A stretch of DNA of 64,000 nt. It comes from Branchiostoma floridae (taxonomy: Eukaryota > Chordata > Leptocardii > Amphioxiformes > Branchiostomatidae). The notes under the pieces were generated by a model. It had not been told where the DNA came from and made no database searches. It saw only the letters and a list, made by a program, of their open reading frames with translations. Below, piece by piece: positions 1 to 64,000 of the stretch. The stretch covers positions 20,581,180 through 20,645,179 of the forward strand of contig NC_049988.1 in NCBI RefSeq assembly GCF_000003815.2. The letters run 5' to 3'. How positions within the stretch are numbered: the stretch's first letter is position 1; each line of letters opens with the position of its first letter. Made by a program: the position numbers and the translations under genes.

Positions 1-490
1 TATATCCCACATGTTGGAACAAGGCCATAATTTTCAGCAAACAGCAATAAAAGTGGTGTTCAAAAAGCCGCCATGGCGACACGTGCACATGGGACCTGAC
101 ATTGGTTACTGTGGTTTGTGGGTTGTTTATGTTTGCCACTGCTAGAGATGTCCCATATGTCCGACTATGACCTCAGTTACCTTAAACAGTAGTTAATAAA
201 AAGGAGTGTTTTAAAACATGGCGTCGAGTGCACACACTTTTACAACCACATGGAAAGATTACACTTTTTGTTTTGGTTTGTAGCTTTTGGTACTGCTAAA
301 GATGTCCCATATGTCTGACTATGACCTTAAACAATGTCAATAAAAAGGGATGTTTGAAAACATGACGGTGACGAATGCACACACTTTTACTAGCCCATGA
401 AAGGAATTGACACTTCTTGTTTTGGTTCGTAGCTTTTAGCACAACTAGAGATGTCTCGCATATTGGAGCATGGCCACGTCAAACAAACTG
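1..490. repeat. Tandem repeat of about 160 bp, three imperfect copies
   Basis: A unit containing 'gctagagatgtcccatatg', a run like 'caataaaaaggga', 'gcacacacttttac' and 'ttgttttggttcgtagc' recurs at about 140-300, 300-440 and, degraded, from 440. It probably lies in an upstream intron of the + strand adaptor gene, because the first exon I can support begins at 2163. From 490 to about 1640 I see only AT-rich intron-like sequence with no credible exon. Confidence 0.6.
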
Positions 491-1654
491 TAAAAGTTTA
501 CTACTGACCATAAAATCCCCAGTGACATTTCACCAGCTGTTAGCTAAAGTCATCCCAGGCCATGGTGTAATACAAAATGTAGTTCAGTCGTAAAGTACAA
601 TGTAGCCACAATATTTGCAAAATGCCAAGGACAATATTGTGTATTTTCCCCCATGCAATTCTTATTAGTGCCACAACACAGCATTGTTTTATCACAATAT
701 AGAGTGAATGTATCTTGGTATATTGGTTATCTACCACACAGAACGTTTTGGTAGTTATTGATTGATTTCAACATCGTCTTGATTAAGAAGTTTTCCCTTT
801 GTACCAACACTCAAATTTTGCTTTTGATTAGTCTAAGGGGGCGGTGATGTTAGCTTTGGATGCAAAAATTTGAGAATGAACTCCATGTAATTTCTTTGAA
901 GAACGTTAAGTATTTTTTTCTGTCAGTATTTACACTTAGTCTAGCTAACAATATTTTTTTCTTTATTGAATAACTGGGGATCTCGATGTCAGCTGTTGTA
1001 ATATTGCACTATAAACATGTTTTGATGTGAAAATTTGAGACCCAAGTCCACGTCAGTACATTGGCCTTATTGACATTTGGCAAGAGGACTATATCAACTG
1101 TCGAGGGAATTGTTATAGGCAAGGTTGAATATTATCATGCCATGGTAGAGTTTGCACAATGTGAGGTGTTTGTTGTTACTTGGACCCGGTAGACTCCATG
1201 TATGTTTTTAGACCCAAAGTTGTTTGGAATTGCCAGACAAGAGTTTTGCCCTTGACTTTAGATAGTCAGAAACATTATTAGAGAGTCTTGAGATTGTGGC
1301 AACTGGCTTCCTTACTTTTTTCCCAAGGTATAGACGGCAAAATCTTGGTTTCTCCGTTCTTCTTGTGTTGTTCCTATGATGTTGCTTGTAAAAGATCTGC
1401 GTAGAAAATGTCTTTCTATTTTGTATTTGTCCTTTGATGACATCCTCAAACTAACATGTATTGACAGTATTTTTCCCAGAGTTTTCAGTGTGAAGATTGC
1501 CTTACAGTGATGTATTCTTTGCACCATTGAGGACCAAGACCAATATTGATGTATGTTGTTTCAGATGAGTTAGGAAAGAGCCTGTCCAATTTACGTATGA
1601 CCTTCCTAGATAATACGTTTTTAGTAATGACCATATTGATGTTTGTCATTCCAG

Positions 1655-2351
1655 AGAGGTACAGGACCGAGCGTGTCTGAAGATCCATGTCCCCGGGTTA
1701 GCGGACACCCTGCCGATGTACCACACTCCCTCCCCCAACTCCACAGTGTTGATGTTTGTTTGTTTGTTTGTTTGTTATTCCAGAGAGGTGCAGGACCGGG
1801 CGTGTCTGAAGATCCACGTGCCCGGGTTAGCCGACACCCTGCCGATGTACTACACTCCATCCCCCAACTCCACAGTGTTGATGTTTGTTTGTTTGTTTGT
1901 TGTTGCAGAGAGGTACAGGACCGAGCGTGTCTGAAGATCCACGTGCCCGGGTTAGCCGACACCCTGCCGATGTACTACACTCCATCCCCCAACTCCACAG
2001 TGTTGATGTTTGTTTGTTTGTTTGTTGTTCCAGAGAGGTGCAGGACCGAGCGTGTCTGAAGATCCACGTGCCCAGGTTAGCCGACACCCTGCCGATGTAT
2101 CACACTCCGTCCCCCAACTCCACAGTGTTGATGTTTGTTTGTTTGTTTGTTTGTTGTTGCAGAGAGGTACAGGACCGAGCGTGTCTGAAGATCCACGTGC
2201 CCGGGTTAGCCGACACCCTGCCGATGTACCACACTCCCTCCCCCAACTCTACGCTGTCCTCGACAACTGTCTCCAACGTGAGCCTGGTAATCGAAGAGGA
2301 CGGAACCGACTCGGTCCGGAACGGCCCCTCCCCACGTCCTGACATGGCCAG
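1655..2351 (+). repeat. Junction-spanning minisatellite: five tandem copies of a 3' splice site plus exon start
   Basis: A 125-129 bp unit (T-rich 'tgtttgtttgtt' intron tail, CAG acceptor, first ~90 nt of exon 1) is repeated with exon-like starts at 1655, 1784, 1909, 2034 and 2163. Only the last copy continues into the full exon and its donor at 2351. The spacing between the copies at 2034 and 2163 is 129 nt, a multiple of three, and the sequence between them is open. Using the 2034 acceptor would therefore insert 43 residues in frame. The other three acceptors shift the frame. Confidence 0.9.
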
Positions 2352-5300
2352 GTAAAGACATTAAGCATTTGTTGAAGATAACCTCTCTCTCTATATATGT
2401 TGATACAGTTTGTTTTGTGTAATATCTTTATGCAATCATGTAGTAATAACTGAGACGACTACCATCTACCCTCACTTGTATGAGCAGCCTTTTAGCTAGC
2501 CATGCATCCAGGCATCTTTCGGCACAGGCATCTTTTCGCAAGCTGTTCTAAAAATGATAAAAAATTTGATGCACTTGACACCCTTACACAGTTGAGCAGA
2601 CCCTCTGACAAGCATGAAATTCTGATTAACCAGAGATTGACTCGGTACATGAGTTAAAGTTAATGTACAGTGTGCCAATACTGTTTATCATGTCTGCATT
2701 TTCCAATACTGATTTGGTACACCTTTAACATGCAGAAGGGCAGTCATATCATATAATTTTTTTTCATCGCTATTTCAGACACAGTCCCCGGTACCAGACA
2801 GCTGTGCACAACACGTCCCACCAGACCTACCAGATGATCAAGCAGAGCAACGAGCAGAAGATCCAGCAGCTCAGCAACCACGTCTCAGAGTCAGGCAGCT
2901 CATCGGAGCACAGCACGCCCAAACAGCAAAGTCCGCAGTCTACAGTACAGAGGCAGCCACACCCGTACCAGGTAACACACCTGTACACACGCCTGTACAC
3001 ACACCTGTACACACACCTGTACACACACCTGTACACATGAGCACAGCACGCCCAAACAGCAAAGTCCACAGTCTACGGTACAGAGGCAGCCACACCCGTA
3101 CCAGGTAACACACCTGTACATACCTGTACACATACCTGCACACACACCTGTACACACACCTGTGCACATGAGCACAGCACGCCTAAACAGCAAAGTCCAC
3201 AGTCTACAGTACAGAGGCAGCCACACCCGTACCAGGTAACACACCTGCACACACACCTGTAAACACACCTGTACACACCTGTACACACACCTGTACACAC
3301 ACCTGTACATACACCTGTACACACACCTGTACACACACCTGTACACACAAGCACAGCACGCCCAAACAGCAAAGTCCACAGTCTACAGTACAGAGGCAGC
3401 CACACCCGTACCAGGTAACACACCTGTACATACCTGTTAACCTGTACACACACCTGTACACACACCTGTATACACACCTGTACACACACCTGTACACACA
3501 CCTGTGCACACACCTGTGCACACACCTGTACACATGAGCACAACACGCCCAGACAGCAAAGTCCACAGTCTACAGTACAGAGGCAGCCACACCCGTACCA
3601 GGTAACACACCTGTACACACACCTGTACACACACCTGTACACACACCTGTACACACACCTGTACACATGAGCACAGCACGCCCAAACAGCAAAGTCCGCA
3701 GTCTACAGTACAGAGGCAGCCACACCCGTACCAGGTAACACACCTGTACACACACCTGTACACACACCTGTACGCACACTTGCACACACACACACCTGTA
3801 CACACACCTGTACACACACCTGTGCACACACCTGTGCACACACCTGGTGTACACCTGAGCACAGCACGCCCAATCAGCAAAGTCCACAGTCTACAGTACA
3901 GAGGCAACCACACCCGTACCAGGTAACACACCTGTACACACACCTGTACACACACCTGTAATCACACCTGTACACACACCTGTACACACACCTGTACACA
4001 TGAGCACAGCACGCCCAAACAGCAAAGTCAGCAGTCTACAGTACAGAGGCAGGCATATAAACAAGTGTGTTTACTCCCCAAAACAAGTTGGTCTTTGTAT
4101 ACATATTCTTAATATCCCTTTTTCCCCTACAGTCCAGAGGCCCCCCACCCCCCATGAGTGGTCCCCCTAAGCCGGCCCATGCTGCCCCACCCCCTCCTGC
4201 GTCCCCGCGGCACACCCAGGGGGGTGCCCCACCCCCTCAACACCAACAGCAGCAGGTGAAGGGCACAATTTGTCAACTGTATTTTCTATGAAAGCTTTTG
4301 ATCATTGAGTTTTCAAGATTCAGTTCAATTTATGACACATTTACCTTTTACCTGTATTTTCAGGTGAGCCGACAGCAGACAGCGTACTACGTGAGCCAGT
4401 CTCAGGCCGCGCCCCAACACAGCATACAGCCTCCACAACACGGCGGTCCCTACCCACAGCAGAGTTCCCCCCACCCCCAGCAAGGATCTCCCCACCCTCA
4501 ACAGGGACCTCCCCACCCACAGCAGGGATCCCCCCACCCTCAACAAGGATCTCCCCACCACCCACAGCAGAGTTCCCCCCACCCCCAGCAGGGTGCCCCC
4601 CACCCCCAGCAAGTAGGCCCCCACCCTCGGACCTCTCCCCACTCCCCACATGTGGCACAGCAGCACGCGACCTACGTTTACTCTGCACAACAGGTGGGTA
4701 GGGCAGTTGTATACTTTTCTTCTGGGGAAAATTTATGTTTTAGATACATGTACCATAACTGACAGCTACTTGTAATACCACTACTAGGCATTTTCATCAT
4801 TTGGTTAGCTGAATGTACTGTAATGAAAAACGAAAGTTGGATGAAAGACAGTTGGTGTTGTCTGTAACGTCTCCCTGTTTGCAAAACCTTTCAAGTTAAG
4901 AAACTTTTGTATTGAGTGTGCTCTTTATTCTTTCTAGTCTGTGTGGTGTCACTTTTTTATTCTTTAAAGTTTGCCAAATGGCAATTTTGACTTTTATTTG
5001 CTGTACAATGCATTTGAAGTATGTTTGTTGTACATCAAAAGCCCCGTGCAAAAGTTCATGCATGACAGTGAGATGAATCCTTGCTTTTGCTGTAGGTGCC
5101 ACAGCAGAGAGGACCCCCACCCCAAGGTCATCCACAGAGAGGTACCCCGCCCCAAGGTCGTCCTCAAGGTCATCCACAAGGTCACCCTGGCATGCCAGCT
5201 GGAGTACCCAAGTCAGCTAGCATGCCAAACTACTACCAGCAAAGACCTGCACAAGGTACATGTAGTTCACACCTGTCCATTCCGTTATTCACACATGCAC

Positions 5301-7456
5301 AGGACTCTCTCCAGCTCAAGAAATTTTCTTGTGGGGAAGGACAAGAATTTCATCCCATACATCAAGAAAAATCTGTGCATTATGTCATGAAAGTGATGAA
5401 GATATATTTTTGTAAGATGTAAATGATAGAATGACAATGAGCGAATTGTGCTCCCAACATTGAGTGGGGTGTGGAAAAACTTAATAAAGCTGGCAACAGC
5501 AACCCTTCCACTCACACACCTGTGCTAGGTAAGTATATAGTGTAGTAATACTTATGCCTGCTGCCCATCCTTGGGCATAGACCGCGGACAAGGTGCCTCC
5601 ATGGCTGCTGAAAATGCTGGTGATTAAATGTTTGGAGAGTGTGTTTTTTGCATTTTGCGACTTGCAGTCGCAAAATGCCTTCTGGCCAGTGTAGTCGCCG
5701 TTGTGATGTTGAGATGAACGGACCTGTTCAATCCATGCCAAACATTTGTATACCTGTTAAAACAGGCATTTCTTCAACATGTTCGCACTAGCGCAGTGGT
5801 AAAGTTTACGCATTCTAAACCAATGCACCCGGTTCGAATCTGGGGAGGTAGATTTTTTTCAACTTTTTTTTCTTCTCTTTTACATCCATTAAAATACTAA
5901 TTTTTACATCCATTTGGCCACACCAATTTATTTCTTTGGTTAACGGATTTGCCGCTTCGTTTTTTTGCCGAATAGAAATGAAAATTAAAAAAAACAACTT
6001 AAAAATGCTTATTAAAAAAAAAAAAAAATTAAAAATGCCCCGCAACAGAGCTCACTCAAAAACAGGCAATGTGTAGTGAAATTTGCTGCAGTTCACGCAA
6101 ATTTTAACAGGTGGCGTCTAGATCTGCTGCAGTTCAGGCACATATGTGAATCTCTCCATGCGCCAATATCAGGTTTAGTTACTCTGTTCTATTTATATGA
6201 CATTCTAATAACTAGAAAAAAACGTTCACACACGCAAACATTGGCAAAATGCCAGCTTTTTTAAAAGCACTTGTTTTAAGATAAGTTGTACATTTTGCCA
6301 ATTAGGAAGTTAAGTTCAAATGATTGACAAAATTCCATCTCCTTCGTAGGTCCCCGTCCAGCGGGGCCAGGTCAGCCCCACCCCATCCAGAGGTCGGGTT
6401 CTGCGGGCCCCCCTCCCGCACATGGCCCCCCTCCCGCACACGCAGGGCGGCACCCCGGCCAGAAGATGCACCCTTCCCAGCATGCACCAGCCATGTACCA
6501 AAGACAGACATCGGGGCCTGGCTCAGGTAAGGAGCAGCGCGAGTAGTAACCAAAGAGCAGAGCAAGACATATCTTTTGGGAGGCCAACAGTGAAAATGAT
6601 ATTTGATATCGATGATAAGCTTGCAATATGGATATTTGCCTTATATTGTAGAAAGAGTAGATTTAATGATTGTACTGATGTATCTAACTAGAAAAAAAAG
6701 CTGTTTATCAGTGAGTACTTCAAGACACAGAAGAATTTGGGGTGTAGAAATGCGAAGAAAAATATCAAGGATAGGATAGCAAAAATGCTGTTGTACAGGG
6801 AACAGGTTGCTGAAACAAATTGAAGGAAAAACAGTAAATTACAGAGATACATGTGATATAATGATTATAGACACATGCAGGAGGAAGCACCAGGGTCATC
6901 TGGCATTTAATCCAGGCAGACGCAGCTTTTGTTGCTTAACTTTTCATTTTTAGTTTTCCACTTTTTGCAATTTGTAGAAAAATCTTCAGTTTTTTCTAAT
7001 CAGTTGACTCTTAGTTTTTGTCTTGATTGCTGTTGTGTGGTTTGGTGCTTTCTTGCTACTGTAGACATTAAAACAATAGTTTTTCCTCCCTAACCCCCCA
7101 TTCCTAACCCTCCAATCCCATACCTCCCTCCACCTGCTGACCTTGAATGACCTTCCCTAACGCCCTTATCCCCATCCTTCAATCCCATGTCTCCCTCCTC
7201 CGCTGACCTTGAACGACCTTCCCTAACGCCCCCCTCCCCCATCTCGGGTGGCTGGACCTCTCACTAACCCAGGTGGCTCTCGTGCTTCCCCCGTCATGGG
7301 AGTCCAACCTCGTGGCCGACGCTCTTTACCGCACCTGGCAGGCTCGGACGTGGAGGATGAGGTCATCCAGCAGCTGCGTACAGGTCATCGCCGTGGTTAC
7401 GGGTCGTCACAGACGTCAGGGACGTCCTCGCCCATCGTGAATGACGATGAAGCAAG
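2163..7456 (+). CDS. SRCIN1/KIAA1217: Adaptor gene, exons 1-7: end of AIP3-like region, then Gln/Pro-rich linker
   Basis: The first visible exon encodes 'EVQDRACLKIHVPG', which resembles the 'D-x-x-D-R-S-x-L-K-I' end of the AIP3-like segment in vertebrate family members. Then come a Ser/Pro stretch, a Gln-rich stretch at 2779-2971, and strongly proline-rich exons at 4133-4255 and 4364-4693. The 4364-4693 exon carries about ten tandem 'PHPQQGS'-like heptads. The exon at 5096-5255 continues with 'PQGHPQ'-type repeats. The exon at 7273-7456 contains 'RRSLPHLAGSDVEDEVIQQL', possibly a regulatory phospho-segment (inference only). This part is low complexity and probably disordered. The junctions of its first two exons are embedded in minisatellites (see separate entries). 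Confidence 0.75.
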
Positions 7457-10400
7457 GTGAGACTTAGGACAAAACAAAAGGAAAATTTTACAGGCTGAGA
7501 TCTAAGCTGTACGATTTTTGTATGAAGTAAAAAAAATCACTCAGTAGCTCTGATTGTTATAATATAGTAGACTACTATATGTACTACTTAAAGTTCAGTG
7601 CAACGTCAATTTATCCACTTCTGTTTGGTAAAAAATTCTCTATACTTGCATTTCCTCTAGTTCTGAGAGAGTGTAGATTAACGTCAAAGAGCCAGAAGAA
7701 AAAGGGCTATAATGTAAAAGATGACAAGGGGACTAAGACTAAGATTGGGGCCTTTCTTTTTTCATTGAACATTTTAAACAACTCCAAAATTAAAGCCACC
7801 AAGTTGAATGTTGTATAACTCCTGTCTTGTCTCCCCTGAAAAGCATGTATTTCCCGTCCATAAAACCGAACAGAAAGCGCATGGCGAACATCGAGCAGCA
7901 GATCGCCAGCCTGGCGGGGCTGGTGCAGACCGCCCTGACTCACGGGGAGGACGGATCACCTGTAGCCGGCGCGGTGCCAGGAACCGGTAAGGAGGAGGAG
8001 AAGGGACGCCATCCCAGCGTCACCAGGTCCGAGAGCTCGCACTCAGGATTCAGTGGTGAGTTGGGAAGCTATGCAGAAATATTATTAACTTTCTACCTGC
8101 TGCTTAATCCTATAACAACAAACAGGTACCCTCAAGTTTTGTATCTCAGGATTCAGTGGAGAGTTGTGAAGCCTCAGTCAGTCTGCTAATTTTCAAGTCC
8201 TTCCTGCAGATCTTAATTTCTGTAGCCCATGGGCCACGCAACTTCTTACAACCACTACAACAGAGGGCTAGTCCACTGGTAGTGGTCTGTGTGTTCATTT
8301 ACCGTCTAGTCTTTTCCAAATGTAGAAAAAGCAGTATATGTACCATTTTTCTTGACACACACATTTAAAGAAATTTAGATCAACGATGCTATCATCGACA
8401 AAGGTTAGACGTCCGGGTAACAAGATTCTGGTGTCTTAAACGTCTGACTGTTTCCGAAATCATATCCAGTTGCTAATATTAATAAGTAACTGCTTTTTGG
8501 CAATGTTGCTGTCGATGTCAGTGACAATTTTTGTCTCCCACAGCTGAGAGCGTGAGCACGGTGTCGGGTCGCGCCTCGTCGCCGCTCCCAGACGAGCGAG
8601 TAGCGGAGAAGGCGAAGAGAATCCACCACACGACGCAGGGGCTGAGAGAGCAGCTGAACCAACTCCGCATCATCCACAGACACAACGAGCAGGAGATGAA
8701 CGAGACATTCGAAAAGTAGGGTTGCTTTTTTTCTCTTACCTTTTTTCCTTGGTAAAGCTTTGGATGTGTTTTCTTGTACCAACACTTTTCCTTTCCTGCC
8801 AGTATTTCTGTCTGCCAACTTCCCATTTTTGCACCTGAGCGGAGTGAGGAAAGTTGCATTAAGTGCCTCTGTCAAGGATACAAGATGGATAGTATGGCAG
8901 GATTTGAACCCAGAACCTCAGGGTTTGGGGGCAAACACCCTAGGCCTGCAGTCATGCCACACGGGCCATGTCAGTAAATCATTTGAAGTTCATACAACAT
9001 AATTGCATATTGAACAATTTATCTACATGTAGACAACATTTGACCTTTGCCCTCTGACACAGGGTGAAGCGAGAGATCCAGGTCAGGCTGAGCAGGTCGC
9101 CGAGCGGCAGCATTCACCCCGTCAGGACCCAGAGGTCAAGGGTCGACCTGGAGATGCACAACTACCGGAAGAGAGCTGAAATAGTGGAAAAAAAGCTAAG
9201 GTAAAACCTATATACGACATTGAAGAAAGAAACTCACAGTTCAGTGCATTTCAGGATGCCATTTCTAAGCCTTAAGCATTGTCTAAATTAAATGCTGAGC
9301 AAATCCCCTGTCAGTGACAAGCCTTAAGGTCCAAATCTACACAAATCTACTTCTGTGTTCTGCCCCACTGGCCTGGTGGGATCTGAAGAGATTTGGAGGG
9401 AGCCACACCTTGAACCTGATGTAAAACCACTACCACATTTCTTGAAAAGAGTAGGGGTACGGCCAGTGTGCATTGACATAGGCCAATTGTAACGCATACA
9501 CATGCATTTTACGATCTGTACGTGTTGCGTCCACAGCGAGCTGGAGAGATGGGTTGAGGAGGTCCGTACAGACGTGGTGAACAGACGCTGCAGAGTCAGT
9601 GTGGGTTAGTTAGGGTCAGGTTAGGGTTAGGGTTCAAGTTTAACATGTATGTTATGTTTCCCCTGTAGTGAGCTGGAGAGATGGGTAGAGGAGGTACGTA
9701 CAGACGTGGTGAACAAACGCTGCAGAGTCAGTGTGGGGGACGTGGACGCCATGCTGAAGGCACTAGGCAGGTCTGAGAAGGACTGGAGGGAGCTACAAGG
9801 TAAAGTCTATCATAAGTAATAAATCTTCCATATATTGCCTAAGAGATTGCTTCTTTTCTGTGTGTTGAATACTTGGTTACTTGCTCAAGAAAGACCAACT
9901 AGTACTGCAATTTTATGGTTTTTATTTTGTGTTTGTCTATTGGTGATACTGTCTGTGGGCTCAAGAATTTTTCCCCTTCATCTCTGTTTCATTTCTTTTC
10001 AGTACAATGACAAAGTACAAATCACAAGCATGCCAACTTAACCTCAAGTTAACTTACTACTAATGGTCTATTACATGTGGGGATAGAGACCTTCTTGGTC
10101 CACTCCTTAGACAGCATACAAACTCCTGACTTGTTTCCTTGTCCCCCCAGACACATGGCCAGGGCTGAATGAGGAACTGAAGGCCGTTCTGTCGGCTGAG
10201 ATGGAGGTGGTCGTGCAGGAAGAGAGGTCAGTTGAGCATGCAACTGTTATGTACAAGAAGTAGAAGCAATGTTTGGATGCATCTGTTTGTGTTTCTGCAT
10301 ATCGTAGTATATATCAGCATAGGTTGAGATGTTCTGCTTGCAAGTTGTATGTAGATGGGTTGTGGTAAATGCAGTATTTGGTATCTGTAGATCTTGGGAA

Positions 10401-13400
10401 GACAAAGTTCAGGGTCAATTTTTGTCCTCTAAGGGACTTTCTTTGTTGGAACTAATTGTTGTACAGGTATATGTACATAAAGCATTCGGAACTGATAGCA
10501 CTGGGACTGGGAAACATTGGAAGAGCCCATTGTCTAAAATTCACTTGAAGGTTAGGAACTGGGAAGCCATAATATCTGGTCATCTGTTGTGCTGTGGATT
10601 GTATGATGCCTGAGACAAAATTTTCTTTTTTCTGCAGGTTTGTTAAGGATGAGACAGATAAGGTGGAAGGTGCACTGAAGAGAATCAAGAAACTGACGGG
10701 GACGCTGCACACGTTACAGAGGTGAGATTGGTGAACATATGGTTGAATGTTGATAATTTCTGCAAATTGAGTCATCCCCAAGGAAAGGGAAATCTTTTAA
10801 CTGTTGACACTTAATACAGCAACATATACTATATAGTACATGACAATGATCAATGTAAACAAGTTGCTACAGTCAAGATTTATGAGCCCTTTATGAAACT
10901 CTAACATAAGAATATTTATTTGTCAACTACTGTGAAACGTTTGGTTCTTAAAAGATTGAGTTGGCAAAACCACCAAATGTACTTTTATGATAGAACAACC
11001 AGACTTAAAAACTTTCATTCAATCATCTGTTCCTCCCAAGTTCAGTTTTTGGTTTCAATGTAAACCATAGATTTAATTTTAATTTTAGTCCTGGCCCTGT
11101 TTCCCCCCCAGACTAGCATCAGTACAGGAGCACCGCCCGGCGCAGGTTCCTGTGTTCGAGCAGAAGGGAGAACCTGACCAGGAGAAACTGCTGGAGGAGA
11201 TCAAGGGTCTCACACCGGACCACGAGAAGAGACTGCAGAGCATTCAGGTTGGTCATTTTACCTGTAAAACAACAAAGAACTTCTGAGACTTGCCCTCATT
11301 GACTATTATAGGAAAACCTGTGTTACACAGTCAACGATAATTGTTGATCGTGAGAAGGTCCCACTTTTAAACATCAGCAGACAATTTGTCATGTTAACTT
11401 AATAGATCACCACTTTCTTTTCTAGGTTGGCTGCATGCTTTTTGGGACATATTTGCCACAATGCATGTACATGTAATTAGTACATTCTCTCTTCCAGCCT
11501 CATTGGGAATTATGTTGGGAGTGCTTCAACGCTGAATGTTGGACTTTATATTATTTTTGCTTAACTTATCATAGTTTGGTTTCAGTGAAAACTTCTGTTC
11601 TACTCATGTCATCTTGTTGGTTGTGACCATTTCGTTTTTCGTTTGTGCATGTGATGTGTGTATTCTGTGTAACTTATTCTTTTATCATTATGGTACCTAC
11701 AATGTACATTATGATCATGAATTCTGCAAAGTACATTTAATTGTATTCATGATTTCTTTCACCATTTGTTCTGCTGTTCGTCTGTGACTTTTAAATCACA
11801 CCTGTCCCTCCCTTTATCATCTCCCCCTAGCTGTTGGAGGAAAAACTGCAGCAGAGGCGTGTAGCCCTCCTTGCCGCGTTGTTTAAACCGGACTCGTTTC
11901 GGGCCCGGTCAAAGGTCAAACAGATTCACCTTTCCAGTAGACGAAAGATGGTATAGTGGTGTGATATTGTGGTCATGCGCTTGTGGGTTTGGTGCAAAGA
12001 AAGTGCTAACCCTGGAGTTTTAATACAAGGGACACTGACAAGCTCGATCTAATTTTAATTTAATGGACACTATCTTATTCACCACATCAGCGAATGTCAT
12101 TCCACCGTCTGTGTTCTTGCCTGTCACAGACTTTTGAGTGCGAAACACTAGAAGCATCAGTCTGTATCTGTACGTTTGTGTGTACACGGTGTAACTCACA
12201 TCATATCAAATCACAGGATTCCTCCTTCTGTAAGTCTGTGTGTGTATCACTGCTTCCAACCTCAAACCATGGTACTACTCCTCACATTTTGTAAGGGCAC
12301 AAGTTCAGCATGGGCTGTGTGAACTACAGTTAGTAGAACCTTGGTATAGACACACTGGTCTGACAGTACAGTAGGGTTCAGACCAACAGACCCATGCTTG
12401 ACACGTGCCCCCTACCCAACAGGCCTCGCCCCAGCCCGCCAAGCCTCCCGAGGACACCGCGAAACCCGAGAAGGCAAAATCCGAGAAGGCGGAACCCGAA
12501 CCCAAGGAGTCGTCCGTGTCTGAAACAGACAGCTCTCCATCCAAGGAGGAACAGATGACACTAAGTCCGTCTTCGACGTCAGTGAGCTCGGAAACGACCT
12601 CTACCGGACAGTCCGACCTTCAGGAGTCCCCGCAGGACCAAACCAAGGTGCCCTTGGCCTGCATGACCTTGAGAATGACCTTGAGAAGAAAAGAACACAT
12701 TAAATCTGCATGATTGGTCAGCGATTCTTACCCATTGCCTCGCACCAGCGCAAAATGAAGTTTTGGGCCTACGTTTTGCTAAGCATGGCATGTCTTGAGT
12801 TGGTTGGCAATGACAAATCGTGATTACATGTACAAGTCTGTGATCACAATCTTAAAAGATATAGGTACAGATAGGCAACGTAGATAATATACGAGTTGTT
12901 TGCATGGGTTGTACGTATGCCAATACCGTAGTGTGGAGTGATATGAGTAATGAGTTGCCAGACCAGTCAGTGACGTTTTATAGGTGTTGCTGGCATGGTA
13001 GATATTCATGTACAACAAGAGGCAAAGCCCAAACAGGTTATTATAATGGTTATAACTTATATAGGAAATATGATATTAGTCAAACCACTGTTTTTCTAAC
13101 AATCTTCACAGCTGAAATTTTGGGTCTTCATCTCTTGTTGTGACCAAAAACATAATTATTATAATTCCAGTAACTTCACCTAACCATGTATAGAAACAGT
13201 CACTTGGGTGTGCCCTAACTAACCACCTAATGTGTGTCAGCACCGTAACACATTTGACTCAGGGACTCTGTGATAACCTCCGTACCAACCTTCTGTACTA
13301 ACCCTTTTCCTGACAGGACTCTCCCGCGGTGAAGGCCACACCCCGTCCACTTCCATCCCCAACCAAGCAGCAGGCACGAGAGCTACCCCTTAAGAAGAAG

Positions 13401-16400
13401 CCAGCCCCCCAGCCCTCAGCTAGAAGCCCCCCTCCAAAACAGCCTAGCATACCCCCTCAAAAACAGGCTGGTACCCCTCCTCCAAAGCAAGCTGTCACCC
13501 CCCCTCCAAAACAAGCCAGCACACCTCCTCCAAAACAAATACCCCGTTCAGTTTCTCCCACCAAAAAAGCCCCCAGCCCCACGATACCACTGAAAAAGGA
13601 AGACGCAATTGTCGCCATGGAAGCCAAGACAACCCCGCCCCAACCCCCTGTCAAAAAGAGCCCCCCTGCTAGCTCCCCCCCTCCGAAGAAACAGCAACAG
13701 TCTGTGCCAACCCCCCCTCCGAAACCTGGTGCCGCCCCACATTCGCCCCCCTGGCAGAAAGAACACCGTTCGGTCTCCCCTCCTATGATGAGACCCGTTT
13801 CGCCCCCGGCTAAACCCGACAGCCCGAAAACCTCCCCCAAAAAACCCACCTCCCCGCCACCCTCGCGGGAACCCGGCACCCCGCAACGCGTCCGCTCGCC
13901 GGTCAAACCGCCCGTGCCAGAGAAGCCCCACTCGGTCCCGCCTCCACTTCTCACCATTCCACAGCCGCAGCCGGACCAGACCGCCTCACCCGAACACGAC
14001 GACAATGTAAATGCACACTTACCTTCTTTCTGTGAACATCCGGACAGTCATAGTGCTCACAGTACTTAACAGTCAAACCTGTTACTAGTGGCCACCTCTG
14101 CAAAACAACCACCAGCCATCATGGCCACTGACTTTGCCTGTCCCTTAAGCCCCTGTCATCCCAGAACTTCCCCATCCATGGTCAGTGCTTTGTTTGGCTT
14201 ATCAAAATTCATTGTCTTCTACCGTATATAGATGACTTATAAAAGCCACAGATGACCTTGTTCACAACTAAGTCAATTATCACTCACAAAGGGGCTTAAG
14301 ATTATTCTTCCCATTGACCCAAACACTAAAACTCCTGACAGTGTCCTATCATGGCCACTAGTCTACTCTGGCCGTTTAATTTGCGTGCCCTTGAGTTGGT
14401 CACTATGGACAGGTTTGACTGTTGATATGTTCTTCCATTGACAGTCACTGGACTTTGTGTTTTCCTTTTAAAGTTTGTGTCATTTGTGTGTAACAGTTAT
14501 TAACAATTAGAAACAGATTAAAAAGTTCCTTTCAAGTCACCATGAAGATACTTCATAGTTGCATGCCGATGCATGTGGTTCCATCACTTTCACATTACAT
14601 ACACCAACAGTTAACGTTACAGTTGTAGTCTTGTAATATTGAGTCCTGTAGTAGACTTAGTGTAGGAATAACGATTAGAAATAGAGTGTTTTACAACAAT
14701 TTCCATCCTAATGTTTCCCAGGGGAAGGGTAGCTTAAATATGAATGTTGGATTTCATTTATGTCATGGTATAATTATTTGAATCCCCACGCAGTGACCAC
14801 ATGGGGTAAATGCCATCAAATGAAAAGCCTTAAAGTTTATTTCTTAATTAATATGGTAATTCTTATACTGACCACAGCTCCTGATGTTTGAAAGTTGATG
14901 TCCTAAGCTCATTTAGGTCTTGTTTGAGTGTTGAATATTGTATATGGTACTGGAGGTGAACATCATTCGTAGCTTGGGAAAATGGAGGTAAATATACAAA
15001 ATTTTAACCAGACAGTTTGTTTAGGATTCCAACATCATGCAGTAGTCTGCCTTATGCTTTTATGTGCAAACTGAAAATAGTTCATTGATTTTGTATGTGG
15101 TATTATTGTAGAACTTAACAATATGCAAGCCTACGATCCTACTCGTTTGCCAGCTGCCCTTTCATTAATGACTTTTCCCCATTAATGTTTTTGTATGGCA
15201 TGGAAAAGAAATGTGGTTGATGTTAGAGAAATCTTGTAGGTTTGCTGAGGAACCGTAGCAATGCCTGTACCTGAGATTATTGGTAGTTTATCAGTCTGGT
15301 GTTGTTTGTTTCCTCCCGCGAAGCTTCCTCCGCCGACCACCGAAGCCACGCTGCAGCGACATAACCGGTTCAGGGCGCTCCAGCGTCTCAAGACCAAATT
15401 CATGCAGGTAGCGAATTCGCGTTAATGCATCCCGGAAACACGTGTGGCGTTTTGTCGTTGTCTTCAACGTTGTTGTTGTTGTTCTTGCACGCTTACCCCT
15501 GGATGTTTTTAACATATAACGTTGTCAAGTGACGTTGTCAGTGTTTTAACATTGTTAGCCGTAATGCGGTTGATCATTGTTGTTGTGTCATGCATACTTG
15601 TCCACTTTGTTCTGGTTGTTGTTGTTTTGCATCTTGGCTGCTTCACGTTTTTAAAAGTTCTGTGCATGTTTATGGCACTGCACCAGTTGTGGTCATTGTT
15701 GCACGTTTTCCCAGGCCTCTAACAGTTTATAGTGAGCTAAGACAGGCTTTAAGTACATTAATGTTACTTTCACATTAAGGATCCATGTTGTCATTGTGCA
15801 CAGTCATGTTTTCACTTTGTTGTTGTCTGGTTGTTTTGTGATCAGCTTTTCATTTTTTCAAGTTCCATACCTATATAAAGATACTGCATGTGCATCCTTT
15901 GACATAGCCAAGTTTGGATGCTAAAGCTTATGATAGAAAAATTGTGACACATTTACAGCACATGTCCCAATGATAACTTTCATCGGTCTTTAGTTTGCAC
16001 CACAAAGCTTTTGCCACATATTGCTGGCCATGTTTTGTGATCAAGTTTACTTCGTGATAACCTTTTGTTCTAATATCGTGAATTCTGAAATGTTCATGTT
16101 ACTTGCGCACCATTTCGTGTGTATGTATAAGTCAGTGATGTATGAAACTTCTTGACAAGTGCATTTTGATCTCAACTACTAATTCAAAATGTTTTATAAT
16201 GATTAAATTCATAGCAAGATGAAGTTCATTGTAAACGTGCCTCACGAATTTGTGTCCCCATCTCACGACATTTCTCTTCATCGTTTTACATGTAGCGTCA
16301 TTTTAAGCCCGTCAAGGTGTGTGTGTCTCGTAACGTTGCTCTTGCCTGCATGAAAATGCGCTTTGCAAGTTTTGCTGATACTGTTTCAAGGCGGTCTAAA

Positions 16401-19400
16401 AGAGGAGATTTTAAACGTTTACCTTTTTGCATGCAGAAGCCTGCATTGTTTAATGTCAGTGTCACTTTTTGAGCAAGAGACATTTTGATGCCTGTTTATA
16501 CTGTTAGAAACGATAGTCTTAACTTAAGCTAAGGTTGGGTCTGACTTTCTCCATCTTTCTTTTCTCCGTACTTCTTTGCTAACCTGTTCTCCAAAACTGC
16601 TGTAGGAGACCAGCCCCCCTCCCAGCCCTCAGCTCAGCTCTCCAGACTCCAGGAACAACAACAAGGAGTCGCCCAAGTTCGACAAGGAACTCAAGAAGGA
16701 GATCAAGAAGCAGAAGAAACTGAACAAGAAAGCAGAGAAACAAAGGAAGGAGGAAGAGAAGGAGGAGAAGAAAAGGAAGAAGAAGCCCCCAAAACTTGAG
16801 ATGCCCCACAAGGAGCAAGAATATTCCCCAGTACTTTTCCTTTCTTTCTCCAGTCTGTGTTTCTTACTTGTGAACTGCATGGCATGCACTGAAAGATCAT
16901 GTCTGTATTTTATCACCGACAATATTTGCACACGAGGCAGCACAACATTTTGTCATGAACTTTACAGGCACAGGGCATCAGATGATCATTGTCACAGGGC
17001 AAATGTCTGGTTTGCTATTAATTTTATATTTGACTCTGCCACGTTCTAAGGGGAATGTTTCACTTAAGACATACAGGAGGGTGCAAGGTAAATTTCAAGC
17101 CCAACCGCTTGAAGGCTGCATAAACCTTACGCTATAGTATGAGGTGAGAGGAATACAAATGATAAGAGTTTAGGATGAGAGGAATATACATTGTAGTGTT
17201 GAAAAAAAGAGGAATATATTGTTTGGGATGGAAAGAGTATAGTGTTTCGGATGGGAGGATCNNNNNNNNNNNNNNNNNNNNNNNNNNNNNNNNNNNNNNN
17301 NNNNNNNNNNNNNNNNNNNNNNNNNNNNNNNNNNNNNNNNNNNNNNNNNNNNNNNNNNNNNNNNNNNNNNNNNNNNNNNNNNNNNNNNNNNNNNNNNNNN
17401 NNNNNNNNNNNNNNNNNNNNNNNNNNNNNNNNNNNNNNNNNNNNNNNNNNNNNNNNNNNNNNNNNNNNNNNNNNNNNNNNNNNNNNNNNNNNNNNNNNNN
17501 NNNNNNNNNNNNNNNNNNNNNNNNNNNNNNNNNNNNNNNNNNNNNNNNNNNNNNNNNNNNNNNNNNNNNNNNNNNNNNNNNNNNNNNNNNNNNNNNNNNN
17601 NNNNNNNNNNNNNNNNNNNNNNNNNNNNNNNNNNNNNNNNNNNNNNNNNNNNNNNNNNNNNNNNNNNNNNNNNNNNNNNNNNNNNNNNNNNNNNNNNNNN
17701 NNNNNNNNNNNNNNNNNNNNNNNNNNNNNNNNNNNNNNNNNNNNNNNNNNNNNNNNNNNNNNNNNNNNNNNNNNNNNNNNNNNNNNNNNNNNNNNNNNNN
17801 NNNNNNNNNNNNNNNNNNNNNNNNNNNNNNNNNNNNNNTGCTAGCTCCCCCCCTCCGAAGAAACAGCAACAGTCTGTGCCAACCCCCCTCCGAAACCTGG
17901 TGCCGCCCCACATTCGCCCCCCTGGCAGAAAGAACACCGTTCGGTCTCTCCTCCTATGATGAGACCCGTTTCGCCCCCGGCTAAACCCGACAGCCCGAAA
18001 ACCTCCCCCAAAAAACCCACCTCCCCGCCACCCTCGCGGGAACCCGGCACCCCGCAACGCGTCCGCTCGCCGGTCAAACCGCCCGTGCCAGAGAAGCCCC
18101 ACTCGGTCCCGCCTCCACTTCTCACCATTCCACAGCCGCAGCCGGACCAGACCGCCTCACCCGAACACGACGACAATGTAAATGCACACTTACCTTCTTT
18201 CTGTGAACATCCGGACAGTCATAGTGCTCACAGTACTTAACAGTCAAACCTGTTACTAGTGGCCACCTCTGCAAAACAACCACCAGCCATCATGGCCACT
18301 GACTTTGCCTGTCCCTTAAGCCCCTGTCATCCCAGAACTTCCCCATCCATGGTCAGTGCTTTGTTTGGCTTATCAAAATTCATTGTCTTCTACCGTATAT
18401 AGATGACTTATAAAAGCCACAGATGACCTTGTTCACAACTAAGTCAATTATCACTCACAAAGGGGCTTAAGATTATTCTTCCCATTGACCCAAACACTAA
18501 AACTCCTGACAGTGTCCTATCATGGCCACTAGTCTACTCTGGCCGTTTAATTTGCGTGCCCTTGAGTTGGTCACTATGGACAGGTTTGACTGTTGATATG
18601 TTCTTCCATTGACAGTCACTGGACTTTGTGTTTTCCTTTTAAAGTTTGTGTCATTTGTGTGTAACAGTTATTAACAATTAGAAACAGATTAAAAAGTTCC
18701 TTTCAAGTCACCATGAAGATACTTCATAGTTGCATGCCGATGCATGTGGTTCCATCACTTTCACATTACATACACCAACAGTTAACGTTACAGTTGTAGT
18801 CTTGTAATATTGAGTCCTGTAGTAGACTTAGTGTAGGAATAACGATTAGAAATAGAGTGTTTTACAACAATTTCCATCCTAATGTTTCCCAGGGGAAGGG
18901 TAGCTTAAATATGAATGTTGGATTTCATTTATGTCATGGTATAATTATTTGAATCCCCACGCAGTGACCACATGGGGTAAATGCCATCAAATGAAAAGCC
19001 TTAAAGTTTATTTCTTAATTAATATGGTAATTCTTATACTGACCACAGCTCCTGATGTTTGAAAGTTGATGTCCTAAGCTCATTTAGGTCTTGTTTGAGT
19101 GTTGAATATTGTATATGGTACTGGAGGTGAACATCATTCGTAGCTTGGGAAAATGGAGGTAAATATACAAAATTTTAACCAGACAGTTTGTTTAGGATTC
19201 CAACATCATGCAGTAGTCTGCCTTATGCTTTTATGTGCAAACTGAAAATAGTTCATTGATTTTGTATGTGGGATTATTGTAGAACTAACAATAATGCAGC
19301 CTACGATCCTACTCGTTTGCCAACTGCCCTTTCATTAATGACTTTTTCCCNNNNNNNNNNNNNNNNNNNNNNNNNNNNNNNNNNNNNNNNNNNNNNNNNN

Positions 19401-22400
19401 NNNNNNNNNNNNNNNNNNNNNNNNNNNNNNNNNNNNNNNNNNNNNNNNNNNNNNNNNNNNNNNNNNNNNNNNNNNNNNNNNNNNNNNNNNNNNNNNNNNN
19501 NNNNNNNNNNNNNNNNNNNNNNNNNNNNNNNNNNNNNNNNNNNNNNNNNNNNNNNNNNNNNNNNNNNNNNNNNNNNNNNNNNNNNNNNNNNNNNNNNNNN
19601 NNNNNNNNNNNNNNNNNNNNNNNNNNNNNNNNNNNNNNNNNNNNNNNNNNNNNNNNNNNNNNNNNNNNNNNNNNNNNNNNNNNNNNNNNNNNNNNNNNNN
19701 NNNNNNNNNNNNNNNNNNNNNNNNNNNNNNNNNNNNNNNNNNNNNNNNNNNNNNNNNNNNNNNNNNNNNNNNNNNNNNNNNNNNNNNNNNNNNNNNNNNN
19801 NNNNNNNNNNNNNNNNNNNNNNNNNNNNNNNNNNNNNNNNNNNNNNNNNNNNNNNNNNNNNNNNNNNNNNNNNNNNNNNNNNNNNNNNNNNNNNNNNNNN
19901 NNNNNNNNNNNNNNNNNNNNNNNNNNNNNNNNNNNNNNNNNNNNNNNNNNNNNNNNNNNNNNNNNNNNNNNNNNNNNNNNNNNNNNNNNNNNNNNNNNNN
20001 NNNNNNNNNNNNNNNNNNNNNNNNNNNNNNNNNNNNNNNNNNNNNNNNNNNNNNNNNNNNNNNNNNNNNNNNNNNNNNNNNNNNNNNNNNNNNNNNNNNN
20101 NNNNNNNNNNNNNNNNNNNNNNNNNNNNNNNNNNNNNNNNNNNNNNNNNNNNNNNNNNNNNNNNNNNNNNNNNNNNNNNNNNNNNNNNNNNNNNNNNNNN
20201 NNNNNNNNNNNNNNNNNNNNNNNNNNNNNNNNNNNNNNNNNNNNNNNNNNNNNNNNNNNNNNNNNNNNNNNNNNNNNNNNNGTGGCAGTGTAGTTGGAGG
20301 TTTAATTAATGTTTTGAGGTGGCTGTGCATATGGTGGCATGGGGGCTGCTGTAAACATGTGATCATAACGCATCTAACATGACTGGCTCATTGTAGGAAC
20401 AGAGAATTGTGAGAAATAGATAATATTAGTGTGACACTGTGTACTTACTGTATGTTATCTTAGTTTTACGAATCATACGTTACTGTACACCATTTATTAG
20501 TTCATTTTATCATACCACCCAGTCAGTCATGAAAATGGGAAATTAGAACAGAAGAAATAAGTTTCAGGCACGATCCTTGTGTTTTTTCTGCTCGTCATGA
20601 AGAAGAAAAAACAGTTCTAAAAGCCGATGCTTTTTTCCCGCTGCCCTTGCCCTTATTCCTCCTCCGCGCGGACCTAACTTCTCGCCCTGTTCTCGCCCCC
20701 CACCAGACGGCCGGCCCGTTTCAGCTGAAGATTCACCACCGCACGACCCTGCCAGAGCTCGCCAACTTCGATAAGGCTCCCTCCTCGGAGACCTCCTCTG
20801 TAATTCTCCCTCCTTCACTCATTCTTCACGAATCTCCAAGCAGATCCTACGATGGCATAAGATAGTACCCAACTGGCCAAGGGGTGTAGTCAGCCAAGAG
20901 GTGTCCATTTGCCATGTAGCCAAACACACTTCTAAGCCGGCTTCACTCCTCTGCCAGCTTTTGATACTATCTTATGTTACCATAGGATCTGCTTGGAGAT
21001 TAATTCTTCACTGCATGCTTGTGTTGTTTTCACTTGCACCTTGGTGAATGCCACTCTGCGTGTGCGCACATAGAGAGTCCTAACTGTTACTTTATCAGGT
21101 ATTCCGTCGTAGAGACTCTGACTCAAAAGTCTTCTTCCAAATGTTTCTTCATTTTTGCCTAACTTCTTATGGAAGGAAAGCTTTTTTGGTGGATATCCAC
21201 TTCTCAGATTCTCGAAGACACCAAATATAGAATAGATGCTGGTTACCTCGTGACTATTGTATTCTGCATGCATGCGTACCAAGCAAGTTGGTCTATTTAT
21301 CCTCACAAAGTATATATGGAGACTTGGCTTGCTAGCTTACTGTGCTTTGGAACGATCTTAACCAAAGAGCTGAGAAAGATTATAGTGAAGACTTTCTTAT
21401 CAATGACTGTTTCTTGTGCTGATGATTACAGGAGCAATTTTTTTTTTCTCCGCAGGGAACGACCACCCCCACGGGAGACAGTGGTTTGTCCGACTCTCTG
21501 CTAGAGGAGCAGCTGTTGACCCAACATGTAACTCGATATTATTCATCTGTTTACGAATCACTCATTCATTTTTTCCCTTCCAGGCATGTTGTGTGCATCA
21601 TGTGTCCATGTGTCTGTCTGTGTGTTCTGTCCATTTGTGCAGTAAAAGAGAAGATATTGGCAGTTTCAACCTCGACCTTTTAATTTTTTATCACTCTTTT
21701 AAAGCAACCCTCTTTATGATAAGGGTGCCACTGTGTACCACATTACAGCAAAATAATTACAAATTTTGTAATTATTTTGATGTAGAAGAATTCTGATAGG
21801 TACATGTGGTGACCAAAACATTGATAAAACATATTGGATTTCAGTTTTTGTTATCATGCAGTTTGGAATAAAGTTTCTTCTTCTTTCACAAAAAGTACTG
21901 CAATGCTGTTACAGAATTCAGACTGCCAGTAACTTCCCTTTGAAACGGATTTCCGTATACCCTGAGTACTGTCAGATTCGTTCTCACTGTTTCCTTTCTC
22001 TGGTGTTGCAGTTGCATCATTCTGCCAACCCCTGTGTAGCATGGAGCCTGCCTTTTCACCTCTGTTGTACTGTACATGTACATTTGTACATGGTGTTTTT
22101 TATGTCTAGTTGCAAGTTACTGTGCCTGTAACCATCGTACGGCTACCTTTCCCCACACAGAAGACTCAAATATACAATAACTTCTGGATACATGAATCTT
22201 TCTGTTACCCCCATGTTGTTTCTTGTACTGCTTTCCAACATGGCTGCCATTACACAGTCGTGACCTTGAAAAGATTCGTTCAGGGTAACAGAAAGGTCAA
22301 TGTGTGTTGAAGTTTAAAAACATTGTATAATCCAGCTCCTTCAGCCTCATGCTAACCCGACATTTTGTCATCATTCTAACCCACCATTTTAGTTTGCAAG

Positions 22401-25400
22401 TTTCAGCCTTACTAGCAAAGACATCGTCCATAGCTAGACCCAGCCGGCATGACTTTGTCACTAATTTTTGCCATTTTAAACAAAATGCTTCTTCTTACTT
22501 TGCATTTCAGATTAGCCTTGAGTCTGATAACCTTGTTTGCTTGTGAATGTGCAGTTTGCAGTCCTAACTACTTGTTAGAAAGTGTTTGCATTGTTGGAAA
22601 GTCTTGATATACATGAATCTGCATGGCTACATTGTCTTTTTTAAAATTGTATCTGCATTCCATGCTTGATAACCATTGTACACTTTGTAAGTGCACATTT
22701 AGCTTTGTGGTGTTTGTCTATCTTGTTGATATTGATAGCCATTCTCTTTGTTCATTTGATTGTGTGTAATTAATTGCTTCCCTCATTGTTCATTCGGTTG
22801 ATCTGTTCTCATAACTGTCTCCCCAACAACATACATGATTGTTCATTCCCATTCAACTATGTAGCGTAAGTCATGCTTCTGCAAGGGAGCATTTGTCACA
22901 CACTTAAAGATCACTATTGTACACGTATATGTCTATATATATATATCTTAGTGCAGATTTTGAATAAGAGATCCATCAACTTAAAGGCATTCACATGTAC
23001 TGATATTTGTGTACAACATAAGTTTAATCAAATTTTTAAGTCTTACCTACACGTATGTATTGTACTGTTACTTTACATAGTAATATGTTTAAGCTTATGT
23101 CTAATGCAGTGTGCACTCAAAATATTATCCTATATTTCAAAGAACAGCTTACACTAAATGCATGAGCTTGGATGGTGGCAATGATTTACATGTATGCTGC
23201 TTCCAATGACATAACAATGTTTGCTATATGGCAATGTCTTATTAAGTACTAGTCAAGAAAGTAATTAAAGACGTCTTGAACCTTCCAGGCTGCGGAAGAA
23301 GCGAGGGAAAGACGACTTCGTCTCGGCTCACACGGGCCGGAAACCCGGAAGCTGGTGGAGGCTCTGAAGGAGGCTGAGGAGACCCTGCAGCAGGCAGTCA
23401 TCACTACTGACAGCAAGGACAAGATTGAGGTGCTGATACCCCAGGAGAGCCCAAAAGTGGAGGTAAGGGTCTTGGCAATATCTACTGCACCTTGCAGGTG
23501 AAAGTTGATATTTTATGTGGATTCTTTTACTTTGTTTCTTGAGAGAAAGCAATGATGAGTTTTAGGGAAGATGCTGGTTTAGATATCAAGGAATTCTTTT
23601 GATCAAAAGACTTCTTTATCATTGCAAAGTAGACTAGGGCAATCAATTAGAAGGCTTGCTTTTATTGAAACTCTAATTCAAAACATGGAGATGCCTTTGC
23701 AGATATCTCCCTTGGCATCTAACGTTACGTCACTTGATCAAGGTTAGACATCCATTTGATATATACAAGATGCCGCAAAAAGCACTTGCACTTAGTAATA
23801 CTTGCACCTCACCTCACCTCACCGGTCCCATAGCCTCACCGGCCGTAGGGGCAGCAATGCCATCAACGTAAGTTTTCCATCTCCTAGCAATTTTATATGA
23901 TTTTGAAAAACCACTGACGTTTCAGGAAGCATCCACTACCGGTACCTTTCGTCATTGACGCTGTCACTATTGAAAGGTATTGAATGCTAGTGCTACCTGA
24001 GTGTGTCACTGACAAAAGGTAGTAGATAGCACCTGAAATGTCTGACTGTTTGCAAAACCATACCCAGTGGCTCCAGTAACTGCTATTTGGCATGTATTAC
24101 TAATACTTAGTACTTAGGTCCTCCTGTGCCTTGAGGCACATTGGGCAGCAAGTAGTTTCCATCGTCGTCTGTCAGACGCAGCCTGCTCTGCCATTCCCCA
24201 TGTGATGTAATTATGTTATTTTTCTTTTCCCCCCTGTGCAGAACGGATCGCAGCACTCCCCCTCGGGCCAGGTGCTGGAGCCGGGGAAGAAGGTGCCACC
24301 CCCTCCACCCCCCAGGAAGAACTGGATCACCTCCCCTGCCTCCCCCCCTCCCCGGTCCCCTGCACACAGCCCCCCTATCATCTCCTCTAATGTACAGTAC
24401 ACAGGCAAGGCTACGGACCTGGATAAAGCACAGACAAGCTACACAACCAAGACTATCACTACAGGTAAGCACAGACAAGCTACACTACCAAGACTATCAC
24501 TACAGGTAAGCACAGACAAGCTACACTACCAAGACTATCACTACAGGTAAGCACAGACAAGCTACACTACCAAGACTATCACTACAGGTAAGCACAGACA
24601 AGCTACACTACCAAGACTATCACTACAGGTAAGCACAGACAAGCTACACTACCAAGACTATCACTACAGGTAAGCACAGACAAGCTACACTACCAAGACT
24701 ATCACTACAGGTAAGCACAGACAAGCTACACTACCAAGACTATCACTACAGGTAAGCACAGACAAGCTACACTACCAAGACTATCACTACAGGTAAGCAC
24801 AAACTACATGTAGCTACACTACCAAGACTATCACTACAGGTAAGCACAGACAAGCTACACTACCAAGACTATCACTACAGGTACTGTCAGCATGGAAAAA
24901 CAAGTGATATTAGATAATAAGGAACTGCTTAATCTGTACATGAAGTTTGTATACAATCCCTGTGAATTTTTTGTATATTATTCTGAAAGCAAAGCTTTAC
25001 ATCGATCTCTGTGCTTTGTATTAATTAGTTGATTCGGGCAGCATTTGATGGCGATGAGGCCTCTCTGTGGTACTGATAATTAAGAGGAAGACTTCTACTG
25101 TCTGTAACATGTACATGAAATGCTAATCTTTATAAAAACATAACCTGTCCCCCTCTCTGTTCCACAGTGTTTAGAAGTGCAACCAGCCCGACCAACAAGC
25201 CTGCCTCGACTGGGAACCACAACGACAACAACAACCTGGTCACCAACAGGAGGGAGGGGGGTGAGGGGGCTGAGAAGGTCAGATTTCTTTTCATGTTGCA
25301 TTATAATATATATAAAAACTAATTGAAAAATTAATGTGAGGTTGGCCGGCACTCTTTCTACTAGTTTCCATGCATGCACAGTGTGCAAGAGCTAGAGAGC

Positions 25401-27872
25401 ATGAATAGATTAAAGTTCAAACAAACAAACGTCACATTCAACAATTTCACTTTGTGAGTGTTTGAAATTTACTATATGCCTAGGGTCACTCTTAGTCTTT
25501 TTTCAAGAAGTTGCATTCAAGTGGTTAAATTTTTTTTTTTTGTTCGACATCTGCAAAGATACATTCTCAACAGGCCATTCAAACACACCTTAGTATTTTA
25601 GGCCATAATCTTGATTTTGACAAACAATTCGTCAACATACTAACTGGTACTGAATGTATCTTTACTAATATCAAGTCTCTCTGCTTCCCTTCTGGAATGA
25701 TGTCTGTAACATCTGGTAAATATTCCCTCTTTGCTACAATGTATCTACAACATTACTGTTTATTCTTACATGATTATAACATGGACTCAAAATTTTGCGG
25801 CTATTAGCATGAACTTTACAAACATGTGTATGGTTCTCTGGCTTAACATTATCAAATTGGAATAACATCATTAAAACTGATTCGAAAATTACAACGTCAG
25901 ATTAAAGAATTCCTCACAGCCCTTAACTTTCATCTTCTCTACTTGACGAAGACAATTATTTTCTACCTAAAAATGTCTGAAATTCATGAGAAGTAATGAA
26001 TGATATGATCCACTTCTGTGAACATATTGAATTTTCAAGAGGATAACCACATGTTCCCTCCCGCAGGACCAGAGGGTTTGGTTCTCCCCCACACCGACCA
26101 CTCACACCATCGAACGGGAGGAGGATCTGGACCCGCAGGAGAAGAAGAGGCAGCTGCAGGAGCAGTACAACATCCTGCAGCAGCTGCAGAGGGAGAACAT
26201 GCAGGTGGGTACAATATAACCTGCAGCAGCTGCAGATGGCCAGTGCACATTGAAGCAACATAGTGCAGCAGGTGCAGAAACATTACATCCTGTGTTCATA
26301 GCAAATGACCAGAACATGCAGTTGCTGATGTCAAGTACATACCTCGGTATCTACAGATGAGTAGATCAAGCTGCAGATGAGTAGAACATGCTGCAGATGA
26401 GTAGAACATGCTGCAGATGATTAGAACATGCTGCAGCTGCAAATGAGTAGAACATGCTGCAGCTGCAAATGAGTAGAACATGCTACAGCAGCTGCAGATG
26501 AGTAGAACATGCTGCAGATGAATAGAACATGCTACAGCAACTGCAGATGAGTAGTACAAAGTGTGACAGCTACAGAGGAAAAGTTCCAATGATCTTGCCG
26601 ACAGTTTTTTTGGTTTCTATGTGGATTAAGTCCTTCTAATATGATGTTATGTTTTTAGATATGTTCCATTCTTGTGTATCAGGCTGGCCACTAATGTCAT
26701 TAATTTCACAAGACTGACAGCATGGACATGACTTTTGTTTAAATCCTGCTTTGTTGACTCAAGCCTGTTTATTCTGTCCATTTTGTAGACCTAATCATGT
26801 TAATAATTGTGTTTACATACTTCCATATGTATGTCATGTTCCTAATAATTTCAGGATTTCTGTGTGCAGAAATAAAGTATGTTGTGTTGACTGCCTAAAC
26901 CATGTTGTATGTGTGGGTGTACTAACATGTCACCCCTAACTCACCCATGTTTTGTCTGTTCCTGCTTGCATGTACATGTTAGACCCGGGGCCAGCAGACC
27001 AAGACTGATAAAACACTCACATGGTAAGGCTGTGTGTCGTAATATAACAGACAACTGTTCATGCTGGTTTCTAAAAACTGCACGTTCCCTCCAGCTTAAA
27101 GATGTTGTAACCCCTGTACTTAATAGTAATCGATACCACCAGACATTTTGCATACAGGAAATGCCCTGTTTTGAAAGTTGACATGTTCATGTAACACTGA
27201 CACAACCGGTCCCTGTGACTTACAGATTAGTGAATATTTTCCTTTTGCACAAAGGTTGTAACATCAGAAACAAGTTTTTATATTCTTTTTTTCACAGTAT
27301 AGCAGATTCTTTTTAAATTAGTAATAAGAGGGAAAATGTAGTCTAATTGAAGATGAATATATGAAGTAGATACCACTTTACAAGCTTGGTTGCTGTGGTA
27401 AGAGTGTAGAGCGTACACCCAAAACTGCCCAACGAACTTTTTTTGTCAAGATGACCATCAGTCCCAATAGTCCGGATTTTCTTTGTTTGTCCTGAGTGGT
27501 CTTATCGGGTAGTTTTGGCTGTATCACGAAACAATGATAATTGTCATAATGAACCATTTTATGTACATGCTATATTTGTTGTTTGTTTGTTTATTTATAT
27601 ACTAGGAAGCCTCCGCCGAACCTGAACAGTTACCTGAACAAGCCGGTCCCGCCTCCCCCACCTCAACAAGCAGCTCGGACAGCGTCGCTTCCCAGGTCCA
27701 ACAAACCCGCGTCACCGTGGGGAACGGCCGGATTCCGCCCGGCGCCACGCGGCTGGAGCAAAACGGAGGAGGAGACGATCGGAGAGGAGCAGCTGCTGTG
27801 AAAACCGTCACCGAGACGATAAAAACCGTGACAACCGACGGACAGGTCAAGTCCGAAACAATCATTTACTGA
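2163..27872 (+). CDS. SRCIN1/KIAA1217: SRCIN1/KIAA1217 (p140Cap/sickle tail) family adaptor, 5' partial, 26 exons
   Basis: This is an actin- and Src-linked scaffold of the p140Cap/sickle tail family. Exons: 2163-2351, 2779-2971, 4133-4255, 4364-4693, 5096-5255, 6350-6526, 7273-7456, 7844-8055, 8544-8715, 9063-9200, 9669-9799, 10151-10226, 10638-10721, 11112-11247, 11831-11950, 12423-12647, 13317-14006, 15324-15407, 16606-16830, 20707-20799, 21456-21527, 23289-23462, 24242-24464, 25168-25277, 26067-26204, 27606-27872. Every junction keeps phase, and the sum gives about 1,574 residues plus stop. Recognition rests on 'ANIEQQIASLAGLVQTAL', which matches the vertebrate 'EKQIASLTGLVQSAL' segment, followed by the family coiled coils, 'PPPPPPRKNW' and a terminal 'KRQLQEQYNILQQLQ'. 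Vertebrates have two paralogues, so this is probably the single pre-duplication orthologue. Weakest calls: the donors of exons 15 (gtatag) and 19 (gtactt). The start and most of the AIP3-like N-terminus lie outside the window. Confidence 0.85.
2905..4050 (+). repeat. Junction-spanning minisatellite: eight copies of an exon end, seven with a 5' splice site
   Basis: The 3' end of exon 2 ('gcacagcacgcccaaacagc' to 'cacccgtaccag') recurs eight times, separated by 'cacctgtacaca' arrays. Seven copies keep the donor 'cag|gtaaca', with exon-like ends at 2971, 3104, 3234, 3414, 3601, 3734 and 3922. The eighth (about 4000-4045) lacks it. Reading past the first donor enters a 'HLYT' repeat and soon hits TGA, so only the donor at 2971 makes a coding transcript. 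On the other strand the array makes long Cys/Val-rich open frames, which are repeat artefacts. Confidence 0.92.
5780..5852 (+). mobile_element. tRNA-like head of a SINE or tRNA pseudogene
   Basis: The A-box-like 'ctagcgcagtgg' and B-box-like 'ggttcgaatct' are spaced as in a tRNA. An anticodon-stem-like 'gcatt...aatgc' and a T-stem 'cccgg...ctggg' are visible. The acceptor-stem halves do not pair, so it is not a functional tRNA. AT-rich sequence with an A-run near 6010 follows, as in a retroposed tRNA-derived SINE. It sits in the intron between 5256 and 6349. Confidence 0.45.
7844..11247 (+). CDS. SRCIN1/KIAA1217: Adaptor gene, exons 8-14: conserved coiled-coil core
   Basis: This is the best-conserved part. 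7844-8055 encodes 'ANIEQQIASLAGLVQTAL'. 8544-8715 encodes 'GLREQLNQLRIIHRHNEQEM', matching the vertebrate 'LRGQLQQLRKLQLQNQE' heptads. 9063-9200 and 9669-9799 encode 'RKRAEIVEKKL', 'SELERWVEEVRTDVVN' and 'DVDAMLKALG'. 10151-10226 and 10638-10721 encode 'WPGLNEELKAVLSAEMEVV', 'ERFVKDE' and 'ALKRIKKLTGTLHTLQR', the counterpart of the vertebrate 'FPGLQSKMRVVLRVEVEAVKFLKEE...LLKRC' stretch. 11112-11247 adds a charged helix ending 'EKRLQSIQ'. The heptads imply oligomerisation or partner binding. A truncated duplicate of exon 11 lies just upstream of it at 9537-9605. Confidence 0.88.
8870..8970 (-). mobile_element. tRNA-derived SINE fragment (minus orientation)
   Basis: Read on the minus strand, 'gggttcaaatcct' is a good B box (8902-8912 on the + strand). 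It is preceded by 'tgtttgcccccaaaccctg' and an A-box-like 'gtgtggcatgactg'. The layout is that of a SINE head within the intron after 8715. No complete cloverleaf can be drawn. Confidence 0.45.
9537..9640 (+). pseudogene. Truncated upstream copy of coiled-coil exon 11, ending in telomere-like DNA
   Basis: 9537-9605 is a near-identical copy of the first part of the exon at 9669-9799, including its own CAG acceptor ('gtccacag'). It breaks off at 'gtgtggg' and is followed directly by 'ttagttagggtcaggttagg' and further TTAGGG-like units to about 9636. In the correct phase it reads to a TAG within the telomere-like part and has no donor, so it is a non-functional partial duplication. Confidence 0.85.
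11831..16830 (+). CDS. SRCIN1/KIAA1217: Adaptor gene, exons 15-19: Pro-rich SH3-ligand-like region and Lys/Glu-rich helix
   Basis: The exon at 12423-12647 encodes a Lys/Glu/Ser-rich stretch ('KPEKAKSEKAEPEPKES'). The large 690-nt exon at 13317-14006 is a basic proline-rich domain with repeated 'TPPPKQA' and several 'PPxPxK/R' patterns, the type of sequence SH3 domains bind. This fits the family's role as a Src/Csk and SH3 scaffold. 15324-15407 encodes a short 'LQRHNRFRALQRLKTKF' helix. 16606-16830 encodes a very basic helix ('KKEIKKQKKLNKKAEKQRKE'). The last exon has only a weak donor candidate. Without splicing the frame stays open to 17049 with a hydrophobic, cysteine-containing tail, so a short isoform cannot be excluded. 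Exon 15 (11831-11950) is the least certain of the block. Confidence 0.7.
13667..15180 (+). repeat. Copy 1 of a 1.5 kb near-identical duplication (second copy 17839-19350)
   Basis: This interval covers the second half of the 690-nt proline-rich exon and the intron after it. The second copy matches almost base for base at an offset of 4,171-4,172, including intron sequence. Identity that extends through intron indicates allelic or very recent duplication. Confidence 0.9.
17262..17838. other. Assembly gap (577 N)
   Basis: This run of N is preceded by a short GA-rich tandem repeat ('gaggaatat' units, about 17140-17261). The sequence after it duplicates an upstream exon and intron. Confidence 1.
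17839..18177 (+). pseudogene. Second copy of the proline-rich exon with a 1-nt frameshift (probable alternate haplotype)
   Basis: This repeats 13667-14006 but has one C fewer in the C-run near 17886 (compare 13712-13718), so the reading frame breaks relative to the first copy. It also has a ctc for ccc change near 17947. It lies between two N gaps and is followed by the same intron sequence. It most likely represents the other allele placed in series by the assembler, not a real extra exon. Confidence 0.8.
19351..20281. other. Assembly gap (931 N)
   Basis: This run of N closes the duplicated contig at 17839-19350. The adaptor gene resumes at 20282 with intron, then the exon at 20707. Confidence 1.
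20707..27872 (+). CDS. SRCIN1/KIAA1217: Adaptor gene, exons 20-26: C-terminal part and stop codon
   Basis: 20707-20799 encodes 'TAGPFQLKIHHRTTLPELAN'; 21456-21527 encodes 'DSGLSDSLLEEQLLTQH'. 23289-23462 gives an amphipathic 'EALKEAEETLQQAVITTD' helix, like the vertebrate 'LLEETQAELLKAI' segment. 24242-24464 has 'KKVPPPPPPRKNW', like the vertebrate 'SKSPPPPPPRRSF', then Thr-rich sequence. 26067-26204 encodes 'TIEREEDLDPQEKKRQLQEQ' and a Gln-rich helix. The final exon is read in the frame beginning 'EASAEPEQLPEQ' and ends 'TETIKTVTTDGQ...' at TGA 27870-27872. This frame was chosen because it continues phase 0 from the previous exon; another open frame across the same exon is a shadow. Confidence 0.82.
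20830..21002. mobile_element. MITE family A copy with 9-bp target duplication
   Basis: This 173-bp element has terminal inverted repeats beginning 'gaatctccaagcagatcct' and ending 'gatctgcttggagatta'. It is flanked on both sides by a perfect 'attcttcac' (20821-20829 and 21003-21011). It lies about 30 bp downstream of the donor of the exon at 20707-20799. Relatives in this window: 38590-38720, 46810-46948, 58140-58215, 63550-63900. Confidence 0.88.
21528..23288 (+). other. Intron of the adaptor gene
   Basis: Donor 'cat|gtaact' at 21528, acceptor 'ttccag' at 23288. The sequence is AT-rich with no exon or recognisable element. The short open frames in it show no family similarity. Confidence 0.6.
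23730..24110. mobile_element. Degraded inverted-repeat element, same family as 63100-63280
   Basis: It shares 'aaggttagacatcca', 'gtcactgac', 'cctgaaa(t/c)g(t/c)ctgac' and 'ccagt(t/g)gct(t/c)...taactgct' with 63100-63280 and with 8400-8520. The termini are poorly preserved here. All three copies lie in introns or intergenic DNA. Confidence 0.45.
24424..24885 (+). repeat. Junction-spanning minisatellite: 41-bp unit with about ten tandem 5' splice sites
   Basis: The end of the exon at 24242-24464 plus its donor ('ctatcactacag|gtaagc') is repeated with a 41-bp period. Donor-like copies fall at about 24464, 24505, 24546 and so on to about 24840; the last unit, near 24880, has 'gtactg'. A unit of 41 is not a multiple of three, and the extended frame reaches a TAA inside the array. 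Only the first donor joins correctly to the exon at 25168. Confidence 0.93.
26184..26575 (+). repeat. Degenerate minisatellite derived from the end of the penultimate exon
   Basis: The exon end 'cagcagctgcagaggg...aacatgcag' (to 26204) is followed by about ten imperfect repeats of 'agctgcagatgagtagaac' type, 20-35 bp each, up to 26560. Unlike the other arrays, the repeats do not retain a GT donor. Confidence 0.7.
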
Positions 27873-29960
27873 GGAGGCTGTGTTAGCACAACGTCTGTCT
27901 ACTTACACTAGGGACAATCAAGCTGCGGCGTCCGTGTATCAAAGTACATTAGGATATATTATATATATATATATATGATATTAACCTACTCAACCAGAAC
28001 AATCAGTTCTTTGTAGATATTTCTGTTCTGAAGTGGGTTAAAAGTTTGCTTCTCTTAAGGATTATGATACAGCAATGAGTCAGTGTAGTTAGGAGAGCAG
28101 TAACAAGTGACCTGAAGTTCACATTATACACAACTGTATTACTATTCAAGAACAAAGTTTGACTACCACCAAAGCCACCGAACCGCAACTTCAAAAAACA
28201 GAACAATTTCTCACTTCTAGCCTGGAATATAAGCTGTTGTAAGCTGGTCTGTGCTGTTTGCTTTCACTATAAGTTAGATGGGAAATGCTACAGTGCAGGC
28301 TGGTACAAACATACCTGAAGTCCAGGCTATGAGAGATTCCTGTAGTGTCTTGTACATGAAGCATCTCTGGCTGCTGTCTGGCGTAGGAGCTTTGAACAGG
28401 GGCAGTATGGAGGTAGTTGCCTTGTACCCATGTACAATTTAACCCTCTTGAAGCTGGGGGAACCACTTTGGTGCATGGATGCACCTTTAGACGTTAATTC
28501 CTAACAACCCTTTGGCCAAATCAATTTTTAGTTCCTGGTTCGTTCTTGACTTTTTGCTGGGAAGTCATTAGGAATAGGAACATTATGGGGTGGATATAGG
28601 TCTAATTATATGTCCTGAATTTTATGATTTTGCTCTTAGTGTCACCCAGTAAAAGATCCATTCAATGGACTTCCTGAAGAATCAGTGCACTATTGTTTAG
28701 ATTGTCGCAAAATGACGGTAGCAGGTCCAGAGAACCCTACCTTGCGTGGCCCTACAGCCAGACAGTAATGACCATGTGAGATGTGAAGATGTACAACTTC
28801 TCGCTTTGTGCCAAGTGGATAAGATAGATTTCTTAGAACTTCTCTCAGCTTGACTCTACTTTATACTGTACAGCTCTTAGTGATAGGTATATAGAACCAT
28901 ACATGTGTTACCTGTATTATTATTCTGTAAAATTTGTATCATAGTCTCAATATAATACTTAAGAATTTGATTTTGATGTCAGACTGGCGGGGAACCTAAA
29001 GTGTCCTGCCAGCAGATGTTGTGAGCTACTTAAGATTTGTTGAAGAATGTCTTGAGATGTAGAAGTCACCAAGAAGACTCCTTAGTGCCAACCTACTATG
29101 CTGTAAAGCTCTTCTAAAGTATTTCTAGCCTTCTCATCACTGAAGAGTATGATTTTGTGTGTTGTTTGTCCATTAAATGATATTAGACTTATTTTCAAAC
29201 AAGTAAGAATTGCTGTAATATAATGAACCCTGTAATGATACAAGTGCGCCTCCTAGCAGCTTTTGATAGCAACGCAACTGCCTATAGAGCATTAGGATTT
29301 AGTTTTAGAGAACATTTTGTACTGTGAAGGAAAACGACATATCAGCTAGAAGTATGTAACAACAGCGTATGTACATGTCTGTGGAGTGCAGGTAGAAGAG
29401 TGGTCGTGTGTGTCGTCTAAGAAGCGGAGAGTGTTAAGGGAGAAACCAGGCGTTAGAAGTAGATTGAAACGGATGGATTAGGACGGGGGTAAATGTTACA
29501 GGGTGGTGAGATTTGGTCCATTGCAGTGTGTTGGTAGGTGAAGACTTTATACTGGATGTGAGAAACACAAGTGTGTATAAGCTGGAGGATGGTGCAGTAC
29601 CGTGCCAAACTGACGGGGGGCAGCCCCTACGGTTGACTATACTAGTGATATACGTTACCACAGCTATGACAATATATGTATGATATGCAACACAAGCAGA
29701 CGTAATCTCTACAACGTTTTCTTTATTTCTGCCGATTTGATGTTGTGTGTCTCAGAATACTTGCTGCCAGGTGTAAGGCCTTTAAGTCATTAATGTAAGC
29801 TGCATTACAAAGGTAAAAGTTCTAGTTCAAGATGTGACGATATCTTCCTATTTTTACAGGCTCTTGTATATGTGAAACGCTTGTCATCTGCATGAGAACT
29901 TTATAGCAATGATTGATTTCGCTCCGTGTCAAAGCAATAAATAAATTATTTCGAAAAATT
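27873..29960 (+). other. Probable 3' UTR of the adaptor gene, with overlapping AATAAA polyadenylation signals
   Basis: There is no further exon signal after the stop. Overlapping AATAAA hexamers lie at 29936-29941 and 29940-29945, which would end the transcript near 29960. An (AT)n run lies at about 27955-27976. The end of the convergent KLHL gene is only about 230 bp further on. Confidence 0.55.
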
Positions 29961-30187
29961 AACTGAAGTCTTTTTGTGTTTGTCTTCATTTAGTTAGTGA
30001 CTGAAAAAAAAAGAGTCCTTTCCACTGGCTGGAATTGTTAAACTACTTCCAGCTGCCAAGCTAAAGTAAAGACCAATGTGTAATATACTCACTCTGGGTT
30101 CGGGTAAATGAAAAGATTTCTATAGAGAGGACACTTGTGAACATGAAGAACTGTTTAACCTTTGGAAACTTTCATAGAGCATCAATT

Positions 30188-33100
30188 TCACTGGAATACA
30201 AAATGAAAATGATGCAAGAAAATAAAGTCCTTTCTATTCATTATCATACACCCTCTGCACCAGTGGTCCTCTCTTGGATCGTAGCAATGTATCTCTGTCT
30301 GTGTGAAGAGATAGATGTGCTGATTGCAAGACACTGCCTCCCTGGAGTTCAACCAGCCATCATGCTGAGGTGTGGAACAGTTGTGCCACTTGTTTGTGTT
30401 CTGGTTGTAGATCTTCAACACCATCTTAGTGTCAAGCACAACGAGGTAAAAAAGGTGTCCATCAATTTCCATGAGGTAGTTAGACGGTGATGATTGGTCC
30501 ACTGGGGCGTCTATCGTACGTACTGAAGACTTGCGTTCCCAATTGTTCTTGACATGGTTGTACTTAAACAGGGCCTGCTTCTTGCTGGACTCTTCAGACA
30601 GAACGTAGATGTCATTATCACTAGTAACTGTTCCTGCGACTGCAGATATGGTGTATTGGCACCTGATGTACTTCCCTTCCAATGGGTTCATCCACAGCAT
30701 CTCGTTTGTGCTGTAAAGGCAAGATGCAATGATTAGTCACATTAAATCAACTTTGCAAAAATCCTTCCCACACCATTCTTTGTAAAGGTGGCTCTGTGAA
30801 CGTTGTTTTGTGATCTTCAAGTAAATAAAAAAAAGGGTCAGTGCATATCTCCATTACAAAAGCCTTGAGCTAGACCCTACTCTTTCTCATAAGCGATGAA
30901 GTCTGCAAGCATTTGGTATGACTTAATTCAAAGATAAGGAAAATTAACTTATCAATGACACTGATACTGATTGACAGAAAAGGCCATGTGCCTGTTTTTA
31001 CTTTCAACACACCTTTCAGTGAAAATCAGAGCCATTTCCAACATGTCCATCCCGATCCTCCTCTTCATGTTAACTTTGGAAGTCTCCTTTACCACGTTCC
31101 TGATGGCAGACTTCCCAGGATCCTCCCTGACCAGGGGGTGATCCAAGATGGTCATCATGTTGTACGGGGTCAGCATGTTGAAGCGGATGTGAGGGAGGAT
31201 GCTGGGTAGGTGGTGCAGTCTGTAGGGTACAGGGAAGAAGCAAATTTAGCCAATAGCATGGTATATCATCAGCTTCTTAATAAGTTAAGTTTATTTCATG
31301 TTAAAAGCCATATAGATGTACCAACAGAAGAACACTGACACCCACCTGTCCTCCCTGCTGTGCTGCACCCATCTCACCACAGCCTCCCACACTGTTGTCT
31401 CATCTTTAATATCCAGCTCATCGTGGCTGATGATCTCAGTCAGCTGATTCACACTCAGGTTGCAGAACTCTTCACTGAAGGCAACCTGTGGAGACAGATG
31501 TTCATTTGGGCATGCAAAAACAATCTTTCATAATTTGAAACTTTGACATTTGAAAAATAAAAGATTAAGATATTTTTCTAAAGTTTTGTCTACTGCTGCA
31601 TAAGACCCACCTTAACAAAGTTTACATGTAAAAATTGTAGACAGTGTTTTCGGACATTGTCCACAGAAAAGACATCAGCAAACTTGTACAGGTCCACACA
31701 GGTGGAGCGCTCCACGTTCATGGCCATGTAGCTGCTGCATGTGTCTCTCACATAGTCCAGTTGGAGGAGGTCGGCTGCCTGGTACAGGGGCTGCACTTTG
31801 TCCAGGGACACATGGAGGGTTCCCGAGTAGATGTAACGCAGGATCTCCCCAAATATGCCTGCATCCAAGCCCTACAAAAGAAAACAACAGGAACGATGAT
31901 CAACTTCAGCCCTTATAACTAGAGTTTGACAAACACATCTCTTCGCCAAATAATTATTCCTTTATTTAAGACTTTAAGTTTAAGGTCTTATTCATGTATT
32001 ATTAAAAGTAGCATGAACTGTGATCCTCACAAAGCCAGAAATGCTCCCCAAAACAAGTCTGTGATCACAGATGACCTGGTACCATGCCTGGTCAATCAGA
32101 ATTTCATGCCTTCCAGAGGTTTTGTCCCCAGTGTAACAGCCTCCAGCTCACAAGCTCCTCCAGCAAAACATCTGTGTAACAGATGTGTCTATAGATATAG
32201 GTCAAAATGATATATATATATATAGAAAACAGTTTATTTCTGCTAATTGGCCACTGATTACAACTAAATGCATCTTTCCATGTAGATTATTATCTAAAGT
32301 ACCTTTCAGCCCAAAATAATGCAAACAAGTTTGAAAGTCCTATCATGGAATTCAGTGGATTTCTGTACTTTCCTCATTAATTATGCAAATTAGCTGTTGA
32401 TTTGAATGATTAGCATTACATTATGTAAGTCGTCACTTAGGCTATCTACCACTCAAAAATCACGATCACAGCATGTTCAGAACACAAGATGTAAAAAATT
32501 GAAGTTTTGCTACAGTACCTTAGGAAGCCGCTAGGGGGCCCACTATCATACTCGACCTTCGTTGTTCTGACCCGTACCTACCTACCAAATATTATTAGGA
32601 TCCTTTCAAGGCTTCTCTGGTTATGCATTACACAAACAAACGGACGCACACACTCGGCCCGCTACCGTCCAAACGGAAAATGATATGCCAACTATTTTCA
32701 AACACAACCTTCCCCTGCAAACGCTACTCAAATGCCAAATATCATGAAAATCCATACACAGATTCTTGAGTTATATGCTGTTGGAATGGATTTATGAACG
32801 TTCCTCATTAGTTATGCAAATTATCTGCTGATTTGCATAATAAGTATTACATTGTGTAAGTCATCACTCATTCTATCATACCAAAAATCCTGAGGATCCG
32901 TCAACACGTTCTTGAGTTATTCTCGTCCAAAGTTTGAAAGGAAATCGGTGCCTGCAGTTTCCAAAAAGTCGCTAGGGGGCTCAAACTCACAGCACTTACT
33001 CTCTGTTTCAAGGGCTATCTACCACTCAAAAATCATGACCACAGCCTTTCCAGAACACGAAGCGTATAATTTAAAAGTTTTGCTGCAGTACCTTAGGCAG

Positions 33101-34213
33101 CCACTAGAGGGCCCATTATCGAACTTGACCTTCGTTTTCCTAACACCCACCCACCTACCAAATATCATCAGGATCAATTCAAGGGTTCTCGAGTTATCTT
33201 GCATACAGACAAACGCACTTACATACAAATCCCGCTACAGCACCGTAGGTAAGAGCTAGGTAAACCATTTTCGTACTTGACCTTTCTCTCCAAAACCGCT
33301 ACACACCTACCAAGTTTCGTGAAAATCGCCCAGCTGCATTTTGACTTATGCTGCCCAAAACAAACCCCCAAAACATACCAAGCTTGCTGCAGTACCGTAG
33401 GAAAACGCCAGGTAAACCGTTTTCTAACTTGGGATTCCTTTTGACAACCGCTACACACCTACCAAAAATCACAAAGTTCCATCCACAATTTCTGGAGTTA
33501 TTTGCTGTTGACCTACATACAGACCCAAGTCAGCAATCTCATACTCTTCTTGGCGAAGAGAATAAGCAGGTTAACAGTTCAGAATACGCATGTACAGCAA
33601 CATGTATTCTGGGTAAAATGTCAAAGGTGAATGCCCCTGACTTGTAAACATCTATCTCATTTAGACCATTGTCGAAATCAGTACGAAAACTTGTTCATTT
33701 TGTAATGGGTGTAAATTTTAAAGCATGACACCTTACAACGACTGTACAGTATAGCTAAACAGCTTTCAAACTTGTGCGGGAAGCCCGCAAATCTGACTAT
33801 AACGAAGCATTAGTGGGTCGTGGGAAGGAGGGCAAGAGTTTCATAAAGCAGGTTGTTTTACCGTCTTTCTCCTGATTACAGAGCATAATTAGCGTCTATG
33901 TAAAACTGTACGTTTCTTTCTTTTCTTATAAATCATGTAAACGTCACGCCAAGCCTACCTGTAAAACAACCGTCTTCTGACGACTTTCCGCCATGTCACT
34001 TGTAAACATGGCCCTGAAGTAGGGGCTGGCCGCGGACAGAACAAGCCGATGGCAGGGAAACCGCCGGCCCTCGACTTCAAGGACGACATCCTGCAGTACC
34101 CCAGCATTCTGAAAGTCGCCCACAGTTCCAAGAAAGCCGCTCAAATAGCTCTTGTCTTGGTAGGAACGAGGACGGACTGCACTGACGTGGTGTTCTTGGT
34201 CTGCGGCGGCCAT
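30188..34213 (-). CDS. KLHL-type BTB-BACK-Kelch protein, copy 1, C-terminally truncated
   Basis: Five exons on the minus strand: 34213-33959, 31871-31611, 31485-31346, 31219-31013, 30710-30188, all phases consistent, 461 residues. Residues 1-85 begin the BTB domain ('[20 protein letters not shown]', '[10 protein letters not shown]'). Residues 86-172 complete it and start BACK ('[20 protein letters not shown]'). Residues 173-287 are BACK ('[12 protein letters not shown]', '[12 protein letters not shown]'). The last exon holds the first Kelch repeats. Such proteins are Cullin-3 substrate adaptors. After 'HWCRG' (near 30255) similarity to copy 3 stops and a short unrelated tail reaches a stop, so about 115 residues of the propeller are missing. 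It could still act as a partial adaptor. The start matches copy 3 and the reconstructed copy 2 ('MAAA'). Confidence 0.85.
31872..33958 (-). other. First intron of KLHL copy 1, containing repeated segments
   Basis: The intron holds an interspersed-repeat-like segment present twice. 'ctatctaccactcaaaaatc', a 'gttttgctgcagtaccttag' type motif and 'gccactagagggccca' occur near 32440-32560 and again near 33010-33120. A shared 'attatgcaaatta' / 'acattrtgtaagtc' block lies before each, at 32370-32430 and 32800-32870. A third weak echo ('gctgcagtaccgtagg') lies near 33390. No coding exon is visible. Confidence 0.5.
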
Positions 34214-35744
34214 GTTGATGATGATTACTAAAAGGTCATAGGTTCGAATGATCTACACTGATCATCCACATAGTGTAGCTGACCTAGATAAACCGACAGT
34301 GAGGTCAAGGGACTAGGCAGGTAGGAGTGGCACAGTCATTTCTCGAGATGCAAAGATGTTTTTGTGCACTATAGCAAGTCATAACAGGACGTGAATAGAA
34401 AAAATATATCTTAACTTCCATGGTAACGTTAGGTAGGGCTGGTTGCTTGCCTGCGTTTATAGCCTGCATTTCAACTAACCTTATACAGGCTGCCTTTGTT
34501 AATGGGTTTTCAAAAAGACACAAGTCATAAACATTTTACTGTGAACCTCTACAAAATACAAACAGTGGTCAAAAAGGATGACTCTTTGTTTGCATCAATA
34601 AATATTTATTGTTTAAAACGATACATGCAATATGAAAACATATCAACTGGCATTGTCTACATGATTTTACGGAACGTCATCTGGCTTCTTCAACGACAGG
34701 TAACTGCAAACAGCAAACAGATCGTGTCACTGTCCTTGTCTCTTTGTACTCCGGAAGAGCCTGACCTGTGGAGGCTGCTAAATATCTATATGGATTTACA
34801 TAACAACATCTATTTTCTTCAGCGACAGGTAACAACAAACAAATAAAGAAGGGCCTGGCCAATGGAGGCTGCTAAAAGTGCACCTTAACATGTCGGGCTT
34901 ACATACTAGTACCAAGTGATCAACACAACAGGAAAATTCACAGGAGTTAAAATAGAACAGATGTACAATGATTATTTAAGTTAATAAAAGGTAAAACTAT
35001 ACATTGTCTCGTTACACTTTAAGACAAGGAGCAAAGGGTTAGTCATATAATTTCCCTTGTGAATAAGAAAAGAAGGGATTTTGTAAAAGATCAAACTGCT
35101 ACTCCCGAGGACAAACTTTACAACAAAGTCCAACCAATTGTAGGGGTCTTTAGTCTATAACAAAAGCCGAGATGTAGCCAAATGTTGGGTTTGTTATTTG
35201 TGGGTCCATGTCCTCTACATTAAAACAGATCAGCGTCAGAAGTGGTGACATTTTGTGCTTCCGTATAAACATGATAAATGAATGAGCGTGACTTTGCAAT
35301 TGGCCTGCTAAGCAAAAGTTAACAATAGCAAAATAAACACATATAACGTTAATCACTTCTCACAAATAACGTACCAAATGCACAAGTACCGTTCAATTTC
35401 GTATGCAATGATTGTAAAATCTTTATAAATGGTAAATGACATCTTAGCCAGGGCTGCCATACTCCCCACTTACAACGAAGAGTCACCGTTCAAGAGGGCA
35501 ATGAGGGGGACCCAGTAAACCAGGATGGTACCTGGTTGATGATGGTTGGTAATCACTGCTGTTAAACACAGACATTACTCCAATCCATTATAGATAGACG
35601 TTCCCAATCTAAAGGAAGGAAGAAAAAAACATTTCTGTTCTGTACAATTTACCCAAAGTATAAAATCGAATACAACAGCTATAACATTATAGGTGCATCC
35701 CAATACTCGAGACCAACACATGGCGTTGTTAATCAGCCTTGCCC
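34214..35744. other. Intergenic region between KLHL copies 1 and 2
   Basis: 34214-34290 is the 5' flank of KLHL copy 1 and is similar to the flank of copy 3. At 34675-34850 a short segment ('cttcaacgacaggtaact' type) occurs twice. I see no gene in 34860-35744. Confidence 0.4.
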
Positions 35745-35753
35745 TGTATTTCC

Positions 35754-35929
35754 TAACCTGGAATCCAGTCTACTGCTGGCAAATTAACTCCCACTGGGCT
35801 AAGTCTAACCCCGTGAAAATTCTACCGGGTGTGGCCGGTTACCTAAGCGGCTGGGAGCTTCCCTGGCCCCGTACAAAGCCTGCACTAAGTACGGTAGGCC
35901 CAGCCAGCAGTAGACTGGATTCCAGGTTA
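35754..35929. mobile_element. MITE family B, 176 bp, perfect 26-bp TIRs and 9-bp target duplication
   Basis: The ends are exact inverted repeats of 26 bp starting 'taacctggaatccagtctac'. The flanks are a perfect 'tgtatttcc' at 35745-35753 and 35930-35938. The interior is itself partly self-complementary ('accgggtgtggccggt', 'gtacaaag...ctaagtac'). The short open frames crossing it have no coding meaning. It lies just downstream of the KLHL copy 2 stop. Confidence 0.92.
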
Positions 35930-35982
35930 TGTATTTCCTGATCCTGCATAGTAACGCTGAAAAGCTTCGGAAGTAATGTGTT

Positions 35983-38900
35983 CTATTCCCCATTAAGATA
36001 TGGCAGGTATATACGTGCCACAGAGCAATAAGAATTACGTGCTACATAAGTACTACTAGGCAGGGTAGCCTTCAGATCTGTCCAGGCATCAGCAGACCTG
36101 TCATACACATATACACGGTGGCCATAATCATCATCCTCATCATCCTCATCCTCATCATTCTCGTCATTATTACATGCGAACCATATATGCAGCTGATTTT
36201 CCATTACAAAAAGACGGGGGCTGATATGAACATCGAAGTCTCCTGGGTTCGCCCAGCCTTGCAGTTTCTGCCAGCAGTCTGACTCTGTGTCGTACACCAT
36301 AGTCTGGGTGAAGTAACGATCTGTGCAGAAAATCTCTGTTCCCATGGCAACGGCTGTGCAGACTTCATCAATGATCATTGGTGGGGTCCGCTTGCACCAA
36401 TGGTCCTGGCTTTGGTCGTAGCAGTGTACCTCAGTGCCGGTGAGGAAATAGAGAACTGCAGGATAATGCTGCACAATAGTTGTAGGCAGTATTCTTATGT
36501 TGCAGCTGTGAACACTCCCGCCACTGGTCCGTGTGCCGATTGTACTGCCACATCCACACCGACTCACTGTCTTCAACTACATCGGCAGCAAGGTAGTATA
36601 AAATCCCATCAACTTCGATGAGATACTCATTCCACCATGTAAAACTGTTTTCCGGTCTTTGCCATTTAGATACTGAGGACATACCAGAATGTTGCCACAC
36701 ATTCCCAGCATGGTTGTACTTATAAATGGTCAATGGTTCGTTACTCTTTCGGTCACGAGTCAGGATGTAGATGCTATCTCTGATGACTGTCATGTTTTTG
36801 ACGTGAGGGACGTCTTCAGGCCTGTAGCTACTGCTGATGTACTTCCCTTCGCGAGGGTTCATGAAGAGGAGCTCTTTGGAACTGAAGAGGATAAAAAACA
36901 TAGTAATTAAAAAGTAAATGAAACAGGACCAGAAACTCATACATTTTCCTAATGAATGAAGCCTTTATAACTTATCTTGTAGAAAAATGATATTCAGTAT
37001 GGATTTGGAAAACGGTGGAGAGCATATTTACATGTCTGTGACTGTGAAAATGTGTATCGTAAGACCTGAAAATGCAGAGTAACCTTGTACAAGGATTGCT
37101 GAACTAGTAGTAATTCAAATGAAGTATATACTGACTAAGCATTGGACAGCAGAACCATTTCTGTAGTCATCCCAAGCCTCGGCTTCAAGTTGGAGTTTTC
37201 TTTCTGTACCACATTCCTGATGACCTCAGAACTCCCAGGATGCTCCTTTACCAGGGGGTGCTCCAAGATGGCTACAGTGTCGTCTGGGGTCATCAGGTTG
37301 AAGCGGATGTGAGGGAGGATGGTGGGTAGGTGGTGCTGTCTGTAGGGTACAGGATATGGGTGGATTTATCAGGTCATCATTTCACATCGATGTAGAAAGT
37401 TCTTACATGTTGAGTCAGTTAATGCCATCAATAGAATCAAGTTTCTGTTACCATACAATGTGTCCGAACAATTACTAACTGCACATGAAATACACCTACT
37501 AGTATATGTTATAAACTTAATGACACCCACCTGTCCTCCCTGCTGTGCTGCACCCATCTCACCACAGCCTCCCACACTGTTGTCTCCTCTTTAACATCCA
37601 GCTCATCGTGGCTGATGATCTCAGTCACCTTTTTAACACTCAGGCTGCAGAACTCCTCATTTAAGGAAAACTGTGGATGCATTAAGTACATGTACCAACT
37701 ACAAAGTACTACAGGTCCAGGAAAGTCATCAGTGTGTTCTGATGTAAAATTAAAACAATATGTGTATATGATTATATACCATCATTTGTGAGCAACATGA
37801 ACTGCTCACAAGATGTAGCGTAAATAATCTTGTTCTGACATATACAATTGTACATGTACATGTGTATATGGCTAGTCTGAAATGCAACAAGTGTCCTGTA
37901 CGTACATAGCCTGTGTGAAACTGCCCATTGGCGTATACACCGGCCATCTTTGTGAGTACATGACATAGAAGCAGTTGTCTACATTTCAATGAATGATCTG
38001 CACCAAAAAAAGGTTATATAAGGTGTGCCTTATTAATTGATTTTGAACTTGCCCCGAATGTGCCCCTTATTCAACACTATTTCGTTGGGTCTATTTTCCC
38101 AAAATATTGCACACTGTAGTCAGCAAACTTGATTCCCTATCATCGTAAAATTCTGTAGGTCTTTGATCTCCATTCCATTAAGTAAAAAATAAACAACACA
38201 ATATGGAATTGCTATTTGGGACAATTGCCTCACCTAATGTGAAGACTAACCTCAGTAAAGTGTCTGGCAATCCCCTGCAGACAGGCTTTTCGGACATTGT
38301 CCACAGAAAAGACATCAGCAAACTTGTACAGGTCCACACAGGTGGAGCGCTCCACGTTCATGGCCATGTAGCTGCTGCAGGTGTCTCTCACATAGTCCAG
38401 TTGGAGGAGGTCGGCTGCCTGGTACAGGGGCTGCACTTTGTCCAGGGACACATGGAGGGTTCCCGAGTAGATGTAGCTCAGGATCTCCCCAAATATGCCT
38501 GCATCCAAACCCTGCAAAACAATGTAACAGAATAAATATCAAACGTTTATCACATAAGGTACATGTAAGTAATCAACAGAGATAGATTATCTCCAAGCAG
38601 ATCATTCGATGGCATAAGGCAGTATCAAAATGATAGCCATAGTATGTACAGTCCTATACTCCTTTGCCAACTTTTGATATTTAAGTTAAAGCTACCGTAT
38701 GATTTGCTTGGAGACTAGGTATAGTATGAAGGGGAATGTATCTCATGTGTCTTAAATTTTCATGATAATTTATCCCATTCTGCTAATAGTGCTATCTTAT
38801 CTACATATTCTCTACTACCTCTTGCATACATAGTACTTACTAGTCTGTTTCCGACATTTTGAAACAATTCTTGTTAAAACTTTAAAATACAGACTCCTAA

Positions 38901-39379
38901 TGGCAACATGAGGCCCGCTAAGTTGACCTTTCACCCCTAAACACCAACAGCATAATAATAAATAAATTGCTGCATTAGTAAGTGGGGAGGGGGGCATAGA
39001 TTAGAAGGGATACGTCAGTGGAATTTACATTTCTGGTGTGATTGTACAATAGATTTCCCTCCTTTTACATGTTCTCTATAACACGCATCATATTTAGAAG
39101 TTCCCTGTTTTACCCTATTGTAACCACACGTCACGGCAACCCTACCTGTAAAACAACCGTCTTCTGACGACTTTCCGCCATGTCACTTGTAAACATGGCC
39201 CTGAAGTAGGGGCTGGCCGCGGACAGAACAAGCCGATGGCAGGGAAACCGCCGGCCCTCGACTTCAAGGACGACATCCTGAAATGCCCCATCCTTCTGTA
39301 AGTCGCCCACTGTTCCAAGAAACCTGTGCAGATAACTCTCGTCTTGGGAGGAACGAGGACGAACTGCCCTGACGTGGGG
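35983..39379 (-). pseudogene. KLHL-type gene, copy 2: pseudogene split by a transposon
   Basis: Exon remnants on the minus strand: BTB exon 39379-39146, 38511-38251, 37670-37531, 37339 to about 37138, and Kelch exon 36881-35983. BTB and BACK exons are open and very close to copies 1 and 3. Three lesions are visible. First, the start codon and six more codons are cut off by the insertion at 39389. Second, exon 4 has lost the donor seen in copies 1 and 3 (GT replaced by TT) and runs into TAG at 37137-37135. Third, the Kelch exon has a 5-nt deletion at about 36452-36458, where the counterpart of '[10 protein letters not shown]' is shortened, shifting the frame. Beyond the shift the frame is open to 35983 and carries an Asp/Glu-rich stretch ('ENDEDEDDEDDD') from a GAT/GAG microsatellite. 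Confidence 0.85.
38583..38722. mobile_element. MITE family A copy (diverged)
   Basis: 'tctccaagcagatcattcga' at the left and 'gatttgcttggagac' at the right face each other as in the copies at 20830 and 46810. It lies in the first intron of KLHL copy 2. I could not find a convincing target duplication. Confidence 0.65.
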
Positions 39380-39388
39380 TTCTTCGTC
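39380..39388. repeat. Left target-site duplication, ttcttcgtc
   Basis: The same nine bases occur at 45717-45725. On the coding strand they read GACGAAGAA (Asp-Glu-Glu), codons 5-7 of the interrupted KLHL exon. Confidence 0.9.
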
Positions 39389-39899
39389 AGATTTTGCACA
39401 TGGGGGCGACCCTCACGGCCGGCCATATTATATGTAAGACTATCACCGTATTCCAGCCAACTTTTAAAACGTCGTGAGGATCTCTTGATGAGTTATATGG
39501 AGTTAAACTCTTCTTCCAGACGAGTTTGAAGACCTCGTGAAGATCACTTCGTGAAAACGGAATTTCTGGCGTCAAAACTTGAACACATTTCAGGGTTTGA
39601 GGATCTGTTTCCGAGCCCGAATACAGGAAGTACCATCACGGGTCTATATGGGGTTTTCGCGAGGCCCATATTTTCATTTCCGGTCATGCATTTGACTTCG
39701 CAGTTTGAGTTGACGGAACAGCGTTCAAAAGATGTTACCAGTAATAATACAGACATAATGCTCTACTCTTACAAATTATTTTGGTAGTTTTTTTTTAGAT
39801 ATAACTTGCACATGGCTCTGTATTAACCGGGTATGGCATCAACTGGGAATACCCACACAAAGTTGTGTGGTCATTGTATACAAACAAGATAATACCATG

Positions 39900-42510
39900 T
39901 TGAATATTAGTACTTTGAAGGTAAGACAGGTGTGTTGTCTTTGAGTTATGACCAGGTAAAACCAGATGAGGTACATAACATGAAAGACATGTGTGTTTTC
40001 TTTGAATAGTGACCAGGTAAGACCAGATGAGGTACATTACAGGTAAGACAGGTGTGTTTTCTTTGACAACAGACCAAGTAAGACCAGATGAAGTAGATTA
40101 CAAGTAAGGCAGGTGTGTTGTCTTTGAATAATGACCAGGTATGATCAGGTGAGGTACATTACAGGTAAGAAAGGTGTGTTTTCTTTGACTACAGGCCAGG
40201 TATGACCAGATGAGGTACATTTCAGGTGAGACAGGTGTGTTTTCTTTGACAACAGACCAGGTATGACCAGATGAGGTACATTACAGGTAAGACAGGTGTG
40301 TTTTCTTTGAATAGTGACTAGGTATGACCAGATGAGGTACATTACATGTAAGACAGGTGTGTTTTCTTTGAATAGTGACTAGGTAAGACCAGATGAGGTA
40401 CATAACAGATAAGACAGGTGTGTTTTCTATGATTACAGGCCAGGTATGACCAGATTAGGTACATTACAGGTAAGACATGTGTGCTTTCTTTGACTACAGG
40501 CCAGGTATGACCAGATGAGGTACATTTCAGGTAAGACAGGTGTGTTTTCTTTGACAACAGACCAGGTATGACCAGATGAGGTACATTACATGTAAGACAG
40601 GTGTGTTTTCTTTGAATAGTGACTAGGTAAGACCAGATGAGGTACATAACAGATAAGACAGGTGTGTTTTCTATGACTACAGGCCAGGTATGACCAGATT
40701 AGGTACATTACAGGTAAGACATGTGTGCTTTCTTTGACTACAGGCCAGGTATGACCAGATGAGGTACATTACAGGTAAGGCAGGTGTGTTTTCTTTGAAT
40801 AGTGACTAGGTATGACCAGATGAGTTACATTACAGGTAAGACAGGTGTGTTTTCTTTGAATAGTGACTAGGTATGACCAGATGAGTTACATTACAGGTAA
40901 GACAGGTGTGTTTTCTTTGAATAGTGACTAGGTATGACCAGATGAGGTACATTACAGGTACGACAGGTGTGTTTTCTTTGAATAGTGACTAGGTATGACC
41001 AGATGAGGTACATTACAGGTAAGACAGGTGTGTTTTCTTTGAATAGTGACTAGGTATGACCAGATGAGGTACATTACAGGTAAGACAGGTGTGTTTTCTT
41101 TGACAACAGACCAAGTAAGACCAGATGAAGTAGATTACAGGTGAGACAGGTGTGTTTTCTTTGACAACAGACCAGGTATGACCAGATGAGGTACATTACA
41201 GGTGTGTTTTCTTTGAATAGTGACCAGGTATGACCAGATGAGGTACATTACAGGCAAGACAGGTGTGTTTTCTTTGACAACAGACCAAGTAAGACCAGAT
41301 GAAGTAGATTACAGATAAGGCAGGTGTGTTGTCTTTGAATAATGACCAGGTATGATCAGGTGAGGTACATTACAGGTAAGACAGGGGTATTTTCTTTACC
41401 AATTACTAGGTGATCAGATGANNNNNNNNNNNNNNNNNNNNNNNNNNNNNNNNNNNNNNNNNNNNNNNNNNNNNNNNNNNNNNNNNNNNNNNNNNNNNNN
41501 NNNNNNNNNNNNNNNNNNNNNNNNNNNNNNNNNNNNNNNNNNNNNNNNNNNNNNNNNNNNNNNNNNNNNNNNNNNNNNNNNNNNNNNNNNNNNNNNNNNN
41601 NNNNNNNNNNNNNNNNNNNNNNNNNNNNNNNNNNNNNNNNNNNNNNNNNNNNNNNNNNNNNNNNNNNNNNNNNNNNNNNNNNNNNNNNNNNNNNNNNNNN
41701 NNNNNNNNNNNNNNNNNNNNNNNNNNNNNNNNNNNNNNNNNNNNNNNNNNNNNNNNNNNNNNNNNNNNNNNNNNNNNNNNNNNNNNNNNNNNNNNNNNNN
41801 NNNNNNNNNNNNNNNNNNNNNNNNNNNNNNNNNNNNNNNNNNNNNNNNNNNNNNNNNNNNNNNNNNNNNNNNNNNNNNNNNNNNNNNNNNNNNNNNNNNN
41901 NNNNNNNNNNNNNNNNNNNNNNNNNNNNNNNNNNNNNNNNNNNNNNNNNNNNNNNNNNNNNNNNNNNNNNNNNNNNNNNNNNNNNNNNNNNNNNNNNNNN
42001 NNNNNNNNNNNNNNNNNNNNNNNNNNNNNNNNNNNNNNNNNNNNNNNNNNNNNNNNNNNNNNNNNNNNNNNNNNNNNNNNNNNNNNNNNNNNNNNNNNNN
42101 NNNNNNNNNNNNNNNNNNNNNNNNNNNNNNNNNNNNNNNNNNNNNNNNNNNNNNNNNNNNNNNNNNNNNNNNNNNNNNNNNNNNNNNNNNNNNNNNNNNN
42201 NNNNNNNNNNNNNNNNNNNNNNNNNNNNNNNNNNNGAACAGACCAAGTAGACCAGATGAAGTAGATTACAGATAAGGCAGGTGTGTTGTCTTTGAATAAT
42301 GACCAGGTATGATCAGGTGAGGTACATTACAGGTAAGACAGGTGTATTTTCTTTACAAATTACTAGGTGATCAGATGAGGTACATTAGAGGTACTACATG
42401 TGTGCTTTCTTTGACTACAGGCCAGGTAAAACCATATGAGGCACATCAGGGGCAAGTCAGGTATATTTTCTTTGCCTACAGAAGAGGTATTACCAAATGA
42501 GGTACAGTAC
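39900..42510 (+). repeat. Forward array of a roughly 61-bp minisatellite
   Basis: The unit is 'gtacattacaggtaagacag', then 'gtgtgttttctttgaatag', then 'tgactaggtatgaccagatg'. More than 20 copies are visible before the N gap and more follow it. Variants alternate 'gactacaggcc', 'gacaacagacc' and 'gaatagtgac' in the middle, which suggests higher-order units. Confidence 0.95.
41422..42235. other. Assembly gap (814 N) with overlapping flanks
   Basis: The sequence just after the gap (42236-42380) is nearly the same as the sequence just before it (41278-41421), including the variant unit 'ttactaggtgatcagatga'. The true gap may be zero or an array-length uncertainty. Confidence 0.95.
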
Positions 42511-42529
42511 AATGTACAGGAAAGTACAT

Positions 42530-43280
42530 AACCTGGTGCCTTCTGGTCAATCTTCAAATTAAACATACCTAATCTTACCTGTAATGTACATAACCTGGTG
42601 CCTTCTGGTCAATCTTCAAATAAAACACACCTGTCTTACCTGTAATGTACATAACCTGGTGCCTTATGGTCAATCTTCAAATAAAACACACCTGTCTTAC
42701 CTGTAATGTACATTACCTGGTGCCTTATGGTCAATCTTCAAATAAAACACACCTGTCTTACCTGTAATGTACATTACCTGGTGCCTTATGGTTAATCTTC
42801 AAATAAAACACACCTGTCTTATCTGTAATGTACCTTACCTGGTGCCTTATGGTCAATTTTCAAATGAAACACACCTGTCTTACCTGTAATGTACCTTACC
42901 TGGTGCCTTATGGTCAATTTTCAAATGAAACACACCTGTCTTACAAGATATGTACATTTTTATAGTCAATTTTAAAAATGAAACACCTGTGTTACCTGAA
43001 AAGTTCCTTACCTTGTGTCTTATGGTCAATCTTAAAATGAAACACACCTGTTTTACTTGTAATGTACCTTACCTGGTGCCTTATGGTTAATCTTCAAAGA
43101 AAACACATTTGTCTTACCTGTAATGTACATTACCTGGTGTCTTGTGGTCAATCTCTGAAGAAAATACACCTGTCTTACCTGTAATGTACATTACCTGTTG
43201 TCTCAGGTCAATCTTTAACGAAAACACACTTGTCTTACCTGTAATGTACCTTACATGATTATGATCAATCTTCAAAGAAA
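42530..43280 (-). repeat. Inverted array of the same roughly 61-bp minisatellite
   Basis: Twelve or so units of 'acacacctgtcttacctgta' plus 'atgtacattacctggtgcc' plus 'ttatggtcaatcttcaaa'. The reverse complement of 'acacacctgtcttacctgtaatgtac' is the first part of the forward unit; the middle part differs between the arms. The orientation switches at about 42,510-42,540. Confidence 0.9.
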
Positions 43281-43339
43281 ACAAACACATTTCCCTTCCC
43301 TTACTTTTGAAGGAAACTATATCTAACATGTAATGTACC

Positions 43340-45650
43340 TCATCTTGTTTACCTGGTCCCTAGTCCGAGTACACGAGTACAGACCTGCTTTACCTTTAAT
43401 TATATGTACGGAACTCTCACATCCCTCCCGGCATCATCAGATAGTTTTACTTTTCACAATCATCGCACCACTTAGTACTTTGGGAGCAATTCTTTTTGGA
43501 ATATCAAACAGACCAATTTATACCAAACCTTTAACTTATGTCATTGGAGAGAGTCAAGCTGCGAGTTTTTCTGTCGGTTTTCTTTCTGGCCATAGGAGAA
43601 CGCGACCTTTAAAACTTTGTAATCTAAGTTATGACTCGTAAAGACTTGTGTTTGACACAAAATGTTTTAATATACATCGTTTTGAAAGAGTACCCTTGAT
43701 GAATCTTGGACAAGTGCCGGAGGAAAGTCTCACTCCCCGGTCAAATCCATTCCTGTATCCTGTATCTGTCATCACAGTGCAGTGAGCGGGAAAGACCGAA
43801 CCTTTACAAAGTGATATAAGTAGGCAGTTTCATATGGTCACATTATTCTGGTATTAAAGGAGTATTACTTTGTGGGTAATACTCTCCGTTGTTTGAAGGA
43901 GAATTTGTTTTATCCGAAGTACATAGACAGGCCGTTGATCACCGGATATTACCAAACCTTTAATCAATCTAAGATTAATGTTACACATCTAACAGTTGGG
44001 TCTATTTCACCCGAAAGACTTTGCCTTTAGCTATATGACAAAAGATCCTTGATTCACACAGACTGGTGAGTTTTCATCTGTATCGTTGGAAGAAATACCC
44101 TTCATATCTCTTGCAGTTTCACGTAGCTCGTTGGAAAGGAGTATTGTGATATTTCAACTTGTATCATTTGAGATCATTTGAAAGATACAGTCTACTGAAA
44201 ACTGTTTAGGGTCCTGATTCAGGGCTGTGTTGCCAAAAAGACCTATCGGGCCTCCACAAATCTCTGCCAGTCATATAGAAATCTTCTGTGTCTGTACCAG
44301 TGTTTTGTGTTCGGGAAATTAATTTAAAACGGATACATTCCGCAGTTGTATTATTTGAAAGTTACTTGGCAGGAAGGATACCTAAGAGTCTCGTGGCATA
44401 TACATGCGCGTTCCAACCACTCACGGCTTCGGCAGATTGAGCGAGGCTACATGACTGTATATGGTGTCAATTTAAAAGGCTTCTCTTGATCAGGAAGTGA
44501 ATTCCCTTCCTGAATCGTGAATAGATTGGTTCCTAAGCCGTAGGATTGTGTGCTGGTCCATCTCTGCTGATTACAGCTCTAATCTTCCTTTACTTATAGA
44601 GTGCACAGTCCATTCTTTTGTCTTCAATCTACCATAGGCAAAAGTGCATGTATTGTTGGTTCAAAGAACACTGTGCATTCGCCTTTAAATCAATACGGCT
44701 ACACCGTATCTTGAACCCGGATAGCCTATAATCAATCTTTAATATATACGTATACAATTTAACATATACGACTTTTTGTACATAAATGTATTAAAAGCCT
44801 ACAAAAACACTCCCTCCACACCAGACTCTTGTGCTTGTCTCAGGTCGTGCCACTTCCAATGTGCAACGTTACTTTTGAAGGGAAAATCCGGGCACTTTGA
44901 TTGAAGTAAGAATTTTCATGGTGTTCCTTCATCACAACTTAAAAGAAAGCACTGTCCCATCGCAGCATTGTATATCCTGTGTGCCTAATTTTTCTTTTTA
45001 AATTTCAGGCGCAACATTGCACACCGTGATTGCGCCTCTCGCCAACAAGAAAAAAAAATTCAAGACACTCTCCGGGCCACGTGGCGCAGTTTTAACACAT
45101 AACGTTGTAGTTTTTTGTAAGCAAGTGGGTAAGTGGTTAAGTAGTGGTCTAAGGGGGAGAAAATAATACCTTCAGAGTGCAAACATGAAAATCAGTTTTG
45201 ACGCGGTTTTCACAAGACTAATTAATTTTCCATCCTTAGTAAGCAAAACGGAAAGTGCGCCAAGGGATCCAAGGGGGTGTCGTATTAATATACAAAACAA
45301 TCTTTGGTCCTAAATGCCCAAGTACGTGCAAATAAGCAAGAGAGTCTGCCCGCCGATCTACAACCAGTGCTCCGAGTAGTAAAAGCCCGAAAGACCCGGC
45401 AACTAAATTAAACTCCCCGGGGCAAGGAGGTTATCGAGCTCTCCCCGGAGCGCTAAGTTAGATTGGCGGGCAGGCGGCACTAGTGAGCCACCGAAGAAAC
45501 AGCCTGCCGCCCCTGGATATGGATATCTGGTACCAGGAAAACTTGTTATCAATATTAAACTTTTATTTTTTTGATAGCCCCTTTGCTGCTTTTTGCTGCT
45601 CAATGCCCTGAAAATGTGACCCGGAAACTGATAGACCTCGTTCAATTCCC
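43340..45650. other. Single-copy interior of the Foldback-like element
   Basis: No transposase motif or long reading frame is visible. A 'ttgaaag' type motif recurs near 43680, 44085, 44160 and 44355 in AT-rich surroundings ('gaaagagtaccc', 'ggaagaaataccc', 'gaaagatacag', 'gaaagttactt'), suggesting old tandem structure. I cannot assign a function. Confidence 0.4.
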
Positions 45651-45716
45651 GAATGCCTCAAAACCCCCATATAGAACCATGTCTGCCCGTGAGGGTCGCC
45701 CCCGTGAACACGATCT

Positions 45717-45737
45717 TTCTTCGTCTGCGGCAGCCAT
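45717..45737 (-). pseudogene. Displaced first seven codons of KLHL copy 2
   Basis: On the minus strand ATG at 45737 reads M-A-A-A-D-E-E and then runs into the element end. The last three codons are the duplicated target. This tip plus the 78 codons at 39379-39146 gives an 85-codon BTB exon in the correct frame. The adjacent promoter-like flank (45738-45815) matches the flank of KLHL copy 3. Confidence 0.88.
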
Positions 45738-45815
45738 GTTGATGATGATGGTATGACCCAGGGGTCAAAGGTTGGGACATACTTCAATTACCCACATAAT
45801 GTAGCATTTTTGTTT
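45738..45815 (-). promoter_or_regulatory. Conserved 5' flank shared by the KLHL copies
   Basis: The sequence from 'gttgatgatgatggtatgac' to 'ccacataatgtagc' closely matches 52246-52316 upstream of copy 3, and less closely 34214-34277 upstream of copy 1 ('ccacatagtgtagc'). It probably holds the core promoter and 5' UTR. There is no TATA box. Confidence 0.5.
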
Positions 45816-46016
45816 CTTTGTTATCGACCACAATTCAACATTGTCCAACTGTTTTCTTAAAGTCCCTTAAGTGGCCATTGTTATATACAGGGTGTTTTAT
45901 TCCTTGTGCAAAGGTAGTAACAGTAGTAGTAATAGCAGTAATAATTATAGTAAAATATTACGAGAGCCACACCCGCCCCACGCACCCAAGCTCAAGGTGG
46001 GGATAGCTTCATAGTA

Positions 46017-46198
46017 CAGTAGAAGCCAGTTAATTGCACAACGGATAATCGCACACTTCTGGTAATTGCACAAAATCCCCGAATCCGTGGTGGTGTGGTC
46101 CAGCTTAACAACTTCGCTTTGTTGCACAGTTCGGATAATTGCACGAAATGCACTGGCAAATGGGGTGTGCAATTTTAATTTTAAAGCGGCTTCTACTG
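46017..46198. mobile_element. Pogo/Tigger-type MITE, 182 bp, TA target duplication
   Basis: The ends are 'cagtagaagccagttaattg' and its inverted counterpart '...ttaaagcggcttctactg', with TA directly outside both ends (46015-46016 and 46199-46200). 'CAGTAGAAGCC'-type ends and TA duplications are typical of pogo/Tigger elements (Tc1-mariner superfamily). Confidence 0.8.
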
Positions 46199-46274
46199 TA
46201 TAAGGTGCCAGGTGTGGCATTCGGAATAGTAGTTAGTAGTGGTAGTGGTCGCAGTGCAGATTGGACTGTATGTT

Positions 46275-46600
46275 AATCATAGAGTTAAGTCTTTTAACTT
46301 TGGGGTTTCATTGATACGCCCCTATGCTGTAATCTGTAATAAGTATACCACATGTCAGCGAGGGTGTTTTGCAGCTGCATTGCTCACTCTTACCCTGGTC
46401 AATATTGCTAGATGTAGGTGGTTTTGATCTACAGTTGTCTTTTAACGTTGGGGTTTCATTGATACGCCCCTGTACTGTACTGTGTAATAAGTATACCACA
46501 TGTCAACGAGGACCTCTAGCGATTAAAAACATTTTGCAGCTGCAAGGCTCAATCTGGCCATGATCAATATTGCTTGATGTAGATGGTTTGATCTACGAGT
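46275..46600. repeat. Two-copy tandem duplication of about 165 bp
   Basis: 'ggggtttcattgatacgccc', 'aataagtataccacatgtca', 'ttttgcagctgca' and 'gatcaatattgct' type blocks occur in the same order at 46280-46430 and 46440-46600. It is non-coding. Confidence 0.75.
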
Positions 46601-48103
46601 CTGAAGGTGTAGGAAGTTTGAAACTTCCTCAGTGACATTTCATTAGTTCAAATAAGTACACAACTGACCTATGTCAATTACATGTACTACTTCTACAAAA
46701 TCATTCTCTTAGATCACTGTGTTTTCATCATTTATTGATAGTTAAAAAAAAGTTAGGGTTACATGAATCATTATGAATGAGACATTGTGTCAAGAAGGCA
46801 CCAGAACACTAATCTCCAAGCAGATCCTACGGTAACAAAAGATAGTATCAAAAGCCAGCCTAGGAGTGTGTTTGGCTACCGGGGATCTGCCTCCACTGAA
46901 ACAGGGAGGAGCATTTCTATTCAACAATGGAAATCTGCTTGGAGATTACCAGAACACATGTGTTAACCAGTACTAAAAGTAACTTTAAAATCCCATAGTT
47001 CCACTAAAAAGTGCAGTGGACATTCACTCACAGGATGGCTACGATACAAAAGAGGAAAATACAAGTATGTGAAATATAGAAAAAAAAAAACTATAAGAAC
47101 ACAGTACATCGGTTAGACTCATGCGAATGGCATTACTCTCCATTCCCAAACAAAAAACTAATAACGTATAGATAATACAAAGAATAAGTAACTACGGATA
47201 CAATCTACTGCATTGTGCTTTCTTTAATGACTGAATACATTAAGTTTACACAAGTAAGCCTTACCATGAGAGAAGCCTAAGTATTAGCCTTCAATACTGA
47301 CTCTTTGGGCCCATATAACACATATTTTGCTGATGACTTATTTTTGTACAAGGTTGCTTGTGTTTGCTGCACCCATGAGTGCGAAGAATCATGCAACATG
47401 CAGTCTTCTAACGGAGAGGAGCAAGGGTCCAGTCCCTGGCCTAGGCACTTAGGCAGGTAGGCTTGTGCTGCCGACCCGTAGAGAGCACAAACCCAGAAAT
47501 CATCAGCAAAAAGCCCAAGAGAGTCTGCTATGGAACTACTGAAGTGTATGAAATGGAAGTACACACATGTACAAGTACTTTAAATTAAATTCAATTGTTT
47601 TTGTCATGGTTTTATGTCATGGTTTTATTTCATGGTGGGAGCAAACAAAAAGGCTTTTGATGTGTTTTTGATTTGCAGTTGAAACAATCCTGTAGTAAAG
47701 TACTTCTACAAGGGAGACATACCAGTAATCATAGTGCCATAATTTGCAGTGGGAAGGCCACAACAAAAACCATGAAAATCAAACCATGACGAAAGTTTCA
47801 TGACTCACTGTTGTCACAGAAAAGGCTGTCTCTGCCAGGGCTAGGCATTACCTCATATTAACTAGCATATATATTTTGCCGGGTCACAAACATCTGTGAC
47901 ATAAAAAAAATGTGTAAAGAGATCTCAAATGCAATGTCTCTCAGTATAAATTATTCTGGCATATCTAAGCTGTGCAAACCTGGGGGTACTGCAATACAGA
48001 TCTCTAAATCTCTATCTGCCTTGGTAAAGAATTAAAAGACTGGAAAATAATTTGGACTTCAATGGTAGCATCCACCATATCTTTAAGAGCTGTAGTGGTA
48101 CCA
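46601..48103. other. Downstream flank of KLHL copy 3
   Basis: Apart from the MITE at 46810-46948, this stretch contains no gene I can recognise. A 95-codon minus-strand frame at 47277-47564 has no family similarity and may be 3' UTR. Minus-strand AATAAA candidates exist near 47620. Confidence 0.4.
46810..46948. mobile_element. MITE family A copy, 139 bp, 9-bp target duplication
   Basis: The inverted ends are 'taatctccaagcagat' and 'atctgcttggagatta'. A perfect 'ccagaacac' lies on both sides (46801-46809 and 46949-46957). The interior contains the family's 'gagtgtgtttggctaccgg'. Confidence 0.9.
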
Positions 48104-51100
48104 CTATTCACTCTGTGCGCCTTGTGTGTTTGCTGCACCCTTTGTGTTCAGATACGGCAGGTACATACGAGCTACTGGGAACATCGGAACACACATGAAC
48201 CAGTGACTTCCAGGCAGTTCAGACAACGCTTTCCATACACCTTCACTCCTGTCATACAGGAACGCCCGCTCGACTACTCTGCTCCCGCCTGAACTTGAGT
48301 CCATCAAGCCTTCTACCACTGCATGCAGTCTGTCTTGGATTGCAAAGAGAGTGACGTTTTCGATTCCTTGGTCCGTGTACTGCCACCCCGGAAGCTCATG
48401 CCATTTGTCTGCAACTGTGTCATACACCAGTGTCTTTTCAAAGTCCATATCTGTGCAGAAGATCTCTGTTCCAATGGCGACAGCGTTATAGACGTCAGGA
48501 ATGTAGTCTGAGTAAGCTTTCCTGCACCACTGGTCTGTCTTTGGATCATAACAATGTACTAGTAGTTCTGCCGGTTTATCTGTAAAGAGATAGATGTGCT
48601 GATTGCAGGACACTGCAAGACACCGGTTCAACCACCCATCATGCTGAGGAGTGGAACAGTTGCGCCACTTGTTTGTGTGCTGGTTGTACTTTTTCAACAC
48701 CACCACTGACGATGTCAACATGAGGTAAAAAAGCTGTCCATCGATTTCAATAAGGAAGTCAAATACATCTTCATTGTCCACGAGTTCCCTTCTTAACGAA
48801 GACTTACGTTCCCATTTGTTCGCGACATGGTTGTACTTAAACAGGGCACACTTTTTTCGTGAATCGTCAGCCAGAACGTAGATGTCATTGTCACTGGTAA
48901 CTGCTCCTGTAATTGTAGATATGTCATAGTGACACTTGATGTACTTCCCTTCCCCTGGGTTCATCCACAGCATCTCTTTTGTTCTGTGGGGAGGACAATA
49001 CACAGTAAGTCATCAGGCAAACTTTATGGTAATTTCACACGCACTAGCTTTGACTGTACTTCACATTAGGAGGAGAAAGCAGAATTTTGTAATGTTCTAA
49101 GTTGGTAAGAACGGATGGGTACTGTTTGCTGTACTAGTTGGTCCAGAAACCTTTTTTTTCTTGTTGGACCAGTCAAACATATTGACCTGAAAAAAATCAT
49201 TAGACCGGATCTTGGACCGATTAGAAAATGACCACATTATATCTACAGCATACACGCATTTGAGGGATAACTGGCCCAAGACAATACGAAGAGCAAAAAA
49301 GAGTTGAGTTTATAGTCATTTCTATGAAGTTTTCACTGAGTCAAGCCTTATGTTGTTTACATGACGATAAGACAATAAAACACCAGTGGGAGGTCGGATA
49401 CTCCAAACAGATCCCTTTGAATGTTTGTAGGAAAAAATAACATTAAACAAATTACATCTGCCATTTTCTGCATATGCAGCAATTTACAGGCGAGGCAGAG
49501 AGAAAAATAATGCAGTATTCTTTTCTCTTCAGGAAGGGGAGACCAAAACTGCACCTGTCACAACATATGCCATCAGTGAAAGAAAATATACTTATTACTG
49601 ACACTGGTTGATAAGGCAAAAAGTCTTGTGCGTTTTATCTACACAGTCAGTCAGTCAGTCAGTCAGTCAGTCAGTCAGTCACTCTCTCATTCAGGACTCA
49701 CTAGACAGACCCATGATCACAGTGGTCATAGGGGCTTTCTACACACCTAGAAGCAAAAAGCAGAGCCATGTCCAGCGTGTCCATCCCGACCCTCCTCTTC
49801 ATGTTAACGTTGGAGGTCTCCTTTACCACGTTCCTGATGGCAGACTTCCCAGGATCCTCCCTGATCAGGGGGTGGTCCAAGATGGCCACCATGTTATACG
49901 GAGTCAGCAGGTTGAAGCGGATGTGAGGGAGGATGCTGGGTAGGTGCTGCAGTCTGTAGGGTACAGGGAAGGAGCAGACTTAGCCGATACCCTGGTATCT
50001 CATTAGCTTCTTAATCTTACTGTAAGTTTATTTCATGTTAAAAGTAACATATGTACCAGCAGAAGAACACTGACACCCACCTGTTCTCCCTGCTGTGCTG
50101 CACCCATCTCACCACAGCCTCCCACACTTTTGTCTCCTCTTTAACATCCAGCTCATTGTGGCTGATGATCTCAGTCAGCTGATTCACACTCAGGCTGCAG
50201 AACTCCTTGCTGGAGGCAACCTGTGGAGGTGCAGAGTACATGTACATACATGGCATTGAAATTGGGTTCTTTTCTTTTATATTATTCTGAGGACAATTAT
50301 GAGGGTTATGAATTTAAATTGGTAGATGACATGCTTTAAAATAGCGATGTAAAAACAATGTAAATTGTATCTCTGTTATATACTTTGCTTATCCCTTGCC
50401 TCTTCCCTCAAGACCTCAATGAAAAGTGGCCTGCAGGCTGATTTGAGCTTTCATGAATAAATAAAGGATCAAACGAAACAAACAAACTCATTCTGCTAGA
50501 ATTTCAGATTCCAACGACCATTGACAATATGAAAGGAAGGTCATAAATTTGGAGTGACCTACTATCAAAATATCACACCCACCTCAACGAAGTTTCTATG
50601 GATCAACTGGAGACAAGCTTTCCGGACAATGTCTGCAGAAAAGAGACAAGCAAACTTGTACAGGTCCACACAGGTGAAGCGCTCCACGTTCATGGCCATG
50701 TAGCTGCTGCAGGTGTCTCTCACATAGTCCAGTTGGAGGAGGTCGGCTGCCTGGTACAGGGGCTGCACTTTGTCCAGGGACACATGGAGGGTTCCCGAGT
50801 AGATATAACTCAGGATCTCCTCAAACACACCCATCTTTAAACCCTGCAGGGAAATATGATATTACAACGTTGTAACATTTAGAACATTAGCCCATGTCGA
50901 TCTGTACTTGTATATGGATGACATCCTCTGAGAACACCAAAACTGATGCGAGAGAGCGAGTAAAAAAAAAATGGCTCAAAAAAAGTTGTGCTGAGCATGA
51001 AATCTAAGTTAGGAAGGGTAAAGAAATGACTAAACACACAGAGTATTGCATACAGAAGAAAAGATTTTCACAAAGTCTTCTTTGACCTTGGCATTGACGT

Positions 51101-52245
51101 TAGTGTTCCATGATATTAGTATAACATTACATTTAACTTTATTTTTAAATTCATGGTATATATGTGTGCTCACTTTATGGCTGCTTTGTACAATTTTCAG
51201 TATGTTTAATTTCAAACAAACAAAAATTCATGCCTTTGCGGATGTCATCCATATAATCAAATCAATATGGCCTTACATATAGCAGGAAAATAAAACAAAA
51301 AGCTGTTCCGTTATATGATGATGGTCTTGAATTGACTCAAGAATCCTGGTCTCCACCAAATCTTATGTGATGTACACTTTACTCTCCCACGTTTGTAAAA
51401 TCTTGTCTAAATTTAGGATGAATTTCAAAATTTCAGAGTCAAATACAAGCTGCTGCAAGAAGTTCCGGTCCCTTCCAGCTCTAACACTGAACAACCGACC
51501 TCTTACTCTGCTCAGATGAGCTGGTGGGGCCAAAGACTTTAAGTTTGAATACTAGTAAACGTTTGTTATCGATAAACCCGAATTGTGACTTCTCGCATAC
51601 AAGTGTAAGGCACAGTCTTGCAGTCAATTCCTTTGTTGTGTATAACAGTACTGGCAGACGCATAATTAGGCACGATTTGGTAGCCTCAAAAACAAAAAGG
51701 TTTGGAACTGCAGGGGGCATAGCCTCGAAACTCAGGCACCAAAAGCTAAACATCAACATAGACTTTTGACTCGATACTGAACCAAGAGACCACGTCTAGC
51801 TAAAATAATAGACGTCATGAATAAGGACAACAGCAACACCAAAACTATCAGAAGGTTTGAAACTGTGACTTTTGTCGCGATCAAACTTAGTTAAACAATG
51901 AATCACAACAATTTTACTTGTTCTCTGTGATACGTAACGCAAACTTCAAAATTCCCTGTCTCACTCTATTCTAACCACACATCACACCAACCCTACCTGT
52001 AAAACAACCGTCTTCTGACGACTTTCCGCCATGTCACTTGTAAACATGGCTCTGAAGTAGGGGCTGGCCGCGGACAGAACAAGCCGATGGCAGGGAAACC
52101 GCCGGCCATCGACTTCAAGGACGACATCCTGCAGTACCCCAGCCTTCTGTAAGTCACCCACAGTTCCAAGAAACCCGTGCAGATAGCTCTCGTTTTGGTA
52201 GGAACGAGGACGAACTCCGCTGGCGTGGGTTTCGGCGGCGGCCAT
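48104..52245 (-). CDS. KLHL-type BTB-BACK-Kelch protein, copy 3, intact
   Basis: Five exons on the minus strand: 52245-51997, 50843-50583, 50220-50081, 49953-49747, 48983-48104. Phases agree and the product has 578 residues, the usual KLHL length. BTB spans about residues 25-140 ('[20 protein letters not shown]'), BACK about 145-255 ('[15 protein letters not shown]'), and the Kelch propeller about 290-560. The propeller is in a single exon, with repeats such as '[14 protein letters not shown]', '[10 protein letters not shown]' and 'DKWHELPGW'. The expected role is Cullin-3 ubiquitin-ligase substrate adaptor. The ATG at 52245 was chosen over one 48 nt upstream because it aligns with the 'MAAA' starts of the other copies. 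It is divergent from the methyltransferase gene at 53151. Confidence 0.9.
49646..49682. repeat. (CAGT)n microsatellite
   Basis: About nine tetranucleotide copies, in the intron before the last exon of KLHL copy 3. Confidence 0.95.
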
Positions 52246-53150
52246 GTTGATGACGATGTATGACCCAAGGTCAAAGAGTAGGTGAACATACACTGATTAC
52301 CCATATAATGTAGCAGTACGAGTGTAACGATCATCTCTCGAGATTGAAGGATGTGTCACCGTAACTTGTAAATAACCGATGTTGATATCTCTGGCGTTAC
52401 CACTGGCAAGAAAGTTCGATTTTAGTTGTAGTTTTATTCAAAAGTTAGAAAAGATGGAGGGGACATGATTTAAGTATTCAAATTTGTCACTAGTCAGGGA
52501 GAGCTTACAACCAGAATGCCTCTTTAATGAGGGTAAAGCACCAGTCAACAAGAGGTCATTGTTTTAAGCTTGCTGTGCCACTGGCCAAACCTGCTGTGGC
52601 TCGTCAGTCCTTTGCAGTTAGGACAATACAGAAATGGGTCATTGCCAGTAGAGGTCGTTGAGCTGAAACAAAATAGTTCGTGGTAAGCATGCCATTCTAA
52701 CTTTGATGGACACGGCACTGACTATGTAACAACTAGCAACAGGCATCCTAGCCTAGTAACCGACCACCACACAAGCCTGACATCATTCCGTTGTATATTA
52801 TCAACCCGTCAAAGCCCCGATCTCGCCGTGCCCTCTGTCTACTAAATATACATCCTCCATTCACGAAAGTAGGTCAGTGCAGAACTGGGACGTGTTCGGT
52901 CATTGACATCGTGTGGCTGAAGCGAAGGGGGTCGAACCTTATCTGCAAATAGGTCACAGGATTTCCGTATCACTGGATATCGGATATCCCAGTCTGCCCA
53001 GTTCTCTCATCATCCTTTACCAACGCCTGCAACGACTGACATCTTAAGCTATCACAAGTCCAGCGATTGGGGCCTGTTTGCTGAAGTAAACCCGACCCAG
53101 GGTGTTCCACAGAGTAAGACAGTGCGTTCACGTCCACCTATCGCGAGACT
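52246..53150. promoter_or_regulatory. Shared divergent promoter region
   Basis: About 900 bp separate the start codons of KLHL copy 3 (-) and the methyltransferase gene (+). 52246-52316 matches the 45738-45815 flank. No TATA box or CpG-island-like run stands out. Confidence 0.4.
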
Positions 53151-56100
53151 ATGGCATCTGATGAACAGGTTTGTACGTTAAGGATTAACATGAGTAACGT
53201 TAATAATATGGCCCCATTCGGTCAGTATTGACCATGGTCATGGTATGGTAAAGTCCTAATAGATATCCGCCCTACAGCATCAGCTATGGTTAAACAATCC
53301 TATACCATAATGTCAGTCTCTGCCCCATCTGTAAGCTGACTCAGATCTGTTGAAGAGGTCTTTTCTTTTGAGTAACATTAATGATATGGCCCCTTCGGTC
53401 ATTATTGACAATGGCCATGGTAAAGTCCTAATACATAATAGCCCTACAGCGTCAGCTATGGTTAAAAAGTCTTATACGGTAATGGCAGCCTCTGTCTCTG
53501 TCAGACTAGTGTCAATGTGTAAATTGATTTATTACTGTTGCCTTACATTGTACCATGTACAAATGTCGTGCAATAATGTCCATTCATCATTCTGTAAGTT
53601 GAATCAGATCTGTTACAGAGTTCTTTTGTTCTGAGTAACGTTATATTCTACGATAACATCAATGTGCAGTCAGTCAGTCAGTCCACGCGAAGGTGAAACT
53701 TCCCCACGTGTCGCTAGTCAACCCCTATGGTGGCCAAAGTCTCCTGTAAAAACATTCTCCCTATAGCCAGTGTACTAATGCTGGGAGCAAAAAGAATACC
53801 ATAAAAGGCATCAAAATACACAAAATGTCAAACTAAGATCCGAGGGCATGATTTGTGTATAGCTGTACATGTTGATTTTTCTCTTCTTAAAACATGCCAG
53901 GCCCCGGTTTGGAAATGTGGCCTAGCCCTTAATCTGGTAGGGACTATTAGACATTGTTTCTTTATCTATCTTCCTTAGGAGTGACACTCTACCTACTGCG
54001 TTACTGTTATATAGCTTTCCTAAAAATGTATGTTGAGAAGTCAAAAGAATGGTTCTAAAGTCACTTGATGTTTTTTCGTCCACTGACAGACAGAACCCCC
54101 GCTGTATGACAAGTTCAGCGCTAAGACCTACTTGAAGAGTAATTACCGCGTGGGGCCTGACGGGGTACCTGACTCCCACGAGGACTGGCTGCCGTGGCTG
54201 CTCAACAACCTCAAGGACAACTTCGCGGGGGGTAAGACGCTCTGTCCGAAGTATACGCTACTTCACCTATATCCGCCGAGTAACCTATGTCCGTTGTTTT
54301 AAAAAACCGTGTATTTGAGGATATCGATAAGTCGAAGTACGGTGGTTTCAAAACCACTGAGTGTTACTTAAAACCCACGAATACTAGTACCCAATTTTTA
54401 AAGACAACAATTTTCAAAGACAACGGATATATGGTTACCCTGCGGATAGATTAGCATTACTAGTAGTTCTTAATATGGAAGATTTCAACTGTCTCAAACG
54501 CAAGAAAAACATATTGAAGTCTCTGTCTACCAATTCTCATGTAACGTTACATGTCTTCTTCAAGGCAACTAATGATTGTGTGTCAAAGTCAGCAGGTCAA
54601 AGTCGGATGGAAGTCGGTATCGTCCCCCCTCCTTGATGTTGATAGTATCACATGTTCGATTTCGAACACCTCCGTTCGAAATAGAACCATGATCGAATAG
54701 GGGCGTGGCTTCAAGATCGGTCTATGGTCACAGCAATACAAAGCGTAAGACAGAACGGTTGAAAACTTTTTTTTGGAAACAGTCAAATATTAATGCGCGC
54801 GCGAAAATCATCCGTACAATCAAATCAACATGGCTTAATACATTCTGACTGTTCTATACATTGCAGGTAAGCTGTCTGGTAAGCGGCTGTTGGATGTTGG
54901 GACCGGGCCTGCCATCCACAATCTGATCTCTGCCGCCCGCTACTTTCCTAACATCACATGTGCGGAGTACTGTCAGGTTAGTAGCAAAGCTATCAAGCTA
55001 GTCTTCATAGCAAATCCTACTACTGCTTTGATTATAATTTACAAAAGTGCCACATGCAAGGGACTACAGATATTAACAAAGTAATGACTTTGCTCACTTC
55101 ACTCTTGAGCGTCGGCTTTAAGGAGATCCACATCTCGAGCACGATAAAGAACCTACCAGAATTATAGAAACAAATTATATGTTTTATCTTTGGTTTTGGC
55201 TCAACTTTCTCAGGAAAACAGGGAGGAAGTTGAGAAGTGGGTTCGCGGAGAGGAAGACGCGTTCGACTGGGCCCCTTTCATCAAATATGTGTGCGGACTG
55301 GAGGGGGACAGGTGAGTCTTCCTTAGCTGCTGGAGCTTTAATTTGCTGAATGGATAAATCGATGGATCTTAGATAAATGTATGTGGTATGTATCGCCGGA
55401 AGGCCGAAGGGCGATCCGACCCGCGTGACGGCGGGGACTGAGACTGAATGCATTTTATTTATGTCGTACCCACCTGAGAAAACACATGTTTTGATGCGAA
55501 ATGCGTCTAACGTTGAGAAAATGTAGTGCCCTTGAACACTGTTACAACAGCAATGATCCAACGTCCGAATGAGGTATTCGATCGAGCCGCACTCAGCGTG
55601 CACAGAGTATGTTCGAATTTTCGATGGATATGACACGCCACCTTGTTTCTGACTTTATCTGCAGAGACTGGGAGGCCCGGCAGGTGGCGCTGCGTAACGC
55701 CATCCAGCATGTAGTTTTCTGTGACGTCAGAGAAGAGAGACCGCTCGGGACGTTCGACGGCGGGCCGTATGACGTAGTCAGCAGCATGTTCCTTTTGAGT
55801 ACAGTAGGGAAAGACAGGTAGGTGAAAAACTATCGAATTCCCGGTAAATTGAACCTGTAAATACTGTACATAACATAGCGTCTGTCTTCTCTGTCACGAT
55901 TAATAGCTTGATAGTAAGCTAAACTGGATCGATATTACTTTTACTTTCAACTTTCACTGGTATTTTCTCTTCAGGGCTGATTTCGACGAGATCTTGTCCA
56001 AGCTGTGTTCCCTCGTGAAGCCAGGCGGGACCCTGATCCTGGTCTGTGACCTGGAGGCGACTCGCTACACCGACGGGAGAGTCTCCTACCCGCTCATCAC

Positions 56101-56248
56101 ACTAGACGCGCCCTATATCCGACAGGCTGTCAGGAACAGCGGATTCACGGATGTAGAGGACGATATTCTGTTCTTTAGGAGTACCGAGGGCATGAACTGG
56201 GACGGCACTAGTTATATCTACCTCACTGCACGCAAGTGCGCAGAGTAA
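53151..56248 (+). CDS. NNMT/INMT/PNMT-family small-molecule N-methyltransferase
   Basis: Six exons: 53151-53168, 54090-54231, 54867-54976, 55214-55311, 55665-55817, 55975-56248. All phases agree and the 264-residue product matches the family length. The family transfers a methyl group from S-adenosylmethionine to small amines (nicotinamide, indolethylamines, noradrenaline) in the cytosol. Supporting sequence: the N-terminal 'TYLKSNYRVG', like NNMT 'DYLEKYYKFG' (the equivalents of Tyr20 and Tyr25 are kept, Tyr24 is Asn); SAM motif I 'RLLDVGTGPAIHNL' at about residues 60-73; 'DAFDWAPFIKYVCGLEGDR', like 'EAFDWSPVVTYVCDLEGNR'; 'FCDVREERPLG', like 'KCDVTQSQPLG'; 'SLVKPGGTLILVCDLEATRY'; and the end 'YIYLTARK'. 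The tiny first coding exon (6 codons) is the least certain. The substrate cannot be predicted. Confidence 0.9.
53185..53640 (+). repeat. Tandem duplication in intron 1 of the methyltransferase gene
   Basis: 'gagtaac(g/a)tta', 'gatatggccccttcggtca', 'ggtaaagtcctaatacat', 'gccctacagcgtcagctatg' and 'aatcagatctgtt' blocks occur in the same order from about 53190 and again from about 53370. A third partial end lies near 53600-53640. The unit is about 185 bp. Confidence 0.75.
54241..54460. mobile_element. MITE family C copy (diverged) in intron 2
   Basis: The left end is 'ctacttcacctatatccgcc' followed by 'gagtaacctatgtccgttg'. The right end is 'gacaacggatatatggttac' followed by 'cctgcggata'. It is the same family as the better copy at 59947-60160. 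Confidence 0.65.
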
Positions 56249-57890
56249 CATGCCGTTTTCGTGCTGTAGCTTATGTATATACAAGACGATACATGTACTT
56301 GCAGATACATGTACTTGCTTAGCAAGTGGAATATAATATTTTTTCAGGAAATGTTAATAGTCCTTTATGTGAAATTTGCAATGAGCTTGAATTCAGTGAA
56401 CACATGTTTCTATAGAATGTACTAGATTAAGAAACGCCTACACCGACGGGAGAGTCTCCTACCCTCTCATCACACTGGACGTGCCTTATGTCCGGCAGGC
56501 TGTCAGGAACAGCGGTTTTAAGGATGTGGAGGACAATATTCTGTTCTTTAGGAGTACCGAGGGCATGAAATGGGATGGATCTAGTTACATCTACCTCACT
56601 GCACGCAAGTCCGCAGATTAGCATGCCGTTTTCGTGCTGTAGTTTACAAATGTACAAGACGATACATGTGCTTGCAGATACATGTACTTGCTTAGCAAGT
56701 GGAATATAAGATTTTTTCTGGAATTGTTAACAGTCCTTTATGTGAAATTTGCAATGATCTTGAATACAGTGCACACATGTTTCTATAGAATGTACTAGAT
56801 TAAGAAACGCCTACACCGACGGGAGAGTCTCCTACCCTCTCATCACACTGGACGCACCTTATGTCCGGCAGGCTGTCAGGAACAGCGGTTTTCAGGATGT
56901 GCAGGACGATATTCTGTGCTTTAGGAGCACCGAGGGCATGAACTGGGACGGCACTAGTTATATCTACCTCACTGCACGCAAGTGCGCAGAGTAACATGCC
57001 GTTTTCTTGCTGTAGCTTATGTATATACAAGACGATACATGTACTTGCAGATACATGTACTTGCTTAGCAAGTGGAATATAACATTTTTTCTGGAAATGT
57101 TAACAGTCCTTTATGTGAGATTTGCAATGATCTTGAATACAGTGCACACATGTTTCTATAGAATGTACTAGATTAAGAAACGCCTACACCGACGGGAGAG
57201 TCTCCTACCCTCTCATCACACTGGACGCGCCTCATATCCGGCAGGCTGTCAGGAACAGCGGATTCACGGATGTGCAGGACGATATTCTGTTCTTTAGGAG
57301 TACCGAGGGCATGAACTGGGACGGCACTAGTTACATCTACCTCACAGCACGCAAGTCCGCAGATTAGCATGCCGTTTTCATGCTGTTAGTTTACAAATAT
57401 ACAAATATAAATGTACTACAGATACATGTACTTGCTTAGCAAGTGGAATATAAAATGTTTTTCTGGAAATGTTTAGAGTCCTTTATGTGAAATTTGCAAT
57501 GAGCTTGAATTCAGTGAACACATGTTTCTATAGAATGTACTAGATTAAGAAACGCCTACACCGACGGGAGAGTCTCCTATCCTCTCATCACACTGGACGC
57601 GCCCTATATCCGGCAGGCTGTCAGGAACAGCGGATTCACAGATGTGGAGGACGATATTCTGTTCTTTAGGAGCACCGAGAGCATGAACTGGGACGGCACT
57701 AGTTACATCTACCTTGCTGCACGCAAGTCCACAGAGTAACATGGTGTTTTCATGCTGTAGTTTATAAATATACAAGACGATACATGTACTTGCAGATACA
57801 TGTTATACATACTAGATATATCTACTTTACAGCACGCAAGTCCTCAGAGTAACATACCGTTTTCATGCTGTAGTTTATAAATATACTGTA
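56249..57890 (+). repeat. Four full and one partial tandem copies of the terminal exon's coding end, 373-bp unit
   Basis: The unit begins at the part of the last exon encoding 'YTDGRVSYPLITLD' and includes the stop and about 180 bp of 3' flank. The periods are 373, 373 and 372 bp. In-phase tails run 56433-56621, 56806-56994, 57179-57367 and 57551-57739. Each is exactly 63 codons including stop, with no indel, ending ARKSAD, ARKCAE, ARKSAD and ARKSTE. A truncated sixth piece lies at about 57811-57860. Each copy begins after the conserved 'tttctatagaatgtactaga' and 'ttaag'. Confidence 0.92.
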
Positions 57891-58854
57891 CAATGCGGTT
57901 GTAGTGGTTTCTTGCAGACCCTGAGACTGATTAAAAAAATAATCATATTCATAATATATTTGTTTTAGATATGTTTATCTTTTATTGTAAATCTTTTCAG
58001 AAATAATACAGAAACCCCATGATAACGCCTAAAAATATGAACATAAGAATGTACGTACTGCGCTAGACATACAGTTCCACTTTGTTTCTTTCAGTAAAGG
58101 GTTAATGACCCCCCCCCCCTGTGTATATTAGTCTATTGGTGGCCAAACACACCCCTAGGCCGGCTTCACTCCTCTGTCAGCTTTTATACTATCTTTGGCC
58201 ACAGTAGGATCTGCTTGAACGTGGCTAATAGGGTGTTTGGTATTTGTATAACGGGGGCCGCCCTAAGATGCGCCCTGCCCTAAGATGGTATATTTGTATA
58301 CATGCACATGAATCCGAGCTACTCTGCCTTCAACATAATGTCAGTTTTGGGAAGACTTGAGTCATTAGTTTTGTCAACTTTCCCAAGCACCGGATTAACT
58401 TTAACATGAAGTCTACCCCACCCACCCCCTCGCCCGCTGAAAAATGGATCGTACCACTCGGCGGATTCACACACACAAAAACGCGCCGTGAGAGAGGAAC
58501 ATTTCAAACAGAACGAGGGTGTAATCTCAAGTGAATACAGCAGAAACGTTGCAGTATAACGAGCTTGACCTATGACATGTCATGTAATTCATCATCAGTC
58601 GCTTACAAGAAGCTGTAGATCCTTGACAAGTCATAGACGTGACAGGTTAACCAGACAGACAGCTTCCGCGTGTGCGTCGGCTGCAGTTCCATGGCCTCCG
58701 CTGGGGGTCAAATAAATGTGACTTTAAAGAAAATAGGGTGATTTTTAGAGATTTTGTAGGTTGTATCCTGAAGTTCAACATTGTCAATTGCTTGTGCACC
58801 CTGCTATAAATTTTGAGGCGACGAACCTCCTCAATAGGGTTCAACCATGTAAAT
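57890..58854. other. Intergenic, partial MITE family A copy
   Basis: 58140-58215 carries the right half of a family A element ('ggccggcttcactcctctg', 'aggatctgcttg') preceded by a C-run. I see nothing else that I can name. Confidence 0.5.
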
Positions 58855-59040
58855 CAATTCTCCAAGCAGAGGTTAGGCTCAGGCTGTTTTTTAACGTTTT
58901 TATCAGGCTTTCTACTTTGTTTTGTATCTTGTATTGTCGAAACCTAACTGGCTCGCGGACTACAAGAAACAGGACAAAATAGAAAGCCCGATAAAAACGA
59001 CTAAAAAAACAGCCGGAGCCTAACCTCTGTTTGGACAGTA
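58855..59040. mobile_element. hAT-like MITE, 186 bp, 8-bp target duplication
   Basis: Long inverted arms of about 65 bp: left 'tccaagcagaggttaggctc' then 'aggctgttttttaacg', right its counterpart ending 'gagcctaacctctgtttgga'. Both sides carry 'atgtaaat' (58847-58854 and 59041-59048). An 8-bp duplication fits hAT or P-type elements. Confidence 0.7.
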
Positions 59041-59199
59041 ATGTAAATTCACATAGGCGTGTCCTGTTACTTAAACCGGTTAGACAGCCCTTGCAGACAG
59101 AGTTTGACACATTCAAGTCAACACTGCAAGCTGGTAAGTCTCTAGCGTTGTCTCCAATTCCGTCTCACAGGTGGGAATATTATCTATTTCACTGTACAG

Positions 59200-59935
59200 A
59201 TTCAGGTGAAGAAATGAAGCTATCTTTTGTTGCTTTAAAAAGGGTTTGATAAGCTACAGACCAAGTCATCGCACGTATACGAAGTCATAATTTTAGAAAG
59301 CATGTAACATTACTGATGTTAACGCCTGAGTACATATAAAACGACCGATATCTGACCTCTGGGAATTCTTCTAAATTTAGTTCGCACCATGGCGAAACGT
59401 AGCCTCCATAGCAGGCTCTCTATGGAGGTTAAGTGAAGCGATGGTGCGAATTAAATTTAGAAGAATTCCCAGAGGTCAGATATCGGTCGTTAAATATGTA
59501 CTCAGGCGTTAACATCAGTAATGNNNNNNNNNNNNNNNNNNNNNNNNNNNNNNNNNNNNNNNNNNNNNNNNNNNNNNNNNNNNNNNNNNNNNNNNNNNNN
59601 NNNNNNNNNNNNNNNNNNNNNNNCATAGAGAGCCTGCTATGGAGGCTAGGCGAAACGCTTGAAAGTTACTAAAATCTTGTTCTCGGTGAAGTGTGCCGAT
59701 TCCAACTGAAGTTATGAAGCTTTCTTCTGTTGCTGTAAACATATGCATGGTTTGAAAAGCTACATGTACATACCAAGTCATTGCACGTATACGAAGTTAT
59801 GATATTAGAAAGCATGTAACGTTACTGATGTTACCTTCTGATAACATAGAAAACGACCAGACTACCTTGCCCCGGGGAATTCTTCTGGTGGTTTCTACAA
59901 TGGCGATTCGCTCGAGAGTTACTAAAATCGTGTTC
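59200..59935. repeat. Tandemly duplicated segment containing a 216-bp palindrome
   Basis: 59200-59400 and 59700-59930 are diverged direct copies ('gcacgtatacgaagt', 'agaaagcatgtaac', 'actgatgtta', 'ggaattcttct'). In the first copy 59308-59523 is an almost perfect palindrome: arms from 'cattactgatgttaacgcct' inward, centre near 59416 with 'cctccatagc...ctatggagg'. Confidence 0.85.
59524..59623. other. Assembly gap (exactly 100 N)
   Basis: A 100-N placeholder starts right at the outer edge of the palindrome. The sequence after it restarts with the reverse complement of the palindrome centre ('catagagagcctgctatgga'). Confidence 1.
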
Positions 59936-59946
59936 TCGATGTAACA

Positions 59947-60160
59947 CTAGTTCACCTTTATCCGCATGGTAACCTATATCCGTTGTTTTTAAAAACGAGA
60001 TATTTAGAGATATCTAGTCGACGGACGTTGGCTTCAAATAACAATACTTTCATAGCACTTCAGTCTGAAACACTCGTCCGTCGACTTGATATCCCTACAT
60101 ACTTCGCTTTTATAGACAACGGATAAAGGTTACCCCGCGGATAAAGGTGAACTAGCGTTA
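59947..60160. mobile_element. MITE family C copy
   Basis: The inverted ends are 'actagttcacctttatccgc' and 'gcggataaaggtgaactag'. A second inverted pair is inside: 'aacctatatccgttg' and 'caacggataaaggtt', plus 'gtcgacggac' and 'gtccgtcgac'. This end sequence is familiar as a common MITE in amphioxus and other invertebrates (from memory). Confidence 0.8.
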
Positions 60161-60285
60161 GTATATTTTGAGGAAAATAGATGTAACGTTACGTTTCAAG
60201 GTGAGTTATACATTGATGGGCTAAGTCATTGTCAGCATATTACAGCTATGTCTTAATTTGGCTGAAAATACGTAACGTTAGTTGG

Positions 60286-60993
60286 GTCAGCCCACACGAC
60301 TACGGCATTAATTCCCGCAGCATAACAAACTACCATGTAGTTGAGTCAGACAGTACCTGAAGTCGAACGACTTTCTCGATCTTTTCTTGCTTCTCGGCAA
60401 ATAGACGCCACAATTGAACCACACATCGTTCAGAAGACGGCCCTTGCCTGATTTCAGGCCATCAAAAGGAAAATTAACTAATAATAATGTCATTTTACTG
60501 GCTAACGCCACCGTGGTCTATATATGCCGAGGTCGTTGACTCCAGTTCGATAGAATATTGTTCTAAAGTTCTAACGGGTCCAAAGTTCGATTTTGTGCGG
60601 AAATTGCTACTTTTTTCACCCATTTCAGCCCGTAATTTCTCTATATGGGCCTAAATGACCAAGGTGCAGTGTCTTATGCGACGACCTACCAGCTTGCTGA
60701 ATTTCAAGGTATTCTAAGGTATATCTGATGAGATAATCATGTTATTTTTATTTGTTTGGAGAAGAACAGGAAAAAGATGGAGAGGAAACTGAGGGAAAAC
60801 ATTATGTTTCCCTACCATGAAGTCTAACTTAATCAATCAACCATAAACATAATTAGGGTACTATTTTGGTAGGGTATGTGAAAGGTGTGGCTGCCTAATT
60901 ACCTGGACAGGTGGGCCCTGATTGGTTGGAATGTAGGTGAGAGCAGTCTATTGTTATGCGGGAATTAATGCCGAAGTTGTGTGGGCTGATCAG
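60286..60993. mobile_element. Inverted-repeat DNA element of about 0.7 kb
   Basis: The left end 'tcagcccacacgactacggc' then 'attaattcccgcagcataac' faces the right end '...gttatgcgggaattaatg' then 'ccgaagttgtgtgggctga'. The arms are about 40 bp. No transposase frame lies inside, and I found no clear target duplication. Confidence 0.75.
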
Positions 60994-60999
60994 TCAGTT

Positions 61000-61650
61000 G
61001 GAAGGCTGTATTTGAGGTGAGTCTTCCTGAGTTCTTTTCTCTTGAGGGTGCCGCCTTCAACGTATAGATTCTGTAACCTGTGTACCGTATGCAGTAAGGA
61101 AAGGGCCTCTAGTCTTTTCGATAAGTGGTGATTTTTTTAACGTGCTCGAGGTGTTTGAGCTTTACTTGTACACTGAAATAGACCTTAGCATATCTGTAAA
61201 CTCAGGCATACTACATTTATGTGCTGTTATCTCTATATTTTATTCATTTGATGATACGTATAACATGCATATATGTTTTCAAACATTTATGTATTGTGCA
61301 AAGATGTTGTAACATCCGCCCCTGTGTATTGGCATGCAATGCTGTAGGGTGGATAGAACTTACTAAATTTATATAAAGAAATGGTTGGAAAATGTTCTTT
61401 ACTAGTTTTGATTGTCCGAATTCTCCAAAGTGCGGCTTTAAAACACGTTAAAATGAACTGAACCACTACGGTGCATGGAAATACACAAGCACCATATCAT
61501 ACATGACTGAACAAGCCTTAGGTTAAATTGTCAAGTCGGTGTAATGTCAAATGAGGCGAGCCTAAAAAAATCCGTATCTTAAATAATGGACCGGTCGGAA
61601 CAACGATGTCGATTGTCGAACGTAAATACATTAAGTATTATTTTTGAATG
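61000..61650. other. Intergenic, nothing recognised
   Basis: AT-rich sequence with no gene, RNA or element that I can support. Confidence 0.5.
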
Positions 61651-61654
61651 ACGG

Positions 61655-62305
61655 AAAAAGAGGCGTTGTCAGACGACAATGGAGAAAACATCAAAAGCTA
61701 CACAATTCAGGGACAGTGAATAAGTAGGGCATGGCCTTGGGTGCATGGAGATAACATAAAATCAAGTGTCTCTGTTTAGCGTCCGAATTAAGGGTCGTGT
61801 GTGTAACGGCAGGGGGTTTGGTCCATAACCCAAAGGTTTTGACCACTTAGATTTCATATATTCCAACAGTTTACTATTCCCCTGCTATAGTGTCTTGCAT
61901 AAATGTGTGGCCCACGGGTTGCAGAAATGGAGATGGGCACCACCCCTATGCACCTGTCACAGGGGCACGGGTTGGTGCAGTGGCACAGTATTATTTTGTC
62001 AGACGACAATGCAGAAAACATCGAAAAGCTACACAGTTCAAGGGACAGTGAACAAGTAGGGCATGGGTGTATAGTGATAACAAAATATCCAATGTCTCTG
62101 TTTAGTGTCTCCAATGGGGGTCGTGTGTGTAACGTCGGGGGCTTGGTCCATACCCAGAGGTTTTCACCACTTAGATTTCATATTTACCACCAGAAGACTG
62201 GCCCCCTGCTTTAGTGTCTTGCACAAATGTGTGGCCCAATGGATGCAGAAATGGAGAAGTCCGAGCGCCACCCTTATGCACCTGTCACAGAGGCACGGAT
62301 GACTC
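61655..62305. repeat. Two-copy tandem duplication of about 330 bp
   Basis: 'ttgtcagacgacaatg(g/c)ag', 'gtgtctctgtttagcgtc', 'gggtcgtgtgtgtaacg', 'accacttagatttcatat', 'tagtgtcttgca' and 'atgcacctgtcacag' occur in the same order at about 61666-61975 and 61997-62300. The open frames across it are not conserved between the copies, so it is non-coding. Confidence 0.85.
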
Positions 62306-62550
62306 CCCTTGAATGTTATAATGGTCTCTATGACTGAAATGTATAGGTCAGACAGGGCGGTACAGATGACAGACATAAATAAGCCAACTGGTCAGTTGTC
62401 ACCAGTGTCAGTGACCGCGGTGGTCTAGTGACCTAGTGACCGCAGTGGCCGCAATGTGACTAAAATATGTCAGGCACTCCGGTGTGACGCCAAATAAGTA
62501 CCTCGCCAAATACAGGTAAGTGTCAGATGTGGTTTATTGCGCCTGCGTGC

Positions 62551-62695
62551 AGTTAGGGTTACGGTTAGGGCAAGGATTATTAGGGTTAGGGTTATTAGGG
62601 TTCAGATTGGGTTAGGGTCAATTTAGGGTTAGGGTGAGGGTTGGATATGGGTAATGGTGAGGAATAGGTTATGATTAGGTTAGCGTAAGGGCCAT
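62551..62695. repeat. Degenerate interstitial telomere-like (TTAGGG)n tract
   Basis: Many 'ttaggg' hexamers with interruptions ('attagggttagggttattag') over about 145 bp on the + strand. They are not at a contig end and are degenerate, so the tract is interstitial. Confidence 0.85.
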
Positions 62696-63094
62696 GGGTT
62701 CTGTAAGTATGTAAGCGGTAGGGTTGGATTAGAGTGAGGGTTGATTTACACAATGTGACCGTCCTTCTAAAAACCGTCCAGACTTCTACTTGAAAATATC
62801 ACGTGCCATGTCCTATGTATGTGACCAAGGACGTTATATAGTTAATGCGACACACATCTCTATCCTCTATACTGCAAACCCCCATACAGTGTCCCGGGGC
62901 ACTTATTTGGCAAGGGGCACTTATTAAGCGTGACACTGTTTGATAATTTACGGTTTTCTCGTCCGATAGGTCTGTAGGCGTGGCGTTCCCTGCTGTACTC
63001 CCCATTTCAACTGCATTCAAGACTTGGACATTCGTCAATCAGGTAAGCCCATCTGATGAAACTTGCACATAAACTTTCACATACACACAATACG

Positions 63095-63280
63095 CCGATG
63101 AAGGTTAGACATCCAGGTAATGAGATACGCCAAAAAAGCAGTTACTCAACTGGAAATGAATTCAATAATCCGAAATGGATTCGACAATGTCACTGACGAA
63201 AGATGGTGGATACCATCTGAAACGCCTGACAGTTTACAAAATCATAACCAGTTGCTTGAGTAACTGCTTTTGGGTGTGGA
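63095..63280. mobile_element. MITE family D
   Basis: The outer pair 'ccaaaaaagcagttactcaa' + 'ctgg' (63130-63155) faces 'ccagttgcttgagtaactgc' + 'tttt' (63248-63272). It is preceded by 'aaggttagacatccaggtaa'. Relatives lie at 8400-8520 and 23730-24110. Confidence 0.7.
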
Positions 63281-63549
63281 ACTCGCAATGTTACGACTGA
63301 ATTAGACGGTCAAATATCTATGATAGACTGCGCAAAATAAGTAGGATATCAACCTGCCACAATCTAACATTTAGATGTAGGGCATACACTGGTTAAAAAA
63401 TGGCATATCGTATTCAGCCCGCTGGCTACATTGATTGGTAATGTCCGACATGTTAGAGTTTAGATACCGCTAAGGTTTGACTTTCGGTTGTCCCGAATGA
63501 TGTGAGCCACGGGTGGTGACAGCCAGACCCTAAATTCGGGTCAATCAGT

Positions 63550-63900
63550 AATCTGCAAGCAGATCCTACGGTAGCATTTATAAGATGGTATCAAAAGCTG
63601 TCAGAGGACTGAAGCCAGCTTAGGAGTGTGTATGCTATCTCTAAGCAGATTCTATAGTAACATTAGATAAGTATCAAAAGCTATCAGAGTAGTGAAGCCG
63701 GCTTTGGAGTATGCGCACTATCTCCAAGCAGATTCTATGGTAATATTAGATAGTGTCAAAAGCTGTCAGAGGAGTGAAGCCGGCTTAGGAGTGTGTTTGG
63801 CTACCGGAGGCTGATGACAGCCTTTGGCCAGCTGTACTCCTTAGCCAGCTTTGATACTTAGTCTATCTTATGCCACTGGTAAATCTGCCAGGAGACTTGT
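63550..63900. mobile_element. MITE family A, with its left half repeated three times
   Basis: 'aagcagatcctacggtagc', 'ggtatcaaaagctgtcagag' and 'gaagccggcttaggagtgtg' occur as three successive units starting near 63551, 63638 and 63722. A right-half remnant ('gatactta...atctgccaggagac') follows near 63850. Confidence 0.75.
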
Positions 63901-64000
63901 GTTATATCTTGTTTGTACCATTGATTTCATTTATCGTTCATGTCTGGGACCGCCTCATCCCCTTTCCCCAGGGCAACAGCTAAAAGCGCCGATTGAAGGT

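Follow-up and report, generated by a model that had tools for sequence, protein, structure and literature searches.

Many insertions of a Foldback-architecture transposon family in Branchiostoma floridae lie 19–21 bp from TISU/YY1-like start-codon motifs

The window, a 64,000-nucleotide stretch of the Branchiostoma floridae genome, holds a 6,328-bp transposon copy (W) inserted in a KLHL gene. We consider W a non-autonomous cut-and-paste DNA transposon, recently mobile and Foldback in architecture, that most probably depends on a Mutator-like (MULE) transposase for its movement and prefers sites about 20 bp from a TISU/YY1-type ATG, a reading to which we assign a probability of roughly 0.7. The placement is non-random, which an earlier sequence-only reading had missed: W belongs to a set of insertions located 19–21 bp from a TISU/YY1-like ATGG.

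Division of a KLHL exon and further copies of the element

The KLHL genes of the window lie on the minus strand, and the features of the insertion are as follows.

39146..39388, minus strand: remainder of the KLHL copy 2 BTB exon, severed from its start codon
39380..39388, unstranded: left copy of the 9-bp target-site duplication, TTCTTCGTC, exact
39389..45716, plus strand (arbitrary): Foldback-like DNA transposon copy W, 6,328 bp, of which 814 are N
39389..39418, plus strand: left terminal inverted repeat, 30 bp, AGATTTTGCACATGGGGGCGACCCTCACGG
39422..39429, minus strand: subterminal GCCATATT, YY1-core-like, reading AAnATGGC outward; core present in 14 of 15 family left ends
39919..42414, plus strand: 61-bp direct tandem array of W, with the N gap within
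41422..42235: N gap inside W, 814 bp
42524..43283, minus strand: inverted array of related 61-bp units, with 76% complementarity to the direct array over 383-nt arms
43284..45716, unstranded: right arm of W, largely non-repetitive
45687..45716, minus strand: right terminal inverted repeat, 30 bp, AGATCGTGTTCACGGGGGCGACCCTCACGG when reversed
45717..45725, unstranded: right copy of the target-site duplication, TTCTTCGTC, exact
45730..45741, minus strand: TISU/YY1-like target motif CAACATGGCTGC, matching at 11 of 12 positions; the ATG at 45737–45735 is the KLHL copy 2 start

It is confirmed that a transposon insertion split the KLHL copy 2 exon and left a 9-bp duplication. The exact footprint and the inverted ends described by the sequence-only reading both hold, the terminal repeats agreeing at 25 of 30 positions. 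Closing the site with a single 9-bp copy yields, as that reading had found, an in-frame BTB exon of 255 nt (85 codons; MAAADEEPHVRAVRPRS...VVLQ, end CAG/GTAGG), equal in length to that of KLHL copy 1 and 6 nt longer than that of copy 3 (249 nt). The reported lack of an in-frame start also stands: when KLHL copy 2 is read upstream into W, the frame closes at a stop 8 codons on and contains no in-frame ATG. The A of its ATG lies 21 bp from the end of W. The restored exon, like the existence of further family copies, rules out a chance match of the 9-mer. Among the two KLHL copies scanned with Pfam, BTB and BACK scored above cut-off in copy 2 exons and BTB and kelch in copy 3; the kelch exons of copy 2 gave sub-cut-off matches or none.

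The prediction that further genomic copies would be found was borne out. Genome searches, which score the best candidates only and thus give lower bounds, returned at least 15 matches to the left end of W, at least 17 to the right end, and at least 29 to the terminal-repeat pattern, with none for the reversed-pattern control. Exact 9-bp duplications flank 7 of the 10 copies in which both ends and flanks are readable, with one further copy at 8 of 9 positions and no duplication at L019 and L022. W and L009 are 99.0% identical over the left 480 bp, yet their duplications and flanks differ, and L020 and L021, on different contigs, show 2 differences in 1,202 positions; together, these likenesses indicate recent movement. 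The right arm of W lacks 267–322 bp at ~43981, a stretch kept in all seven other copies aligned across this point (L009–L012, L014, L016 and L040).

One copy, L012 (contig C18), sits behind 5′ sequence 74–78% identical over 93–98 bp to the starts of KLHL copies 2 and 3. No KLHL coding part was found there; the right flank opens with a 100-N gap, and the remainder of the 10-kb locus gave no match. L012 and W are equally distant from the ATG with opposite element ends facing it, and the two insertions are therefore independent. Segmental duplication of an old insertion is ruled out by this opposite orientation to the motif and by differing adjoining bases.

Foldback architecture and the link to Mutator-like elements

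Direct followed by inverted 61-bp arrays occur in 6 of 13 scanned copies (W, L009, L010, L011, L012 and L016) and are absent from the other seven (L014, L017, L019–L022 and el11); the complementarity given above is that of W alone. The family has inverted arms of short tandem repeats in these six copies, and 9-bp duplications, as expected of Foldback elements. Its termini are not themselves made of tandem repeats, the arrays starting ~530 bp inside the left end (917 bp in L012). Duplications in the 8–11-bp range and terminal inverted repeats, both characters of MULEs, are likewise present. MULE terminal inverted repeats are often hundreds of bp long, and those of this family measure ~30 bp.

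Coding remains were sought among the copies and their relatives. The 10.5-kb copy el11 contains a broken MULE-like transposase piece (Pfam E = 0.071, below cut-off), which may be a captured fragment; it matches at least 12 other genomic places, with two overlapping PF10551 matches, and found no match in a PDB sequence search. MULE relatives at C3:13871049, C9:1319046, C11:2877336 and C17:6192200 have open frames of 914–1,087 aa. The relative L048 scores above the Pfam cut-off for ZSWIM1-3_RNaseH-like, with a MULE match below that model's cut-off, a weak FAR1-type zinc-finger match (E = 0.099) and, by eye, a SWIM-like stretch; no PHD finger was detected in the three pieces scanned, and no family ends within 9 kb. 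Seven frames of at least 110 aa from L010, L011, L012, L016 and L017 gave nothing in Pfam up to E 0.1; four repeat-derived frames of W, L011 and L012 lie outside this set, and the result for el11 given above comes from one of its seven frames. None of the 27 MULE-domain matches listed elsewhere in the genome is at a family copy. The search for an autonomous relative thus produced the broken piece in el11 and no intact copy with the family's ends.

Two candidates were rejected. The MULE locus L046/L047 (99.97% identity over 3,205 bp), considered as the autonomous partner, has one readable boundary, TCGCTGTGGC..., which bears no relation to the ends of the family; neither a duplication nor the second boundary was found. 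L049–L053 do not form a sister family, as none of the five loci has a family end; a TCTGGTTCCAGGGTA tail, common to three of them and partial in the other two, suggests that they represent a different repeat lying within the right arm. A search with the short terminal-repeat core gave 52 matches versus 23 in controls. Family ends account for 30 of the 52, and the MULE relatives of the el11 piece have none of the remaining 22 beside them.

These observations modify the proposal of a Foldback rather than a Mutator element: the Foldback-like interior stands for six of 13 copies, and the preference for Foldback over Mutator is less certain, given that the arrays begin ~530 bp inside and that el11 contains the MULE-like piece. 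Because of these two features, a Mutator-type element of Foldback architecture, comparable to Rehavkus and Tm1, appears to fit better, though this is not proven; the 9-bp duplications would then be the work of a Mutator-like transposase. A classic Foldback (FB) element moved by a P-superfamily, Galileo-like transposase would also account for the architecture and the 9-bp duplication, and Galileo combines Foldback-like ends with membership of the P superfamily (PMC3573991). However, the MULE-like coding remains of el11, the short terminal repeats and the internal position of the arrays make this unlikely. We give almost no credence to an assembly artefact in which two loci were misjoined across the 814 N of the W array, since the two ends, the two arms and the paired arrays all recur in L009, L010 and L011, which contain 0 N, and since the flanks of W restore a conserved exon.

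Rehavkus elements, which are MULE-related and listed for arthropods and annelids, have 9-bp duplications, terminal repeats of 26–400 bp and a minisatellite (PMC6446971), and the 9.5-kb Rehavkus-1_TC has tandem arrays within its inverted termini (PMC10218199). The W family shares the 9-bp duplication and internal minisatellite of that definition (PMC6446971). A transposase with a PHD finger, as in Rehavkus, was not found here, and the cited passages mention no TISU-type target for Rehavkus. Tm1, a Mutator/Foldback element of root-knot nematodes, has inverted repeats of composite structure containing tandem units, 9-bp duplications in most cases and several non-autonomous groups; it resembles the W family in its tandem units and duplications, but its units are of 13–15 bp inside the terminal repeats and its authors describe no clear target consensus (PMC3169594). 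Drosophila FB4, non-autonomous with 9–10-bp duplications and more likely a MULE according to its authors (PMC8277862), differs by description in its ~700-bp terminal repeats. B. floridae MULEs reported earlier could not be confirmed by one study (PMC6446971). In the open-licence PMC literature, we found no amphioxus Foldback-like elements, no Rehavkus in chordates and no details of B. floridae MULEs.

Position of insertions relative to a start-codon motif

Many DNA transposons, Muta1 and Tm1 among them, show merely weak local sequence preference. Of 18 insertions in this family, 11 have an ATGG at 19–21 bp beyond one end of the element, where 0.3–0.4 would be expected. The offsets of 19, 20 and 21 bp occur in 1, 6 and 4 flanks, respectively, and at a random-position rate of 1.09% per flank this corresponds to P = 6.6e-16, the motif having been spotted by eye and then tested on those very copies. 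In an unbiased scan of all 4-mers across 3-bp offset bins, ATGG at 19–21 bp ranked top. TISU is a YY1-binding start-codon element, and 10 of the 11 anchored sites agree with its consensus, AAS-ATG-GCGGC, at no fewer than 10 of 12 positions, which has a background rate of 1.1e-4 per position (P ~6e-29); the remaining site, at L021, matches at merely 6. The motif is faced by the right end in five anchored insertions and by the left end in six.

Anchoring was seen in 7 of 10 two-flank insertions and in 4 of the 8 with one usable flank (L012, L013, L014, L015, L016, C3:31420606, L040 and L042). The flanks set aside were the right flank of L014 (last 2 bp changed; no ATGG within 60 bp) and that of L012 (N), and the left end of L016 is truncated. 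Outside the 18 are L043, which has no outer end, and L044, whose right end spans ~50 bp and is unanchored; with L044 the count becomes 11 of 19. Seven of the 18 have no motif at 19–21 bp, including L011 and el11, both with exact duplications. At L009, L017 and L019, the frame from the anchored ATG runs for just 11–20 codons, so these ATGs are putative start codons, not shown to be real ones.

The location of most readable insertions ~20 bases from a start-codon motif suggests that the element may be guided there. Integration would preferentially bring one element end to ~20 bp past the A of AAnATGGCNGC, which would enable the element to interrupt a first coding exon shortly after its ATG, as in KLHL copy 2. 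We infer that a protein on the motif, either YY1 or a motif-reading transposase, may position strand transfer; such a transposase may, in addition, recognise this core where it occurs in the left end. A more specific version has integration tethered to a host core-promoter/start-codon element: at TISU sites the transpososome would dock on YY1, or imitate it, and insert some two helical turns beyond the ATG, cutting proteins short a few codons into the frame, with the left end sharing the core. This version is plausible, though in our judgement it falls somewhat short of even odds.

Tentatively, the transposase's own DNA-binding domain may read AAnATGGCNGC without YY1, a special case of guided integration that we regard as possible but rather doubtful. 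It accords with GCCATnTT at positions 34–41 in 14 of 15 left ends, despite ~21–26% left-end divergence between W-type and L019–L022/el11-type copies, and with the FAR1-type match of L048; however, the core is found in 0 of 16 right ends, yet either end can face the motif. Alternatively, the element may simply prefer open chromatin at gene 5′ ends, where the motif is common and its position incidental. Muta1, an Aedes MULE, has a preference for genic regions, as plant MULEs had earlier been reported to have (PMC5225508), and human promoters are enriched in YY1 motifs directly past their transcription start sites (PMC8384218, PMC10979970). Such a preference would predict a spread over tens to hundreds of bp; instead, no other single offset up to 120 bp has ATGG in more than 3 flanks, and none of 300 boundary-shifted nulls exceeded 7 insertions, which makes this alternative very unlikely. 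Guided integration is set apart from the described MULE targets: Muta1 shares 8–9-bp duplications and a genic preference with the W family but shows almost no sequence preference, if any, either in yeast or in the genome (PMC5225508), and MuTAnT of Medicago shares a defined target, which consists of TA microsatellites rather than a start-codon motif at fixed distance (PMC4486113). No transposons targeted to YY1 or TISU were found in the top listings of the open-licence PMC literature.

Implications for target choice and gene duplicates

If the family is indeed confined to 19–21 bp from a transcription/translation start element, target choice in a Mutator-type element would become directly testable. 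Such a family would offer natural landing pads at start codons, and would point to a host factor or motif guiding DNA transposition in a chordate. It also illustrates how elements of this kind can disable gene duplicates: of the three tandem KLHL copies in the window, one is now without its start, and an independent insertion hit the same spot of a KLHL-like 5′ sequence on a different chromosome.

Insertion in KLHL copy 2 and the transposon family

Three KLHL-like genes lie in tandem on the minus strand of the window, and the first coding exon of the second (KLHL copy 2) is interrupted at 39389-45716 by the Foldback-like element, here W. The sequence-only reading had proposed an insertion with a 9-bp footprint that split the exon and removed its start. 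Indeed, TTCTTCGTC flanks the element on both sides, and closing the site with one 9-base copy restores 255 nt in frame, the exon length of KLHL copy 1, with the same splice donor kept (the KLHL copy 3 exon is 249 nt). Read on into the element, the exon runs 8 codons to a stop codon, with no in-frame ATG; KLHL copy 2 is thus decapitated. A Pfam scan of copies 2 and 3 placed BTB and BACK above cut-off in copy 2, with sub-cut-off matches or none in its kelch exons, and BTB and kelch above cut-off in copy 3. Moreover, a kelch exon of copy 2 shifts frame relative to copy 3 between 36429 and 36455 (minus strand), so that copy 2 looks like a dying, pseudogene-like copy even apart from the insertion.

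The same reading had proposed a search for further genomic copies. In the assembly containing the window (513.4 Mb, 431 contigs), the left 101 bp of W match 15 places, the right 110 bp match 17, and a degenerate terminal-repeat pattern (≤2 mismatches) occurs at 29 (reversed control, 0); together, the searches by both ends and by pattern resolve into at least 20 copies. The terminal repeats are asymmetric (left AGATTTTGCAC..., right AGATCGTG...) and have GGGxGCGACCCTCACG in common. Exact 9-bp duplications border seven of the ten copies with both ends and both flanks readable (W, L009, L010, L011, L017, L021 and the 10,457-bp copy el11, at C10:23461230-23471686, with CTCCTGCAA), the L011 duplication being possibly 10 bp; that of L020 matches at 8/9 positions, and L019 and L022 have none. 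The family has moved recently, since W and L009, which lie on the same contig at a distance of 59 kb, have 99.0% identity in the left 480 bp yet carry different duplications, and two 1.2-kb copies on separate contigs differ at 2/1,202 positions.

The proposed Foldback type held in part. In 6 of the 13 scanned copies (W, L009, L010, L011, L012, L016; 16.0 + 11.2 units in L009, 7.2 + 8.2 in L012), 61-bp units form a direct array that precedes an array of related inverted units, the inversion in copies other than W being read from unit sequences; the other seven (L014, L017, L019-L022, el11) lack this arrangement. The arms of W (383 nt) are 76% complementary. Against a strict Foldback type, the arrays start ~530 bp inside the element (917 bp in L012). 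W is without 267-322 bp that the seven other copies spanning that point possess. Large N gaps occur in L013 and L015, and L040 contains a retrotransposon-like frame. Within 39919-42414, the repeat consensus carries a splice-donor-like CAGGTAAGA across the unit junction, so that donor-like sites recur many times along the direct array, in a single orientation. Part of the right arm (~45340-45540) resembles a distinct interspersed repeat that ends in CTGGTACCAGG, and similar tails are also present elsewhere, at loci lacking the family ends.

Target choice at ATGG

Flanks were read towards the element (28 flanks, 18 insertions). The distance from the boundary to the start of ATGG is 19 bp in 1 flank, 20 bp in 6 and 21 bp in 4, hence at 11/18 insertions, whereas within 120 bp no further offset taken singly shows ATGG in more than 3 flanks. 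At random positions, drawn from the window outside the element and from the retrieved copy loci, the frequency is 1.09% (P = 6.6e-16 for 11/18). Because the motif was first spotted by eye, all 4-mers were also scanned in all 3-bp offset bins, with 300 boundary-shifted data sets as null; ATGG at 19-21 bp ranked top with 11 insertions, compared to a null maximum of 7, reached once, and mostly 4-5. The motif is faced by the right element end in W, L009, L010, L019 and L040, and by the left in L012, L013, L017, L020, L021 and C3:31420606. Seven insertions are unanchored (L011, L014, L015, L016, L022, el11, L042), as is L044, outside the 18; for copies with one flank, the motif could lie on the unseen side. 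L015 (C10:4353137) sits just upstream of a frame judged by eye to be signal-peptide-like (LPLRLSWTTWLLFLFLTGF), whose start codon would fall beyond an N gap in the unseen flank.

From the anchored ATG, frames stay open for 142 codons in L010, 42 in L020 and 35 in L021, and close at 11-20 codons in L009, L017 and L019. Real-start-like ATGs are those of W (KLHL) and L010, and perhaps L020 and L021. As only some are start-like, the shared factor may be not translation itself but the YY1-type motif.

The TISU motif and a putative anchoring protein

TISU, AAS-ATG-GCGGC, is described in passages of PMC2518114 as a YY1-bound element of human genes with very short 5′ UTRs. The 11 anchored sites align as A (10/11), A (11/11), n, ATGG (11/11), C (10/11), n, G (9/11), C (10/11), a consensus that, as a sequence match, we identify with TISU. 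The scored TISU 12-mer has a leading S. At least 10/12 positions match at 10/11 anchored sites (background rate per position, 1.1e-4; P about 6e-29). On a different contig, L012 is preceded by 5′ sequence 78% identical to the KLHL copy 3 start region over 93 bp, and 74% to that of copy 2 over 98 bp. It lies at the same motif distance as W in opposite orientation, so W and L012 are independent hits on one and the same site in related sequences. Next to the L012 element comes a 100-N gap, and no KLHL coding part was matched at 1e-3 in the rest of the 10-kb locus. KLHL copies 1 and 3 in the window have the same motif, unoccupied in both.

A TISU/YY1-type core facing outward, GCCATnTT, occupies positions 34-41 in 14/15 left ends (L017 is one base off) and is absent from 16/16 right ends. 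It is kept across two copy types, W and L019-L022/el11, whose left 480 bp are about 74-79% identical to each other. The core fits a putative binding site for the same protein as the target motif, YY1 or transposase. Most likely, a transposase excises the element via its asymmetric ends, and the transpososome would be positioned by a protein that occupies AAnATGGCNGC; counted from the A of ATG, the 9-bp stagger would then land at about +11 to +21. In 11/11 anchored cases the insertion lies 3′ of the motif, and with a spacing of two helical turns, cut and anchor would share one face of the DNA. YY1 and the transposase are both compatible with the left-end core; judging from the motif, a known YY1 site, we lean slightly towards YY1 as the seated protein.

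Candidate transposases and related elements

Frames of at least 110 aa are scarce outside el11, and Pfam matched none of seven such frames, taken from five copies, up to E 0.1. A 98-aa open piece of el11 has weak, sub-cut-off ZSWIM1-3 RNaseH-like similarity (E = 0.071). As a query it matched 12 other genomic places, one weakly (8.5e-4), and two overlap independent MULE-domain hits. The closest of these places, L048, has a 326-aa open frame with ZSWIM1-3_RNaseH-like above the Pfam cut-off and a MULE match (7.7e-4) under that model's cut-off; its alignment with el11 covers parts of 4.1-5.2 kb at 67-90%. No family ends were found within 9 kb of L048; el11 may therefore be an autonomous copy that has decayed, or an element that has captured the piece.

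Elsewhere, L046 (C13) and L047 (C2) form a duplicated MULE transposase locus (99.97% over 3.2 kb; MULE 4.2e-20, ZSWIM1-3_RNaseH-like 1.3e-35), and the 1384-aa frame of L047 continues into repeat-encoded C-terminal units. Four MULE-like relatives with identical match scores (C3:13871049, C9:1319046, C11:2877336, C17:6192200) have open frames of 914-1087 aa, which may run through N, and may represent an autonomous family that is intact and has spread recently. The authors of PMC6446971 were unable to confirm MULE transposases in B. floridae.

Foldback architecture with 9-bp duplications is shared with Drosophila FB4 (PMC8277862), nematode Tm1 (PMC3169594) and Rehavkus, which also has minisatellite arms (PMC6446971, PMC10218199). 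The accounts of Tm1 (PMC3169594) and Muta1 (PMC5225508) note no clear target consensus. MuTAnT targets TA microsatellites, according to PMC4486113, and MULE families can thus have a defined target. In openly licensed PMC text, we found no report of an amphioxus Foldback-like family or of a transposon held to TISU/YY1 sites. As the architecture is already known, the novelty of the family rests on its target choice.
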